Source: Ignavibacteria bacterium RIFCSPLOWO2_12_FULL_56_21
GTDB taxonomy: Bacteria > Bacteroidota > Ignavibacteria > UBA10030
NCBI GenBank assembly: GCA_001802945.1
Contig: MHAK01000111.1
Location: forward strand, 1 to 46,566
Direction: 5' to 3'
DNA length: 46,566 nt
Shown here: positions 1 through 46,566 of the stretch, one piece after another
Numbering within the stretch: the stretch's first letter is position 1
How the letters are laid out: each line of letters starts with the position of its first letter
Notes under the pieces: model-generated
The model's input: only the letters and a program-made list of their open reading frames with translations
Database searches by the model: none
What the model was told of the DNA's origin: nothing
Translations under genes and position numbers: made by a program

Positions 1-1652
1 CGATGCATCAAGGGAACGAACAGCCCGCGGACAGGCAGGTCGGACCATTCTCGCGTCATTCCCGATGTGAATATCAGCACGCGTCCAGCTCCGACGCGAA
101 GGTCTGCAAGAAAGACCTGACCGTCGGAAAGGGTCATCACTGGTGCGGTCCCCGCAGGCATGCGTACGGAAACCCTGCGAAGAATCTCGGGTGACTCGGG
201 GGCTTGGCGTGCGCGGTCGCCCGAAGGCCGGCTTCCGCCGGCAGCGAACATTCCGCTGACGAGAGGATGTGCAAGATCGACAGACGTAAAGGTGAGGAAC
301 GAACCACTGGCGACAGAAGCGCCGTTTGATGCGTCAATGGCCGTCGCGCCAAATGCCGCAAGGGCCGGACCGAAGGACGAGGCAACGGCGGACGGCGTGC
401 CGGGAAACACAACGAGCCCGGCGCCCGATTGAACGATCGCTTGGAGCCGCGTGAGGAGGTCCGGGGAGATCGGAGCGCCGGCGGCAAGGAACATGACGTC
501 ATAACCGTTCAAGACGGCGGCCGTCATTCGTGCCGGGTCGATTGTCGTCAATCGAAAAACAGTGGTAACTGAACCGGTGCGGGTTGCCAAGGCTAGATGA
601 AGATATTTCAGATCGGACTCGGAACCGATCAACAGGACACGGATTTCCTGAGGAAGCCGAAGAGCAAAGTGGAGTGTGTTGTCGAAGTCCAATTCGTCTC
701 CGTCCAGTCGAACCGAGCCTGTCAGGAGACCGCTGCGGCGCGGGGTGGCAGTGAGCGTAAACGAACGCGACGAGCCCGACACAATATCCGACACGCGCTG
801 GTCCATCCGTTCTCCGTCGAGGAACACGCTCACGTTCGCGGGAATCGTTCCGGAAGTGCCCCGATGCGTTACGGTCGCCTCCACTTCGACGGGTTTTCCA
901 GGCTCAGCTATGGCCGAGGTGAATCGAAGGCCGGAAAGGGAGAGATTATGCCCCTGTCCGGAACCGATCGGGACAAGAAAGAATCGGGTCGATCCGTCAA
1001 AAAGCGACTCCCGCCCCGGGGAGTGGAGAGGAAACAAAGATCGTTGAAGATCGGAAATGACGTAGACCTCTTTGTTGGGATTCACGGACTGCGAGAGAAG
1101 TCCTGCCGAGGTCCGTAACGCCGCGTGAAGGTCCTTCGTCAGGGCGCTCGTACGAATCGCACCGATCTCCTGGCGCACGACGGATGGGATCCGGGAATGT
1201 GCGGTGATCTCGTCGATAGGCGTGCCGGCCCGGGACAGCGGAAGCAGAGCGACATCGTCGCCGTCTTCGAAGGCATCGAGGATGCGCTCAGCGGCATTCC
1301 GGGCTTGTTTCAGCAGCTCTCCGTGCTCATCGGAGCCGGTCATGCTGTACGAATCGTCCACTACCAGGACCGCGGAAGTCCGTGTTGCGGAACCGAGAGC
1401 CGATGGGACAGACCCCTCAAGCGTCGGACGCGAAAAAGCGATCACCAGGAGGATGATGATCAGCATGCGGAGCAGGAGGAGGAGAAGTTGACGCAGTCGG
1501 ATCTTGCGGATCCTCGACTTCTGAAGTTCCTTGAGAAATGCGAGAGTACTGAACTCCACCGTCCGCAGGCGCCTGAGCGTCAGCAGATGGAGCACCAACG
1601 GAATGGCCGCCGCGAGAAGGCCAAAAAGGAAAAGGGGTTGGAGAAACATCAT
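1..1652 (-). CDS. BatA/VWA-domain membrane protein (3' end beyond window)
   Basis: An open frame of 550 codons runs off the left edge, so the C-terminus is missing. Two hydrophobic segments (about residues 3-24 and 55-73) flank a basic stretch, the layout of the BatA-type N-terminal domain (aerotolerance regulator family). A von Willebrand A domain follows, with the MIDAS motif D99-x-S101-x-S103 in DDSYSM. Later parts read as an Ig-like region and then a class-I glutamine-amidotransferase-like fold (LLIGSESD, GLVVFPG), as in the 650-750-residue membrane-anchored VWA proteins common in Bacteroidota and relatives. The role is probably envelope-related, with the VWA domain binding a partner through a metal ion; no enzyme activity is evident. 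The start is the first ATG of an ATG-ATG pair; there is no in-frame start just upstream and no clear Shine-Dalgarno. The 140 bp gap upstream (1653-1792) holds only short CCAACTGACAA/CCAACTT-like repeat fragments. Confidence 0.8.
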   Translation of the reverse strand, partial: MMFLQPLFLFGLLAAAIPLVLHLLTLRRLRTVEFSTLAFLKELQKSRIRKIRLRQLLLLLLRMLIIILLVIAFSRPTLEGSVPSALGSATRTSAVLVVDDSYSMTGSDEHGELLKQARNAAERILDAFEDGDDVALLPLSRAGTPIDEITAHSRIPSVVRQEIGAIRTSALTKDLHAALRTSAGLLSQSVNPNKEVYVISDLQRSLFPLHSPGRESLFDGSTRFFLVPIGSGQGHNLSLSGLRFTSAIAEPGKPVEVEATVTHRGTSGTIPANVSVFLDGERMDQRVSDIVSGSSRSFTLTATPRRSGLLTGSVRLDGDELDFDNTLHFALRLPQEIRVLLIGSESDLKYLHLALATRTGSVTTVFRLTTIDPARMTAAVLNGYDVMFLAAGAPISPDLLTRLQAIVQSGAGLVVFPGTPSAVASSFGPALAAFGATAIDASNGASVASGSFLTFTSVDLAHPLVSGMFAAGGSRPSGDRARQAPESPEILRRVSVRMPAGTAPVMTLSDGQVFLADLRVGAGRVLIFTSGMTREWSDLPVRGLFVPLMH

Positions 1653-1792
1653 GAAGGGTGATGATACTACAAAAGGCGGATGTACGAAGACTGCATGACA
1701 ATCAACGTACGCCGAAGTGGAGGGAAATGCAAGGAAAGGAGACGAAATACCAAATTACAAGAGCCAACTGACAAACACATTCCAACTTGTTC

Positions 1793-2485
1793 CTACCCCT
1801 TGCTCTTCACGCGCAGCCTAAATCCCTTGCCATGGACGTTCGCGATTGTCACCGAGGGATCGGCGGCAAGATATTTCCGCAGCCGCGTTATAAACACGTC
1901 CATACTGCGGCCTGCATAGTAGGAATCATCCTCCCAGATCGTCTGGAGCGCTTCCTGCCGGCCCAGGGTTCGATTGCGCCTCTCGCACAACAATCTCAAC
2001 AACGCGGCTTCCCGTTCGGTCAACCGTCGCGAGCGGCGTCCTCGTGTCAACGTATTTCGCTCCAGGTCGAACGAGAACGACCCGAGCACAAACGAGCCCG
2101 CCTGCTCCTGTTCGCCCTGACTGCGGTTCGACCTCTTCAGCACGGCTCGCACCCGGAGGAGCAGTTCCTCCACGCTGAACGGTTTCGTCACGTAATCGTC
2201 CGCCCCGATGCGCAGCCCTTCCAGCCGGTCCTCTTTCAGCGAACGTGCGGTAAGAAATATGATTGGAACCTCGTTTCGCGCGGCACGCACCTTTCGTGCG
2301 AGCGCAAATCCGTCCAGCTTCGGCATCATGATGTCGAGAAGTACAAGGTCGCAGCCGTTCTTTTCCAAGAAACGCAGTCCTTCCTCGCCGTCGACGCACC
2401 TCTGCACGCGATACCCGTGGAGTTCGAGGTGTTCCTGCACCATGAATCCGAGATTGGCGTCATCCTCGACGAGAAGGATCGTCAT
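1793..2485 (-). CDS. OmpR/PhoB-family response regulator
   Basis: Receiver domain at about residues 2-115: acidic pair E7/D8/D9, phospho-acceptor D51 in LVLLDIMMP, conserved T/K in FLTAR and VTKPF. It is followed by a winged-helix DNA-binding domain (about 130-229) ending in the recognition-helix and wing pattern VFITRLRKYL...GKGFRL. Length 230 aa is typical. The kinase stop TGA and this ATG share one base (TGATG), indicating translational coupling; a GTG three bases upstream (2488) is an alternative start giving 231 aa. It is the cognate regulator of the kinase encoded just upstream. The likely target is the set of 10-bp TAAC direct repeats between the kinase gene and the divergent PDZ/ABC run, because this family binds tandem half-sites at helical spacing. 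Confidence 0.93.
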   Translation of the reverse strand: MTILLVEDDANLGFMVQEHLELHGYRVQRCVDGEEGLRFLEKNGCDLVLLDIMMPKLDGFALARKVRAARNEVPIIFLTARSLKEDRLEGLRIGADDYVTKPFSVEELLLRVRAVLKRSNRSQGEQEQAGSFVLGSFSFDLERNTLTRGRRSRRLTEREAALLRLLCERRNRTLGRQEALQTIWEDDSYYAGRSMDVFITRLRKYLAADPSVTIANVHGKGFRLRVKSKG

Positions 2486-4218
2486 CACGCCGTCCCCCGT
2501 TCCGATTGAGGTAGAGTGACACGGAAGGTCGTCCCTTTGCCCGGTATGCTTTCGACCGCGACACTCCCGCCATGCGCCTCAGCAACCAGCTTCACATAGC
2601 TCAAGCCAAGACCGAATCCCTGATGTTCCTGGTCGGAGTGTGACGGACCCCGATAGTACTTTTCAAACACCCTGTGGAGATGCTCGGGTGCAATTCCGTT
2701 GCCATTGTCCGCCACCTCAACAACCCACGTATCCTTCAGTGCAAATGAACGAACATCGATGATTGGCGTTGTCGACGAGTACTTCAGCGCATTGTCGAGA
2801 AGATTCAATAGAATATTTTCCAAATGAAGCCGATCGCCGACAATGCGGTCCGGCGATGATTCAGCATGGACGGTGATGCGGCCGCCACGATCTTCCGTGC
2901 GGAGCGCGACCGACTTCACGGCGTCGGCGATCAACCGGCGGACGTCGACCATATCTTTGCGTAGGTCGACATTTCCTTCTTCAAGCGCCGCGATTTGAAG
3001 GATCTTCTCCACGCGCTGTCGCATCCGCTCGTATTCGTCCCTGATGATCCCTGCATAACGCCGGACTCGCGAACGCGGCCTGCCGGACTGTAAGCGTTCG
3101 ATCGCTTCAGCGGCGAGCGAGATCGTCGACAGAGGCGTCTTGAATTCGTGCGTCATCGTGTTGATGAAATCTGTCAACCGGATGCCAAGCGCCTTTTGGC
3201 GTCGGATCGTTATAAGGGCGGCAGCAAAGCACGCTATGATGATAACGGTAAAGAGCGCACTGGCAGCGAATTCAGGCAGTACAAGCAACATCAGGTGTGA
3301 GGATGAGCCGGGGAATCTTACGTGCAGGGTGCGTCGAGGCACAAAGATCTCGCCCGGCAAAAGGAGAACGGAGTATTCGCTCATGCGCACAGCCTCCACT
3401 GATGCGCTTGTGCGCTGCATGACCGGAGGCGAAGCGAGTGAAGCGGAAACGGCGAATTCATACGGAAGTTCGATTCCGTTCGATCGGAACGTTTCGCCAA
3501 GCACCGAATCGACGAAGGCTGCGGAGAATCTTTGTTCGAACGGAGGGACCGGCTTATCGGCAAGTCCCGCAAAGACCTTGGTGATCATTCCGTAACGCTG
3601 GTCAGGAGTTCCTGAGGAGACGAACCACCGCTCCGGTTTTCCCTCTTCCTTGCGGACAACGCTTGACATACTGTCCGTCGTGAATTGAATATAATATCCC
3701 GTTCCCGTCGTTCGCTGTCGCGGTAACGGCAGAGCATAGTCCCCCCGGTCCCGAAACGTCTGGACGAGTACGGAATCAAGCTTTCCCGTCAGGTCGTACA
3801 TACGTATCGTCACCTTGTTGGGTTTTTCGAGACGATACCGGAATACGCTGTCTTCCAGCGAGGTCGCGCCATAGGCACCGACGGAATTGCCCGATGACCT
3901 CTTCCCATCGGTGGGCACCCAATACCGCACGAAGTCGTCGCGCACCTCGGCATTGACGACCATCAACCGATTCCTGGGCTGACGGCCTGTCTGGGGCGGA
4001 AGACTGTCGGCGCCGACGTTGAACAAACCGGTCATCGCGGAGTGTCCCATCAGTCGCTCATTGAGTTGCGCGAACGACGTGAAGACGCCCTGCCGAAAAT
4101 TCTGCTCCCGGAGCGTGAATGCATCGCGGAGAAGCGAATACTGCACGTAAACCAATCCCGCCAGGCCGACGAGCATGAGGCCGAGAAGAAGCAGTATGGT
4201 GCGGGAAGAGAATTTCAT
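2485..4218 (-). CDS. Membrane sensor histidine kinase
   Basis: 577 aa with the start chosen at the ATG before MKFSSRTILLLL. A longer frame opens at 4266, but its first 16 residues are not signal-like and its start would lie inside the TAAC repeat array. TM1 is about residues 5-26, then a roughly 280-residue periplasmic sensor region with no recognised family, TM2 about 309-336, then HisKA with phospho-acceptor H357 (MTHEFKTP). The HATPase_c domain has an N-box at N476 (LLDNALKYS), G1 DNGNG near 504-508 and G2 FGLGLS at 535-540. It senses an unknown envelope signal and should phosphorylate the regulator encoded directly downstream (TGATG junction). Its divergent partner is the PDZ/ABC export cassette, suggesting that the kinase controls it. 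Confidence 0.92.
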   Translation of the reverse strand: MKFSSRTILLLLGLMLVGLAGLVYVQYSLLRDAFTLREQNFRQGVFTSFAQLNERLMGHSAMTGLFNVGADSLPPQTGRQPRNRLMVVNAEVRDDFVRYWVPTDGKRSSGNSVGAYGATSLEDSVFRYRLEKPNKVTIRMYDLTGKLDSVLVQTFRDRGDYALPLPRQRTTGTGYYIQFTTDSMSSVVRKEEGKPERWFVSSGTPDQRYGMITKVFAGLADKPVPPFEQRFSAAFVDSVLGETFRSNGIELPYEFAVSASLASPPVMQRTSASVEAVRMSEYSVLLLPGEIFVPRRTLHVRFPGSSSHLMLLVLPEFAASALFTVIIIACFAAALITIRRQKALGIRLTDFINTMTHEFKTPLSTISLAAEAIERLQSGRPRSRVRRYAGIIRDEYERMRQRVEKILQIAALEEGNVDLRKDMVDVRRLIADAVKSVALRTEDRGGRITVHAESSPDRIVGDRLHLENILLNLLDNALKYSSTTPIIDVRSFALKDTWVVEVADNGNGIAPEHLHRVFEKYYRGPSHSDQEHQGFGLGLSYVKLVAEAHGGSVAVESIPGKGTTFRVTLPQSERGTA

Positions 4219-4258
4219 GATCGTCAAAGTACGCGGAGGGGTTGTGAAATGCCAGACC

Positions 4259-4323
4259 TTTAACATTCGTTAACAGTCGATAACACTGTTTAACGTGCGT
4301 CCCTGCATCATTGCCCGTATGTT
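4259..4323. promoter_or_regulatory. Four 10-bp TAAC direct repeats, probable response-regulator operator
   Basis: TAAC occurs at 4261, 4271, 4281 and 4291, an exact 10-bp period, with preceding bases TT, GT, GA and TT. The array sits in the divergent gap between the kinase gene (start 4218) and the PDZ gene (start 4365). A TATGTT hexamer at 4318-4323 could be the -10 box of the rightward promoter, with the last repeat replacing a -35 as in PhoB-type activation. OmpR/PhoB regulators bind tandem half-sites of 10-11 bp. The repeats are seen directly; that this regulator binds them is inferred. Confidence 0.6.
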
Positions 4324-4364
4324 ATTCGTCAATGTCAACGTCACAATTCCTGGAGAGACTTGTT

Positions 4365-5093
4365 ATGCGCGTCCTACACACATCCTTCCTCTTTCTCATT
4401 GTTCTTTCCGCTGTCGCGGCCGCCCGTCAAGACCAACAGCCCGGTGTGCGCAGGATGCAATTCAACTCCGACAACGCATTCTTGTTGAATGAAGTCGGAG
4501 CGGTCATCACAGAAGAACAAGGCGTTCTGAAGGTCATAATGGTCGGACCAAAGGAGCGGCGGACGAAGGGCTCGGAAGACGCCGACCTCTTTCGCGGCGA
4601 CGAGGTGATCATGGTGAACGGGAAGCGCATGAAAGGGATCAATGACCTGCAGGACGCCTATGCAACGACAACCGCAGGAAGCGAATTCAAGATCGGCGTT
4701 CGGAGGAATGAGGAAAGGGCCATCGTTACGGTTCTCAAGGCGGATCCCAAAGACCTGCCTCAGAGGCAGTTGATCATGGCGGGAGGATTGCCGGGGGGCG
4801 GCGAAGCGCTTCCCGCGCTTGGACTGATGCTCCGCAACGGCAAAGATTCCGTGATCGTTCATAGGGTCCTGCCCGCAGGACTTGAAGTCGTGCGGAACTC
4901 GCTCAAAGAAGGCGATCGCATAACAGCGCTCAACACCACGAAAGTGAATGATGTGAAGTCATTCGTCGACGTCTGGGACGTCATGAAGCAAGGCGATCAG
5001 GTGACGTTGACATATCAACGTGACGGAAAAGAACGAAACCTGGAATTCAAGAAACCCCGCCCGATGGGCGGTCCAATGATCATACGACAATGA
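4365..5093 (+). CDS. Secreted double-PDZ protein
   Basis: 242 aa, starting at the ATG before MRVLHTSFLFLIVLSAVAAA, a clean signal peptide (about 1-20), with a GGAGAG ribosome site eight bases upstream; a longer frame from 4311 lacks a sensible start. Two PDZ domains follow: residues about 40-127 (LFRGDEVIMVNGKRM core) and about 148-230 (LKEGDRITALNTTKV core). There is no serine protease domain, so this is not DegP/HtrA itself but a scaffold-like protein that would act in the periplasm or on the envelope, perhaps binding C-termini. Its stop overlaps the next start by four bases (ATGA), tying it to the NEW3/hairpin protein. It is the first gene behind the TAAC operator, so it is probably the first gene of the regulated unit. 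Confidence 0.85.
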   Translation: MRVLHTSFLFLIVLSAVAAARQDQQPGVRRMQFNSDNAFLLNEVGAVITEEQGVLKVIMVGPKERRTKGSEDADLFRGDEVIMVNGKRMKGINDLQDAYATTTAGSEFKIGVRRNEERAIVTVLKADPKDLPQRQLIMAGGLPGGGEALPALGLMLRNGKDSVIVHRVLPAGLEVVRNSLKEGDRITALNTTKVNDVKSFVDVWDVMKQGDQVTLTYQRDGKERNLEFKKPRPMGGPMIIRQ

Positions 5094-6598
5094 CGACAGT
5101 GCGTTTTCGGTTCCGAAACTGGTTGATCCTCCTCCTGTGCACTCTGACATGTGCTTCCGGCATTTCCGTCGCACAGGTCAATTACAACCAAAGGGACGAT
5201 AAATACCGATTGCTCGGACTCAAACGGGCAAAAGAAGCGTTCGAGGTTGCCAAGCGTGATTACGAACGGCAGAACGGGCTCTTTGGCAAGGGGCTCATTT
5301 CTCAGATCGAGCTGGATAGGTCGCACAATGTGTACTCCGATGCCGAGGTCAATTACCAGCAGTCTCTCCTGGCGGTACTCTTCGAGATGCAATTCGTTAC
5401 CGTTCACGGCGCCGTCAAGTATCAATCGCCGGACGGATCAAAATGGGTGCGGCTGACCCTCGCCAATACGTCCGGCGGGGGAGAGGAATTTCAAAAACTC
5501 CTGGGGATCGAGGACAGACTCTTCCGCTCGCTTCAACCGGATGTGATCAGTTACGTGTATGTCTCCCTGGCGAATCAGGAAGGAGCTGTGATCAGCCAGC
5601 CGTATGAGGCTAAAGTCGAACGCCTCCGCTTCGGATCGCCCAAGGAACTCAGGTTTCAGTTGCTCCAGGACCTGGACGCGGTCAGCGTCAACCTCATCTA
5701 CGGAAACGGAACGACGCGGTCGATGAAGATCTTTCTTCAGAAAGACAAATCGGCCAACAAGGTCCTCGTTCAGTCCCAGCAGTTTTCACAGGAAGGTGAG
5801 CTCGGAACCTCAGCGACATACGACCTTACTCTCGAACTCTTCAGCGCCGCGAACAGTACGTTCAGTCTCGAAGTGATAAACCTTCCTCAACAGATCAACA
5901 GACTTTTCCGGGATGTGGCGAGCAACGCCCGGTTGAGCCAGTTCAAGTTCACGGAAGCGTCAAACAGCCGACGTGCCGCTCTTGAGGTCACGCTTCCCGA
6001 CCGGCCCACGGAAGCCGTTCCCATGGACTCCGCGATCGCATTCTATGTGCTCGTTGTACCGACAGATCGGAGCGGAGAGATCTTGTCGAAAGTCAATACG
6101 CGTTGGGCGCTGGCCGATATCGAGCGCCTGGAAGTCGGATACGTGAGACTCGAACTCGTTCCCCGGGGCAAAGGAAGGCTCATTGTCAAAGCCCCACAGC
6201 TCTATCACACGGTGCGGCCGGGAGAATCCGTCGAAGCGACAATCGACATCCTGAATGAAGGAACGCGGCGATTGGACAATGTTCAGGTGAAGGTCGACGC
6301 GCCGTTGTTATGGGGAAAGGACGTGGTCCCGACGATCATTCCGTCGATCGACATCGGAGAAGAAAAACGCGTGACGATACGTGCGACCCCGTCGGACGAC
6401 GCATCCGTCGGAAGGTATGAGCTTCGTCTCAGGACAAGTGCTTTGTCGGACAATGAACCCGTGAATGCAGAGGACAAGACCCTCACCGTGGAGATCGCAG
6501 CAGAGACGAATGTGTGGGGAACCGCGCTGCTCGTTGTGGTCATCCTTGGACTGGTTGGAGGAATGGTGATATTCGGTATCAGGCTCTCAAAACGTTGA
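5090..6598 (+). CDS. NEW3-domain membrane protein with an adaptor-like helical hairpin
   Basis: 502 aa. Signal peptide about 1-29. Residues 38-98 look like the coiled-coil hairpin of HlyD/AcrA/MacA-type periplasmic adaptors, with a tip reading R60-x3-L64-x6-S71 (YERQNGLFGKGLIS), the spacing of the tip motif reported for adaptors that dock to TolC. No lipoyl or beta-barrel adaptor domain follows. The middle (about 100-360) is beta-rich and unrecognised. Residues about 370-470 match the NEW3 (COG1470-like) Ig-fold pattern (TVRPGESVEATIDILNEG). A C-terminal TM helix (about 475-497) ends in RLSKR, giving a periplasmic body with an inner-membrane anchor. It overlaps the PDZ gene (ATGA) and precedes the ABC ATPase and permease genes, so it is likely the periplasmic component of that transporter. 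Function is inferred. Confidence 0.8.
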   Translation: MTTVRFRFRNWLILLLCTLTCASGISVAQVNYNQRDDKYRLLGLKRAKEAFEVAKRDYERQNGLFGKGLISQIELDRSHNVYSDAEVNYQQSLLAVLFEMQFVTVHGAVKYQSPDGSKWVRLTLANTSGGGEEFQKLLGIEDRLFRSLQPDVISYVYVSLANQEGAVISQPYEAKVERLRFGSPKELRFQLLQDLDAVSVNLIYGNGTTRSMKIFLQKDKSANKVLVQSQQFSQEGELGTSATYDLTLELFSAANSTFSLEVINLPQQINRLFRDVASNARLSQFKFTEASNSRRAALEVTLPDRPTEAVPMDSAIAFYVLVVPTDRSGEILSKVNTRWALADIERLEVGYVRLELVPRGKGRLIVKAPQLYHTVRPGESVEATIDILNEGTRRLDNVQVKVDAPLLWGKDVVPTIIPSIDIGEEKRVTIRATPSDDASVGRYELRLRTSALSDNEPVNAEDKTLTVEIAAETNVWGTALLVVVILGLVGGMVIFGIRLSKR

Positions 6599-6608
6599 AT
6601 GGCTCGAT

Positions 6609-6810
6609 GAAAAGAATCACCACGAAGTTCACCAAGTGAGATAGAAATGAGTTCCTTATTCGTGGCTCTCGAGTAGAAAATGTACTCACTAAGGACACTG
6701 AGAAATAATTGGTTCACACCCTTCTTGGTGTTCTTAGTGGTCCAAACATCTTTCATCAAGCTCTTCAAGTACCAATTTTCCCTTCGTGTCCTTCGTGGGA
6801 AAATCTTCTA
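6609..6810. repeat. CACGAAG-type intergenic inverted repeats
   Basis: The 237 bp gap before the ABC ATPase gene carries tandem variants of CACGAAG/CACCAAG on the left (6615-6640) and the complementary CTTCGTGTCCTTCGTGG on the right (6782-6800). A second nested pair lies inside (CACTAAGGACACTGAG against CTTGGTGTTCTTAGTGG). The arrangement could fold into a long imperfect hairpin. It lies inside the presumed operon and might attenuate or process the transcript. Related arrays occur at 15557-15685 and 16745-16810. Confidence 0.6.
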
Positions 6811-6835
6811 ACCATGCTATACAACAGGAGGCACA

Positions 6836-7585
6836 ATGAACGCAACGCAACCTGCACCGATGCTCGAAGCCCGCGGCCTTGTCAAGCGGTATGAGGACGG
6901 CGTGCTTGCACTCGACCTCGTTTCCTTTGCCGTTCGGGCAGGGGAAATCTATGCCATGCTCGGGGCGAATGGAGCCGGCAAGACGACGACAATCAACATC
7001 TTCCTGAATTTCGTCGAACCGACAGAAGGTGAGGCACTCGTAGACGGCATCGTGACGCACAAAGACCCGCTCGCCGCAAAGGAGCGCCTGGCGTATGTGT
7101 CTGAGAACGTCATGCTCTATCCGAACTTCACGGCCATCCAAAACCTCGAGTTCTTCGCGCGACTGGCAGGAAAGACGGAGGTGACACGGGATGAATGCCG
7201 CGATGTTCTGCGACGAGTCGGTTTGCAGGATGATGCGCATGCAAAGCGGTTGAAGGGATTTTCCAAAGGGATGCGCCAAAAATGCGGGATCGCAATCGCT
7301 ATCCTCAAAGATGCTCCGGCAATTCTCCTGGACGAGCCGACGTCGGGCCTCGACCCGAAGGCGGGATTCGAATTCCTCAATCTGCTCGCAATACTCCGAT
7401 CCGAGGGAAAGGCGATCCTGATGTCAACACACGACATCTTCCGGGCAAAGGAGATCGCCGACACGGTCGGCATCATGAGTGCCGGGCGGCTCGCGCTGCA
7501 GCGGCCTGCGAGCGAACTTGCGGGTCAGGACCTCGAGCAATTATACCTGCAGCACATGGCGGGGCATGTGGAGAGGGCTGCCTAG
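6836..7585 (+). CDS. ABC transporter ATP-binding protein (ABC-2 type)
   Basis: 249 aa. Walker A is GANGAGKTT (43-51), the signature is degenerate (GFSKGMRQK, about 141-149), Walker B is AILLDEP (162-168), the D-loop is SGLDP and the switch histidine lies in STHD (197-200). The usual Q-loop glutamine is absent: the segment reads AYVSENVMLYP, a variation also seen in some ABC-2 exporters. A strong AGGAGG site lies seven bases before the ATG. Together with the two permeases downstream it should form a NosFY/ABC-2-like exporter that energises movement of an unknown lipid, polymer or protein across the inner membrane. The gap between its stop and the next start is 110 bp. Confidence 0.92.
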   Translation: MNATQPAPMLEARGLVKRYEDGVLALDLVSFAVRAGEIYAMLGANGAGKTTTINIFLNFVEPTEGEALVDGIVTHKDPLAAKERLAYVSENVMLYPNFTAIQNLEFFARLAGKTEVTRDECRDVLRRVGLQDDAHAKRLKGFSKGMRQKCGIAIAILKDAPAILLDEPTSGLDPKAGFEFLNLLAILRSEGKAILMSTHDIFRAKEIADTVGIMSAGRLALQRPASELAGQDLEQLYLQHMAGHVERAA

Positions 7586-7695
7586 CGCGATATCCGTGAA
7601 GAAATACAGAATCGCCCAGTACCAATAGGAAATTGAAAAAAGCAAACGACAAATTTCAGTTTGTATCCGGAACGAACTTGCGAGGTAAACTATCC

Positions 7696-9108
7696 ATGCT
7701 CACACTCATCATTGAAAAAGAAATCCGCGATCTCGTCAGCACGGCTCGGTTTGCCGTCACGTTTGGCATTTGTTCCTTGCTGATACTGCTTACGTTCTAC
7801 GTCGGCGCGCGGACATACGCGCTTCAGACAGAGCAGTACGAAGCGGCGCGGAAAGAGCAGCTTCGCCAGTTGGAAGGAGTCACGGATTGGTCGAGCGTGC
7901 GATCGGCGAGGGTTTTCCTGCCTCCACAGCCGCTCGCCGCCCTCGTCACGGGCATCTCCAACGACATCGGACGAAATGCTGAAGTGCGCGGCCGCGGCGA
8001 AGCGAACCCCCAGGACAGTCGTTATGCGGAGGACCCGATCTATGCCGTGTTCCGGTTCCTCGACCTGGACTTTCTCTTTCAGATCCTCCTCTCCCTTTTT
8101 GCGATCTTGTTCGGGTACGACGCCGTGTGCGGGGAGAAGGAGAGGGGAACTCTGCGGTTGACGTTCGCACAGGCTGTACCGCGATCGACGTATATTCTAG
8201 GAAAACTGGTCGGTTCGTTCGTTGCGCTGGGGATTCCCCTGATTGTGCCGTTGCTGATCGGGTGCGCTATTCTGCCGATGTTGGGCGTTCCGCTTTCCGC
8301 GGAGGAATGGCTGAGACTTGCCTTCATTGTCGCCTCAGGCCTGCTGTTTTTTGGAGTCTTCCTGAACTGCTCGATCCTGGTATCGGCGCTGACACACAGG
8401 TCGTCCAATGCTTTCCTTGCAATGTTGGTCGTATGGATCATGGCCATTATCGTTGTTCCCCGCACCGCGGTCGTGATCGCAGGTCGTGCAGTCGATGTCC
8501 CGACTGTCGATGAATTGGCCTCAAAAAAATCACGGTACAGCGCCCAGTTGTTCGCAGAAGACCGGATGGCGATGGGAAAATTCGTTCCGTCGAACCCCAC
8601 AGGGCCGCAGGTCATGCAGGAGTTCAACAAGTTCATGTCAAAGATCGCGGATGAGCGACAGAAGAAAATGGATGAGTTCAGCTCCAGGCTGAATGAAGAG
8701 AGGGTCAATATGCAGCGCATCCAGGAGGATCTGGCATTTGGTATCGCCCGCATATCGCCTGTGGCGTCTTTGTCGCTGGGGCTTGCGGATCTGGCTAATT
8801 CCGGCCTCGACCTGAAAGAGGAATTTCAGTCTTCCATCCAGAGGTATCAAAGATCGTATGGGGAATTCATGGTCAAGAAGACGGGCATGAATCCCGGCGG
8901 CGGCATGATCATGCGCATCACCGACGATAGCGACCGGGAAAAACCGAAGCCGATCGACCCCTCTGAGCTTCCCGTCTTCGTCTTTCAGCCGGAGACGCTC
9001 TCCGCTTCGCTGGCATCCGCACTGCCCGACTTGGGACTTCTGGCGGCATTGGCAACCGTACTCTTCCTTGCTGCAACCATGGCATTTCTTCGCTACGACG
9101 TGAGGTGA
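7696..9108 (+). CDS. ABC-2 type permease 1
   Basis: 470 aa from the ATG at 7696, which has GAGGT nine bases upstream; a TTG at 7633 opens a longer frame with a non-hydrophobic leader. TM1 (FAVTFGICSLLILLTFYVG) is followed by a long extracytoplasmic segment, then a block of TM helices (from LFQILLSLFAILFGYDAV to AFLAMLVVWIMAIIVVP). A second long polar, helical region of about 150 residues comes next, then a last TM helix ending FLRYDVR. The motif GEKERGTLRLTFAQAVPR is typical of NosY/DUF3526-like ABC-2 permeases. It is paralogous to the next gene; both end in FLRYDVR. It would pair with the ATPase encoded upstream. Confidence 0.9.
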   Translation: MLTLIIEKEIRDLVSTARFAVTFGICSLLILLTFYVGARTYALQTEQYEAARKEQLRQLEGVTDWSSVRSARVFLPPQPLAALVTGISNDIGRNAEVRGRGEANPQDSRYAEDPIYAVFRFLDLDFLFQILLSLFAILFGYDAVCGEKERGTLRLTFAQAVPRSTYILGKLVGSFVALGIPLIVPLLIGCAILPMLGVPLSAEEWLRLAFIVASGLLFFGVFLNCSILVSALTHRSSNAFLAMLVVWIMAIIVVPRTAVVIAGRAVDVPTVDELASKKSRYSAQLFAEDRMAMGKFVPSNPTGPQVMQEFNKFMSKIADERQKKMDEFSSRLNEERVNMQRIQEDLAFGIARISPVASLSLGLADLANSGLDLKEEFQSSIQRYQRSYGEFMVKKTGMNPGGGMIMRITDDSDREKPKPIDPSELPVFVFQPETLSASLASALPDLGLLAALATVLFLAATMAFLRYDVR

Positions 9109-9111
9109 ACG

Positions 9112-10587
9112 ATGATAACGAACATGATCGGCGTGATCATTCGCAAAGAACTTCGGGCGGCGCTCGTCAGTCCAAAATTTGTTGCCAGCTTCGGCGTCTG
9201 CGCGCTTCTGATGTTGCTCAGCACGTTCGTCGGCATCAGGGAATTTCAGGCGTCGCGCGAGCAGTATGAAGCCGCACAGCGGCTCAACGAGCAGGAAATG
9301 CGCGAGCAGACGGCATGGGGGAGGCTCGGCACACGCGTTTTCCGGGCCCCCGACCCTCTGCAGATCTTTGCCTCCGGTCTGCAGAACGACATCGGCCGCT
9401 GGTCGAGCGTTGACGCGTTCAATCCGGTCAAGCTCAAGAATAGCGTCTACAGCGACGACCCTGTCTTTGCCGTCTTCCGATTCATCGACCTGGCATTCAT
9501 TGTCCAGATCGTCCTGACGCTGATGGCGCTCGTCTACACGTATGATGCAGTGAATGGAGAACGCGAAAGCGGGACCCTGCAGCTGACCTTCGCCAATCCC
9601 GTCCCGCGCCATGTCTACATCCTGGGAAAAGCCGTCGGGGCATGGCTCGCACTTATCGTGCCTCTCTTCGTACCGCTGCTCATGTCGCTCGGTCTGCTAT
9701 CGGTGTTCGATATTCTATTGAGCGCAGAGCACTGGTTGCGGATCGCCATCATGATGGGAGCATCTCTTGCCCTCGTCAGCGTCTTCATCATGTCGGGGGT
9801 GCTTGTCTCCGCATTGACATCCCGATCGAGCGTTTCGTTTCTTGTGTGCCTTGTTGGCTGGGTGGTGACGGCGTTGCTCATCCCCCGGGCCGGCATGATG
9901 ACTGCCGGCTACCTCGTTGCCGTTCCGACGGCGGCGGAAACGGACAGCCGGTTGGACGGATTTTCCAAGGAACGATGGAACGTCCATATGAAAGAGTTGG
10001 GGGAACGATGGCGTGCAAGGAATGAACAGTTGACAGGCAAAACGGAAGAGGAACGCCGCGCCGAACGGGAAGCGAAGGAGTGGGATTGGATGGAGGAGGA
10101 CGATCGATCCCGAAAACAAGTGCAACGGGACATTGACGAGTATGCCACGCGGCTCCGCGAAGATGTGCGTAACCGGAAATTGGAACAGGAACGACTCGGG
10201 TTCACGCTGGCCCGGTTCTCGCCCGTGGCCGCCTTTCAGCTTGCGCTCATGAATCTTGCCGGCACAGACATGGGAATGAAGGCCCGGTTTGAGGACGCAT
10301 TGACGGAATACCGAAAGACGTTCAATACGTACCGCGATGCGAAGGTGAAAGAGTCAGGCACCTTTGGAGGTATTCGCATTTCGTTCGATTCTCAGCGCGG
10401 CATGAAGATCGAACAAGGTCGGGAGGAGACACTGGACTTGGCGGAGATGCCAAGATTCAGCGACCCGCGAGTTCCGTTGAGAGATGCATTCTCAGCGGCA
10501 CTTGTTGATATCGGTTTGCTGGTAGGCGCGGCTCTTCTGGCATGTGCCGCTGCTGTCGCCGCGTTTCTCAGGTATGATGTGCGCTGA
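9112..10587 (+). CDS. ABC-2 type permease 2 (paralogue of permease 1)
   Basis: 491 aa, starting three bases after the previous stop, with GAGGTG upstream. Same architecture as permease 1: TM1 (SFGVCALLMLLSTFVG), an extracytoplasmic loop with EQYEAAQRLNEQEM, a TM block beginning at AFIVQIVLTLMALVYTYDAV, the motif GERESGTLQLTFANPVPR, a long charged coiled-coil insertion (about residues 285-365, rich in E, R and K), and a final TM ending FLRYDVR. The pair probably forms a heterodimeric channel served by the one ATPase. The charged insertion is larger than in permease 1 and may be the part that contacts the PDZ or hairpin partners; that is inference. Confidence 0.9.
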   Translation: MITNMIGVIIRKELRAALVSPKFVASFGVCALLMLLSTFVGIREFQASREQYEAAQRLNEQEMREQTAWGRLGTRVFRAPDPLQIFASGLQNDIGRWSSVDAFNPVKLKNSVYSDDPVFAVFRFIDLAFIVQIVLTLMALVYTYDAVNGERESGTLQLTFANPVPRHVYILGKAVGAWLALIVPLFVPLLMSLGLLSVFDILLSAEHWLRIAIMMGASLALVSVFIMSGVLVSALTSRSSVSFLVCLVGWVVTALLIPRAGMMTAGYLVAVPTAAETDSRLDGFSKERWNVHMKELGERWRARNEQLTGKTEEERRAEREAKEWDWMEEDDRSRKQVQRDIDEYATRLREDVRNRKLEQERLGFTLARFSPVAAFQLALMNLAGTDMGMKARFEDALTEYRKTFNTYRDAKVKESGTFGGIRISFDSQRGMKIEQGREETLDLAEMPRFSDPRVPLRDAFSAALVDIGLLVGAALLACAAAVAAFLRYDVR

Positions 10588-10629
10588 ATGCAGGGCAGTT
10601 CCGGTATCGCCGCGGTGATCCGGAATCCG

Positions 10630-10658
10630 TTGAAACTCGGGCCAACTTTCGATACTTT
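10630..10658 (+). promoter_or_regulatory. Candidate sigma-70-like promoter for the patatin gene
   Basis: TTGAAA (10630-10635) and TACTTT (10653-10658) are separated by exactly 17 bp in the 79 bp gap after permease 2. The predicted transcription start (about 10665) is almost at the patatin ATG (10667), which has no Shine-Dalgarno, so this promoter would give a leaderless or nearly leaderless transcript. The match is seen; its activity is inferred. Confidence 0.45.
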
Positions 10659-10666
10659 GCAGTGCT

Positions 10667-13429
10667 ATGCAACGTTGGTCCTCGATTGTTCTCACTCTCC
10701 TTTTGATTGCATCGGCGGTCTTCGCTCAGGGGACCGTTACGACGTCCGGTCCGGGACGTCCTTCCTCTATTATAGTCCCTGAACTCAGCGGCGAGAAGGC
10801 CCGTTTCGTCAATCTTGTGCGACATTCGCCGGTCAGACGCCCGCGCGTCGGACTCGTCCTCAGCGGCGGCGGGGCGCGAGGCATCGCATCCATCGGCGTC
10901 TTCCGCGCCCTTGAACGGCACGCCATCACTCCCGATCTGGTCGTCGGTACAAGCATCGGCAGCATCGTCGGCGGCCTGTTCGCGACCGGGTACACCACGG
11001 CCAATCTTGAAAAATTGGCCCTCGAGACCGATTGGGCCGAGGTTCTCAACTACAACGATGACGCTCGCCGCCGGGACATGTTCCTCGATCAAAAGCTCGC
11101 GGATGATCGCAGCCTCCTCGTCCTTCGTTTCGACGGCTTCGTGCCGATTATTCCTGCCGCATTCTCCACGGGCCAGCGTCTTACGAATTTTCTAAACCTT
11201 CTGGTCCTCCAGGGGACATACCACCCGAAGACGAATTTTGACGACCTGCGCGTCCCGTTCCGCGCAATGACGACCGATCTGATCTCGGGAAAGCCGTACA
11301 TTTTCAAGGATGGCGACCTGTCGCAGGCCCTGCGGGCGAGTGTTGCCGTGCCTCTGCTGTTCAGCCCTGTGCGTCTGGGCGACAAGGAACTCATGGACGG
11401 CGGCCTGCTCTCGAACATGCCGGTCGACGTCGCCCGGAGTGAAGGCATGGACATCGTTGTCGTTGTCGATGTAACGAGTCCGCTGAGGCCGGATTCCCTG
11501 GTGAATGCACCGTGGGAGGTGGGGGAACAGATCATGGGGATTATGATGCAGGCGGCCAATCGCGAGGCGCTACGCCAAGCCGACATTGTCATTACTCCGG
11601 AACTTGGCGGACATCTTTCATCCGAATTCTCCGGACTCGAATCGTTGATCGATGCGGGGGATGCAGCAACGGAGAAGGTCCTCGCCAAGTTCGATTCTCT
11701 GTTCGAATCGCGCAGCGCTGCAATGTTCCGGGCGCACTCCGGGGCTGCCCACCCGCAGTGCACGATCGTCTACGACACGACGGTGTTTCAGACGCCGCAT
11801 CGCACGGCCCTGGACGCGTTGACGCACCGCGACACGGTTGAAGATTGCGACCTTCGGCGCGTCGTCACAGGGCTGTACGGTTCCGGCGATTTCGAAAGCG
11901 TGGCAGCCGAGATTTGGCCGCAAGTGGACGGCGACAGGATTGTGATGAGGGGCGTCCGTCATCCGGTCGTTCGCGGAGTGGATTTCGAGGGCGTCCAGGA
12001 GGTTTCCGTCGATTCGCTGCTGGAGATCGCATCGCCGATTCTTGGCCGTCCGATGAATGCCCAAACCGTGACCGGTGTGTTCGAGAACATTCTGGCGAAA
12101 TATCGTGAGGCGGGACTTTCCCTCGCAGAGATTCGTTCCGTGAGCTTCGATTCACTCGGCGGACGTGCTCGCATAGTGATCGATGAAGGCATTATCAACC
12201 TTATGACGATCCGCGGCACGAAAAAGACAAAGGACTATGTGCTCTGGAGGGAGTTGCCGTTCAAGGCGGGTGACGTCTTTCGCGTGGCGAAGGTCGCCGA
12301 AGGCCTGTCCAATCTTGCAAGCACAAACCTTTTTGAACAGGCGTCGATCACCGTTGAGCGGGAAGGGGAAGAGGACCGCCGTCGCGTCATTGTCATCAAC
12401 GCACGCGAGCGATATACCGAACTGATCCGTCTCGGCCTCTACGTAAATAATGAACGTGGCATCCAGCCCTCGGTCGACATGCGCGACGAGAATTTCCTTG
12501 GCATCGGCGCCGAGCTTGGTCTTCGCGCATTTGGCGGTACGCGGAACGAGAGCTACATAGCGGAATTCAAGGCAGTTCGCATCTTCAATTCCTATCTCAC
12601 CTCAAGTTTACGCGCATACATGATCAGCCGCGACATCAACACGTTCACGGATGCGACGGGTTTGCGTGAGGACCGCTTTAACCGCGTACGGACGGGCGAG
12701 ATACGCGAGGTCCGTCGCGGCGGATCGTTGAGCTTCGGTACGCAACTGGAACGCCTCGGCAACGTCACAGTCGAAGGACGGCTTGAACGTCATCAGGTAT
12801 ACAACATTTACAACGAGCCCGTCGTCAACCAGTCGTATGACATTTCCTCCATACGGTTTGGCACGAGAGTCGACACCGAGGACCGGTATCCCTTCCCGAC
12901 CGAAGGAATAGATTTTCAGTTCATGTATGAGACGGCGTTGGTCAAGACTCCTGGGTCGGTCGGGTTTACCAAAATGCTTCTGACGTATGAGACTGTCCGC
13001 ACGTTCGCGGGATCGCATTCGTTCCGTCCAAAATTCACGCTTGGTCTTGGGGACGAAGCGGTGCCGACGTCCGAACAGTTCACGCTGGGCGGCTGGGAGA
13101 GTTTTTTCGGCTACCGCGAGGATAACGCCCGCGGGCGCCAGTTGTTCTCGGCAAGCCTGGAATACCTGTACCGGCTGCCGTTCAAAGTCTATTTCGACGC
13201 CTATGCCACTGTCCGGTACGACATCGGCTCGATCTGGCTGCGGCCGGAGGAGATCCGGTTGATCGACCTCAAACACGCCGTGGGTGTGGGGTTGGCGTTC
13301 GACACGCCCGTCGGTCCGGCGACGTTCGCGCTGGGGCGGAGTTTCTTCCTCAGAAAAGACCTTCTGGAAAAACCGGTTTCCCTCGGACCGTTGCTGGCAT
13401 ATTTCAGCATTGGATTGAGACTAAATTGA
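10667..13429 (+). CDS. Patatin-like phospholipase with POTRA and outer-membrane barrel (PlpD-like)
   Basis: 920 aa. Signal peptide about 1-20. Patatin domain about 60-265: oxyanion loop SGGGARG (66-72), nucleophile S96 in GTSIG, catalytic D244 in DGG. Residues about 430-590 carry POTRA-like segments (VRGVDFEGVQEVS; LMTIRGTKKTKDYV). The rest (about 595-920) is a 16-strand-type Omp85/D15 barrel with FFGYREDNARG as the likely conserved strand/loop region, and an end reading SIGLRLN. This is the architecture of type Vd secreted patatins, although release of the lipase domain cannot be judged here. It would hydrolyse acyl esters at the cell surface or in the outer membrane. It sits directly behind the ABC permeases and may share their transcript or use its own promoter. 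Confidence 0.92.
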   Translation: MQRWSSIVLTLLLIASAVFAQGTVTTSGPGRPSSIIVPELSGEKARFVNLVRHSPVRRPRVGLVLSGGGARGIASIGVFRALERHAITPDLVVGTSIGSIVGGLFATGYTTANLEKLALETDWAEVLNYNDDARRRDMFLDQKLADDRSLLVLRFDGFVPIIPAAFSTGQRLTNFLNLLVLQGTYHPKTNFDDLRVPFRAMTTDLISGKPYIFKDGDLSQALRASVAVPLLFSPVRLGDKELMDGGLLSNMPVDVARSEGMDIVVVVDVTSPLRPDSLVNAPWEVGEQIMGIMMQAANREALRQADIVITPELGGHLSSEFSGLESLIDAGDAATEKVLAKFDSLFESRSAAMFRAHSGAAHPQCTIVYDTTVFQTPHRTALDALTHRDTVEDCDLRRVVTGLYGSGDFESVAAEIWPQVDGDRIVMRGVRHPVVRGVDFEGVQEVSVDSLLEIASPILGRPMNAQTVTGVFENILAKYREAGLSLAEIRSVSFDSLGGRARIVIDEGIINLMTIRGTKKTKDYVLWRELPFKAGDVFRVAKVAEGLSNLASTNLFEQASITVEREGEEDRRRVIVINARERYTELIRLGLYVNNERGIQPSVDMRDENFLGIGAELGLRAFGGTRNESYIAEFKAVRIFNSYLTSSLRAYMISRDINTFTDATGLREDRFNRVRTGEIREVRRGGSLSFGTQLERLGNVTVEGRLERHQVYNIYNEPVVNQSYDISSIRFGTRVDTEDRYPFPTEGIDFQFMYETALVKTPGSVGFTKMLLTYETVRTFAGSHSFRPKFTLGLGDEAVPTSEQFTLGGWESFFGYREDNARGRQLFSASLEYLYRLPFKVYFDAYATVRYDIGSIWLRPEEIRLIDLKHAVGVGLAFDTPVGPATFALGRSFFLRKDLLEKPVSLGPLLAYFSIGLRLN

Positions 13430-13463
13430 AACTCCTGGCATCGCCGACCTGTGGATACATGGG

Positions 13464-13850
13464 ATGAAAAACCCTTTCCAATCGATGTCGCCCAGGGCGA
13501 TCCGCGCGACCTATGCCGGCGCCGCGATCGTGGTCCTCATGTTGGGCACAGCCAAATTTTACCAGACGATGTACGTTCGTCCGATCGGTAACGATCAATG
13601 CAGGTGGGCGGTGATTGAACGAGGTGAATCGCGGCTTCTGATCACCGACATCGTGCGTGGGGGGCGTGACGGATAGGGTGGGTATTCGGGACGGCGATAT
13701 ACTTTGTCGATGCGCCGGGGTTCGGTCTGGGACTTGAACGGGGGCCGGTGTTCGAAGATGAATCCAAGCGGAGTGCAATTCGGCGAGGAGACGGTGAAAC
13801 AGCTTGTGAAGACGCAGCGTTCCCGACCGTCTGGACGAAAACGCTGATAT
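13464..13850 (+). pseudogene. Decayed N-terminal fragment of a membrane-anchored PDZ-like protein
   Basis: An intact frame of 70 codons starts at 13464: a TM segment (about 13-28, ATYAGAAIVVLMLGTAK), then RPIGNDQCRWAVIERG and LLITDIVRGG, which looks like the start of a PDZ-type loop. It stops at 13676 just after a run of six G (13659-13664). Removing one G would continue it as VRGGVTDRVGIRDGDIL, the expected PDZ continuation, before another stop at 13734. A further frame continues as FVDAPGFGLGLERGP. The region therefore looks like a gene remnant with at least two lesions. A sequencing error in the G run could explain one of them. The remainder of the 466 bp gap up to 13895 shows only TATTCCATC-like short repeats near 13850-13895. 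Confidence 0.5.
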
Positions 13851-13895
13851 TCCATCGTTTCAATATTCCATCATTCCTTTATTCCTACTATTTCC

Positions 13896-14159
13896 ATGAC
13901 AACAAAAACCCCCGCTTCAACCGCTGATGTTCCGGCGGAATCGCTCGAAAAGATTGCATATGCATCTGTCGCGGACATACCGACGCAAGAGCCGAACGAC
14001 CGCAACCGGCTTGGTTACTGCGTCTGGTCGTGGTTGAAAGACAAAAGAGGAACGCTGACTGAAGCGATCCGAAATTCAGGCGTTCGCACGACCATGCCGC
14101 TCGACAAGGTTGAGCACACCGTGAAGTCGCACCTCGCATCCCGCGGTTTTCGCGTCTGA
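13896..14159 (+). CDS. Small hypothetical protein (87 aa)
   Basis: Not recognised. It is hydrophilic, with no signal peptide or TM. The N-terminal third is low in complexity (T, A, S, P); the C-terminal part (about 40-87) is basic and amphipathic (YCVWSWLKDKRGTL; HLASRGFRV). Its stop codon overlaps the possible GTG start of the SDR gene, and the SDR ATG is only nine bases further, so the two are probably cotranscribed. No clear ribosome site precedes the ATG, and a chance ORF cannot be excluded. Confidence 0.45.
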   Translation: MTTKTPASTADVPAESLEKIAYASVADIPTQEPNDRNRLGYCVWSWLKDKRGTLTEAIRNSGVRTTMPLDKVEHTVKSHLASRGFRV

Positions 14160-14168
14160 GTGCCTGCA

Positions 14169-14960
14169 ATGGATCTCGGACTGAAGAACAAGGTAGCAGT
14201 GATTTCCGCCGCTTCTCAAGGGCTCGGGAAGGCAAGCGCTCTGGCTCTTGCCGCTGAGGGGGCGCGACTCGTGATATGCTCCCGCTCGAAGGAGCGCATC
14301 GAAGCCGCGGCCCACGACATTGAAGTGTCGACGGGTGCAAGGGTCGTTCCGGTGGTTGCGGATGTCGCGCGCCCCGAGGATGTGGAGACGTTTGTAGCAA
14401 CGGCAAAAAAACAGTTTGGAACCGTCCACGTGCTCGTGAACAACGCCGGTGGACCGCCGGTCGGCGACATCCTGTCGATGCCCGATGACGAATGGAGGAG
14501 GGGATTTGAACTGACGCTCATGAGCATGGTACGATTGACCCGCTCTGTGCTTCCCATGATGATCGCCCAGAAATGGGGCCGCGTCATCACGCTGACCTCC
14601 CTGACGGCAAAACAACCGATCAACGAGCTGTTGTTGTCGTCAACGTACCGGCCCGGCATCTCAGGATTGACGAAGGTACTCTCCGGCCTTTACGCCCAGC
14701 ATAATGTCACTGTGAATTCGGTCCTGCCGGGGCATACTGCAACGGCGCGCCAAGTCGACCTGGCCACGTCGAGGGGAGAGAAGATGGGATTGAGCGCAGA
14801 GCAGTATTTTGCCAGTGTGGCCAAAGATATCCCCGCCGGACGTCTCGCGCGCCCAGAGGAGATCGGAAATGTGGTGGCTTTCCTTGCGTCGGAAAAGGCG
14901 AGCTATATCAACGGCGTAAATCTGCTGGTGGATGGGGGATTTGTGAAGGGAATCAATTAG
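14169..14960 (+). CDS. Atypical short-chain dehydrogenase/reductase
   Basis: 263 aa from the ATG (a GTG at 14160 would add three residues). Rossmann cofactor loop SAASQGLGKASA near residues 13-24, with R at the end of beta-2 (CSRSKER) suggesting NADP(H), and the NNAGG motif. The catalytic region reads TSLTAKQPINELLLSSTYRPGI: a Ser and a Tyr are present, but the lysine four residues after Tyr is replaced by Ile, so the YxxxK dyad is broken. This resembles the FabG-like SDR subgroup that lacks the classical tetrad. A different mechanism or a non-catalytic role is possible, and the substrate is unknown. Confidence 0.88.
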   Translation: MDLGLKNKVAVISAASQGLGKASALALAAEGARLVICSRSKERIEAAAHDIEVSTGARVVPVVADVARPEDVETFVATAKKQFGTVHVLVNNAGGPPVGDILSMPDDEWRRGFELTLMSMVRLTRSVLPMMIAQKWGRVITLTSLTAKQPINELLLSSTYRPGISGLTKVLSGLYAQHNVTVNSVLPGHTATARQVDLATSRGEKMGLSAEQYFASVAKDIPAGRLARPEEIGNVVAFLASEKASYINGVNLLVDGGFVKGIN

Positions 14961-14970
14961 CAGGATGGGA

Positions 14971-15045
14971 ACAGCGCAAAGTTGGTGAATAGTGAATAGG
15001 GGGAGTGCTTAAACACTTTTGCGCTTTTTGTGCTTTTTTGCGGCT
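14971..15045. repeat. Short-period repeat between SDR and folA
   Basis: The convergent gap holds GTGAATAGTGAATAG (tandem 7-mers) and CTTTTGCGCTTTTTGTGCTTTTTTGCGGC, a variant of the CACAAAAGGCGCAAAAG family. GCGCAAAG at 14974 can pair with CTTTTGCGC at 15016-15024 across a loop of about 34 bases, followed by T-rich sequence, so it could end plus-strand transcription. No gene seen. Confidence 0.45.
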
Positions 15046-15071
15046 CGGATTCTAAGCAAGGCATCGCGTAT

Positions 15072-15536
15072 TTACAGCAACCCATAATCCACACATTCAA
15101 ATCCCTCCTTTACCTCTCTTCTCGTCTCCGTAAATCTCTTCCCGATCAAGTGTTCATATTCCGGGAAGTACGTATCTCCCTCGAATTCTCCCTCGACGAA
15201 CGTAAGATACATCCCGTGCGCGATCAAGATGGTCTGCTCAAAGACCTTTCCTCCACCGATCACGAAAAGGAGATCGACTTTTGCGAGTGCTGTCAACGCC
15301 CGCGGTAATTCGGCATAGCATTCCACTTCGTTCAGCGGCCGATGCGTCAGTACGACGTTCCGCCGATCAGCTAACGGGGCGCCGATCGATTCAAACGTCG
15401 TGCGTCCCATCAACACCGCGTGTCCGACGGTCAATTGCTTAAACCGCTTGAGGTCTTCAGGCAGGTGCCACGGCGTGCGTCCGTGGAGTCCGATGACGCG
15501 ATTGCGGGCAAGGGCGGCGATGAGGTAGATCTTCAA
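15072..15536 (-). CDS. folA: Dihydrofolate reductase
   Basis: 154 aa, the usual length for bacterial type-I DHFR. Motifs: IAALARNRVIGLHGRTPWHLPEDLKRFK (substrate region, with the catalytic acid in PEDL), VLMGRTTFESIG (NADPH site), VIGGGKVFEQ (cofactor glycines) and the C-terminal YFPEYE. It reduces dihydrofolate to tetrahydrofolate with NADPH in the cytoplasm. It lies downstream of thyX on the same strand with a 171 bp repeat-containing gap. Having folA beside thyX is notable, because ThyX returns tetrahydrofolate rather than dihydrofolate. Confidence 0.96.
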   Translation of the reverse strand: MKIYLIAALARNRVIGLHGRTPWHLPEDLKRFKQLTVGHAVLMGRTTFESIGAPLADRRNVVLTHRPLNEVECYAELPRALTALAKVDLLFVIGGGKVFEQTILIAHGMYLTFVEGEFEGDTYFPEYEHLIGKRFTETRREVKEGFECVDYGLL

Positions 15537-15556
15537 TGCTTGAACGATCCAATCTT

Positions 15557-15685
15557 GAAAAGATTACCCATGAAGGACACAAAGTCACATTATGATGATA
15601 GGGTGGACGTCACGAATTTCATGAACCTTTATTTCTCGGTGGCCCTTCGTACTTCTTGGTGACCCTTCGTGGTCGAATCTTTTTG
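15557..15685. repeat. CACGAAG/CACAAAG inverted repeat between thyX and folA
   Basis: The left arm GAAAAGATTACCCATGAAGGACACAAAG (15557-15584) and the right arm CTTCTTGGTGACCCTTCGTGGTCGAATCTTTTT (15652-15684) are imperfect inverted copies, so the transcript could form a long hairpin. Same family as 6609-6810. No coding capacity seen. Confidence 0.6.
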
Positions 15686-15707
15686 AACGAGATCTACCTA
15701 CTGACGC

Positions 15708-16679
15708 TCAAACACTGAAGATCGCCAAGCTCTCCGGACGCGCGAGCAGAGGTTCGATGGTGTGTTTCAGCCCCAGCTTCGGAAGTTTCGCCAGGAATTC
15801 CTTCAGTTCTCCCGACAGCACCGGCTTCCCTTCCTTCACCCTGACCAATTGCTCCGCTGCAAGATAAGCGAGGAGGCCCTTTTCGTCCCCGGAAGCAAGC
15901 ATACGGACCAGTTCGGTCTCGATGCGTGACAACACGAGTCCGTTGATTCGATAGTCTTTGAAGGCCTGCCATGTGTTCGGCACCCACCGTCCGACGATCT
16001 CGTTGCCGATGATGTTGGCGTATTCGCGGATCTCAAACTGCGCATGGGGGTCCATACGAAGCCACAGGAAATGGAGAAGATTGTGCAGGTCCACTTTCCA
16101 GTACGATTCGGTGTAGGTGGAGAGCGGAAGGTCCTTCCGAGCTTGTTCACGCGCTACGCCGAGGTTCAGCCGCTCTTCATACACTCGACGCGCATGCTCC
16201 TGCAGGTTCTTCTCCTCACCGCTGAGTTTCGCCCCCAGCGTCTCATCCATCCAACCCTCGCTTCCCTGCTTGTTGTCCTTCGACTGCTTTCGCCACTGGT
16301 CGGGGGGCGTCCGCTGAGCCGCGTCGATGGCAACGGAATAACGGGTCGAATATTCGTTCACGTTGGCCGTCCGATGTCTGATCCATTGACGCCAGCAATC
16401 CATCGGTACGCGCACATGCAGCTTGATCTCGCACATCTCGAACGGAGTCGTGTGCGCATGACGCATCAGGTAGCGGATCAGCGCCCGGTCTTCCCTGAGC
16501 TTCTTTGTGCCCGAGCCGTACGACACTCTCGCCGCCTGCACAATGGCGTCGTCCGTTCCCATGTAATCGACGACTCGCACAAACCCGTCGTCGAGAACGC
16601 GGAAGTCTTTGCCGAGCACTGCATCCAGGGCTTCACTGCGAAGCCGGTGAAGCGATTCTGCGTTTTGAGTCTGATCCAT
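15708..16679 (-). CDS. thyX: Flavin-dependent thymidylate synthase
   Basis: 323 aa. Carries the ThyX signature RHR-x7-S in RHRTANVNEYSTRY, and YLMRHAHTTPFEMCEIKLHVRVP upstream of it, which forms the FAD/dUMP site. The C-terminal third (LHNLLHFLWLRMDPHAQFEIREYA) is also typical. It makes dTMP from dUMP using methylene-tetrahydrofolate, NADPH and FAD. It is longer than the common 220-260 aa forms, with an insertion after the signature (about 133-165, rich in K, Q, D, E) and an extended C-terminus (about 270-323). It is the upstream gene of a thyX-folA pair. The N-terminal 25 residues precede the family core (VLGKDFRVLDDGFVRVVDYMG). Confidence 0.96.
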   Translation of the reverse strand: MDQTQNAESLHRLRSEALDAVLGKDFRVLDDGFVRVVDYMGTDDAIVQAARVSYGSGTKKLREDRALIRYLMRHAHTTPFEMCEIKLHVRVPMDCWRQWIRHRTANVNEYSTRYSVAIDAAQRTPPDQWRKQSKDNKQGSEGWMDETLGAKLSGEEKNLQEHARRVYEERLNLGVAREQARKDLPLSTYTESYWKVDLHNLLHFLWLRMDPHAQFEIREYANIIGNEIVGRWVPNTWQAFKDYRINGLVLSRIETELVRMLASGDEKGLLAYLAAEQLVRVKEGKPVLSGELKEFLAKLPKLGLKHTIEPLLARPESLAIFSV

Positions 16680-16744
16680 TCGCTTTTCTTCGTGTCAGTC
16701 GCGGAAATTGTTTCAAAGGCCTTTAGAAGCCGTCTCAAGATTAT

Positions 16745-16810
16745 TTGCCACAAAAGGCGCAAAAGTCAAAAAATCACTTCTCGTGCGTTTAGTGCTTTTT
16801 TGTAGCTAAT
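16745..16810. repeat. CACAAAAG-type inverted repeat
   Basis: GCCACAAAAGGCGCAAAAGTC (16748-16768) faces GTGCGTTTAGTGCTTTTTTGTAGC (16784-16807). The arms are inverted variants of the same 8-10 base unit. The 190 bp gap between thyX and the M49-like gene otherwise shows nothing coding. Confidence 0.5.
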
Positions 16811-16869
16811 TCTTTTTCCCGTTGCTGTTTCTTGAGATGGGTTGTAGTGACTTCGTGACGTTGTGGCCC

Positions 16870-18534
16870 CTATTGTCCTTTGCCGACATCGACGAACGAG
16901 GGGGCAATATCGACGGGAATGTCCGTCAGCCGCGCCAGCACCGCCTGCAGCTCCGGACGAATGACGCCGTACTGTTCGAGCATCGCTTTTGCCCCGATAT
17001 AGTTGCCTTCCGCCTGCAGTGTCATAATATCGCCCGTCAGCTTCCGGACAGCCGGTTTGATCTTCGCCATGTCGACGCCGAAGACGCCGGACGCGTTGTT
17101 GTAGGTGAACGCCCCCTGATCAATCAGGTAATTGAACTGAAGCGCCATTCCTTTTCCGTGAGCCTCGTTGATGCCGAATCGGACGGACCGGAATACGCCG
17201 GCAAGGAATGTCGTGTAGAGCGACTGTTCGCTGTTCTTGTCCAGGATCCCTTTGTCAATAAGATGCTGCAGCGCGAAGAGTCCGGCAATATCGGCCTTCG
17301 CTTCTTCGAGTGCCGACGACAGTTCTTTCATTTCCTGACGCGCGGTTGTCTTCCGTCCGCTCACCGTGATCTCATGCGGTCCGAGGCCGTGCATCAACTC
17401 GTGGGCGAGGATATGCGTGAAGAACTGTTCGAAGGAAAGGTGCGACTGCTGATCGGACGCCAGGGCGGTCTTTGCGATCGGAACGAGAACGTTGTTGAAC
17501 TTTGCCTCCTGCACGTTGTACAACATCACCCGCTTGCTTCCTTTTTTCATGATGACCCGTTCGTCGTTCGGCAGGTTGAACGCCGCGGTCTGGACTCCGG
17601 CCCGCGCTTCGCCGCCGACGAAGACCTCGTCCACCACTCTGATAGGCGCGGATCCTCCGAGTTTGGGGTTGCGGTATTTCGGGTCGATCGGAAGGTTGTT
17701 TTCGATATCCTGCAAATAGCCGCCGAATTTCGTCAGCTTGTTCGTCTCTTCATCATTCCGGACGGTGATGTAGGCTTCAAAAGCAGCCTTATAATTGAAG
17801 AGTTCGTCCATGTAGACCTCGTACGGTCCGATGGTGGGCTCCACGGGGGCGTCGATGTCCATCCATGCCACATCGCTGTCGTAGTAGTCGTTCGAAAGGA
17901 ATGCAGCTGCGCGTTTCTCCAGAAACGACTTGAGCGACGCATTGTTCGTCGCGGACGCGGCTTCGCGGAGCAGGCGGGAAGCCGGTTCCAGCCATTCACG
18001 GTATTCCTCGTTGAACGGGACGGGCCGAAGCGTTCCATCTTCATTACGACGGACGACGCTGAAATATCCGCGTGCCTCGTCTTGCTTGGCTTTCGGAAGC
18101 GTTGCCGTCCAACGTTCAAATTCATCCTTCGTGATGTCTTCGGGATAGTGGTTGGCCCCTTCCGGACGGTCCGGCATGCCGTCGACGAACGGCTCTTGGT
18201 GGTCGAGCTCCGACCAGGGTCCCATATTCAGTTCGAAGAGCCGAAGGCGAAAGGCACCGACTTCGCTCTTGTCTCCGCGCAATGTTTCCAGCGTTGCGAC
18301 ATTCCCGCTCCACACCTGACGCAGGTAGATGCTGTCCATGTACCGGGCTGCCTCGACAAGCTTGGCGATCGCGGTCCGGTCTCCAGGCGTCAGTCGGGAT
18401 AGGTCGGTGGAGAGCGTGACGGGAGCGAATCGGGCGATCTTGACCTTGAGCGAGTCGGCTGTTGTCTGATTCATGTCGGGTTTCGAACAAGATGCGAGAA
18501 AAATGATCGTGCAGGCGATGACAAGCGGTTTCAT
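16870..18534 (-). CDS. M49-like (dipeptidyl peptidase III-type) zinc lipoprotein
   Basis: 554 aa from the ATG at 18534, preceded by AAAGGTG; an ATG five codons upstream is less likely. Lipoprotein signal MKPLVIACTIIFLASC with lipobox L-A-S-C16. The zinc site reads HELMH (H378, E379, H382) followed by EEAKAD (about 410-415) as third ligand region. Classical M49 enzymes have HEXXGH and EECRAE, so this is the shorter HEXXH form, which I recall from a Caldithrix DPP III. Supporting segments: NLPNDERV, KRVMLYNVQEAKFNNVLVPIA and FLAGVFRSVRFGINEAHGKG, all M49-like. It probably cleaves dipeptides from oligopeptides at the periplasmic face of a membrane. The annotation is good to the family level; the substrate is unknown. 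Confidence 0.85.
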   Translation of the reverse strand: MKPLVIACTIIFLASCSKPDMNQTTADSLKVKIARFAPVTLSTDLSRLTPGDRTAIAKLVEAARYMDSIYLRQVWSGNVATLETLRGDKSEVGAFRLRLFELNMGPWSELDHQEPFVDGMPDRPEGANHYPEDITKDEFERWTATLPKAKQDEARGYFSVVRRNEDGTLRPVPFNEEYREWLEPASRLLREAASATNNASLKSFLEKRAAAFLSNDYYDSDVAWMDIDAPVEPTIGPYEVYMDELFNYKAAFEAYITVRNDEETNKLTKFGGYLQDIENNLPIDPKYRNPKLGGSAPIRVVDEVFVGGEARAGVQTAAFNLPNDERVIMKKGSKRVMLYNVQEAKFNNVLVPIAKTALASDQQSHLSFEQFFTHILAHELMHGLGPHEITVSGRKTTARQEMKELSSALEEAKADIAGLFALQHLIDKGILDKNSEQSLYTTFLAGVFRSVRFGINEAHGKGMALQFNYLIDQGAFTYNNASGVFGVDMAKIKPAVRKLTGDIMTLQAEGNYIGAKAMLEQYGVIRPELQAVLARLTDIPVDIAPSFVDVGKGQ

Positions 18535-18570
18535 ATCGACACCTTTCATTGGAAAGCTCTGGGAGGGAAA

Positions 18571-18650
18571 AGATTCCCACGAATCTTCCCGCCCGCAACT
18601 CTACAGGAGGTTGAGTAGGCGGGCAGGCACGAATCTACGCGAATTTTGCG
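18571..18650. repeat. CACGAATC-type repeat with GC-rich inverted arms
   Basis: CCCACGAATCTTCCCGCCCGC (18577-18597) and GGCGGGCAGGCACGAATCTACGCGAAT (18618-18644) are partly complementary in the middle (CCCGCC/GGCGGG) while CACGAATC occurs as a direct repeat. Another copy of the CACGAATCTACACGAATC unit lies at 45694-45713. The gap between the GMC gene (18685) and the M49-like gene (18534) is otherwise featureless. Confidence 0.5.
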
Positions 18651-18684
18651 TTATTTAACATGGAATCTGAACTTCATGTCAAAT

Positions 18685-20202
18685 TCATCGCTCCGCAATC
18701 CTCTCGGCATTCCTTTCGGAAATTGCCAAAATGGTCACCTGTGGATTGACACCCAGAGAACTTGGCATGACGCTGCCGTCGACCACGAAGATTCCCGGCG
18801 CGCCGTGTACTTCACCGCGAGAACTGACGACAGATGTCCTCGCGTCCTCTCCCATGCGGCACGTACCCAGAGGGTGAGCGCTGTAGAGCGAAAGATCATT
18901 CGTGTCCCACTCTGCTTTCCCCAGGTCGTTCTCGATGACATCCGGCGATGTGAAGACCGTCGGGCGCGTATGCAGCGTCATGACATTCCTTGCTCCCGCC
19001 GCGAAATGTATACGTGCGGCGGCTGCCAAACCCTGTTTCATATACTCGCGGTCGCGGGGACCCCGTTCATACGTGAGTTCGGGACGCCCGTTGTCATTCG
19101 ACCTCACGCTGCCTTCTGAATCGATCTCTTTGACGAGGACGATCGAAGCGGCGGTGTAGGAAAGTTTCTGCATGATCGACCTGTGCTCACGACCGAATCC
19201 CGGAAAGGCGAGTGCTGCGAGCACGGGCCCGACCGGCACCGCCTCGATCCAAAATCCGCCGCTGTCGCCGTTTGCGTTCAAGAACTCGTCGCACATCGCA
19301 GATTGCGGGATACCTTTCCACGAGTGCTGTGGCGAGTCATATATGCCGATGACGGCGGAGGTCAGATGGAACGTCAGGTGCTTTCCCAGATGTCCGCTCG
19401 CGCCGCCAAGTCCCGACCGCTCGAGGAGAACTGGAGACTGGACGGCGCTTCCGGCAACCACGACGGTCGGGGCCTCGATCGCGAACGTCGTTTTGGGCTT
19501 TCGCGTGGAACGTTCGAGTATGTTCCCCGTCACCCGCTTCAGGCCGCCATGGATCTCGATCCTTTCGGCACGCGCATCGGACAGCACGGTGGCGCCAGCG
19601 GCTACTGCGTCTGCAATGTACGTAACATCGACAGATTTCTTCGCTCCTGCCGGGCAACCGAACCCGCACACGCCCAGTTGGAGGCATCCGTCGACATTCC
19701 TGCCATTCGATGCCGACCGATAGCCGAGTTTTCCGGCCCCCTCGAGGATGATGCGGTTCTGACGGTTGTGTCTGTCGTTCGTCTCCTGATGAATGTTCAG
19801 GTATCCCTCCACACGTGCAAAGTAAGGCTCAAGGTCCTTCGCAGAGAGGTCGCGTAAGCCTCGCTCAGTCTTCCAGAAATCCAGGACGAACTCGGGAGTG
19901 CGCAGAGAAGTTGTCCAGTTCACGGTTGAACTTCCCCCGACGCACCTGCCCTGCAGGACGGTAACGCCGAGGTCGTCCGTCGCGAGCCCGGCCCGCTGTT
20001 GATACAAGTTTGTGAATGCCCACTCTTCCGATTGCTGGAAATCCTGCGGTCCGAAATATCCCCCTTCTTCTACGACGATCACTTTCTTGCCGGCGGCCGA
20101 GAGGACCTTTGCCGTTGCTCCTCCGCCGCAGCCGGAACCGATGACGCAGACGTCTGCCGATTCCCGAACGGATTGGGATATGTCTTTTCCCTGAACGATC
20201 AT
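18685..20202 (-). CDS. GMC-family FAD oxidoreductase
   Basis: 505 aa. FAD-binding Rossmann motif GSGCGGG (22-28) and E about 20 residues later (VVEEGG). GRCVGGSSTVNW is the second GMC signature. C-terminal catalytic pair H443 (HPLGTCRMG) and N486 (GVNPQ), the His-Asn type. A cysteine-rich element CLQLGVCGFGCPAGAK (about 178-193) resembles the Cys motif of several bacterial GMC dehydrogenases. No Tat signal on this subunit. Its start overlaps the upstream subunit-3-like gene by four bases (ATGA), so export by hitchhiking on that Tat-type partner is likely. It should oxidise an alcohol or sugar and pass electrons to a membrane acceptor; the substrate is not evident. Confidence 0.92.
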   Translation of the reverse strand: MIVQGKDISQSVRESADVCVIGSGCGGGATAKVLSAAGKKVIVVEEGGYFGPQDFQQSEEWAFTNLYQQRAGLATDDLGVTVLQGRCVGGSSTVNWTTSLRTPEFVLDFWKTERGLRDLSAKDLEPYFARVEGYLNIHQETNDRHNRQNRIILEGAGKLGYRSASNGRNVDGCLQLGVCGFGCPAGAKKSVDVTYIADAVAAGATVLSDARAERIEIHGGLKRVTGNILERSTRKPKTTFAIEAPTVVVAGSAVQSPVLLERSGLGGASGHLGKHLTFHLTSAVIGIYDSPQHSWKGIPQSAMCDEFLNANGDSGGFWIEAVPVGPVLAALAFPGFGREHRSIMQKLSYTAASIVLVKEIDSEGSVRSNDNGRPELTYERGPRDREYMKQGLAAAARIHFAAGARNVMTLHTRPTVFTSPDVIENDLGKAEWDTNDLSLYSAHPLGTCRMGEDARTSVVSSRGEVHGAPGIFVVDGSVMPSSLGVNPQVTILAISERNAERIAER

Positions 20203-20723
20203 GACGGCTCCGCGAATTCGCCGTCGAACCCGCTTCCGGTCCAGGAAGCGGGGAGCGAATAGTACACGCTGAGACTGAGCCTTTTTAGGCCCTGGAATCC
20301 CGTTCTGCGGACGGCCAGCGAACTTGTCATCCAGTCGCCCAGATACGAGTCCCGGTCCTCCGGGGTCATATTCAAGAAGGAAGAGAATCGAAAGTCAAAG
20401 ATGAACGTAAAGAATGCTCCGTTGAGAACGGTCAGAAGATGATGGAATTGCTCCTGGACCTCGTGATCAGTCCCTGCAAGGAACGCATCGGCGCGGAGTG
20501 TAATCTCTTCGACCGTCGGACCATCGGCGGGAAGAGGACGGCCGATCATACTTTCCACGATAGCTTGAAGCACTGCGAATTCATGAGCATCGCAAAATGT
20601 CAGATGAGGTGACGCGGATGGAATTAATGCGCCCGTACAGCGGGAGAAGAGGCCGCCGACCGACAACATTGCGGCGCCGAAAAGTGTCTGTTTCAGAAAA
20701 CGCCGCCGCTGGGCATTCGGCAC
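20199..20723 (-). CDS. Gluconate 2-dehydrogenase subunit 3-like protein
   Basis: 174 aa if started at the GTG at 20723. The open frame extends to 20891, but that would overlap the divergent gene, and the extra residues are basic and unlike a signal; a GTG at 20768 is another option. No clear ribosome site marks any of them. The N-terminus reads AQRRRFLKQTLFGAAMLSVGGLF, a twin-arginine-type signal with RRRFLK. The body (about 45-174) has the small helical pattern of subunit 3 (PF13618-like: FAVLQAIVESMIG, DRDSYLGDWMTSSL). It is coupled to the GMC gene (ATGA) and probably chaperones and escorts it to the periplasm. Confidence 0.8.
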   Translation of the reverse strand: MPNAQRRRFLKQTLFGAAMLSVGGLFSRCTGALIPSASPHLTFCDAHEFAVLQAIVESMIGRPLPADGPTVEEITLRADAFLAGTDHEVQEQFHHLLTVLNGAFFTFIFDFRFSSFLNMTPEDRDSYLGDWMTSSLAVRRTGFQGLKRLSLSVYYSLPASWTGSGFDGEFAEPS

Positions 20724-20889
20724 GGTAACCCGGTTGTGAGCAGACTGAACTTTCAAGCGAGGGATCACAATGGAAGATTGCGAGGGAACAGTGCGCGGCC
20801 AATATACGCGTTTCTTCTTCTTCGAAAAAGGATGCGAATACTCGCGTTGATTCCTGCGGGAAAAACCGCGATACTCACGGCGTCCTTTC

Positions 20890-21348
20890 ATGCGCAGACG
20901 AACCGTCTACCTCATATTGGCCTCATCAGCGCTGGTCTGGTCGCTGGGATTTCTGACCGCGCCGATGTTCGCTTCGTCCATCCGACCGGAAGGGGCGGTT
21001 TATGCTTTCTACGGACGTGTGTGCCATCAGCTGCCGGACCGGTCTGTGACCTGGTTTGGCGGACCTTGGGCAGTGTGTCACAGATGTTCGGCCATCTATC
21101 TTTCGTTCACTGCCGTGCTTCTCTTTTTTCCCGTTGTTCGATCTCTCGATTCGTGGAAGCCGCCTGGTCCCGCTGTGATCGTAGGGCTCCTTCTCCCCAT
21201 GGCACTCGACGGACTTCTGGACTTTGTAGGGATCCTGGACGCAACGACATCGAGCAGAGTGATCACCGGAATGCTCGCGGGCGTGTGCCTTGGACTCACC
21301 GTGCCGCCCCTATTTCTTGAGGCGGTCCAACAATTGACGAAGCGCTGA
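20890..21348 (+). CDS. DUF2085-family membrane protein
   Basis: 152 aa. TM1 about 5-28, then YAFYGRVCHQLPDRS and WAVCHRCSAIY, the two Cys-His motifs (VCHQ and CHRC) that define DUF2085 proteins. Three more TM segments follow (AIYLSFTAVLLFFPVV; AVIVGLLLPMALDGLLDFVG; VITGMLAGVCLGLTVPPLFL). Function unknown; the paired CH motifs suggest metal or haem binding. It is the first gene of a plus-strand cluster with the next two, 13 bp apart. Confidence 0.85.
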   Translation: MRRRTVYLILASSALVWSLGFLTAPMFASSIRPEGAVYAFYGRVCHQLPDRSVTWFGGPWAVCHRCSAIYLSFTAVLLFFPVVRSLDSWKPPGPAVIVGLLLPMALDGLLDFVGILDATTSSRVITGMLAGVCLGLTVPPLFLEAVQQLTKR

Positions 21349-21361
21349 CGAGGAGAAGTTC

Positions 21362-21895
21362 ATGCTAGAAAAACCCAGCAAACAACGGGCGGTTCTCCTG
21401 GGGGCCGCTATCATCGGCGCTATTTCCGGCATTCCGGGACTCAATCTCATCAATTGCTGTTGTTGTGCCGGCATTATCGTTGGTGGCATGATGAGCGTGT
21501 ATTTCTATCTTCAAGACTTCCGGGCAGATTCAGCCCCCTTGGAAACGTCGGACGCGCTCGTCGTTGGACTTCTTTCAGGATTGCTGGGCGCCGTCGCCGC
21601 AACAGTGCTGACCACGATGTTCTCCTTCGTGCTTGGGCCGTTGGAATCGGAATTGATGGGTAAGTTCTACGAAAAGATGATCGACCGGTTGGTCGACGGC
21701 GGCAGCCTGCCGGCCGACTTGGCCGATCAGTTGAGGGATCAAATGGACAAATCCCTGGCCGACGCGGTCACCTTCGGCGGCATCGTTTTGAACCTGTTCC
21801 TTTCTATCATATTGTATCCGGTCTTCGGCATGCTCGGAGGACTCATTGGGTATGGGATCTTCAGGAAGAAGTCGACACCTGCTCCTCAGCAGTAG
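21362..21895 (+). CDS. Conserved membrane protein with a CCCC motif
   Basis: 177 aa, preceded by GAGGAGA. Four hydrophobic segments: about 9-25, 31-50, 65-95 and 135-170. A run of four cysteines (NCCCCAG, about 32-37) lies at the start of the second. The amphipathic stretch about 98-132 (FYEKMIDRLVDGGSLPADLADQLRDQMD) would be exposed. It resembles uncharacterised small membrane proteins of Ignavibacteria-like genomes, but I cannot name a family. It overlaps the next gene by 44 bases. Confidence 0.75.
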   Translation: MLEKPSKQRAVLLGAAIIGAISGIPGLNLINCCCCAGIIVGGMMSVYFYLQDFRADSAPLETSDALVVGLLSGLLGAVAATVLTTMFSFVLGPLESELMGKFYEKMIDRLVDGGSLPADLADQLRDQMDKSLADAVTFGGIVLNLFLSIILYPVFGMLGGLIGYGIFRKKSTPAPQQ

Positions 21896-22313
21896 CGTTG
21901 TCATAGCCTTTGTTTGTTCGGCCCCCGGTCAATCCGGGACGTCTGATACGAACGCCGTACGAAGGGTGTTGAGCGAACAAGTAGCCGCCTGGAACGCGGG
22001 GAGCATCGACGGGTACATGCGTGGCTACTGGGAAAGCGACAGCACGGTGTTTGTGAGCGGCGGTTCACTGATCCGTGGGCACCGCACCGTAAAGGAACGG
22101 TATGAGAAGAAGTACGGCAGCCGTTCCCTCATGGGCACATTGTCGTTCGAAGAACTGTCGGTGGGATTTCTGACAGAGTCTGTCGCTCGGGCGTCCGGGA
22201 TATGGCGGCTCAAACGGGAGAAGGATTCACCCTGGGGTCGGTTTACGTTGATCTTGGAAAAGAAGCCGGAAGGATGGAAGGTGACGTACGATCATACATC
22301 CTCAGGCGAGTGA
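21852..22313 (+). CDS. Secreted SnoaL/DUF4440-like (NTF2-fold) protein
   Basis: 153 aa from the ATG at 21852; GGAGG lies 11 bases upstream, within the previous gene. Signal peptide about 9-28 (HLLLSSSVVIAFVCSAPGQS). The body shows the NTF2-fold pattern: VRRVLSEQVAAWNAGSIDGYM, YWESDSTVFVSGG, RYEKKYG, SGIWRLKR, FTLILEKKPEGWKVTYDHTS. These secreted SnoaL-like domains are common, and activity cannot be predicted. The 44-base overlap with the membrane-protein gene suggests they are translated together. Confidence 0.8.
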   Translation: MGSSGRSRHLLLSSSVVIAFVCSAPGQSGTSDTNAVRRVLSEQVAAWNAGSIDGYMRGYWESDSTVFVSGGSLIRGHRTVKERYEKKYGSRSLMGTLSFEELSVGFLTESVARASGIWRLKREKDSPWGRFTLILEKKPEGWKVTYDHTSSGE

Positions 22314-22364
22314 TGCCCCGAACAGTCTCAACGATCAAACTCCACTTCGTCACGTTGGTCAAGA

Positions 22365-22985
22365 ATGGCGGGAGAAATAGAAAGGATCGAGGTGAAGATC
22401 CAACCGGTTGCGCTTGAAGGTCGGGTTGTTGTTCTTAGGCCGATGGAGGAATCCGATATTGACGGTCTGACATCGGTTGCGCTCGATCCGGACCTGTGGA
22501 GATACACAACAACGATCCTTCGGTCGCGCGACGACGTGGCTGAGTATGTGAAGTCCGCGCTCAACGGCTTTCGGTCGGGAACCGTTCTCCCATTCGTAAC
22601 GACTCTGAAAGATGGAAGGAAGATCATTGGCAGCACGCGATTTGCCAAGATCGATACGGAGCATCGCCGTGCAGAGATTGGGTGGACATGGATCGGCCGT
22701 CCCTGGCAGCGATCGGCCGTCAATACCGAAGCAAAATACTTGATGTTGCGGCATGCATTCGAAACATGGAAATGCATGCGCGTGGAACTGAAGACGGGAA
22801 CGCTGAATCAGCGGTCGCGCAACGCGATCCTCAGAATCGGCGCGAAGGAAGAGGGGATTCTCCGCAAGCACATGATCCTGCACGACGGCCGCATCCGCGA
22901 CACAGTCTATTTCAGTATTCTTGACAACGAATGGCCGGCTGTCAAGACGAGGCTGGAGAGCATGATAGAGCGGAGGATGGAGTAA
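22365..22985 (+). CDS. GNAT-family N-acetyltransferase (RimJ/RimL type)
   Basis: 206 aa. Pattern of the RimJ/RimL branch: VVLRPMEESDIDGL at the N-terminus, KIIGSTRFAKIDTEHRRAEIGWTWIGRPWQRSAVNTEAKYLMLRHAFE for the acetyl-CoA fold, and NQRSRNAILRIGAKEEGILR for the late motif. It would acetylate an amino group of a protein or small molecule with acetyl-CoA in the cytoplasm; the substrate is unknown. A GTG at 22392 is an alternative start that begins nearer the domain. It follows the NTF2-like gene by 51 bp on the same strand. Confidence 0.88.
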   Translation: MAGEIERIEVKIQPVALEGRVVVLRPMEESDIDGLTSVALDPDLWRYTTTILRSRDDVAEYVKSALNGFRSGTVLPFVTTLKDGRKIIGSTRFAKIDTEHRRAEIGWTWIGRPWQRSAVNTEAKYLMLRHAFETWKCMRVELKTGTLNQRSRNAILRIGAKEEGILRKHMILHDGRIRDTVYFSILDNEWPAVKTRLESMIERRME

Positions 22986-23037
22986 AAGATGGAGGCTAGG
23001 ATCAACCTCGCGCAACTATCTTTAACGGAGGTTTACC

Positions 23038-23258
23038 CAATCCGCAACCTGCCTGCCTCACTGACGTTCATTCGGCGGGCAGGTCGACAATTTTACCCCG
23101 AGCGAGTCCGCCGTCCCTCGACTCACTTCGTTCGCTCGGGATGGTGAGCGAGCCGAAGGCGAGTCGAACCAAAGGCGGACGAGTCGAGCCCTTCGACTTC
23201 ACTCAGGGCTTGAGCCTGAGTTTATCGAAGGGTCGAGGGGCCGAAATCCGCAATTGCT
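23038..23258. repeat. Cluster of palindromic intergenic repeats
   Basis: Three hairpin-capable units stand in line. CCTGCCTGCC at 23048-23057 pairs with GGCGGGCAGG at 23074-23083. A long one at 23105-23185 has arms GTCCGCC...CTCGACTCACTTCGTTCGCTC against GAGCGAGCCGAAGGCGAGTCGA...GGCGGAC. A third at 23189-23232 has CCCTTCGACTTCACTCAGG against CCTGAGTTTATCGAAGGG. AATCCGCAA units flank both ends (23038, 23244). The last two types recall palindromic repeats widespread in environmental bacterial genomes. The unit separates the GNAT gene from the convergent kinase gene and could terminate both. No coding sequence seen. Confidence 0.7.
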
Positions 23259-23264
23259 CTGTAT

Positions 23265-24479
23265 CTACTTCCTCAACCTGATCCTAAACGTCGTTCCCAT
23301 GCCCGGCCGGCTCTCTTTCACGTAAAGCCGACCACGGTGGTAGGACTCAATGATTCGCTTCGCAAGGCTTAAGCCAAGCCCCCATCCGCGTTTCTTTGTA
23401 GAGAATCCCGGCCGGAACACATCTTTTCTGTGTTTGGGGTCGATGCCCTTCCCCGTGTCTGTCACGTCGATGTCGACGTGGCTATCGCGATCGATCACCG
23501 CGTACGTGATCGAACCTGCTTCCGTCTCGATGGCATCGAGGGCATTTTTCGTCAGGTTTTCGATGACCCACTCGAATAATTCCCGGTTCATCCTCACAGT
23601 TGGATGTATGTCGGACGTGAGTGACAGAGACACTTTCTTGCCCGTGTGCGGAATGCGGCGCTGAAAATATTGGATGACATGGAAAATGACATCTGCCACA
23701 TCTTCATTGCGCACATCGGGCTTGGAACCGATCTTTGAAAATCGCTCCGCGATCTTCTGCAGCCGAAGGAGGTCGTTTTCGATCTCATGGAGCGTCTCGG
23801 TTGCTTTACGATCCGCGGACGACTGCTCTCGCAGCAATTCCATCCAGCCGAGCAGGCTGGAAATGGGCGTGCCGAGTTGGTGCGCCGTTTCACGGGCCAT
23901 GCCGACCCAAATGTTGCTCTGTTCGCTCCGTTTGATATAGCTGAAACTGATGTAGCCGATAAGAATGAACACGGCAACGACGGTCAATTCGACGAAGGGG
24001 AGGCGTCGCAGCTGCGTGATGAGGGGCGATTCTCCGTAATGGACGAAGCTGAGGATGATCGAGTCCTGGTAAGAGACGATGATTGGCCTGTGGATCATGT
24101 CCATGTCCGCGATCAATCCGTGCAGATATTCCGTTCGGTTTGCCTCCTCCATTGACGAGTCGATCGGCACGTTCCGCGTGTTCTTGATCTCCATACCTGA
24201 CGGGTCGGTCTCGATCATCGGGAAGTCGATCGCGTTGACCACCTCGCCGAACACGAAACTGTAGTCTCCTTCACCGACCTTTGCATTCGCGATGTATTCA
24301 AGCGATTTGGCGTACATACCGGCAACTTGCTGCTCGCGTGCATGCAGCCGTTCAACGATGTCGTACGTGTACCAGAGAATGCCGGCGATGATCAGGAAAG
24401 CGAAGATCAGCAGGATGATCTTGATCCTGCCGGACGTGGAAATCGTGCCGCCGATGGAGGAGCGGTCCATGGAGATCAT
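23265..24479 (-). CDS. Membrane sensor histidine kinase coupled to purA
   Basis: 404 aa from the ATG at 24479, whose ATGA overlaps the purA stop; an ATG three codons later is also possible. TM1 about 17-42, a periplasmic region of about 115 residues, TM2 about 162-183, then HisKA with H200 in ETAHQLGTPISS. HATPase_c has N312 (LTKNALDA), DTGKG near 341-345 and RGWGLGLS about 364-371. The sequence is of the NtrB-like type, with the phospho-acceptor in H-Q-L-G-T-P. No response regulator is encoded nearby, so its partner must lie elsewhere. The frame extends upstream to 24533 within purA, but that part is not signal-like. Confidence 0.92.
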   Translation of the reverse strand: MISMDRSSIGGTISTSGRIKIILLIFAFLIIAGILWYTYDIVERLHAREQQVAGMYAKSLEYIANAKVGEGDYSFVFGEVVNAIDFPMIETDPSGMEIKNTRNVPIDSSMEEANRTEYLHGLIADMDMIHRPIIVSYQDSIILSFVHYGESPLITQLRRLPFVELTVVAVFILIGYISFSYIKRSEQSNIWVGMARETAHQLGTPISSLLGWMELLREQSSADRKATETLHEIENDLLRLQKIAERFSKIGSKPDVRNEDVADVIFHVIQYFQRRIPHTGKKVSLSLTSDIHPTVRMNRELFEWVIENLTKNALDAIETEAGSITYAVIDRDSHVDIDVTDTGKGIDPKHRKDVFRPGFSTKKRGWGLGLSLAKRIIESYHRGRLYVKESRPGMGTTFRIRLRK

Positions 24480-25771
24480 CCTCGTGGGACGGCGAGCGTT
24501 TGGTCGCGGCGCGCGCCGACAGAGACCATCCATACGTTCGTGTGTAACAGCCGTTCGACGGCTCGAACATAGGCTTGCGCGCGCGGCGGAAGGTCCCGAA
24601 ATCTGCGGACATCAGACGTCTTTTCCTTCCAGCCGCGGAATGACTTATAGACCGGCTTTGCTTTCTCGAGTGTTTGAACGTCGGTCGGGAAACGTGAAAC
24701 CATGGTTCCAGCGATTACATATCCGGTGCACACGCGGATCTCGTCGAAGTCGTCGAGGACGTCGAGTTTTGTGATGGCGAGTCGCTGGATGCCGTTGACG
24801 CGGATAGAATAGGAGAGGCTCGCCAGATCGAGCCATCCGCATCGGCGTGGCCGTCCCGTGGTCGATCCAAATTCGCCGCCGACAGTTCGCAGCCGGTCCC
24901 CGGTTGTGTCCAGCAGTTCGGTCGGGAACGGGCCGTTGCCCACCCGGGTGGAATAGGCTTTTACTACACCGACAATGGAATTCACTGCCGTCGGGGGAAT
25001 CCCCAATCCGGTGCAGGCGCCGCCGCTGGTGGGGTTGGACGACGTCACGTAAGGATATGTGCCGTGATCGACGTCCAGGAGGGCACCCTGGGCTCCTTCG
25101 GCGAGCACTCGTTTCTTTTTGGCAAGCGCACGATGCAGATAGTCGACCGTATCCGTCACGTAGCCGTCGATCGAGCGGTCGAATTCCTGATATTCGGCGA
25201 CGATGCGTTCGACATCGAGTTCCTTCGAATCGTACATCTTCTTGAGCAATTCGTTGGTGTGCTCGAGGTTTCGTTTCAGCTTGCGGCACAGAACGTCGCG
25301 ATCGAGCAGGTCGACGACGCGGATCCCCGTACGGGTATATTTGTCGATATACGAAGGACCGATCCCGCGGCCCGTGGTGCCGATCTTTTGGTCACCCTTC
25401 TCATGGATGGCATCGAGCATCTTGTGATACGGCATGATCAGGTGGGCGTTATGGCTGATCAACAGCCTTCCTTCAACGGAGACTCCGGCGTCGCGAAGCT
25501 TGTGGATCTCGTCCATCAGCGCTACCGGGTCCAGGACCACACCGTTGCCGATCACGCACACGGCATGGCGATGAAATATGCCGGAGGGGATCAGGTGGAG
25601 AATGAATTGTTGAGGCGTCTTTCCGCCGACGGGCGGTAGGATAACGGTGTGGCCTGCGTTGGCGCCTCCCTGATACCTGGCGACAATGTCCACATTTTCG
25701 CTGAGATGATCGACGATTTTTCCCTTGCCTTCGTCGCCCCATTGGGCGCCGACGATGATCTGGACGGGCAT
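24476..25771 (-). CDS. purA: Adenylosuccinate synthase
   Basis: 431 aa from the ATG at 25771, giving the normal N-terminus MPVQIIVGAQWGDEGKGK; 53 codons of open frame upstream are not part of the family. D13 and H41 (GGANAGHT) match the catalytic residues, GTTGRGIGPSY is the IMP loop, and GDRLRTVGGEFGSTTGRPRRCGW is the C-terminal signature region. It condenses IMP and aspartate with GTP to adenylosuccinate in purine synthesis. Its stop overlaps the start of a sensor kinase gene (ATGA), an unusual partner for purA. Divergent to murA. Confidence 0.97.
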   Translation of the reverse strand: MPVQIIVGAQWGDEGKGKIVDHLSENVDIVARYQGGANAGHTVILPPVGGKTPQQFILHLIPSGIFHRHAVCVIGNGVVLDPVALMDEIHKLRDAGVSVEGRLLISHNAHLIMPYHKMLDAIHEKGDQKIGTTGRGIGPSYIDKYTRTGIRVVDLLDRDVLCRKLKRNLEHTNELLKKMYDSKELDVERIVAEYQEFDRSIDGYVTDTVDYLHRALAKKKRVLAEGAQGALLDVDHGTYPYVTSSNPTSGGACTGLGIPPTAVNSIVGVVKAYSTRVGNGPFPTELLDTTGDRLRTVGGEFGSTTGRPRRCGWLDLASLSYSIRVNGIQRLAITKLDVLDDFDEIRVCTGYVIAGTMVSRFPTDVQTLEKAKPVYKSFRGWKEKTSDVRRFRDLPPRAQAYVRAVERLLHTNVWMVSVGARRDQTLAVPRG

Positions 25772-26008
25772 GCGTTGACTGGTGGAGGAAGTGTTGAAGG
25801 ATGAATGGGTGAGAAGAACGGAATGCAGAGTACCCAAAAAATGCGGGAAAGTAAAGGGAACTTCCAAGGGACAATTTCCAATTGCCAAAAAGAAACCGTC
25901 AATAACCAACGAGTAATTTCCAACTGACAACTGTCAAGGGTCAATGTCTCCTTTGCCTTTCAAGGGCATGGAAGGTATATTGACGCGCACACTTCTGAAG
26001 AATGCGCT
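25772..26008. promoter_or_regulatory. Divergent purA-murA intergenic region with CCAATTGCCAA-type repeats
   Basis: The 237 bp between the divergent starts must hold both promoters, though no strong -35/-10 pair stands out. AATTTCCAATTGCCAA (25872-25887) and AATTTCCAACTGACAACTGTCAA (25915-25937) are near-repeats of a 7-8 base unit. Similar fragments occur at about 1752-1785 and 45566-45580. Confidence 0.4.
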
Positions 26009-27280
26009 TTGGATAAATTCGTCATTAACGGAGGTCAAAGACTCAGCGGTACTGTTCGGATCAGCGGCGCGAAAAATGCCTCGCTGGCGCTCATGCCTGC
26101 TGCACTGCTTGCTCCCGGGACTTTCACGCTTGCGAACACGCCCCGACTGCGCGATGTCACGACGATGTCGCGGCTGCTTGAGTCCATGGGACTTGTGATC
26201 ACGAGGTCGGACCACACGCTCTCGATCGATTCCACCCGCGTCTCGCATCATGAAGCACCCTACGAGCACGTGAAGAAGATGCGTGCGTCCATTTATGTGC
26301 TCGGACCGCTCATCGGGCGCTTTGGACAGGCCCGAGTATCGCTTCCCGGCGGATGCGCATGGGGACCGCGGCCGGTGAACCTTCATATCGAGGGTCTCAG
26401 AAAGCTCGGAGCGGAGATTGAGCTCGAGGGAGGATACATTATCGCGAAGGCGAAGCGGCTCCGGGGAGCACGGATCCTGTTTGACGTGTCCAGTGTCGGC
26501 GCGACCGGCAACATCCTCATGGCGGCCGTGCTCGCGAAGGGGCAAACGATCATTGAGAATGCTGCGATGGAGCCGGAAATAGTGAACCTTGCCGAGCTTC
26601 TCGTGGCCATGGGCGCGAAGATTCAGGGAATAGGGACCGGATGTCTGGAGGTCGAAGGGGTCGACGATCTGCACCCGGCAAGCACGGTTACGATACCCGA
26701 CCGCATCGAGGCCGGCACTTTTCTTGTTGCAGCGGCACTCATCGGCGACCGAAAGCAGAAAGTTCGCGTTGAACATGTCAATCCGAAACACATCGGTTCG
26801 ATCATCGTGAAACTGGGGGATGCCGGGGCGCATGTCACGACAGGACCCGACTGGGTCGAGGTCATTGCTCCCGACCGGCCACAGTCGATCAACGCGACGA
26901 CGGCCATCTACCCTGGTTTCCCGACCGACATGCAAGCGCAGTGGATCGCGCTCATGAGCGTTGCCGGCGGAACGAGCATCGTAACGGACACGATCTACTT
27001 CGACCGTTTCATGCATGTTCCGGAATTGATACGGCTTGGCGCACATATCACCGTCAAGGAGAACATAGCGACCGTTGTCGGTGTGGACCGGCTGATGGGG
27101 GCGAAGGTGATGTCGACCGATCTACGTGCGAGTGCGTCTCTCATTCTGGCGGGCCTGGCGGCAGAGGGAACGACCGAAGTACTCAGGGTGTACCACCTCG
27201 ACCGCGGATATGAGACAATCGAAAAGAAGCTGCAGGGTCTAGGGGCGGATATAAGGAGGGAGGCAGGGGAGGAGTTTTAG
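26009..27280 (+). CDS. murA: UDP-N-acetylglucosamine 1-carboxyvinyltransferase
   Basis: 423 aa from a TTG start (MDKFVINGG). SGAKNASL (19-26) is the substrate-binding Lys-Asn region, and LPGGCAWGPRPVNLH carries the active-site loop with C116; the usual Cys (not Asp) predicts fosfomycin sensitivity. DRIEAGTFLVAAAL and FPTDMQAQW complete the family pattern. It transfers enolpyruvate from PEP to UDP-GlcNAc, the first committed step of peptidoglycan synthesis. A palindromic terminator follows. Confidence 0.97.
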   Translation: MDKFVINGGQRLSGTVRISGAKNASLALMPAALLAPGTFTLANTPRLRDVTTMSRLLESMGLVITRSDHTLSIDSTRVSHHEAPYEHVKKMRASIYVLGPLIGRFGQARVSLPGGCAWGPRPVNLHIEGLRKLGAEIELEGGYIIAKAKRLRGARILFDVSSVGATGNILMAAVLAKGQTIIENAAMEPEIVNLAELLVAMGAKIQGIGTGCLEVEGVDDLHPASTVTIPDRIEAGTFLVAAALIGDRKQKVRVEHVNPKHIGSIIVKLGDAGAHVTTGPDWVEVIAPDRPQSINATTAIYPGFPTDMQAQWIALMSVAGGTSIVTDTIYFDRFMHVPELIRLGAHITVKENIATVVGVDRLMGAKVMSTDLRASASLILAGLAAEGTTEVLRVYHLDRGYETIEKKLQGLGADIRREAGEEF

Positions 27281-27292
27281 GCGTTCATACAT

Positions 27293-27325
27293 TCCCGGGA
27301 TCTTAAGATCCCCGGGATCTTTCTA
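27293..27325 (+). terminator. Candidate terminator after murA
   Basis: A perfect 16-base palindrome GGGATCTTAAGATCCC (27297-27312) within TCCCGGGATCTTAAGATCCCCGGGATCTTTCT. The T-rich run is short, so termination is likely but not certain. The next plus-strand gene starts 60 bp on. Confidence 0.45.
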
Positions 27326-27384
27326 TGTACACAGAGTACTATATAGAGCAGTAAAATCCGAAAAAGACGCAACTCTTCTCCCTT

Positions 27385-29631
27385 GTGGAACCTCCACCTT
27401 TCTTATTCCAGCGCTCCACGCGCGTTTCGCTCCTTATCCTCACGTTGCAGTCCCTTGTATTCACCCGCATTCCCCTCCTCAACTATCTCGGCTTCGAATT
27501 CTCCGCCGCAACTGCACCTCTGTTGACTCTGCTCACCGGATTGGCCGTCATTCGGATCGCTAGCGAATCCAAAAGTGCGCCGGATAACTCGTTCGCCCAG
27601 TCTGCCAAATATTTCCTCAAGGCCTCGATCTTCGTTGTTCCGCCGTTTGTGATAGCCGCGACGAATGCCATGATCGTTCGCAATTGCTCATTTCCCGAAG
27701 GCTTGCTGTACTACATCGTCGTCGTCCTTCCCGCGTTAGCGTTCGCTGTCGGCCTGGCATTGCTCTCTCTGTCTGCGAGTCGGTCCTTTCCACGCACATT
27801 GTTTGTCCTTCTGTGGACAGCTGTTCTTCTTCATGTCCCGGTCGTAACTTTCGCCGGAGCTCAGATCTTTGCCTTCAACCCCATCATCGGTGCCTTTCCC
27901 GGCCTCACGTACGACGAAACGCTCACAATTCTTCCCAAGCTCGCGTTGTATCGCATTTCTACACTCGTCACAACGGCGCTTTTGATCAGCGCAGCACATA
28001 TGATCGAAGAACGCCGAAGAAGGCCCGGACTTCGATTGCTGCGCTCGCGTAAAGCCTTGGCAGTTGGCATATGGACGTTGGCAGTGAGCGCAGTGCTGTG
28101 GCAAAGCGAAAGGCTTGGTTTCAGCAGCTCGCTCAACCACATTCGCGAAACGCTTGGTGGAGTCCGTGAGACGGAACATTTCACTGTACTTTATCCTCGG
28201 CAGGCGTTGACGGATGCGCAGGCAGACAGGCTTGCGAGTCTCCACGAATTCTATTACGAGCGCATCTGCAAGACGCTTCGTGTTGCGCCCGCCGGCCGCA
28301 TCACGAGCTCCTTCTATGAGTCTCCCGAACAGAAATCGACCCTCGTCGGTGGGGGGAGGACGGACTTCGCAAAACCGTGGCTCTGGCAATTGCACCTGAA
28401 CCTGGGGAGCGCAAGCCAGTCGTTGAAGCATGAGCTCACCCACGTCCTGGCCGCCGAATTCGGATTTCCCCTTGTGCGCATCGGGATGAACTCCGGATTG
28501 ATCGAAGGCCTCGCGGTAGCCGTTGAGCGTGAAAGCAATGGCGAGACGCTTCACCGCGCGGCCGCTCAGATCGTTGCTGCCGGAATACAACCAAACCTGG
28601 AAAACGTCTTTTCCACGTTCGGCTTCTTTCGATCGCACTCGGCAGTCTCCTACACGCTTGCCGGATCGTTCTGCCGCTACCTTATAGAAGAGTACGGCGT
28701 CAGTCGATTCAAAGTCCTGTATGGGTCGGGAAGCTTCCTGGAGGCTTACCGACGTCCGCTTCAATCGCTCCTCCCCGACTGGGAACGACGGTTCCGCTCG
28801 GTGAAGCTCAGTCAGTCGGACACTATCAAGGCGCTCTATTTTTATGATCGACCGCCCATCTTCACGCGTGAATGCCTCCGGACTATCGGCAATCTGAATG
28901 CCGATGCGCGCATGGCACTGGTTGATCGAAGGTACGAAGATGCACGTGCGCTGGCCGAACGCTCGCTTTCCCTCGCACGGTCGACCGAAGCTGTCTTCCT
29001 CCAGGTCCAATCCCTCAATCGCCTCGGCCAATATGCCCTCGCGCTGGCCGCAATCGATTCCGCGCGTCGTGATGAACGCATGAAGTCCGCTCTGGTCACT
29101 CTCGACCTGTATGCCGGCGATGCGTGGTGGGCATTGGGCGACATTGCCCGGGCTCGAAGTGCTTATGGTTCGCTGCTCACGTATGACCTCTCCGCCGCAT
29201 GGAACGAGGCCGCGGCGCTGCGACTCACAGTCATCTCGCATTTTGGCCGCGATATTCACGTGCGCAACGCTTTCCTGCTCCCGGCAGCCGATTCCATCCG
29301 TCGGTCGGTTTTCGATTCGCTCCTCCAGCGTCGTCCGGATGACATCTTTCGGTATGTGCGCGCTCAATTGTCCCAAAAGGAAGAAGAGTCTGAACGGGCC
29401 GTTGAACTGCTCCGCGATCTGCGCGTGTTCCCATACGACGTTCTCAACTATCAGGCTCGGAGAAGGCTCGCCACGGCTCATATTGTGCTTGGCGAATATG
29501 AGCGGGCCAAAGGAGCACTCTGGGAGTCGCTCAATTTTACGACACACGAGGTCGAGATCATGAAGGTGGAAGAAGGGATTGAACGGTGTGTCTGGCTGCA
29601 ACGACACAAGCAGGCGAATGAGCGGTTTTGA
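27385..29631 (+). CDS. Membrane gluzincin-like peptidase with TPR tail
   Basis: 748 aa from a GTG start; no ribosome site is visible. About six TM helices fill residues 10-235. After a linker, a peptidase-MA-like domain (about 262-480) carries HEXXH at H349-E350-x-x-H353 (SLKHELTHVLAAEFG) and the third ligand E374 in GLIEGLAVAVER, the gluzincin arrangement. The rest (about 500-745) is helical with TPR-like units (RRYEDARALAERSLSLAR; QYALALAAIDSARR; RRRLATAHIVLGEYERAKGAL). It would be an inner-membrane-anchored zinc peptidase with a protein-binding tail; which side the active site faces is not settled. It lies 114 bp upstream of eno, apparently without functional link. Confidence 0.75.
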   Translation: MEPPPFLFQRSTRVSLLILTLQSLVFTRIPLLNYLGFEFSAATAPLLTLLTGLAVIRIASESKSAPDNSFAQSAKYFLKASIFVVPPFVIAATNAMIVRNCSFPEGLLYYIVVVLPALAFAVGLALLSLSASRSFPRTLFVLLWTAVLLHVPVVTFAGAQIFAFNPIIGAFPGLTYDETLTILPKLALYRISTLVTTALLISAAHMIEERRRRPGLRLLRSRKALAVGIWTLAVSAVLWQSERLGFSSSLNHIRETLGGVRETEHFTVLYPRQALTDAQADRLASLHEFYYERICKTLRVAPAGRITSSFYESPEQKSTLVGGGRTDFAKPWLWQLHLNLGSASQSLKHELTHVLAAEFGFPLVRIGMNSGLIEGLAVAVERESNGETLHRAAAQIVAAGIQPNLENVFSTFGFFRSHSAVSYTLAGSFCRYLIEEYGVSRFKVLYGSGSFLEAYRRPLQSLLPDWERRFRSVKLSQSDTIKALYFYDRPPIFTRECLRTIGNLNADARMALVDRRYEDARALAERSLSLARSTEAVFLQVQSLNRLGQYALALAAIDSARRDERMKSALVTLDLYAGDAWWALGDIARARSAYGSLLTYDLSAAWNEAAALRLTVISHFGRDIHVRNAFLLPAADSIRRSVFDSLLQRRPDDIFRYVRAQLSQKEEESERAVELLRDLRVFPYDVLNYQARRRLATAHIVLGEYERAKGALWESLNFTTHEVEIMKVEEGIERCVWLQRHKQANERF

Positions 29632-29712
29632 AGCGGAGATCTCCATGATCAACCGGTCGCGTTTTGACGATCGTCCGCTCGTTGATTTTCCCTCAATTTC
29701 TGGACACATTGA

Positions 29713-31044
<1,332 letters not shown>

Positions 31045-31067
31045 TCAAAACTTTAGAGGAGGATGCT

Positions 31068-31862
31068 ATGAGGTGGAGAAAGACGTTGGTGTGCTGGGGG
31101 GTCGTACTCATGGCCGGTTGTGACAATAACCCAGTCGACCCGGTTGTCGGAAGTTTTTCTTTTCGCGAAGGACAGACGTGGATGTACACGTGGGAGGCGG
31201 AACTCTCCGATTCTGCGGGCACCATCCTGAACGCCGAGAGCGATTCATTGGAAGTCCGGGTTGCTTCCATCAATGACGAAGTCTCCGGAATGCAGGGCTT
31301 GGTCCGACTGGAAGCCCGGTCGTTCTTTCCCGGAGCCGGCGTGTCAACGGCAGATACCGAGCGGGTGTGGTATCGTGTGACCTCCAGCGAGATGGCAGAA
31401 GTCGCCTATCAGCATCCCGCGGTCGTTCCCTTGGTGATCATGTCTGCCTCCGGGCGAAGCGTAAGGGCTCCTCGCCGGAGCTTTTTCGATCCGATAGGGG
31501 CGACTGCCGGCGAAAGTGTGGCCGACACGATCATGATCCGTGAAGAACCTCGCCGGGCGCTCAAATTTCCGTTGAAAAAAGGAACAGCGTGGTCGTCGTT
31601 CACGAATGTTTCCTGGAGCGATAAAGAGGTTGTCGCCATGGAAGAAATTCGTGCTGTGGGCCAGGTGTTTTCGACTGCGAAGATCAAAACAACGCTCGCA
31701 TTTGACTCGTCGGGGATCAGGTGGTTCGATTGGGTCGCTGCGAATGGACTCATCAAACGCACCATCGACAGCGACGTCATACTTGCCACGGAAGGCGACC
31801 CGGAAGCAACCGGACAGATGGTCCGCCACAGTGAAGTTCTAACGTTGGTGGGAATGAATTGA
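31068..31862 (+). CDS. Lipoprotein of unknown function
   Basis: 264 aa, preceded by GAGGAGG. Lipoprotein signal MRWRKTLVCWGVVLMAGC with lipobox L-M-A-G-C18. The mature part starts GSFSFREGQTWMYTWEAELSD and continues as a beta-rich domain (FPLKKGTAWSS; ATAKIK-like strands; GLIKRTIDSDV), a pattern shared by DUF3108-like and other lipoproteins that begin with a 'W-x-Y' segment. No catalytic motif seen. It is exported to a membrane surface. It sits 23 bp after eno and may share its transcript. Confidence 0.75.
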   Translation: MRWRKTLVCWGVVLMAGCDNNPVDPVVGSFSFREGQTWMYTWEAELSDSAGTILNAESDSLEVRVASINDEVSGMQGLVRLEARSFFPGAGVSTADTERVWYRVTSSEMAEVAYQHPAVVPLVIMSASGRSVRAPRRSFFDPIGATAGESVADTIMIREEPRRALKFPLKKGTAWSSFTNVSWSDKEVVAMEEIRAVGQVFSTAKIKTTLAFDSSGIRWFDWVAANGLIKRTIDSDVILATEGDPEATGQMVRHSEVLTLVGMN

Positions 31863-31871
31863 CACCAAGCA

Positions 31872-31915
31872 AACGAATCTCATCCGACATCCACAATCGA
31901 AAATCCGCAATCTCT
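31872..31915. repeat. AATCCGCAATC-type repeat
   Basis: CATCCGACATCCACAATCGAAAATCCGCAATC lies between the lipoprotein gene and the mutase gene. Related units occur at 37296-37330 and at 23038 and 23244. Confidence 0.45.
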
Positions 31916-31916
31916 C

Positions 31917-33308
31917 ATGTCAATCCACTTCGGCACCGACGGTTGGCGCGGCATCATCGCCGCTGACTTCACATTCGACAATGTCGCTCGCGTCGCGCTT
32001 GCGACCGCGAATTATTTCCGTCGCCACAAGAAGATCTCCAAAGGGATCGTCGTCGGCTACGACGCCAGATTTCTCTCGAGAGAATTCGCCGAGACCACGG
32101 CGGAAGTGCTGGGGAATCGCGGAATCCGCGTCACCATTTCCGACAAGATCTCCTCGACTCCCATGGTGTCTCTTCTGACGAAGAAACTCGGTGCAGCAGG
32201 GGGAGTCGTCATCACGGCCAGCCATAATCCGGCGAAATACAACGGATTTAAGATCAAGGGCGACTTTGGAGGTCCGGCACATCCGGAAATGATCTCAAAG
32301 GTTGAGAAAGAGCTCAAGAAAGTCGTTCGCACAAATGTCGCTCGAAAGAAGAATCTCGCGCACCTTCTGGAGAAAGGAATTGTCCGGCATCTTGATTTCA
32401 CGCAAGCGTATGTCGAGGACGTCAAATCGAAGATCGACCTGGAGGCCATCCGAAGGAGCCGCATCAAGATCGCCTACGATGCCATGCACGGCGCTGGACA
32501 AGGAGTCATGGAACAGTTCGTTCCCCTGACCGTATCGCTTCGTGGCACGTTCAATCCTTCCTTCGGCGGCTCGCATCCGGAGCCCCTTCCGCAACATTTG
32601 AAGGAGCTTTCGCGCGCCATCGTCGAACGTCGCTGCGATATCGGCATCGCCACGGACGGCGATGCGGACCGCATCGGCGCATTCGACGAAACGGGCGCGT
32701 TTGTGGATTCGCACCGCATCTTCGCGTTGCTTTTGAAATACTTTGTGGAGACCAAACGGCTGAGGGGTGAAGTGGCGAAGTCGTTCTCCGTCAGTCAGCT
32801 CATCAACAAGATGTGCACGAAATACGGGTTGAAACTCCACGAAACACCCATCGGGTTCAAGTATCTTTGCCGTCTCATGACGGAACGCGACATCCTCGTC
32901 GCTGCAGAGGAGAGCGGAGGGCTCGGCGTCAAAGGACATCTGCCCGAACGGGACGGCATCTACATCGGTCTGCTGCTCTGCGAGATCATGTCCGTCCGGA
33001 AGAAAAAGCTCAGCGAACTTGTTGCCGAGATCATGAACGAATTTGGCTGGCACTATTTCAATCGATACGACGCTCACCTGACGGAACAGGACAAGAAGCG
33101 CATTCTCGCGCTCTACACCAAGGGAATGAAAGAGATCGCCGGCATGCCCGTGCGTCGCACAGAGACCACGGACGGGATCAAATTGTTCGTTGATGACGGC
33201 TGGGTGCTTGTACGTGCGTCAGGCACTGAACCGCTCATCAGGTTCTATGCAGAAGCCGGCACGGCCGAGGCAGTGGACCGAATGCTCATTGCGGCCCGTT
33301 CGGTCTGA
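31917..33308 (+). CDS. Phosphoglucomutase/phosphomannomutase family protein
   Basis: 463 aa. FGTDGWRG at the N-terminus, phosphoserine S102 in TASHNPAKYNG, metal site D247-G-D249-A-D251-R in ATDGDADRIG, sugar-binding loop EESGGLG, and the C-terminal phosphate loop VRASGTEPLIRFYAEA. It is an alpha-D-phosphohexomutase. The sequence does not decide between glucose, mannose and glucosamine 6-phosphate as substrate, so no gene symbol is given. The product feeds cell-wall or polysaccharide precursors in the cytoplasm. Confidence 0.95.
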   Translation: MSIHFGTDGWRGIIAADFTFDNVARVALATANYFRRHKKISKGIVVGYDARFLSREFAETTAEVLGNRGIRVTISDKISSTPMVSLLTKKLGAAGGVVITASHNPAKYNGFKIKGDFGGPAHPEMISKVEKELKKVVRTNVARKKNLAHLLEKGIVRHLDFTQAYVEDVKSKIDLEAIRRSRIKIAYDAMHGAGQGVMEQFVPLTVSLRGTFNPSFGGSHPEPLPQHLKELSRAIVERRCDIGIATDGDADRIGAFDETGAFVDSHRIFALLLKYFVETKRLRGEVAKSFSVSQLINKMCTKYGLKLHETPIGFKYLCRLMTERDILVAAEESGGLGVKGHLPERDGIYIGLLLCEIMSVRKKKLSELVAEIMNEFGWHYFNRYDAHLTEQDKKRILALYTKGMKEIAGMPVRRTETTDGIKLFVDDGWVLVRASGTEPLIRFYAEAGTAEAVDRMLIAARSV

Positions 33309-33390
33309 CAAAGCACACCCATCGACGTGATTCGTCGGATCTTTCCTCTGTACATCCATCTACGTCCTCTTACTTTTTCTGAGTTGAGCC

Positions 33391-35820
33391 ATGCCCTTCC
33401 GGACCACTGCGACGATCGTTGCGATCGCGCTTGCAGGTTCATACTGTGTTATTCCCGCCCTTGGCGGACCGAATCCGAAATCAGCCACAGCGGTTCGGAC
33501 GGCAGTTCGGCCGAGCATCGACGGCGTGCCCAACGAGCCGGTCTGGCAGACCGCCTCGTCGATCGGTGATTTTCTGCAATTCAATCCCTCTGAGGGTGCT
33601 CCTGCGACGTATCGGACCGATGTCCGTATTCTCTACGATGACGACGCAATGTATGTCGCCGCGACGATGTTCGACGACGAAGCGAGCCGCATCGTTGCCC
33701 GCCTCGCCCGGCGCGACGAAGAAGTTGAGTCGGACGGATTTTCCATACGATTCGACAGCTATCACGATCACCAGACGGCCTACGAATTCACGGTCAATGC
33801 TGCCGGCGTGAAGGTCGACATTCTTGAATACGACGACGGCGCCCGCGAGGATGAATCGTGGGATGCCGTCTGGGACGCCGACGTAACCGTTGGCGACGAC
33901 AGATGGTCGCTCGAAATGCGCATCCCCTTCTCGGTTCTGCGTTTCCCGGATGCCGATGAGCTGGAGTGGGGCATGCAGATCATCCGATGGATCTCAAGAA
34001 CACAGGAAGAGGACCAATGGACGCTGGTCCGGCGTGCGGAAAGCGGCTGGGTCTCCCGGTTCGGACATCTGCGAGGCATCACGGGAGTCCGTTCCTCTGC
34101 GGCTCTTGAAGTACTTCCGTATGCGCTGCTACAATCTTCCACGTTGGCTCCCACAGACGAACGCGCAGTGATCAAGACAACCGGCGTGAATGCAGGTGTT
34201 GACTTGAAATTCCGTCCTTTTGGAGGCATCACTGTCGATGCGACGGTCAATCCCGATTTCGGCCAGGTCGAAGCAGACCCGGCTGTTCTCAATCTGTCCA
34301 CGTTCGAAACCTTCTATCCTGAAAAGCGCCCATTCTTTGTGGAAGGAGTTCAGATTCTTCGCTTCACCACATTCGGCGACGGAACGGGTCCTGGCCTGTT
34401 TTATTCCCGTAGGATCGGCCGGTCGTTGACCGTGGACGCTCCCGAGGACGGATACGTTGAAGAAGAACCTCGCTTCGCAAGCATCATTGGCGCCGCAAAG
34501 ATCTCCGGCAAGACCGCTGGAGGAATGTCGATCGGAGTTCTGGAAGCGGTGACGGGCGAGGAACGGGGTAGAGTTGTCGATGCGAACGGTGTGAGGTCAA
34601 ATCCTCGCGTGGAGCCGCTCACGAATTTCAGTCTCGTCCGTGTGCGACAGGATTTCAGCGGCAACTCCAATGCGGGCCTCATCCTGACGAGCGTCAACCG
34701 CGAAGACCGGACGCCGGCTATGACCGGCGGGCTCGATTGGAATATGCGGTTCCTCGACAATATGTACCGTGTCGATGGATTCTATGGATATTCCAGCACG
34801 AGCCTCCGCGGATTCAAGGAAGACGGTGCGGCGGGAAAAATATCTTTGAACAAGGATGGAGGCGTCCATTGGCGATGGTTCGGCGGTCTCGACTTCACGT
34901 CCCGACACTACAACATCAATGATATAGGGTTCTTCCGTCGTCCAAATGACTATGGGCTGACGGCCCAGCTCCTGTACCGCGACGATACTGTTGACGACTG
35001 GAAGCGTGTATGGACTGCCCGCATCTTCCATCACAAGAGACTGAATTTCGACGGAGCAGAGCTGATCAATTCCATTGAGACCGAATGGTACGTTCGACTC
35101 CTCGGTTACTGGGAAGTGAGTCTGTCAGGAAGTGCGGACTTTGGGAAATACGACGACCGGGAAACTCGGGGATTGGGATTGTTCAGAAAGTCCCCCTCAA
35201 AAAGAGTCGGCCTCAACGTGGAAACCGACAGGAGGGAAGATGTGGTTGTAGATCTGTCGATCGATTTTGAACGTGATGATCGGAATTTCACTGCATCAAG
35301 GTTCGAAGTGGAACTGGAAGTCAAACCGACTTCGGCCCTGACCGTGGAGATCGCACTGGCTCATGAACGGGAGGACAAAAGACTCTCATGGGTGCGGAAC
35401 GACACCAATTCCGCAATAAGTCCGGACCGATTTTCCATCTTTGCCGAGCGGACGACAAGTTCCTGGGACCTGACCTCGAGAGGATCCTTTGTGTTTACGC
35501 GGGACCTTTCGGTGCAATGGTATCTTCAGGCCTTCGTGGCAAAAGGCTGGTTCGCGGACCCGCTCCGCCGCACAGGCGAGAATTCATACATATCATATAG
35601 TACGGCGGTGAGTGAATTCACCGACCTTTCATTCAATTCGAATCTCGTCGTCCGATGGGAATATCGACCCGGCAGCGCCCTCTTTCTGGTCTGGTCCCAC
35701 GCGAGGTCCGGACCGGGCGGTCCGTTCGTCCGGGCGCTCGGAGAGGACATCGGCGACACGTTCCGTCTGATGCCCGATAATGTGTTCCTCATGAAGTTGA
35801 CGTACTGGATCGGAACGTGA
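33391..35820 (+). CDS. CBM9-like/DUF5916 outer-membrane protein
   Basis: 809 aa. Signal peptide about 1-25. CBM9-like domain about 35-225 (IDGVPNEPVWQTA; VRILYDDDAMYVAATMFD; EFTVNAAGVKVD; WSLEMRIPFSVLRFP). It is followed by the DUF5916 region, starting with NPDFGQVEADPAVLNLS and TFYPEKRPFFVEG. The rest is beta-strand-rich and ends as a likely barrel in MKLTYWIGT. These proteins are common in Bacteroidota and relatives and probably bind saccharide at the outer membrane; the function is not known. The stop overlaps the rlmD start by four bases (GTGA). Confidence 0.9.
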   Translation: MPFRTTATIVAIALAGSYCVIPALGGPNPKSATAVRTAVRPSIDGVPNEPVWQTASSIGDFLQFNPSEGAPATYRTDVRILYDDDAMYVAATMFDDEASRIVARLARRDEEVESDGFSIRFDSYHDHQTAYEFTVNAAGVKVDILEYDDGAREDESWDAVWDADVTVGDDRWSLEMRIPFSVLRFPDADELEWGMQIIRWISRTQEEDQWTLVRRAESGWVSRFGHLRGITGVRSSAALEVLPYALLQSSTLAPTDERAVIKTTGVNAGVDLKFRPFGGITVDATVNPDFGQVEADPAVLNLSTFETFYPEKRPFFVEGVQILRFTTFGDGTGPGLFYSRRIGRSLTVDAPEDGYVEEEPRFASIIGAAKISGKTAGGMSIGVLEAVTGEERGRVVDANGVRSNPRVEPLTNFSLVRVRQDFSGNSNAGLILTSVNREDRTPAMTGGLDWNMRFLDNMYRVDGFYGYSSTSLRGFKEDGAAGKISLNKDGGVHWRWFGGLDFTSRHYNINDIGFFRRPNDYGLTAQLLYRDDTVDDWKRVWTARIFHHKRLNFDGAELINSIETEWYVRLLGYWEVSLSGSADFGKYDDRETRGLGLFRKSPSKRVGLNVETDRREDVVVDLSIDFERDDRNFTASRFEVELEVKPTSALTVEIALAHEREDKRLSWVRNDTNSAISPDRFSIFAERTTSSWDLTSRGSFVFTRDLSVQWYLQAFVAKGWFADPLRRTGENSYISYSTAVSEFTDLSFNSNLVVRWEYRPGSALFLVWSHARSGPGGPFVRALGEDIGDTFRLMPDNVFLMKLTYWIGT

Positions 35821-37238
35821 GCGGCTCCGCACCGATAGTGCGCCGTGGAGATGAAGTATTCCTCCGCATCGATGACGCAGCCTTTGAAGGTAAGACAGTT
35901 GCGCGGTATGAAGGACTGGTGGTGTTTGTGGAGGGCGCTGTTCCCGGAGATCGTATCAGGGCCAAAATCACGAAGGTGAAAAAGAATCTCGCCGAAGCAC
36001 GCGTCATCGCAGTGGAGGAAGCGTCCAACGACCGCATTCAACCGGCTTGCATGCACTTTGGTACGTGCGGAGGGTGCCGCTGGCAGCATGTGAAATACGA
36101 GGCCCAGACACGTTTCAAACAACAGCATGTTGTCGATTGTCTGCGGCGGTTGGGAAAATTGGACGGGTTTGAAGTCCTTCCGATCATTGGCGCGGATGAA
36201 CCGTATTGGTACCGGAACAAGATGGAATTCTCATTTGCGGCCAGGGAATGGTCGGAAATTCCCCCGGAGGGAGTCGAACAATCCGACGGCGTCTTCGTCG
36301 GCCTGCACGTGCCGCAGCGATACGACAAAGTCCTGGACGTTCATACCTGTCATCTTCAATCCGAAGAATCGAACGCCATTCTGTCGTACACGCGGGGGTT
36401 CTCGCGGACCTCCGGATTGCCGGTCTATTCCTCTGACCTGAACGGTGGGTACTGGCGGTTCCTGGTGATCCGTGAAAGCAAGCGGACGGTGGAGAGGATG
36501 GTGAACATCGTGACGTTCGAAGACCGTCCAGATGTCATGAAGGCATATGTCGATGGATTGCTTGCGGCTGTTCCTGGAACGACCACGGTCGTCAACACTC
36601 TGAACGCAACGCGTTCACAGATAGCATTTGGAAATGAGGAGAAGGTCTACCGGGGCGACGGGATCATTCATGAACGAATGGGCGGATTCACGTTTTCGAT
36701 CTCCGCACAATCGTTCTTTCAAACCAACACAACTCAGGCAGAGCGGCTGTACGAAACGGCGGCAGGATTTGCGGAGCTGAGAAAGGAAGACACGCTCTAT
36801 GACCTGTATTCCGGTACGGGGACGATCGCAATCGTGCTTTCGAGCCGTGTCCGACGGGTGATCGGAGTTGAATCGGTCACAAGCTCGGTCAAGGACGCCG
36901 AAGCCAATGCGAAACGCAACGGCATCACGAATTGTACGTTCATATCGGGGGACTTACAGGAGAGGTTGAAGCACAGAAGCGAATGGATGGAGGCTGCTCG
37001 ACCGCGCGTCATCATCGTCGACCCGCCCAGAAGCGGCATGCATCCCGACATCGTGCGATCCCTCGTTGAGGTTGGAGCGGAACGCCTGGTCTATGTCAGT
37101 TGTAATCCCGCAACGCAGGCCCGCGATTGTGCGGCGCTTGTCGCGGGCGGATACACACTTGCAAAGATCCGCCCTGTCGACATGTTCCCGCATACCTACC
37201 ACGTGGAAAACGTTGCACTACTCGTGAAGAATGTGTAA
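35817..37238 (+). CDS. rlmD: 23S rRNA (uracil-C5) methyltransferase, RlmD/RumA family
   Basis: 473 aa from a GTG start. N-terminal TRAM domain (about 8-65), then the 4Fe-4S cysteines C78, C84, C87 and C178 (ACMHFGTCGGC and DVHTCHLQ). The methyltransferase half has the SAM loop LYDLYSGTGTIAI, catalytic VDPPRSG and YVSCNP with the nucleophilic Cys. It methylates a uridine of 23S rRNA with SAM; RlmD at U1939 is the best fit, but RlmC/TrmA-like activity cannot be ruled out from sequence alone. Its GTGA overlap with the DUF5916 gene indicates coupled translation. Confidence 0.93.
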   Translation: MSGSAPIVRRGDEVFLRIDDAAFEGKTVARYEGLVVFVEGAVPGDRIRAKITKVKKNLAEARVIAVEEASNDRIQPACMHFGTCGGCRWQHVKYEAQTRFKQQHVVDCLRRLGKLDGFEVLPIIGADEPYWYRNKMEFSFAAREWSEIPPEGVEQSDGVFVGLHVPQRYDKVLDVHTCHLQSEESNAILSYTRGFSRTSGLPVYSSDLNGGYWRFLVIRESKRTVERMVNIVTFEDRPDVMKAYVDGLLAAVPGTTTVVNTLNATRSQIAFGNEEKVYRGDGIIHERMGGFTFSISAQSFFQTNTTQAERLYETAAGFAELRKEDTLYDLYSGTGTIAIVLSSRVRRVIGVESVTSSVKDAEANAKRNGITNCTFISGDLQERLKHRSEWMEAARPRVIIVDPPRSGMHPDIVRSLVEVGAERLVYVSCNPATQARDCAALVAGGYTLAKIRPVDMFPHTYHVENVALLVKNV

Positions 37239-37295
37239 CGGGAAGAGTGCGGGAAAGCAAACTGCCGCCCAAACGTTCGCAGCTATTATTCAGTT

Positions 37296-37330
37296 AATCC
37301 GCAATTGACAATCCGAAATCCGCAATCTTC
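37296..37330. repeat. AATCCGCAATC-type repeat
   Basis: AATCCGCAATTGACAATCCGAAATCCGCAATC at the convergent junction of rlmD and the DUF3078-like gene. It shares the unit with 31872-31915, 23038 and 23244. No terminator hairpin is evident. Confidence 0.5.
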
Positions 37331-38187
37331 TATAGCACCGTATACGAGATTCCAATAGCCAACGTCTGCTTCACCTGCGTTCTCGGCGTCACTCTGCGTT
37401 CGTTGATCAATTGAACGTTAACGATCAGCGTCACAATACGTCCCATCTTTACCGTCAGCGTGTTGTCCCCCCGGACGATGATCTTTTCCGGCGACCGGAA
37501 TGACGAAAACAGCTCCAGCTTGCCGTTAAACGACATCGTTTCATCGATCTTCCACTTCCCTTCTGTGACCGATTCCATGCCGTCTTCGATCTTTGTCGAT
37601 TCCTCGTTCGGCGTCGTCGGGTCGTCGGCGAACGCTGTGAACTCGCTCGTTACGATCTCCCTGATGGCATACCCGAGCCGGGTAATAAGCTGCGGCGTGA
37701 TTTGGTAGCCGAAGCCGAGCGACTGCGTCAGGAAGGCAGGATCGTAGAACTTTGAGATCGCTGTCTTGTTCCCTGCGGCATCATACCGATATCCGGTCGC
37801 AAACTGGGTCTTGAGCGTGACGGCCGCGTACGGATTGATGTAGCTGCCCAGCCGATACGTCAGCACGGACTCGAGATCGAGCTTGTCGTCGGTCTTCCGT
37901 GTTTCCCTTCCTCCAAGGCGTGTTTGGCCGAATGCGAGCTTATACGAATTCGACCAGGTGAACGGATACCAATCATATGTCGAATTACCGTTGGCCGACG
38001 CGGAATACGCAAGCGCGTTCTCGCCTCCCTGAGCCCAGTCCGAGAAGCTCACCTGGGCGATCGTCATGGCCGTCACCAGGCTGTGTTTCCAGTATTGCGG
38101 TTCCACGTCGATCGTGTCCGGCGGCTGAGGGTCCTGCGCATGCACTGCGGCAACAAGAGCGATGAGGAGAAAGATCTGCGGTTTCAT
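37330..38187 (-). CDS. DUF3078-like outer-membrane protein
   Basis: 285 aa from the ATG at 38187, which gives the signal MKPQIFLLIALVAAVHA; an ATG 11 codons upstream adds a non-signal leader. The family pattern is present: VSFSDWAQGGENALAYSASANG, YDWYPFTWSNSYKLAFGQ and RKTDDKLDLESVLTYR. It is built of beta-strands and ends KQTLAIGISYTVL, as expected for an outer-membrane barrel. Function unknown. Convergent with rlmD. No Shine-Dalgarno seen. Confidence 0.85.
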   Translation of the reverse strand: MKPQIFLLIALVAAVHAQDPQPPDTIDVEPQYWKHSLVTAMTIAQVSFSDWAQGGENALAYSASANGNSTYDWYPFTWSNSYKLAFGQTRLGGRETRKTDDKLDLESVLTYRLGSYINPYAAVTLKTQFATGYRYDAAGNKTAISKFYDPAFLTQSLGFGYQITPQLITRLGYAIREIVTSEFTAFADDPTTPNEESTKIEDGMESVTEGKWKIDETMSFNGKLELFSSFRSPEKIIVRGDNTLTVKMGRIVTLIVNVQLINERRVTPRTQVKQTLAIGISYTVL

Positions 38188-38291
38188 GGTGGCGTAACGA
38201 TGATGGAAAAAATTCTGCAATGATGAATGTCCGCGCCAAGCGAATGTGCGAAGAGTTTTTGACCGCGGAGAAGACGTGGAGCGTGTGCAGC

Positions 38292-40625
38292 CTATTCCGA
38301 TTCTTGTGGCGGCCGTATGTCTCGTCCGACCGCGATCGTTCTGCGCGAACGCACGATTGTCCGCGAATCCACATTGCCGGGTACGGGCGAAGCGACGCTC
38401 ACCGGAGTTGCCTGACCGACAAACGTGGCCTCCACGATCTCAGTCACCGTGTCGGCCCGAGACAGGCGAAGCGCAACAGGGAATGCGATCAGCGTGTCCG
38501 GAAAAGAATACCACCGCAGTCGTGCCACGCCGTCTTTGAGCCCAACTGCCAGCGGACCTGCATCGGCGGAGACGATCGATGCGTGCTTCGGCGTATATGT
38601 GACATTCAGAATGTACGGACGTTCGGCCATGTGCACATTCACGAAGGTACCGATGGACGCACCGGTATCGCCGATCGCCGACGGTACAGATCCCTCAACG
38701 GTCATCCATGTCGAGCGCGACATGCGGCGTGGCGGCAGGTGCACGATCGTCTCGTGTCCGGTTACGACGGTGTCCCGTTCCTGATATCGGATTGTGGCGC
38801 CGGTGAGATATTCCGTGCTCTTCACGACCGTCCTGACAGTGTCGGCGTTCGAGTCAAATTCCTGTACGATCTCCACATGACACGGACGAAATTCACTGTA
38901 CGTCGTTTGTACCGCATTGTATCCTGCTGTCACGACAAGAATGAGCGCACATCCGGCGACCACGGCATTATTCGAGAAGGAGACGCTGACAGGCCATGAT
39001 GTCCGGGGAGAACGAACGATCCCCGTCAGACATAGCGCAAAAGGCATGATCAGCAGCCAGACGTACAGCGACAAGACCGCGAGCAGCAGGATGTTCATGA
39101 TACCGCTCTCTGCCGGGATCGAGGCAATCAAGCGGGCGATGAATTCATACACCTCCGGAAAGATCAATCTGGCGGTGGGATACGCTCCGGCAGTTACCAT
39201 CGCGACCTGATACAGAGGCGAACGCAGCGACACGGCGATCGAGCAGGCAATGAGTCCGAGGGCAGGATACACGACGAGGCGCGGACCTCCCAGCGACATC
39301 ACCGCGATCAAAGCGCCAAACCAGATCGCGGACCTCAGAAAATACCGATAGGGATCCCGGCTGAGGTTCATGCGGCGGCCGAGAATTCCGGCACCGATAG
39401 ATGCAAAAATGAAACCGAGTAGACCGATGCCTACGTAGTTGACGGGTTCTCCGTACCAAGGCGACCGCAACCCGGTGATCAGCGACATCACGTCTTCGGT
39501 CAACCAACCACACAGAACGGCGCCAAAGGTCAGGGCGGCAACTTTAAGTCCGGGAATCCTCGGCCGCGGCTGCCCGAAGACTTCGGTTCGTCCGCGCCGG
39601 ACCTGCACGACCGACCAAACTCCGAGAATGACGGAAAGGGCCACAATCCCCCAGATGGACCATGTCGGGATCAGCCAGGGGGATGATCCGAGCTGAAGCG
39701 TTAAGAATGCACCCGAGCGCGTGTCGGGAACGCCCCTGTCGAAGCGCTCCACAAGCCGGTAGACAAGGTCGCCGCTTCGCTCCAACCCGCCTAGTTCGAA
39801 CCATGTCCACGAGTCCTGGGGAGTGTGGATCGGGTCGCTCACGTCCGTGGTAAAGTCGATGGCCGGGATATTCCGTTCCAGAAACGGTTGATGATCGGAA
39901 GAGGCGCCGCCGATCGCGGAATTCAAAGCGTAGAAATGCGTGGGATAATACAGACCCTTGTACTCTAGGCGATGGAACTCCTCATACGCAGCGTTCACAA
40001 GCCATTCGGGAGCTGAACTGCGCTTCAGGTCGTACATGGGGAGAAGCCAATCGACGCCGTTGGCCATGTCCACCTGCAACATCAGTGCGACGCTGTCGAT
40101 GAGCGGGAAGTTCTGGACAAAATGATACGAACCCTTGAGCCCGGACTCCTCGCCGCCAAACAGACAGAACACGATCGTCGATTCCCACGACCGCTCGGCA
40201 ATGACACGCGCGAGCTCGAGCACGACCGCGGAACCTGATCCGTCGTCGTTCGCGCCCGGTATCTCCGGCCCCGCCGAATCGATGTGTGCGCCGATGACGA
40301 TGATTCGGCCGGTTGTGCCTTTCTTCACGCCCACAGCCGTTCCGCTCCGCGTATTCACGCCCGGCTGACCGGAGCGGTCGCTCGGCGCTATGGAAAATGG
40401 AAGAACGAACGCGTCATCGAGACCCCACGCTTTAAAGCAATTGACGGCGTGTTGCAGAGCCCGCTGTTCACCCGGGGAACCCATCGGCCGGGGCCCGATG
40501 TCTTCGCATAGCGTTCGCAACTGGTTCGCGGAGCTGTCTGGATCGAACGGAGTTTGGCGCGCCTGGCCATGGACCGTGATCGAAAAGATCAGGATGAGCA
40601 GAAGCGTGCGGGGGAGTGTGTGCAT
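38292..40625 (-). CDS. M28-family membrane metallopeptidase
   Basis: 777 aa from the ATG at 40625, two bases after the upstream stop; the frame extends to 40712 but the leader is not signal-like. Signal peptide about 1-20. M28 domain: AHIDS (H114), GANDDGSGSA (D127), FGGEESGLKGS (E159/E160), LQVDMANG, and DPIHTPQDSW as last ligand. At about 315-610 several TM helices follow, then a C-terminal beta-rich domain (about 610-777), an ERMP1-like order with an extra soluble tail. A membrane-bound aminopeptidase with the active site outside the cytoplasm is likely. It is cotranscribed with the alpha/beta hydrolase encoded upstream. Confidence 0.9.
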   Translation of the reverse strand: MHTLPRTLLLILIFSITVHGQARQTPFDPDSSANQLRTLCEDIGPRPMGSPGEQRALQHAVNCFKAWGLDDAFVLPFSIAPSDRSGQPGVNTRSGTAVGVKKGTTGRIIVIGAHIDSAGPEIPGANDDGSGSAVVLELARVIAERSWESTIVFCLFGGEESGLKGSYHFVQNFPLIDSVALMLQVDMANGVDWLLPMYDLKRSSAPEWLVNAAYEEFHRLEYKGLYYPTHFYALNSAIGGASSDHQPFLERNIPAIDFTTDVSDPIHTPQDSWTWFELGGLERSGDLVYRLVERFDRGVPDTRSGAFLTLQLGSSPWLIPTWSIWGIVALSVILGVWSVVQVRRGRTEVFGQPRPRIPGLKVAALTFGAVLCGWLTEDVMSLITGLRSPWYGEPVNYVGIGLLGFIFASIGAGILGRRMNLSRDPYRYFLRSAIWFGALIAVMSLGGPRLVVYPALGLIACSIAVSLRSPLYQVAMVTAGAYPTARLIFPEVYEFIARLIASIPAESGIMNILLLAVLSLYVWLLIMPFALCLTGIVRSPRTSWPVSVSFSNNAVVAGCALILVVTAGYNAVQTTYSEFRPCHVEIVQEFDSNADTVRTVVKSTEYLTGATIRYQERDTVVTGHETIVHLPPRRMSRSTWMTVEGSVPSAIGDTGASIGTFVNVHMAERPYILNVTYTPKHASIVSADAGPLAVGLKDGVARLRWYSFPDTLIAFPVALRLSRADTVTEIVEATFVGQATPVSVASPVPGNVDSRTIVRSRRTIAVGRDIRPPQESE

Positions 40626-40627
40626 AT

Positions 40628-41554
40628 TCAGACGTTTGTGTGGTGATCGTTCAAGTGCATGGAGAGGAATTCCATGAGGGTATCCTGGTATCGCTTTCCG
40701 CCGGTGTCCCAAACGTCGTTATGGTCGGCGCCGTCGATCAGAAGGAGCCGCTTCGGCTCGTGCGCCGCCGCAAACAACTTCAGCGAATATTCGTGTCGAA
40801 TGAACGTGTCGTTCGTACCATGAATGAACAGAATGGGAATCGTCAACCGCTGCACGTCGCTGATGGGCGACACGTCGCGTCCTTTGAATTGCGCGAGCTG
40901 CTGGGTCCGGGCGAGTGCCACATTGCGGAGAAAATGCCAGGGAAGCTTGATGATCCGTCGCTGATAATCAACGATGATTTCGCGCAGATTTGTAAAGCTT
41001 GCCTCTGCCACGACGACGCGGATACGGGGCTCGATCGCCGCCGCCTGTATTGCAATAGCGGCTCCCATGGACGTTCCGAAGACTCCGATTGGCCCGATGG
41101 CGACATCCTTGCGGGTAAGAAGGTAATCGATGACCGTTGAAACATCGTTCTTCTCGTAGTACCCGTACGTGCAAAACGTTCCGCCGCTTTCGCCGTGCTG
41201 TCTCTGATCATACAGGAAAACATTGTACCCGGACATGTACAGAAATTTCGCAAGGGGAATGCCGCCGATCTTGCAGTCACCGACACCGTGCAAATACAGA
41301 ATTGTTCCGAGCGCTCCCGACCGTCGCGGCACGAACCAACAATGAAGTCCAACGCCGTCGGGTGTGGTGATCACGAACGTTTCTTGCGGAAGCCCGGCGT
41401 CACGCGGTTCCAGGAGACTGGTGAACCTGGCGTACCATGCCGGTCTTTTCCTCACCGGTTGAAGGATCAACAATGGACCGATGATGAGGACAATGGACGC
41501 TGCGTGAGCAATAAAAAGGAGGGTAGCTACCGCAAGCAGCAAAAGAATGGACAT
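40628..41554 (-). CDS. Membrane-anchored alpha/beta hydrolase
   Basis: 308 aa from the ATG at 41554, with GGAG just upstream. N-terminal TM about 2-32, then an alpha/beta hydrolase fold: LYLHGVGD (oxyanion), YDQRQHGESGG, nucleophile S162 in GTSMGAA, acid D in HGTNDTF, and H in GADHNDV. The fold and the YDQRGHG-like motif fit the BEM46/FrsA-type esterase branch; the substrate is not known. It precedes the M28 peptidase gene by two bases, so the two are translated in tandem. A fair promoter lies upstream at 41580-41608. Confidence 0.88.
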   Translation of the reverse strand: MSILLLLAVATLLFIAHAASIVLIIGPLLILQPVRKRPAWYARFTSLLEPRDAGLPQETFVITTPDGVGLHCWFVPRRSGALGTILYLHGVGDCKIGGIPLAKFLYMSGYNVFLYDQRQHGESGGTFCTYGYYEKNDVSTVIDYLLTRKDVAIGPIGVFGTSMGAAIAIQAAAIEPRIRVVVAEASFTNLREIIVDYQRRIIKLPWHFLRNVALARTQQLAQFKGRDVSPISDVQRLTIPILFIHGTNDTFIRHEYSLKLFAAAHEPKRLLLIDGADHNDVWDTGGKRYQDTLMEFLSMHLNDHHTNV

Positions 41555-41579
41555 GTGCTCCGTTTTCGCCTTTAAAATC

Positions 41580-41608
41580 AATATATTATGCGGTGTCGGG
41601 GAATGCAA
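41580..41608 (-). promoter_or_regulatory. Candidate promoter for the hydrolase-M28 operon
   Basis: On the minus strand, TTGCAT (41608-41603) and TATATT (41585-41580) are 17 bp apart, with the predicted start near 41573 and the hydrolase ATG at 41554. It lies in the divergent gap opposite the ECF sigma gene. No strong rightward promoter was seen in the same gap, as might be expected if the sigma operon is autoregulated with a non-standard promoter. Confidence 0.45.
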
Positions 41609-41659
41609 GGAACACCGGACCACCCCAACGAAACGCACCCTCCCTGAGTCACATACTTG

Positions 41660-42256
41660 ATGATCGTCAGCTCAACTTTGACACCCTCGGACGGCGAACT
41701 CATTCAGCTGGCTCAGACGGGCAATCTGTCCGCGTTTGAACAACTGGTGCAACGGTACGATCGACGCGTTCTCACCATTGCGGCTTCGTATGTGCATTCG
41801 TCGGATGATGCAAAAGACATCTACCAGGAAGTATTCCTGCGCGTCTATCGTTCGCTCGGAAAATTCGAGTCCCGCAGTGAGTTTTCGACATGGCTGTACC
41901 GGATCACAACGAATGTCTGCCTCTCGCATCGGTCTCGTGCCAAACGACATCAGCATGAGTCGCTGGCCGGTGAGACGGACGAGGAGGACGGGGCCTATCA
42001 TGCGGAACGGGCCGTCGCCGAACGAACGACGGACGGAGATGTGCACCGACGGGAGATCACCGAACGCGTTGCAGGCGCCCTTAAAGTACTCTCCCCGCGG
42101 CAACGACTGGTTTTTACGTTGAGGCATTACGAAGGATTCAAACTTCGGGAAATCGCTGACCTGATGAACGTGGCCGAGGGTTCCGTCAAAAAATATCTGT
42201 TTGAAGCCACGACGCGGATGCGCGGTGAGTTGACCGATCTGATAGAAGAGGCGTGA
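41660..42256 (+). CDS. ECF-type RNA polymerase sigma factor
   Basis: 198 aa from the ATG at 41660 (a TTG lies one codon upstream). Sigma-70 region 2 about 24-90: AFEQLVQRYDRRVLTIAASYVHSSDDAKDIYQEVFLRVY and FSTWLYRITTNVCLSH. Region 4 about 140-190: LSPRQRLVFTLRHYEGFKLREIADLMNVAEGSVKKYLFEA. A charged linker sits between. It initiates transcription at its own class of promoters, probably including this operon. The anti-sigma gene follows after one base, a coupled stoichiometry. Confidence 0.95.
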   Translation: MIVSSTLTPSDGELIQLAQTGNLSAFEQLVQRYDRRVLTIAASYVHSSDDAKDIYQEVFLRVYRSLGKFESRSEFSTWLYRITTNVCLSHRSRAKRHQHESLAGETDEEDGAYHAERAVAERTTDGDVHRREITERVAGALKVLSPRQRLVFTLRHYEGFKLREIADLMNVAEGSVKKYLFEATTRMRGELTDLIEEA

Positions 42257-42257
42257 C

Positions 42258-43253
42258 ATGGAACGACAAAAACATGTACAGAACGAATTGATCCTGTTGC
42301 TCTACGAAGAGCTTGACGACACTGCGGCAAAGAGCGTGCGCCGGCATCTCTCTACCTGCACAGGTTGCCGCGCTTATTTCGAGGAACTCCAGCGACTGCA
42401 TCGGACGACGCATGCCCTCCAGACATCCGTCGTCGACGATGACGCACTGCTCGTGCTTCGCCGGGATCTCATGCGGCAAATTCGCAAGGAACGGCCGCAG
42501 GAGTCTCTGATTGATCGATTGCTCACGGTGGCGGGATTTGGAAGCGGTCCGGTCTGGCGTCCTGTCGCTGTGTTGAGCGCTGTTGCTGCGATCGCGTTCC
42601 TTGCAGGATTCCTCATCGTTGGCGGCGACGCATACGTACTCCCCGGCCTCCATCAGGCTGCCTACGATCCGTATGGAGGCGCGCCGTCGTCCGGGCTGAT
42701 GTCCCAGGATGCGCAGATTACAAACCTGCGTATCATAGCCCAGGATCAATCCAGCGGCGACATTGAATTCGAGTTCGAGGCCGTCATGCCCGTGTATATC
42801 AAGGGAAACATGCACGACCCCGACGTTCAGGCGGTGCTGGCCAAGGCCCTGGTGTCATCCCAGAATCCCGGCATTCGACTCCGAGCGGCGAACGTGATCG
42901 GTGAGCGTTCGCTACAGAACGACTTTGTCGATGGCACCAGGAGGGTGATCAAAGAATCATTGATTTCCGCAGTCCTGTATGATGAAAATCGCGGAGTGCG
43001 TCTGGAGGCGATGAAAGCACTCCGGGATTTCCTGCCCGATTCGGCCGCGACGTCCGCGATCCTCCTCGTGCTGAAAACGGAAACCAACGTGGCAATGAAG
43101 ATCGCTGCCATCAACAGCCTTGATCTTGCCAAATTTACAGAAGCACCCTCGCGCCAACTGCTCCTGGACGCATTGCGCGAGCGTTCCGTATTGGACGAAA
43201 ATAACTACATACGCATTCGGGCCACATCGGCCCTTCAGGAGGTTCAGCAATGA
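42258..43253 (+). CDS. Anti-sigma factor with C-terminal HEAT repeats
   Basis: 331 aa. Cytoplasmic zinc-finger anti-sigma domain: H30-x3-C34-x2-C37 (RRHLSTCTGC). One TM helix about 101-123. A periplasmic domain follows, first with a conserved-looking strand (QITNLRIIAQDQSSGDIEFEFEA), then HEAT-like repeats from about 185 to 331 (VQAVLAKALVSSQNPGIRLRAANVIGE; ISAVLYDENRGVRLEAMKALRDF; ILLVLKTETNVAMKIAAINSLDL; RIRATSALQEV). The inner part would hold the sigma factor and the outer HEAT part would bind a ligand, plausibly the solenoid proteins of the next genes. Its stop overlaps the next start by four bases. Confidence 0.88.
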   Translation: MERQKHVQNELILLLYEELDDTAAKSVRRHLSTCTGCRAYFEELQRLHRTTHALQTSVVDDDALLVLRRDLMRQIRKERPQESLIDRLLTVAGFGSGPVWRPVAVLSAVAAIAFLAGFLIVGGDAYVLPGLHQAAYDPYGGAPSSGLMSQDAQITNLRIIAQDQSSGDIEFEFEAVMPVYIKGNMHDPDVQAVLAKALVSSQNPGIRLRAANVIGERSLQNDFVDGTRRVIKESLISAVLYDENRGVRLEAMKALRDFLPDSAATSAILLVLKTETNVAMKIAAINSLDLAKFTEAPSRQLLLDALRERSVLDENNYIRIRATSALQEVQQ

Positions 43254-44407
43254 AACGCGCATTCTGGTTCGGTATACTCGCAGCATGCACACTTCTGCCC
43301 GCGCAAGCGCAACGCACAACTGTGGAGGAATCCGGTGTCCGGTCAAAATCGTTCAAGGTCTCCAAAGGAGGCATGCTGGATGTCAGCACCAGTGTCGGCG
43401 ACATCCGCATATCACCCTGGGGGAAAGAAGAAGTATATGTCAGCGTTGAAGGTCTGGACGAAGAAGACCTTGACCGCCTGAAAATGACCCAATCGGGAAA
43501 CACGGTCCGCGTTTCGTTCCGTCCTCGGTGGGGAGATTACGGCGGAAGCGTTCGATTTGACATAAACGTTCCGTCGGCATTCGACCTTAGGCTGAAGACG
43601 GCGGGCGGAGACCTGACCATCGACAACGGACTGCAGGGCAAAGTCGACGGATCGACGGCGGGGGGAAACATCAAGCTCGGCTCGATTAAAGGTGATATTG
43701 AAATGAGCACATCCGGCGGCGATATCACGAGCGGAGATTTTTCGGGAAACGGCTATCTGCATACATCCGGCGGCGACATCAATCTCGGAAAGGTGGGCGG
43801 GACCCTGGAAGTCAGCACGTCCGGCGGCGACATACGGGTGGAGTACGTGGCAAAATCGCTGGAAGCAAAGACCTCGGGCGGCGACATTGAAGTTGGCGAT
43901 GTCGGCGGTGAAACGTCGGTGTCGACATCCGGCGGAGACATCCGCGTTGGCAGTGTCAGCGGCAAAGCGAGTTTGTCGACCTCCGGCGGCAACGTCGAAT
44001 TGAAGGGCGCGAGCGGTGTTGTGTCTGCGCGAACCTCGGGCGGCGACATCCATCTCGTGAATATCTCAGGCTCGGTCGATGCGAGAACTTCGGGAGGAGA
44101 AGTTGACGCCGAATTGAACCCGACCGGAAAAGGGTCCAGCCGGCTGGTCTCTTCGGGAGGAAAGATTCGGCTGTATCTGCCCGAACAGGCCAAGGCCACG
44201 GTGGAGGCGGCTATCCGGGTGCACGGGTCGTGGGGACGAAGGAGCGATCGGTATAAGATCAAATCGGATTTTACGGCGGAATCATACGACAGGGACGAAG
44301 ATGAAGAAGAGATCCGGGCTGTGTATAAGCTCAACGGCGGCGGAGAGCGCATCGAGCTCGAAACCGTCAACTCGGATATCGAAATCCTGAAGTCCAGAAA
44401 ACGCTGA
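43250..44407 (+). CDS. DUF4097-type secreted beta-solenoid protein (TSGGD rungs)
   Basis: 385 aa. Signal peptide about 1-20. From T154 to T280 the motif T-S-G-G-D/N/E recurs at exactly 18-residue intervals (T154, 172, 190, 208, 226, 244, 262, 280), preceded by TAGGD at 117 and TAGGN at 136. This is a right-handed-solenoid-like stack of DUF4097 rungs. A capping end follows (SSGGKIRLYLPEQAKATVEAAI), then a charged C-terminus (RDEDEEEI). It is exported, with no enzyme motif; a role as ligand, adhesin or envelope scaffold is suggested. ATGA overlap with the anti-sigma gene. Confidence 0.85.
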   Translation: MKRAFWFGILAACTLLPAQAQRTTVEESGVRSKSFKVSKGGMLDVSTSVGDIRISPWGKEEVYVSVEGLDEEDLDRLKMTQSGNTVRVSFRPRWGDYGGSVRFDINVPSAFDLRLKTAGGDLTIDNGLQGKVDGSTAGGNIKLGSIKGDIEMSTSGGDITSGDFSGNGYLHTSGGDINLGKVGGTLEVSTSGGDIRVEYVAKSLEAKTSGGDIEVGDVGGETSVSTSGGDIRVGSVSGKASLSTSGGNVELKGASGVVSARTSGGDIHLVNISGSVDARTSGGEVDAELNPTGKGSSRLVSSGGKIRLYLPEQAKATVEAAIRVHGSWGRRSDRYKIKSDFTAESYDRDEDEEEIRAVYKLNGGGERIELETVNSDIEILKSRKR

Positions 44408-44431
44408 CAAATCCTTGCGAGGAACGACGAT

Positions 44432-45568
44432 ATGAAAACCGCCATTAGATTTGTGACGACGTTGACCACACTGTTCCTCGTACTCTGGGCGACTGGAGTG
44501 GCGGAACAGAACGTCAAGAAGAACTTCACCGTGCGTCCGGGGGGTGTGTTGCGCCTCGACGTGAGCGGTGAATCGGTCCAGATTACCACGTCGGAGAAAT
44601 TGGAAGCGATCGTGGAGGTTGAGGACATCCCGGACAAATACGTCAACGACCTGAAGATCTCCCAGTCGGGAAACGATGTCATCGTCACATTCAAGCCTTC
44701 ACGGCGAAGACAGGAAGACACCCGGTTCTTCATCACTATTCCTGAAGAATTCAACGTTGACGCGAAGTACACCGGTGGACGATTCGAGGTCGCAGAGCTT
44801 TTGAAAGGATACCTAACGGTGTTCACGGACGGCGGGAGCGTTGACCTCGTCGATGTGACTGGTGTTGTCAATCTGGAATCCGGCGGCGGTAGTATTGAGG
44901 GACGCCTTCTCGGCTCCGATGTGAAGATAAAGACGGGCGGCGGCAGCGTCCAAGTCCGCGAGATCGGAGGGTCCGGACAAGTCAAAACAGGCGGCGGCAG
45001 CGTGAAACTGGAAAAGGTCGCCAAAGATCTTACGCTGGAGACCGGTGGAGGTAATGTGCGTGTCGGCACGGTCGGCGGCAAAGCGAACCTCGAGACGGGA
45101 GGTGGCAACATGCAGGTCGGCGCCGTGGCATTGGAAGCGAAGGTCCGCTCGGGGGGTGGCAATCTCGAAATCGAAGGGGGACGGGGACGGACGGCAGTAA
45201 AGACGGGTGGTGGAAATGTTGCGCTCAGTCAGCTCATGGGATCCGTCGACGTCAACACCGGGGGCGGCAGCGTCACAGTGGATCTGACGCCCGAGGGGAC
45301 GGCATCCAGCAACGTCGAATCGAAAGGTGGGGATATTACGTTCCGTCTGCCCGAGAACGCAAAGGCGACGATCGAAGTTACGCTGAATATCAGGCGATAT
45401 GAGAGGAAGAAATATTCTGTCCGCTCCGATTTCAAGCCGGAGAAATTCGAAAAGGATGAGGATGGGAATGTTTCCGCGACCTACACGCTGAACGGCGGAG
45501 GTCAGAAGATCACACTGGAGACTACGGACGGGGATATAGAGGTGAGGAGACTGACAAACACAAAATGA
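44432..45568 (+). CDS. DUF4097-type secreted beta-solenoid protein (TGGGS/N rungs)
   Basis: 378 aa, with GAGGAA upstream. Signal peptide about 1-24. The rung marker (T or S)-GGG-(S/N) stands at 114 (TGG), 132, 150, 168, 186, 204, 222, 240, 258 and 276, an exact 18-residue period over ten positions. The end SKGGDITFRLPENAKATIEVTL and the charged tail (KFEKDEDGNVSATYTLNGGGQKITLETTDGDIEV) match the previous protein, so they are paralogues from one operon. No catalytic motif. The corner motif differs from its neighbour (GGG with S/N against SGGD), suggesting a different contact surface. Confidence 0.85.
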   Translation: MKTAIRFVTTLTTLFLVLWATGVAEQNVKKNFTVRPGGVLRLDVSGESVQITTSEKLEAIVEVEDIPDKYVNDLKISQSGNDVIVTFKPSRRRQEDTRFFITIPEEFNVDAKYTGGRFEVAELLKGYLTVFTDGGSVDLVDVTGVVNLESGGGSIEGRLLGSDVKIKTGGGSVQVREIGGSGQVKTGGGSVKLEKVAKDLTLETGGGNVRVGTVGGKANLETGGGNMQVGAVALEAKVRSGGGNLEIEGGRGRTAVKTGGGNVALSQLMGSVDVNTGGGSVTVDLTPEGTASSNVESKGGDITFRLPENAKATIEVTLNIRRYERKKYSVRSDFKPEKFEKDEDGNVSATYTLNGGGQKITLETTDGDIEVRRLTNTK

Positions 45569-45661
45569 CAAATGCCAAATAGCTCATAAGCACCAAAGGC
45601 TTGCTGTCGTTAGGCGGGATCAAATTCCGAATTCTTAAACACCAAACAATAATAAGCTCAG

Positions 45662-45690
45662 CGGGCGGGACTTTGTCTCGCCCGTTTTCT
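45662..45690 (+). terminator. Rho-independent terminator after the solenoid operon
   Basis: CGGGCGGGAC-TTT-GTCTCGCCCG (45662-45684), 9 of 10 pairs matched, followed by TTTTCTTTCT. Strong GC stem, tight loop and T tract on the plus strand: it should end the sigma/anti-sigma/solenoid transcript. Confidence 0.85.
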
Positions 45691-45693
45691 TTC

Positions 45694-45713
45694 TGATTCG
45701 TGTAGATTCGTGG
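45694..45713. repeat. CACGAATC-type tandem unit
   Basis: GATTCGTGTAGATTCGTGGG, two units of the same 10-base motif, reverse complement of the copies at 18571-18650. Just before the convergent glycosyltransferase end. Confidence 0.5.
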
Positions 45714-45742
45714 GAAATCTCTTTACGTCACAGCTCAGTGTT

Positions 45743-46566
45743 CTAGCCCAGCGAGGTATGGAACCTTTGCTGAACCTGATCTTCGAGTGCGGATCGGAAG
45801 CGTTGTTCAAATGTGGCCCTGGAAAACCTCATGGCGTGTTTACGCACCGCATCGGGATCGAATCGAAGTGTATCGCACGTTGCGATGGCTTGTTCCAGAG
45901 CCGTCACGGTTTGTTCGTGAAAGAAGACTCCGGTCTTGCCTTCCACCACAGTTTCCAGCGCGCCCCCTTGCGCGAACGCCACGACCGGTTTTCCGCATGC
46001 CATCGCTTCGAGGGGAACAATCCCAAAATCCTCCACACCCGGAAAGATCAACATCTTGCATTCGCCATACAGGCGTGAGAGTTCCTCTTCATTCTTCCAT
46101 CCCCCAAACTTCACATTCGGTTTCGCCATGGCCTGAAGTCGATCGGTATCCGGACCCTTTCCGACCACGATCAGGCGTTTCCCTGAGCGGTTGAAGACCT
46201 CAATCGCCAGATCGACCCGCTTGTAGGGGACGAGCGCGCTAACCACGAGATAGTAGTCGCCATGTTCGCTCGTCGGTCGAAATCGACCTGTATCGACGGG
46301 GGGGTAGACGACTTCCGCATCTCTATTATAGATACGGTGGATCCGCTTGCGGACATTCTCCGAATTTGCGATGTAATGATGCACGCGGTCCGCTGTGCAT
46401 TGGTCCCAGGCTCTGAGGCGGGGGGCAAAGTATCGCATCGCCTGCCGAGTAAGAAATCCTGCCCTGCCCTTCCCAAAATACTCATCATACATTTCGTACA
46501 CATACCTCATGGGTGTGTGGCAATAACACACGTGGAGAGCGTTGTGTCCGACGCGGACCCCTTTTG
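45743..46566 (-). CDS. GT4-family glycosyltransferase (5' end beyond window)
   Basis: Partial: the frame is open to the right edge. The visible 273 codons start with a segment of the N-terminal GT-B domain (HNALHVCYCHTPMRYVYE), typical of GT4 mannosyl/rhamnosyl-transferases. The C-terminal GT-B domain follows: VSALVPYKRVDLAIEVF, LIVVGKGPDTDRL, GGWKNEEEL, and the E-x7-E motif in EDFGIVPLEAMACGKPVVAFAQGG. It transfers a sugar from a nucleotide donor in polysaccharide or glycolipid synthesis. A GTG inside (46531) could be read as a start but is unlikely, because the family pattern continues upstream of it. Confidence 0.92.
   Translation of the reverse strand, partial: KGVRVGHNALHVCYCHTPMRYVYEMYDEYFGKGRAGFLTRQAMRYFAPRLRAWDQCTADRVHHYIANSENVRKRIHRIYNRDAEVVYPPVDTGRFRPTSEHGDYYLVVSALVPYKRVDLAIEVFNRSGKRLIVVGKGPDTDRLQAMAKPNVKFGGWKNEEELSRLYGECKMLIFPGVEDFGIVPLEAMACGKPVVAFAQGGALETVVEGKTGVFFHEQTVTALEQAIATCDTLRFDPDAVRKHAMRFSRATFEQRFRSALEDQVQQRFHTSLG

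Follow-up and report, generated by a model that had tools for sequence, protein, structure and literature searches.

A NEW3-domain protein with an adaptor-type hairpin encoded beside an ABC-2 exporter in an Ignavibacteria genome

We analyzed a 46,566-nucleotide stretch of DNA from Ignavibacteria bacterium RIFCSPLOWO2_12_FULL_56_21 (the window) and found that a NEW3-domain protein encoded in it carries, shortly after a putative signal peptide, a predicted alpha-hairpin that matches the hairpins of periplasmic adaptors at the level of homology and bears a conserved arginine-leucine-serine (RLS) motif at its tip. The gene belongs to an ABC-2 exporter operon, and in divergent relatives it adjoins a gene of the TolC family. 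We consider it likely that the protein is an inner-membrane-anchored periplasmic adaptor that docks the ABC-2 exporter onto TolC-type channels, the docking itself being inferred.

From the N to the C terminus, the protein comprises a signal sequence, the hairpin, three beta-sandwich domains, and a C-terminal transmembrane (TM) helix. Its start codon overlaps the stop codon of the preceding PDZ gene as ATGA, and the features of the gene are located as follows.
5090..6598, + strand: hairpin-NEW3 gene, 502 aa (ORF list, AlphaFold2 model, Pfam NPCBM_assoc E 2.9e-11, orthologues)
5090..5176, + strand: putative cleaved signal peptide, residues 1 to ~29, ending ..SVAQ (model, homologues)
5198..5386, + strand: adaptor-type alpha-hairpin, residues 37-99, with predicted helices 37-66 and 72-99 (model, hhalign, NCBIfam TIGR00999, genome-wide specificity)
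5267..5302, + strand: RLS tip motif R60-x3-L64-x6-S71 (codons, conservation, definition in PMC3391258)
6215..6436, + strand: NEW3 (NPCBM_assoc) domain, residues 376-449 (Pfam, structural match to a sialidase domain)
6512..6592, + strand: predicted C-terminal TM helix, residues 475-501, with a short basic tail (model, conserved GIRLSRR-like end)

A first-pass annotation of this DNA had read the spacing reported for AcrA/MacA adaptor tips at R60, L64, and S71, and the codons CGG, CTC, and TCT at 5267-5302 confirm all three residues; the span 5207-5383 around them encodes residues 40-98. The motif alone is weak evidence because it is common by composition. R-x3-L-x6-S turned up somewhere in 28% of whole-protein shuffles and in 3.9% when only the hairpin was shuffled, and it occurs in the protein once more, by chance, at residue 188. 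Since the motif is not rare, the case for it rests on its position, its conservation, and the profile controls.

We modeled the 502-aa protein with AlphaFold2 (54 homologues in the input, mean pLDDT 88.5, pTM 0.60). The model consists of a signal-sequence helix, the hairpin, beta sandwiches at residues ~103-220, 224-360, and 362-470, and a helix at 475-501, in that order, with the relative orientation of the domains being uncertain. The hairpin that had been proposed near residues 38-98 is predicted confidently as the two helices listed above (block mean pLDDT 93-95 across residues 51-80), and the turn between them, at residues 67-71, is straddled by the R60-L64-S71 motif. A model without a hairpin in this region had been named beforehand as an outcome that would refute the idea, and that outcome did not occur. 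A homologue from a TolC-linked locus (L120), 34% identical, was modeled with the same order: a hairpin formed by helices 26-60 and 66-94, beta domains, and a C-terminal helix. Ahead of the hairpin, a hydrophobic helix at residues 2-27 is followed by low pLDDT at 29-32, which is the basis for the putative signal peptide, and the putative signal peptides of homologues finish alike (..AQ/SQ); cleavage at about residue 29 was inferred by eye.

The remaining architectural claims of the first-pass annotation, namely, a NEW3 fold, a C-terminal anchor, and the absence of a lipoyl domain, also hold. The NEW3 domain scored 43.8 bits with Pfam PF10633, compared to a gathering cutoff of 24.4, and residues 362-470 superimposed on the corresponding NEW3-type domain of a sialidase (Z 12.4, rmsd 1.9 over 99 residues). 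The C-terminal helix is predicted in the model and its GIRLSRR-like end is kept in homologues; that this helix anchors the protein in the inner membrane remains a prediction, for which there are no membrane-insertion data. No lipoyl family was found in the protein with Pfam, and no N-terminal lipoyl half is possible, because the hairpin begins at residue 37, only about eight residues past the putative end of the signal peptide. Beta-barrel and membrane-proximal adaptor domains likewise gave no sequence match with Pfam or the adaptor profile; the model shows beta sandwiches, and single-domain folds were not searched. Foldseek and VIA lists obtained with the whole model contained no adaptor and named integrin, alpha-2-macroglobulin, and sialidase, a result from which nothing can be concluded, since the beta domains take up the match lists.

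We then asked how the hairpin compares with true adaptor hairpins. NCBIfam adaptor models matched residues 39-94 only (CzcB/NccB at 5.5e-5, RND_mfp at 1.3e-3, MdtN, and EmrA), all far under their whole-protein cutoffs; the match to TIGR00999, with an E value of 5.5e-5, covers residues 44-91. When the family profile was compared to the PDB, the best five matches were all periplasmic adaptors aligned at the hairpin, with weak E values (0.005-0.16). By hhalign, the hairpin aligned with 29 RND-type adaptors of related genomes (probability 97.5%, single-target E 5e-12), and its R, L, and S residues were in register with the adaptors' own motif. The controls failed to reproduce this: permeases, a kinase, and PDZ proteins gave ≤1%, a TolC profile 16%, 20 column shuffles ≤23.6%, and the reversed profile 0.1%. 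The three body domains gave ≤1.1% against the adaptor profile. A generic coiled coil was rejected as an explanation, since the shuffled, reversed, and unrelated controls fail.

The specificity was also seen in whole genomes. A search of five of them (G000, G003, G010, G033, and G036) with the hairpin profile returned 27 matches outside the family, and 27/27 lay on RND-type adaptors, as assigned by coordinate overlap with matches of the RND adaptor model. Reciprocally, the RND adaptor model detected the hairpin genes of genomes G036 and G046 at the model's hairpin positions, and an adaptor profile that we built locally detected most family members, again at the hairpin positions of the profile. 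As far as sequence can tell, the hairpin specifically resembles bona fide adaptor hairpins and not any coiled coil. The likeness to adaptor hairpins, noted at first from the sequence, is borne out by HMM comparison, with an in-register alignment and no control above 24%.

The tip is highly conserved close to home. Among 27 first-round homologues from related genomes, R is present in 27/27, L in 26/27 (M in the other), and S in 26/27 (A in the other). In a set of 90 homologues, extending down to 25-26% identity, R is found in 75/90, L or M in 86/90 (82 and 4, respectively), and S or T in 81/90 (65 and 16). The S-to-T replacement at the third tip position is a known HlyD variant that was shown to be functional (PMC3391258). 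Residues at the hairpin base, such as Q90, Q91, and L94, are conserved to the same extent as the tip. Loss of the motif in homologues had been named beforehand as an outcome that would refute the idea, and here the answer is divided: the motif is kept in the main clade, and the tip is partly missing in divergent members.

The locus in the window contains, in order, a divergent regulator and kinase pair, a double-PDZ gene, the hairpin gene, an ABC ATPase gene, and two ABC-2 permease genes. The neighbors of the hairpin gene are as follows.
1793..2488, - strand: RprY-like response regulator (NCBIfam RprY model E 1.3e-81, below its cutoff; conserved)
2485..4266, - strand: sensor histidine kinase, divergent, probable regulator (HATPase_c 1.3e-28, HisKA 9.2e-13; conserved divergent pair)
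4365..5093, + strand: double-PDZ protein with a signal peptide, upstream of the hairpin gene (Pfam PDZ_2 2.5e-20, PDZ_6; synteny)
6836..7585, + strand: ABC ATPase (Pfam ABC_tran 8.9e-28; adjoins the hairpin gene in nearly all loci)
7633..9108, + strand: ABC-2 permease A (Pfam ABC2_membrane_2 1.7e-28)
9112..10587, + strand: ABC-2 permease B (Pfam ABC2_membrane_2 7.2e-27, DUF3526 2.5e-12)

The ATPase and at least one permease were present in 40/40 extended loci and in nearly all complete loci of a further set, and the two-component pair and PDZ gene are kept across most of the main clade. The divergent kinase/regulator pair suggests that the exporter is under the control of an envelope signal, and a regulatory role is probable for both the PDZ protein and the two-component pair. 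A promoter scan gave nothing usable.

Several other observations were made at these loci. In a variant operon (L045-L047, L050, and L102-L105), the ATPase gene and two to four ABC-2 permease genes lie in tandem, with the hairpin gene last; locus L046 also has a conventional adaptor gene (L046:164-1369) upstream of its ABC gene. The 237-bp gap between the hairpin and ATPase genes of the window (6599-6835) carries a dispersed repeat that matches the genome at 16 places, its own included, mostly over 26-140 bp with 76-96% identity. Farther along, the region 15708-35820, as scanned, encodes ThyX, a protein with a weak M49 peptidase match, a GMC oxidoreductase, another histidine kinase, adenylosuccinate synthetase, enolase, phosphoglucomutase, and a DUF5916/CBM9 protein. 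A search of viral contigs returned no relatives.

A TolC-family profile run across all loci identified ten genes, and 10/10 adjoin the hairpin gene on the same strand, upstream of it in L110, L111, L118, L120, and L122 and downstream in L127 and L129-L132. All ten match Pfam OEP with E values of ~1e-28 or better, and where the TolC-family gene lies downstream, it has a possible start that overlaps the end of the hairpin gene. The ten loci come from Latescibacterota, Chlorobiota, Bacteroidota (Tannerellaceae and Porphyromonadaceae MAGs), and Gemmatimonadota. On a family tree built from the body domains only, their hairpin proteins occupy three or four places; five of the ten are near-identical, and the placement of L122, on a long branch, is unsure. 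The PDZ gene is absent where TolC linkage occurs in divergent members. By Pfam, no second conventional adaptor was found among the scanned neighbors in the TolC-linked operons, where four small neighbors had no Pfam match. A linked TolC gene was found neither in the window operon nor in the other loci scanned from the main clade, which bears the RLS tip; the genome of the window encodes six TolC-family proteins elsewhere, plus a fragment.

The canonical tip arginine and TolC linkage never co-occur in the same members: the arginine is absent in 10/10 TolC-linked members, which have Q, N, K, or I, and present in 75/80 unlinked ones. The linked TolC-type proteins, too, have tips unlike those of the unlinked channels with which they were compared, with unusual sequences such as GNLPEGD and GLARPVE. 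These data could mean that the general tip is retained by members that use a shared channel, while members that have a channel of their own have drifted together with that channel. We treat this pattern only as a lead and not as a result, because the linked members fall in few lineages.

Taken together, the in-register hairpin, the conserved tip, and the TolC-family gene in ten divergent loci support the proposal of the first-pass annotation that the protein connects an ABC exporter with a partner in the outer membrane, with docking and export remaining inferred. In the mechanism that we envisage, the protein would be exported by Sec and lose its signal peptide, and the C-terminal helix would retain it in the inner membrane beside the heterodimeric permease encoded by the next genes. 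The three beta-sandwich domains would form a stalk, and the free N-terminal hairpin would be directed toward the outer membrane, an orientation that we infer. There, the R-L-S tip may dock on a TolC-family channel, at its periplasmic end, in the manner of the AcrA, MacA, and HlyD tips, and the ATPase would power the movement of substrate from the inner membrane into the channel. In the lineage of the window, the channel would be shared and encoded elsewhere, its identity as the partner again being an inference. Transport and its direction, the substrate, and any oligomer that the protein forms are inferred as well.

Other readings of these data were considered. The strong conservation of the PDZ and kinase/regulator genes in the main clade, without a linked TolC gene, and the conservation of the hairpin base to the same degree as the tip would fit a hairpin that derives from an adaptor and now binds the PDZ protein, the sensor kinase, or the periplasmic domains of the permeases, with a role in sensing or assembly and not in TolC docking. 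We think this unlikely. Conservation of the tip motif itself in the main clade can be understood only if the tip has something to bind, and divergent members show TolC linkage without the PDZ gene. The body of the protein invites a different reading, in which it is a substrate-binding or chaperone subunit whose NEW3 and Ig-like domains bind, in the periplasm, the molecule to be exported or a glycan and whose hairpin is structural. Other NEW3 proteins are mostly carbohydrate-active or surface proteins, the domain is best known in carbohydrate-active enzymes, and the best structural match here was a sialidase domain; however, a subunit of this kind would leave both the adaptor-type tip and the TolC-family linkage unexplained, and we find the idea improbable.

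The outer-membrane partner in the lineage of the window could also be sought in a patatin-POTRA-Omp85 protein and not in a TolC-type channel. Its gene follows permease B in the window (10667-13429) and likewise in L095, L096, L098, and L117, and in no other loci; it is missing from most loci with the same RLS hairpin, and no Omp85 protein is known to accept an adaptor hairpin. We give this possibility hardly any weight. Nor do we put much faith in a generic coiled-coil hairpin that matches RLS by chance. The frequency of the motif in shuffled whole proteins allows for such a match, but the reversed and column-shuffled controls fail, the matches across five genomes are exclusively adaptors, and conservation is high over 90 homologues, so that coincidence seems a very poor explanation. 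TolC docking by an adaptor remains the reading that we prefer.

With moderate confidence, we further propose that these proteins form a separate class of trans-envelope adaptor, in which a portable N-terminal TolC-docking hairpin is set on an Ig/NEW3 stalk of reversed polarity and serves ABC-2 exporters in Bacteroidota, Ignavibacteria, Zixibacteria, KSB1, Calditrichota, Acidobacteria, Gemmatimonadota, and Latescibacteria. In the literature searched, which left out most subscription journals, we found no description of a NEW3-type adaptor or of a NEW3 protein with an adaptor hairpin; NEW3 together with TolC returned only a survey of Klebsiella isolates, unrelated by its title, and DUF3526 together with ABC was not found. 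The protein probably represents a previously unrecognized type of link between an exporter and the outer membrane. Periplasmic adaptors are regarded as having a lipoyl domain as a standard component (PMC4446572, PMC13328181), and lipoyl and barrel domains were still described as common modules in a 2026 review (PMC13328181). If our proposal is true, an exporter can be coupled to TolC without either a lipoyl domain or a beta-barrel, and a widespread family that retains just the hairpin and its tip, set on a stalk unlike that of adaptors, would separate the needs of TolC docking from those of ring assembly and pump coupling. It would also add a probable class of ABC-2 tripartite exporters in groups with few characterized exporters and give a function to a family now annotated only by its NEW3 domain, and the natural variants of tip and channel would be material for probing the specificity of tip-to-tip contacts.

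The protein can be set beside several known systems. It shares with AcrA, MacA, and HlyD an alpha-hairpin of similar sequence with an R-x3-L-x6-S/T tip, a predicted inner-membrane anchor, a gene located with that of a transporter, and, in some lineages, an adjoining TolC-family gene. In that family, the hairpin is spliced into the lipoyl domain (PMC4446572), whereas here it is N-terminal and free, and because it is not spliced into a lipoyl domain, we leave the protein outside the family. Moreover, no lipoyl, beta-barrel, or membrane-proximal domain is recognizable in its body of three beta sandwiches, and its anchor is C-terminal, at the opposite end from that of HlyD or MacA. With NEW3/NPCBM_assoc proteins it has in common a C-terminal beta-sandwich domain that scores above the Pfam cutoff.

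Among exporters, MacA-MacB-TolC is similar in being ATP driven and in having, in MacA, an adaptor with a TolC-binding RLS tip; it differs in that MacB is an ABC transporter of another type (type VII) and MacA has lipoyl and barrel domains. The arrangement of the window operon resembles that of E. coli YbhG-YbhFSR, in which an ATPase, two permeases, and an adaptor-like gene share one operon and TolC is encoded elsewhere; YbhGFSR probably uses this unlinked channel (PMC7190983). The same ABC-2 arrangement is present in the window, with transport inferred. Unlike YbhG, which is predicted to be a conventional membrane fusion protein, the protein described here has a NEW3-type body, and PDZ and two-component genes are conserved alongside it. 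Finally, Borrelia BesA is an adaptor without a hairpin (PMC4446572), and the hairpin-NEW3 protein represents the reverse case.
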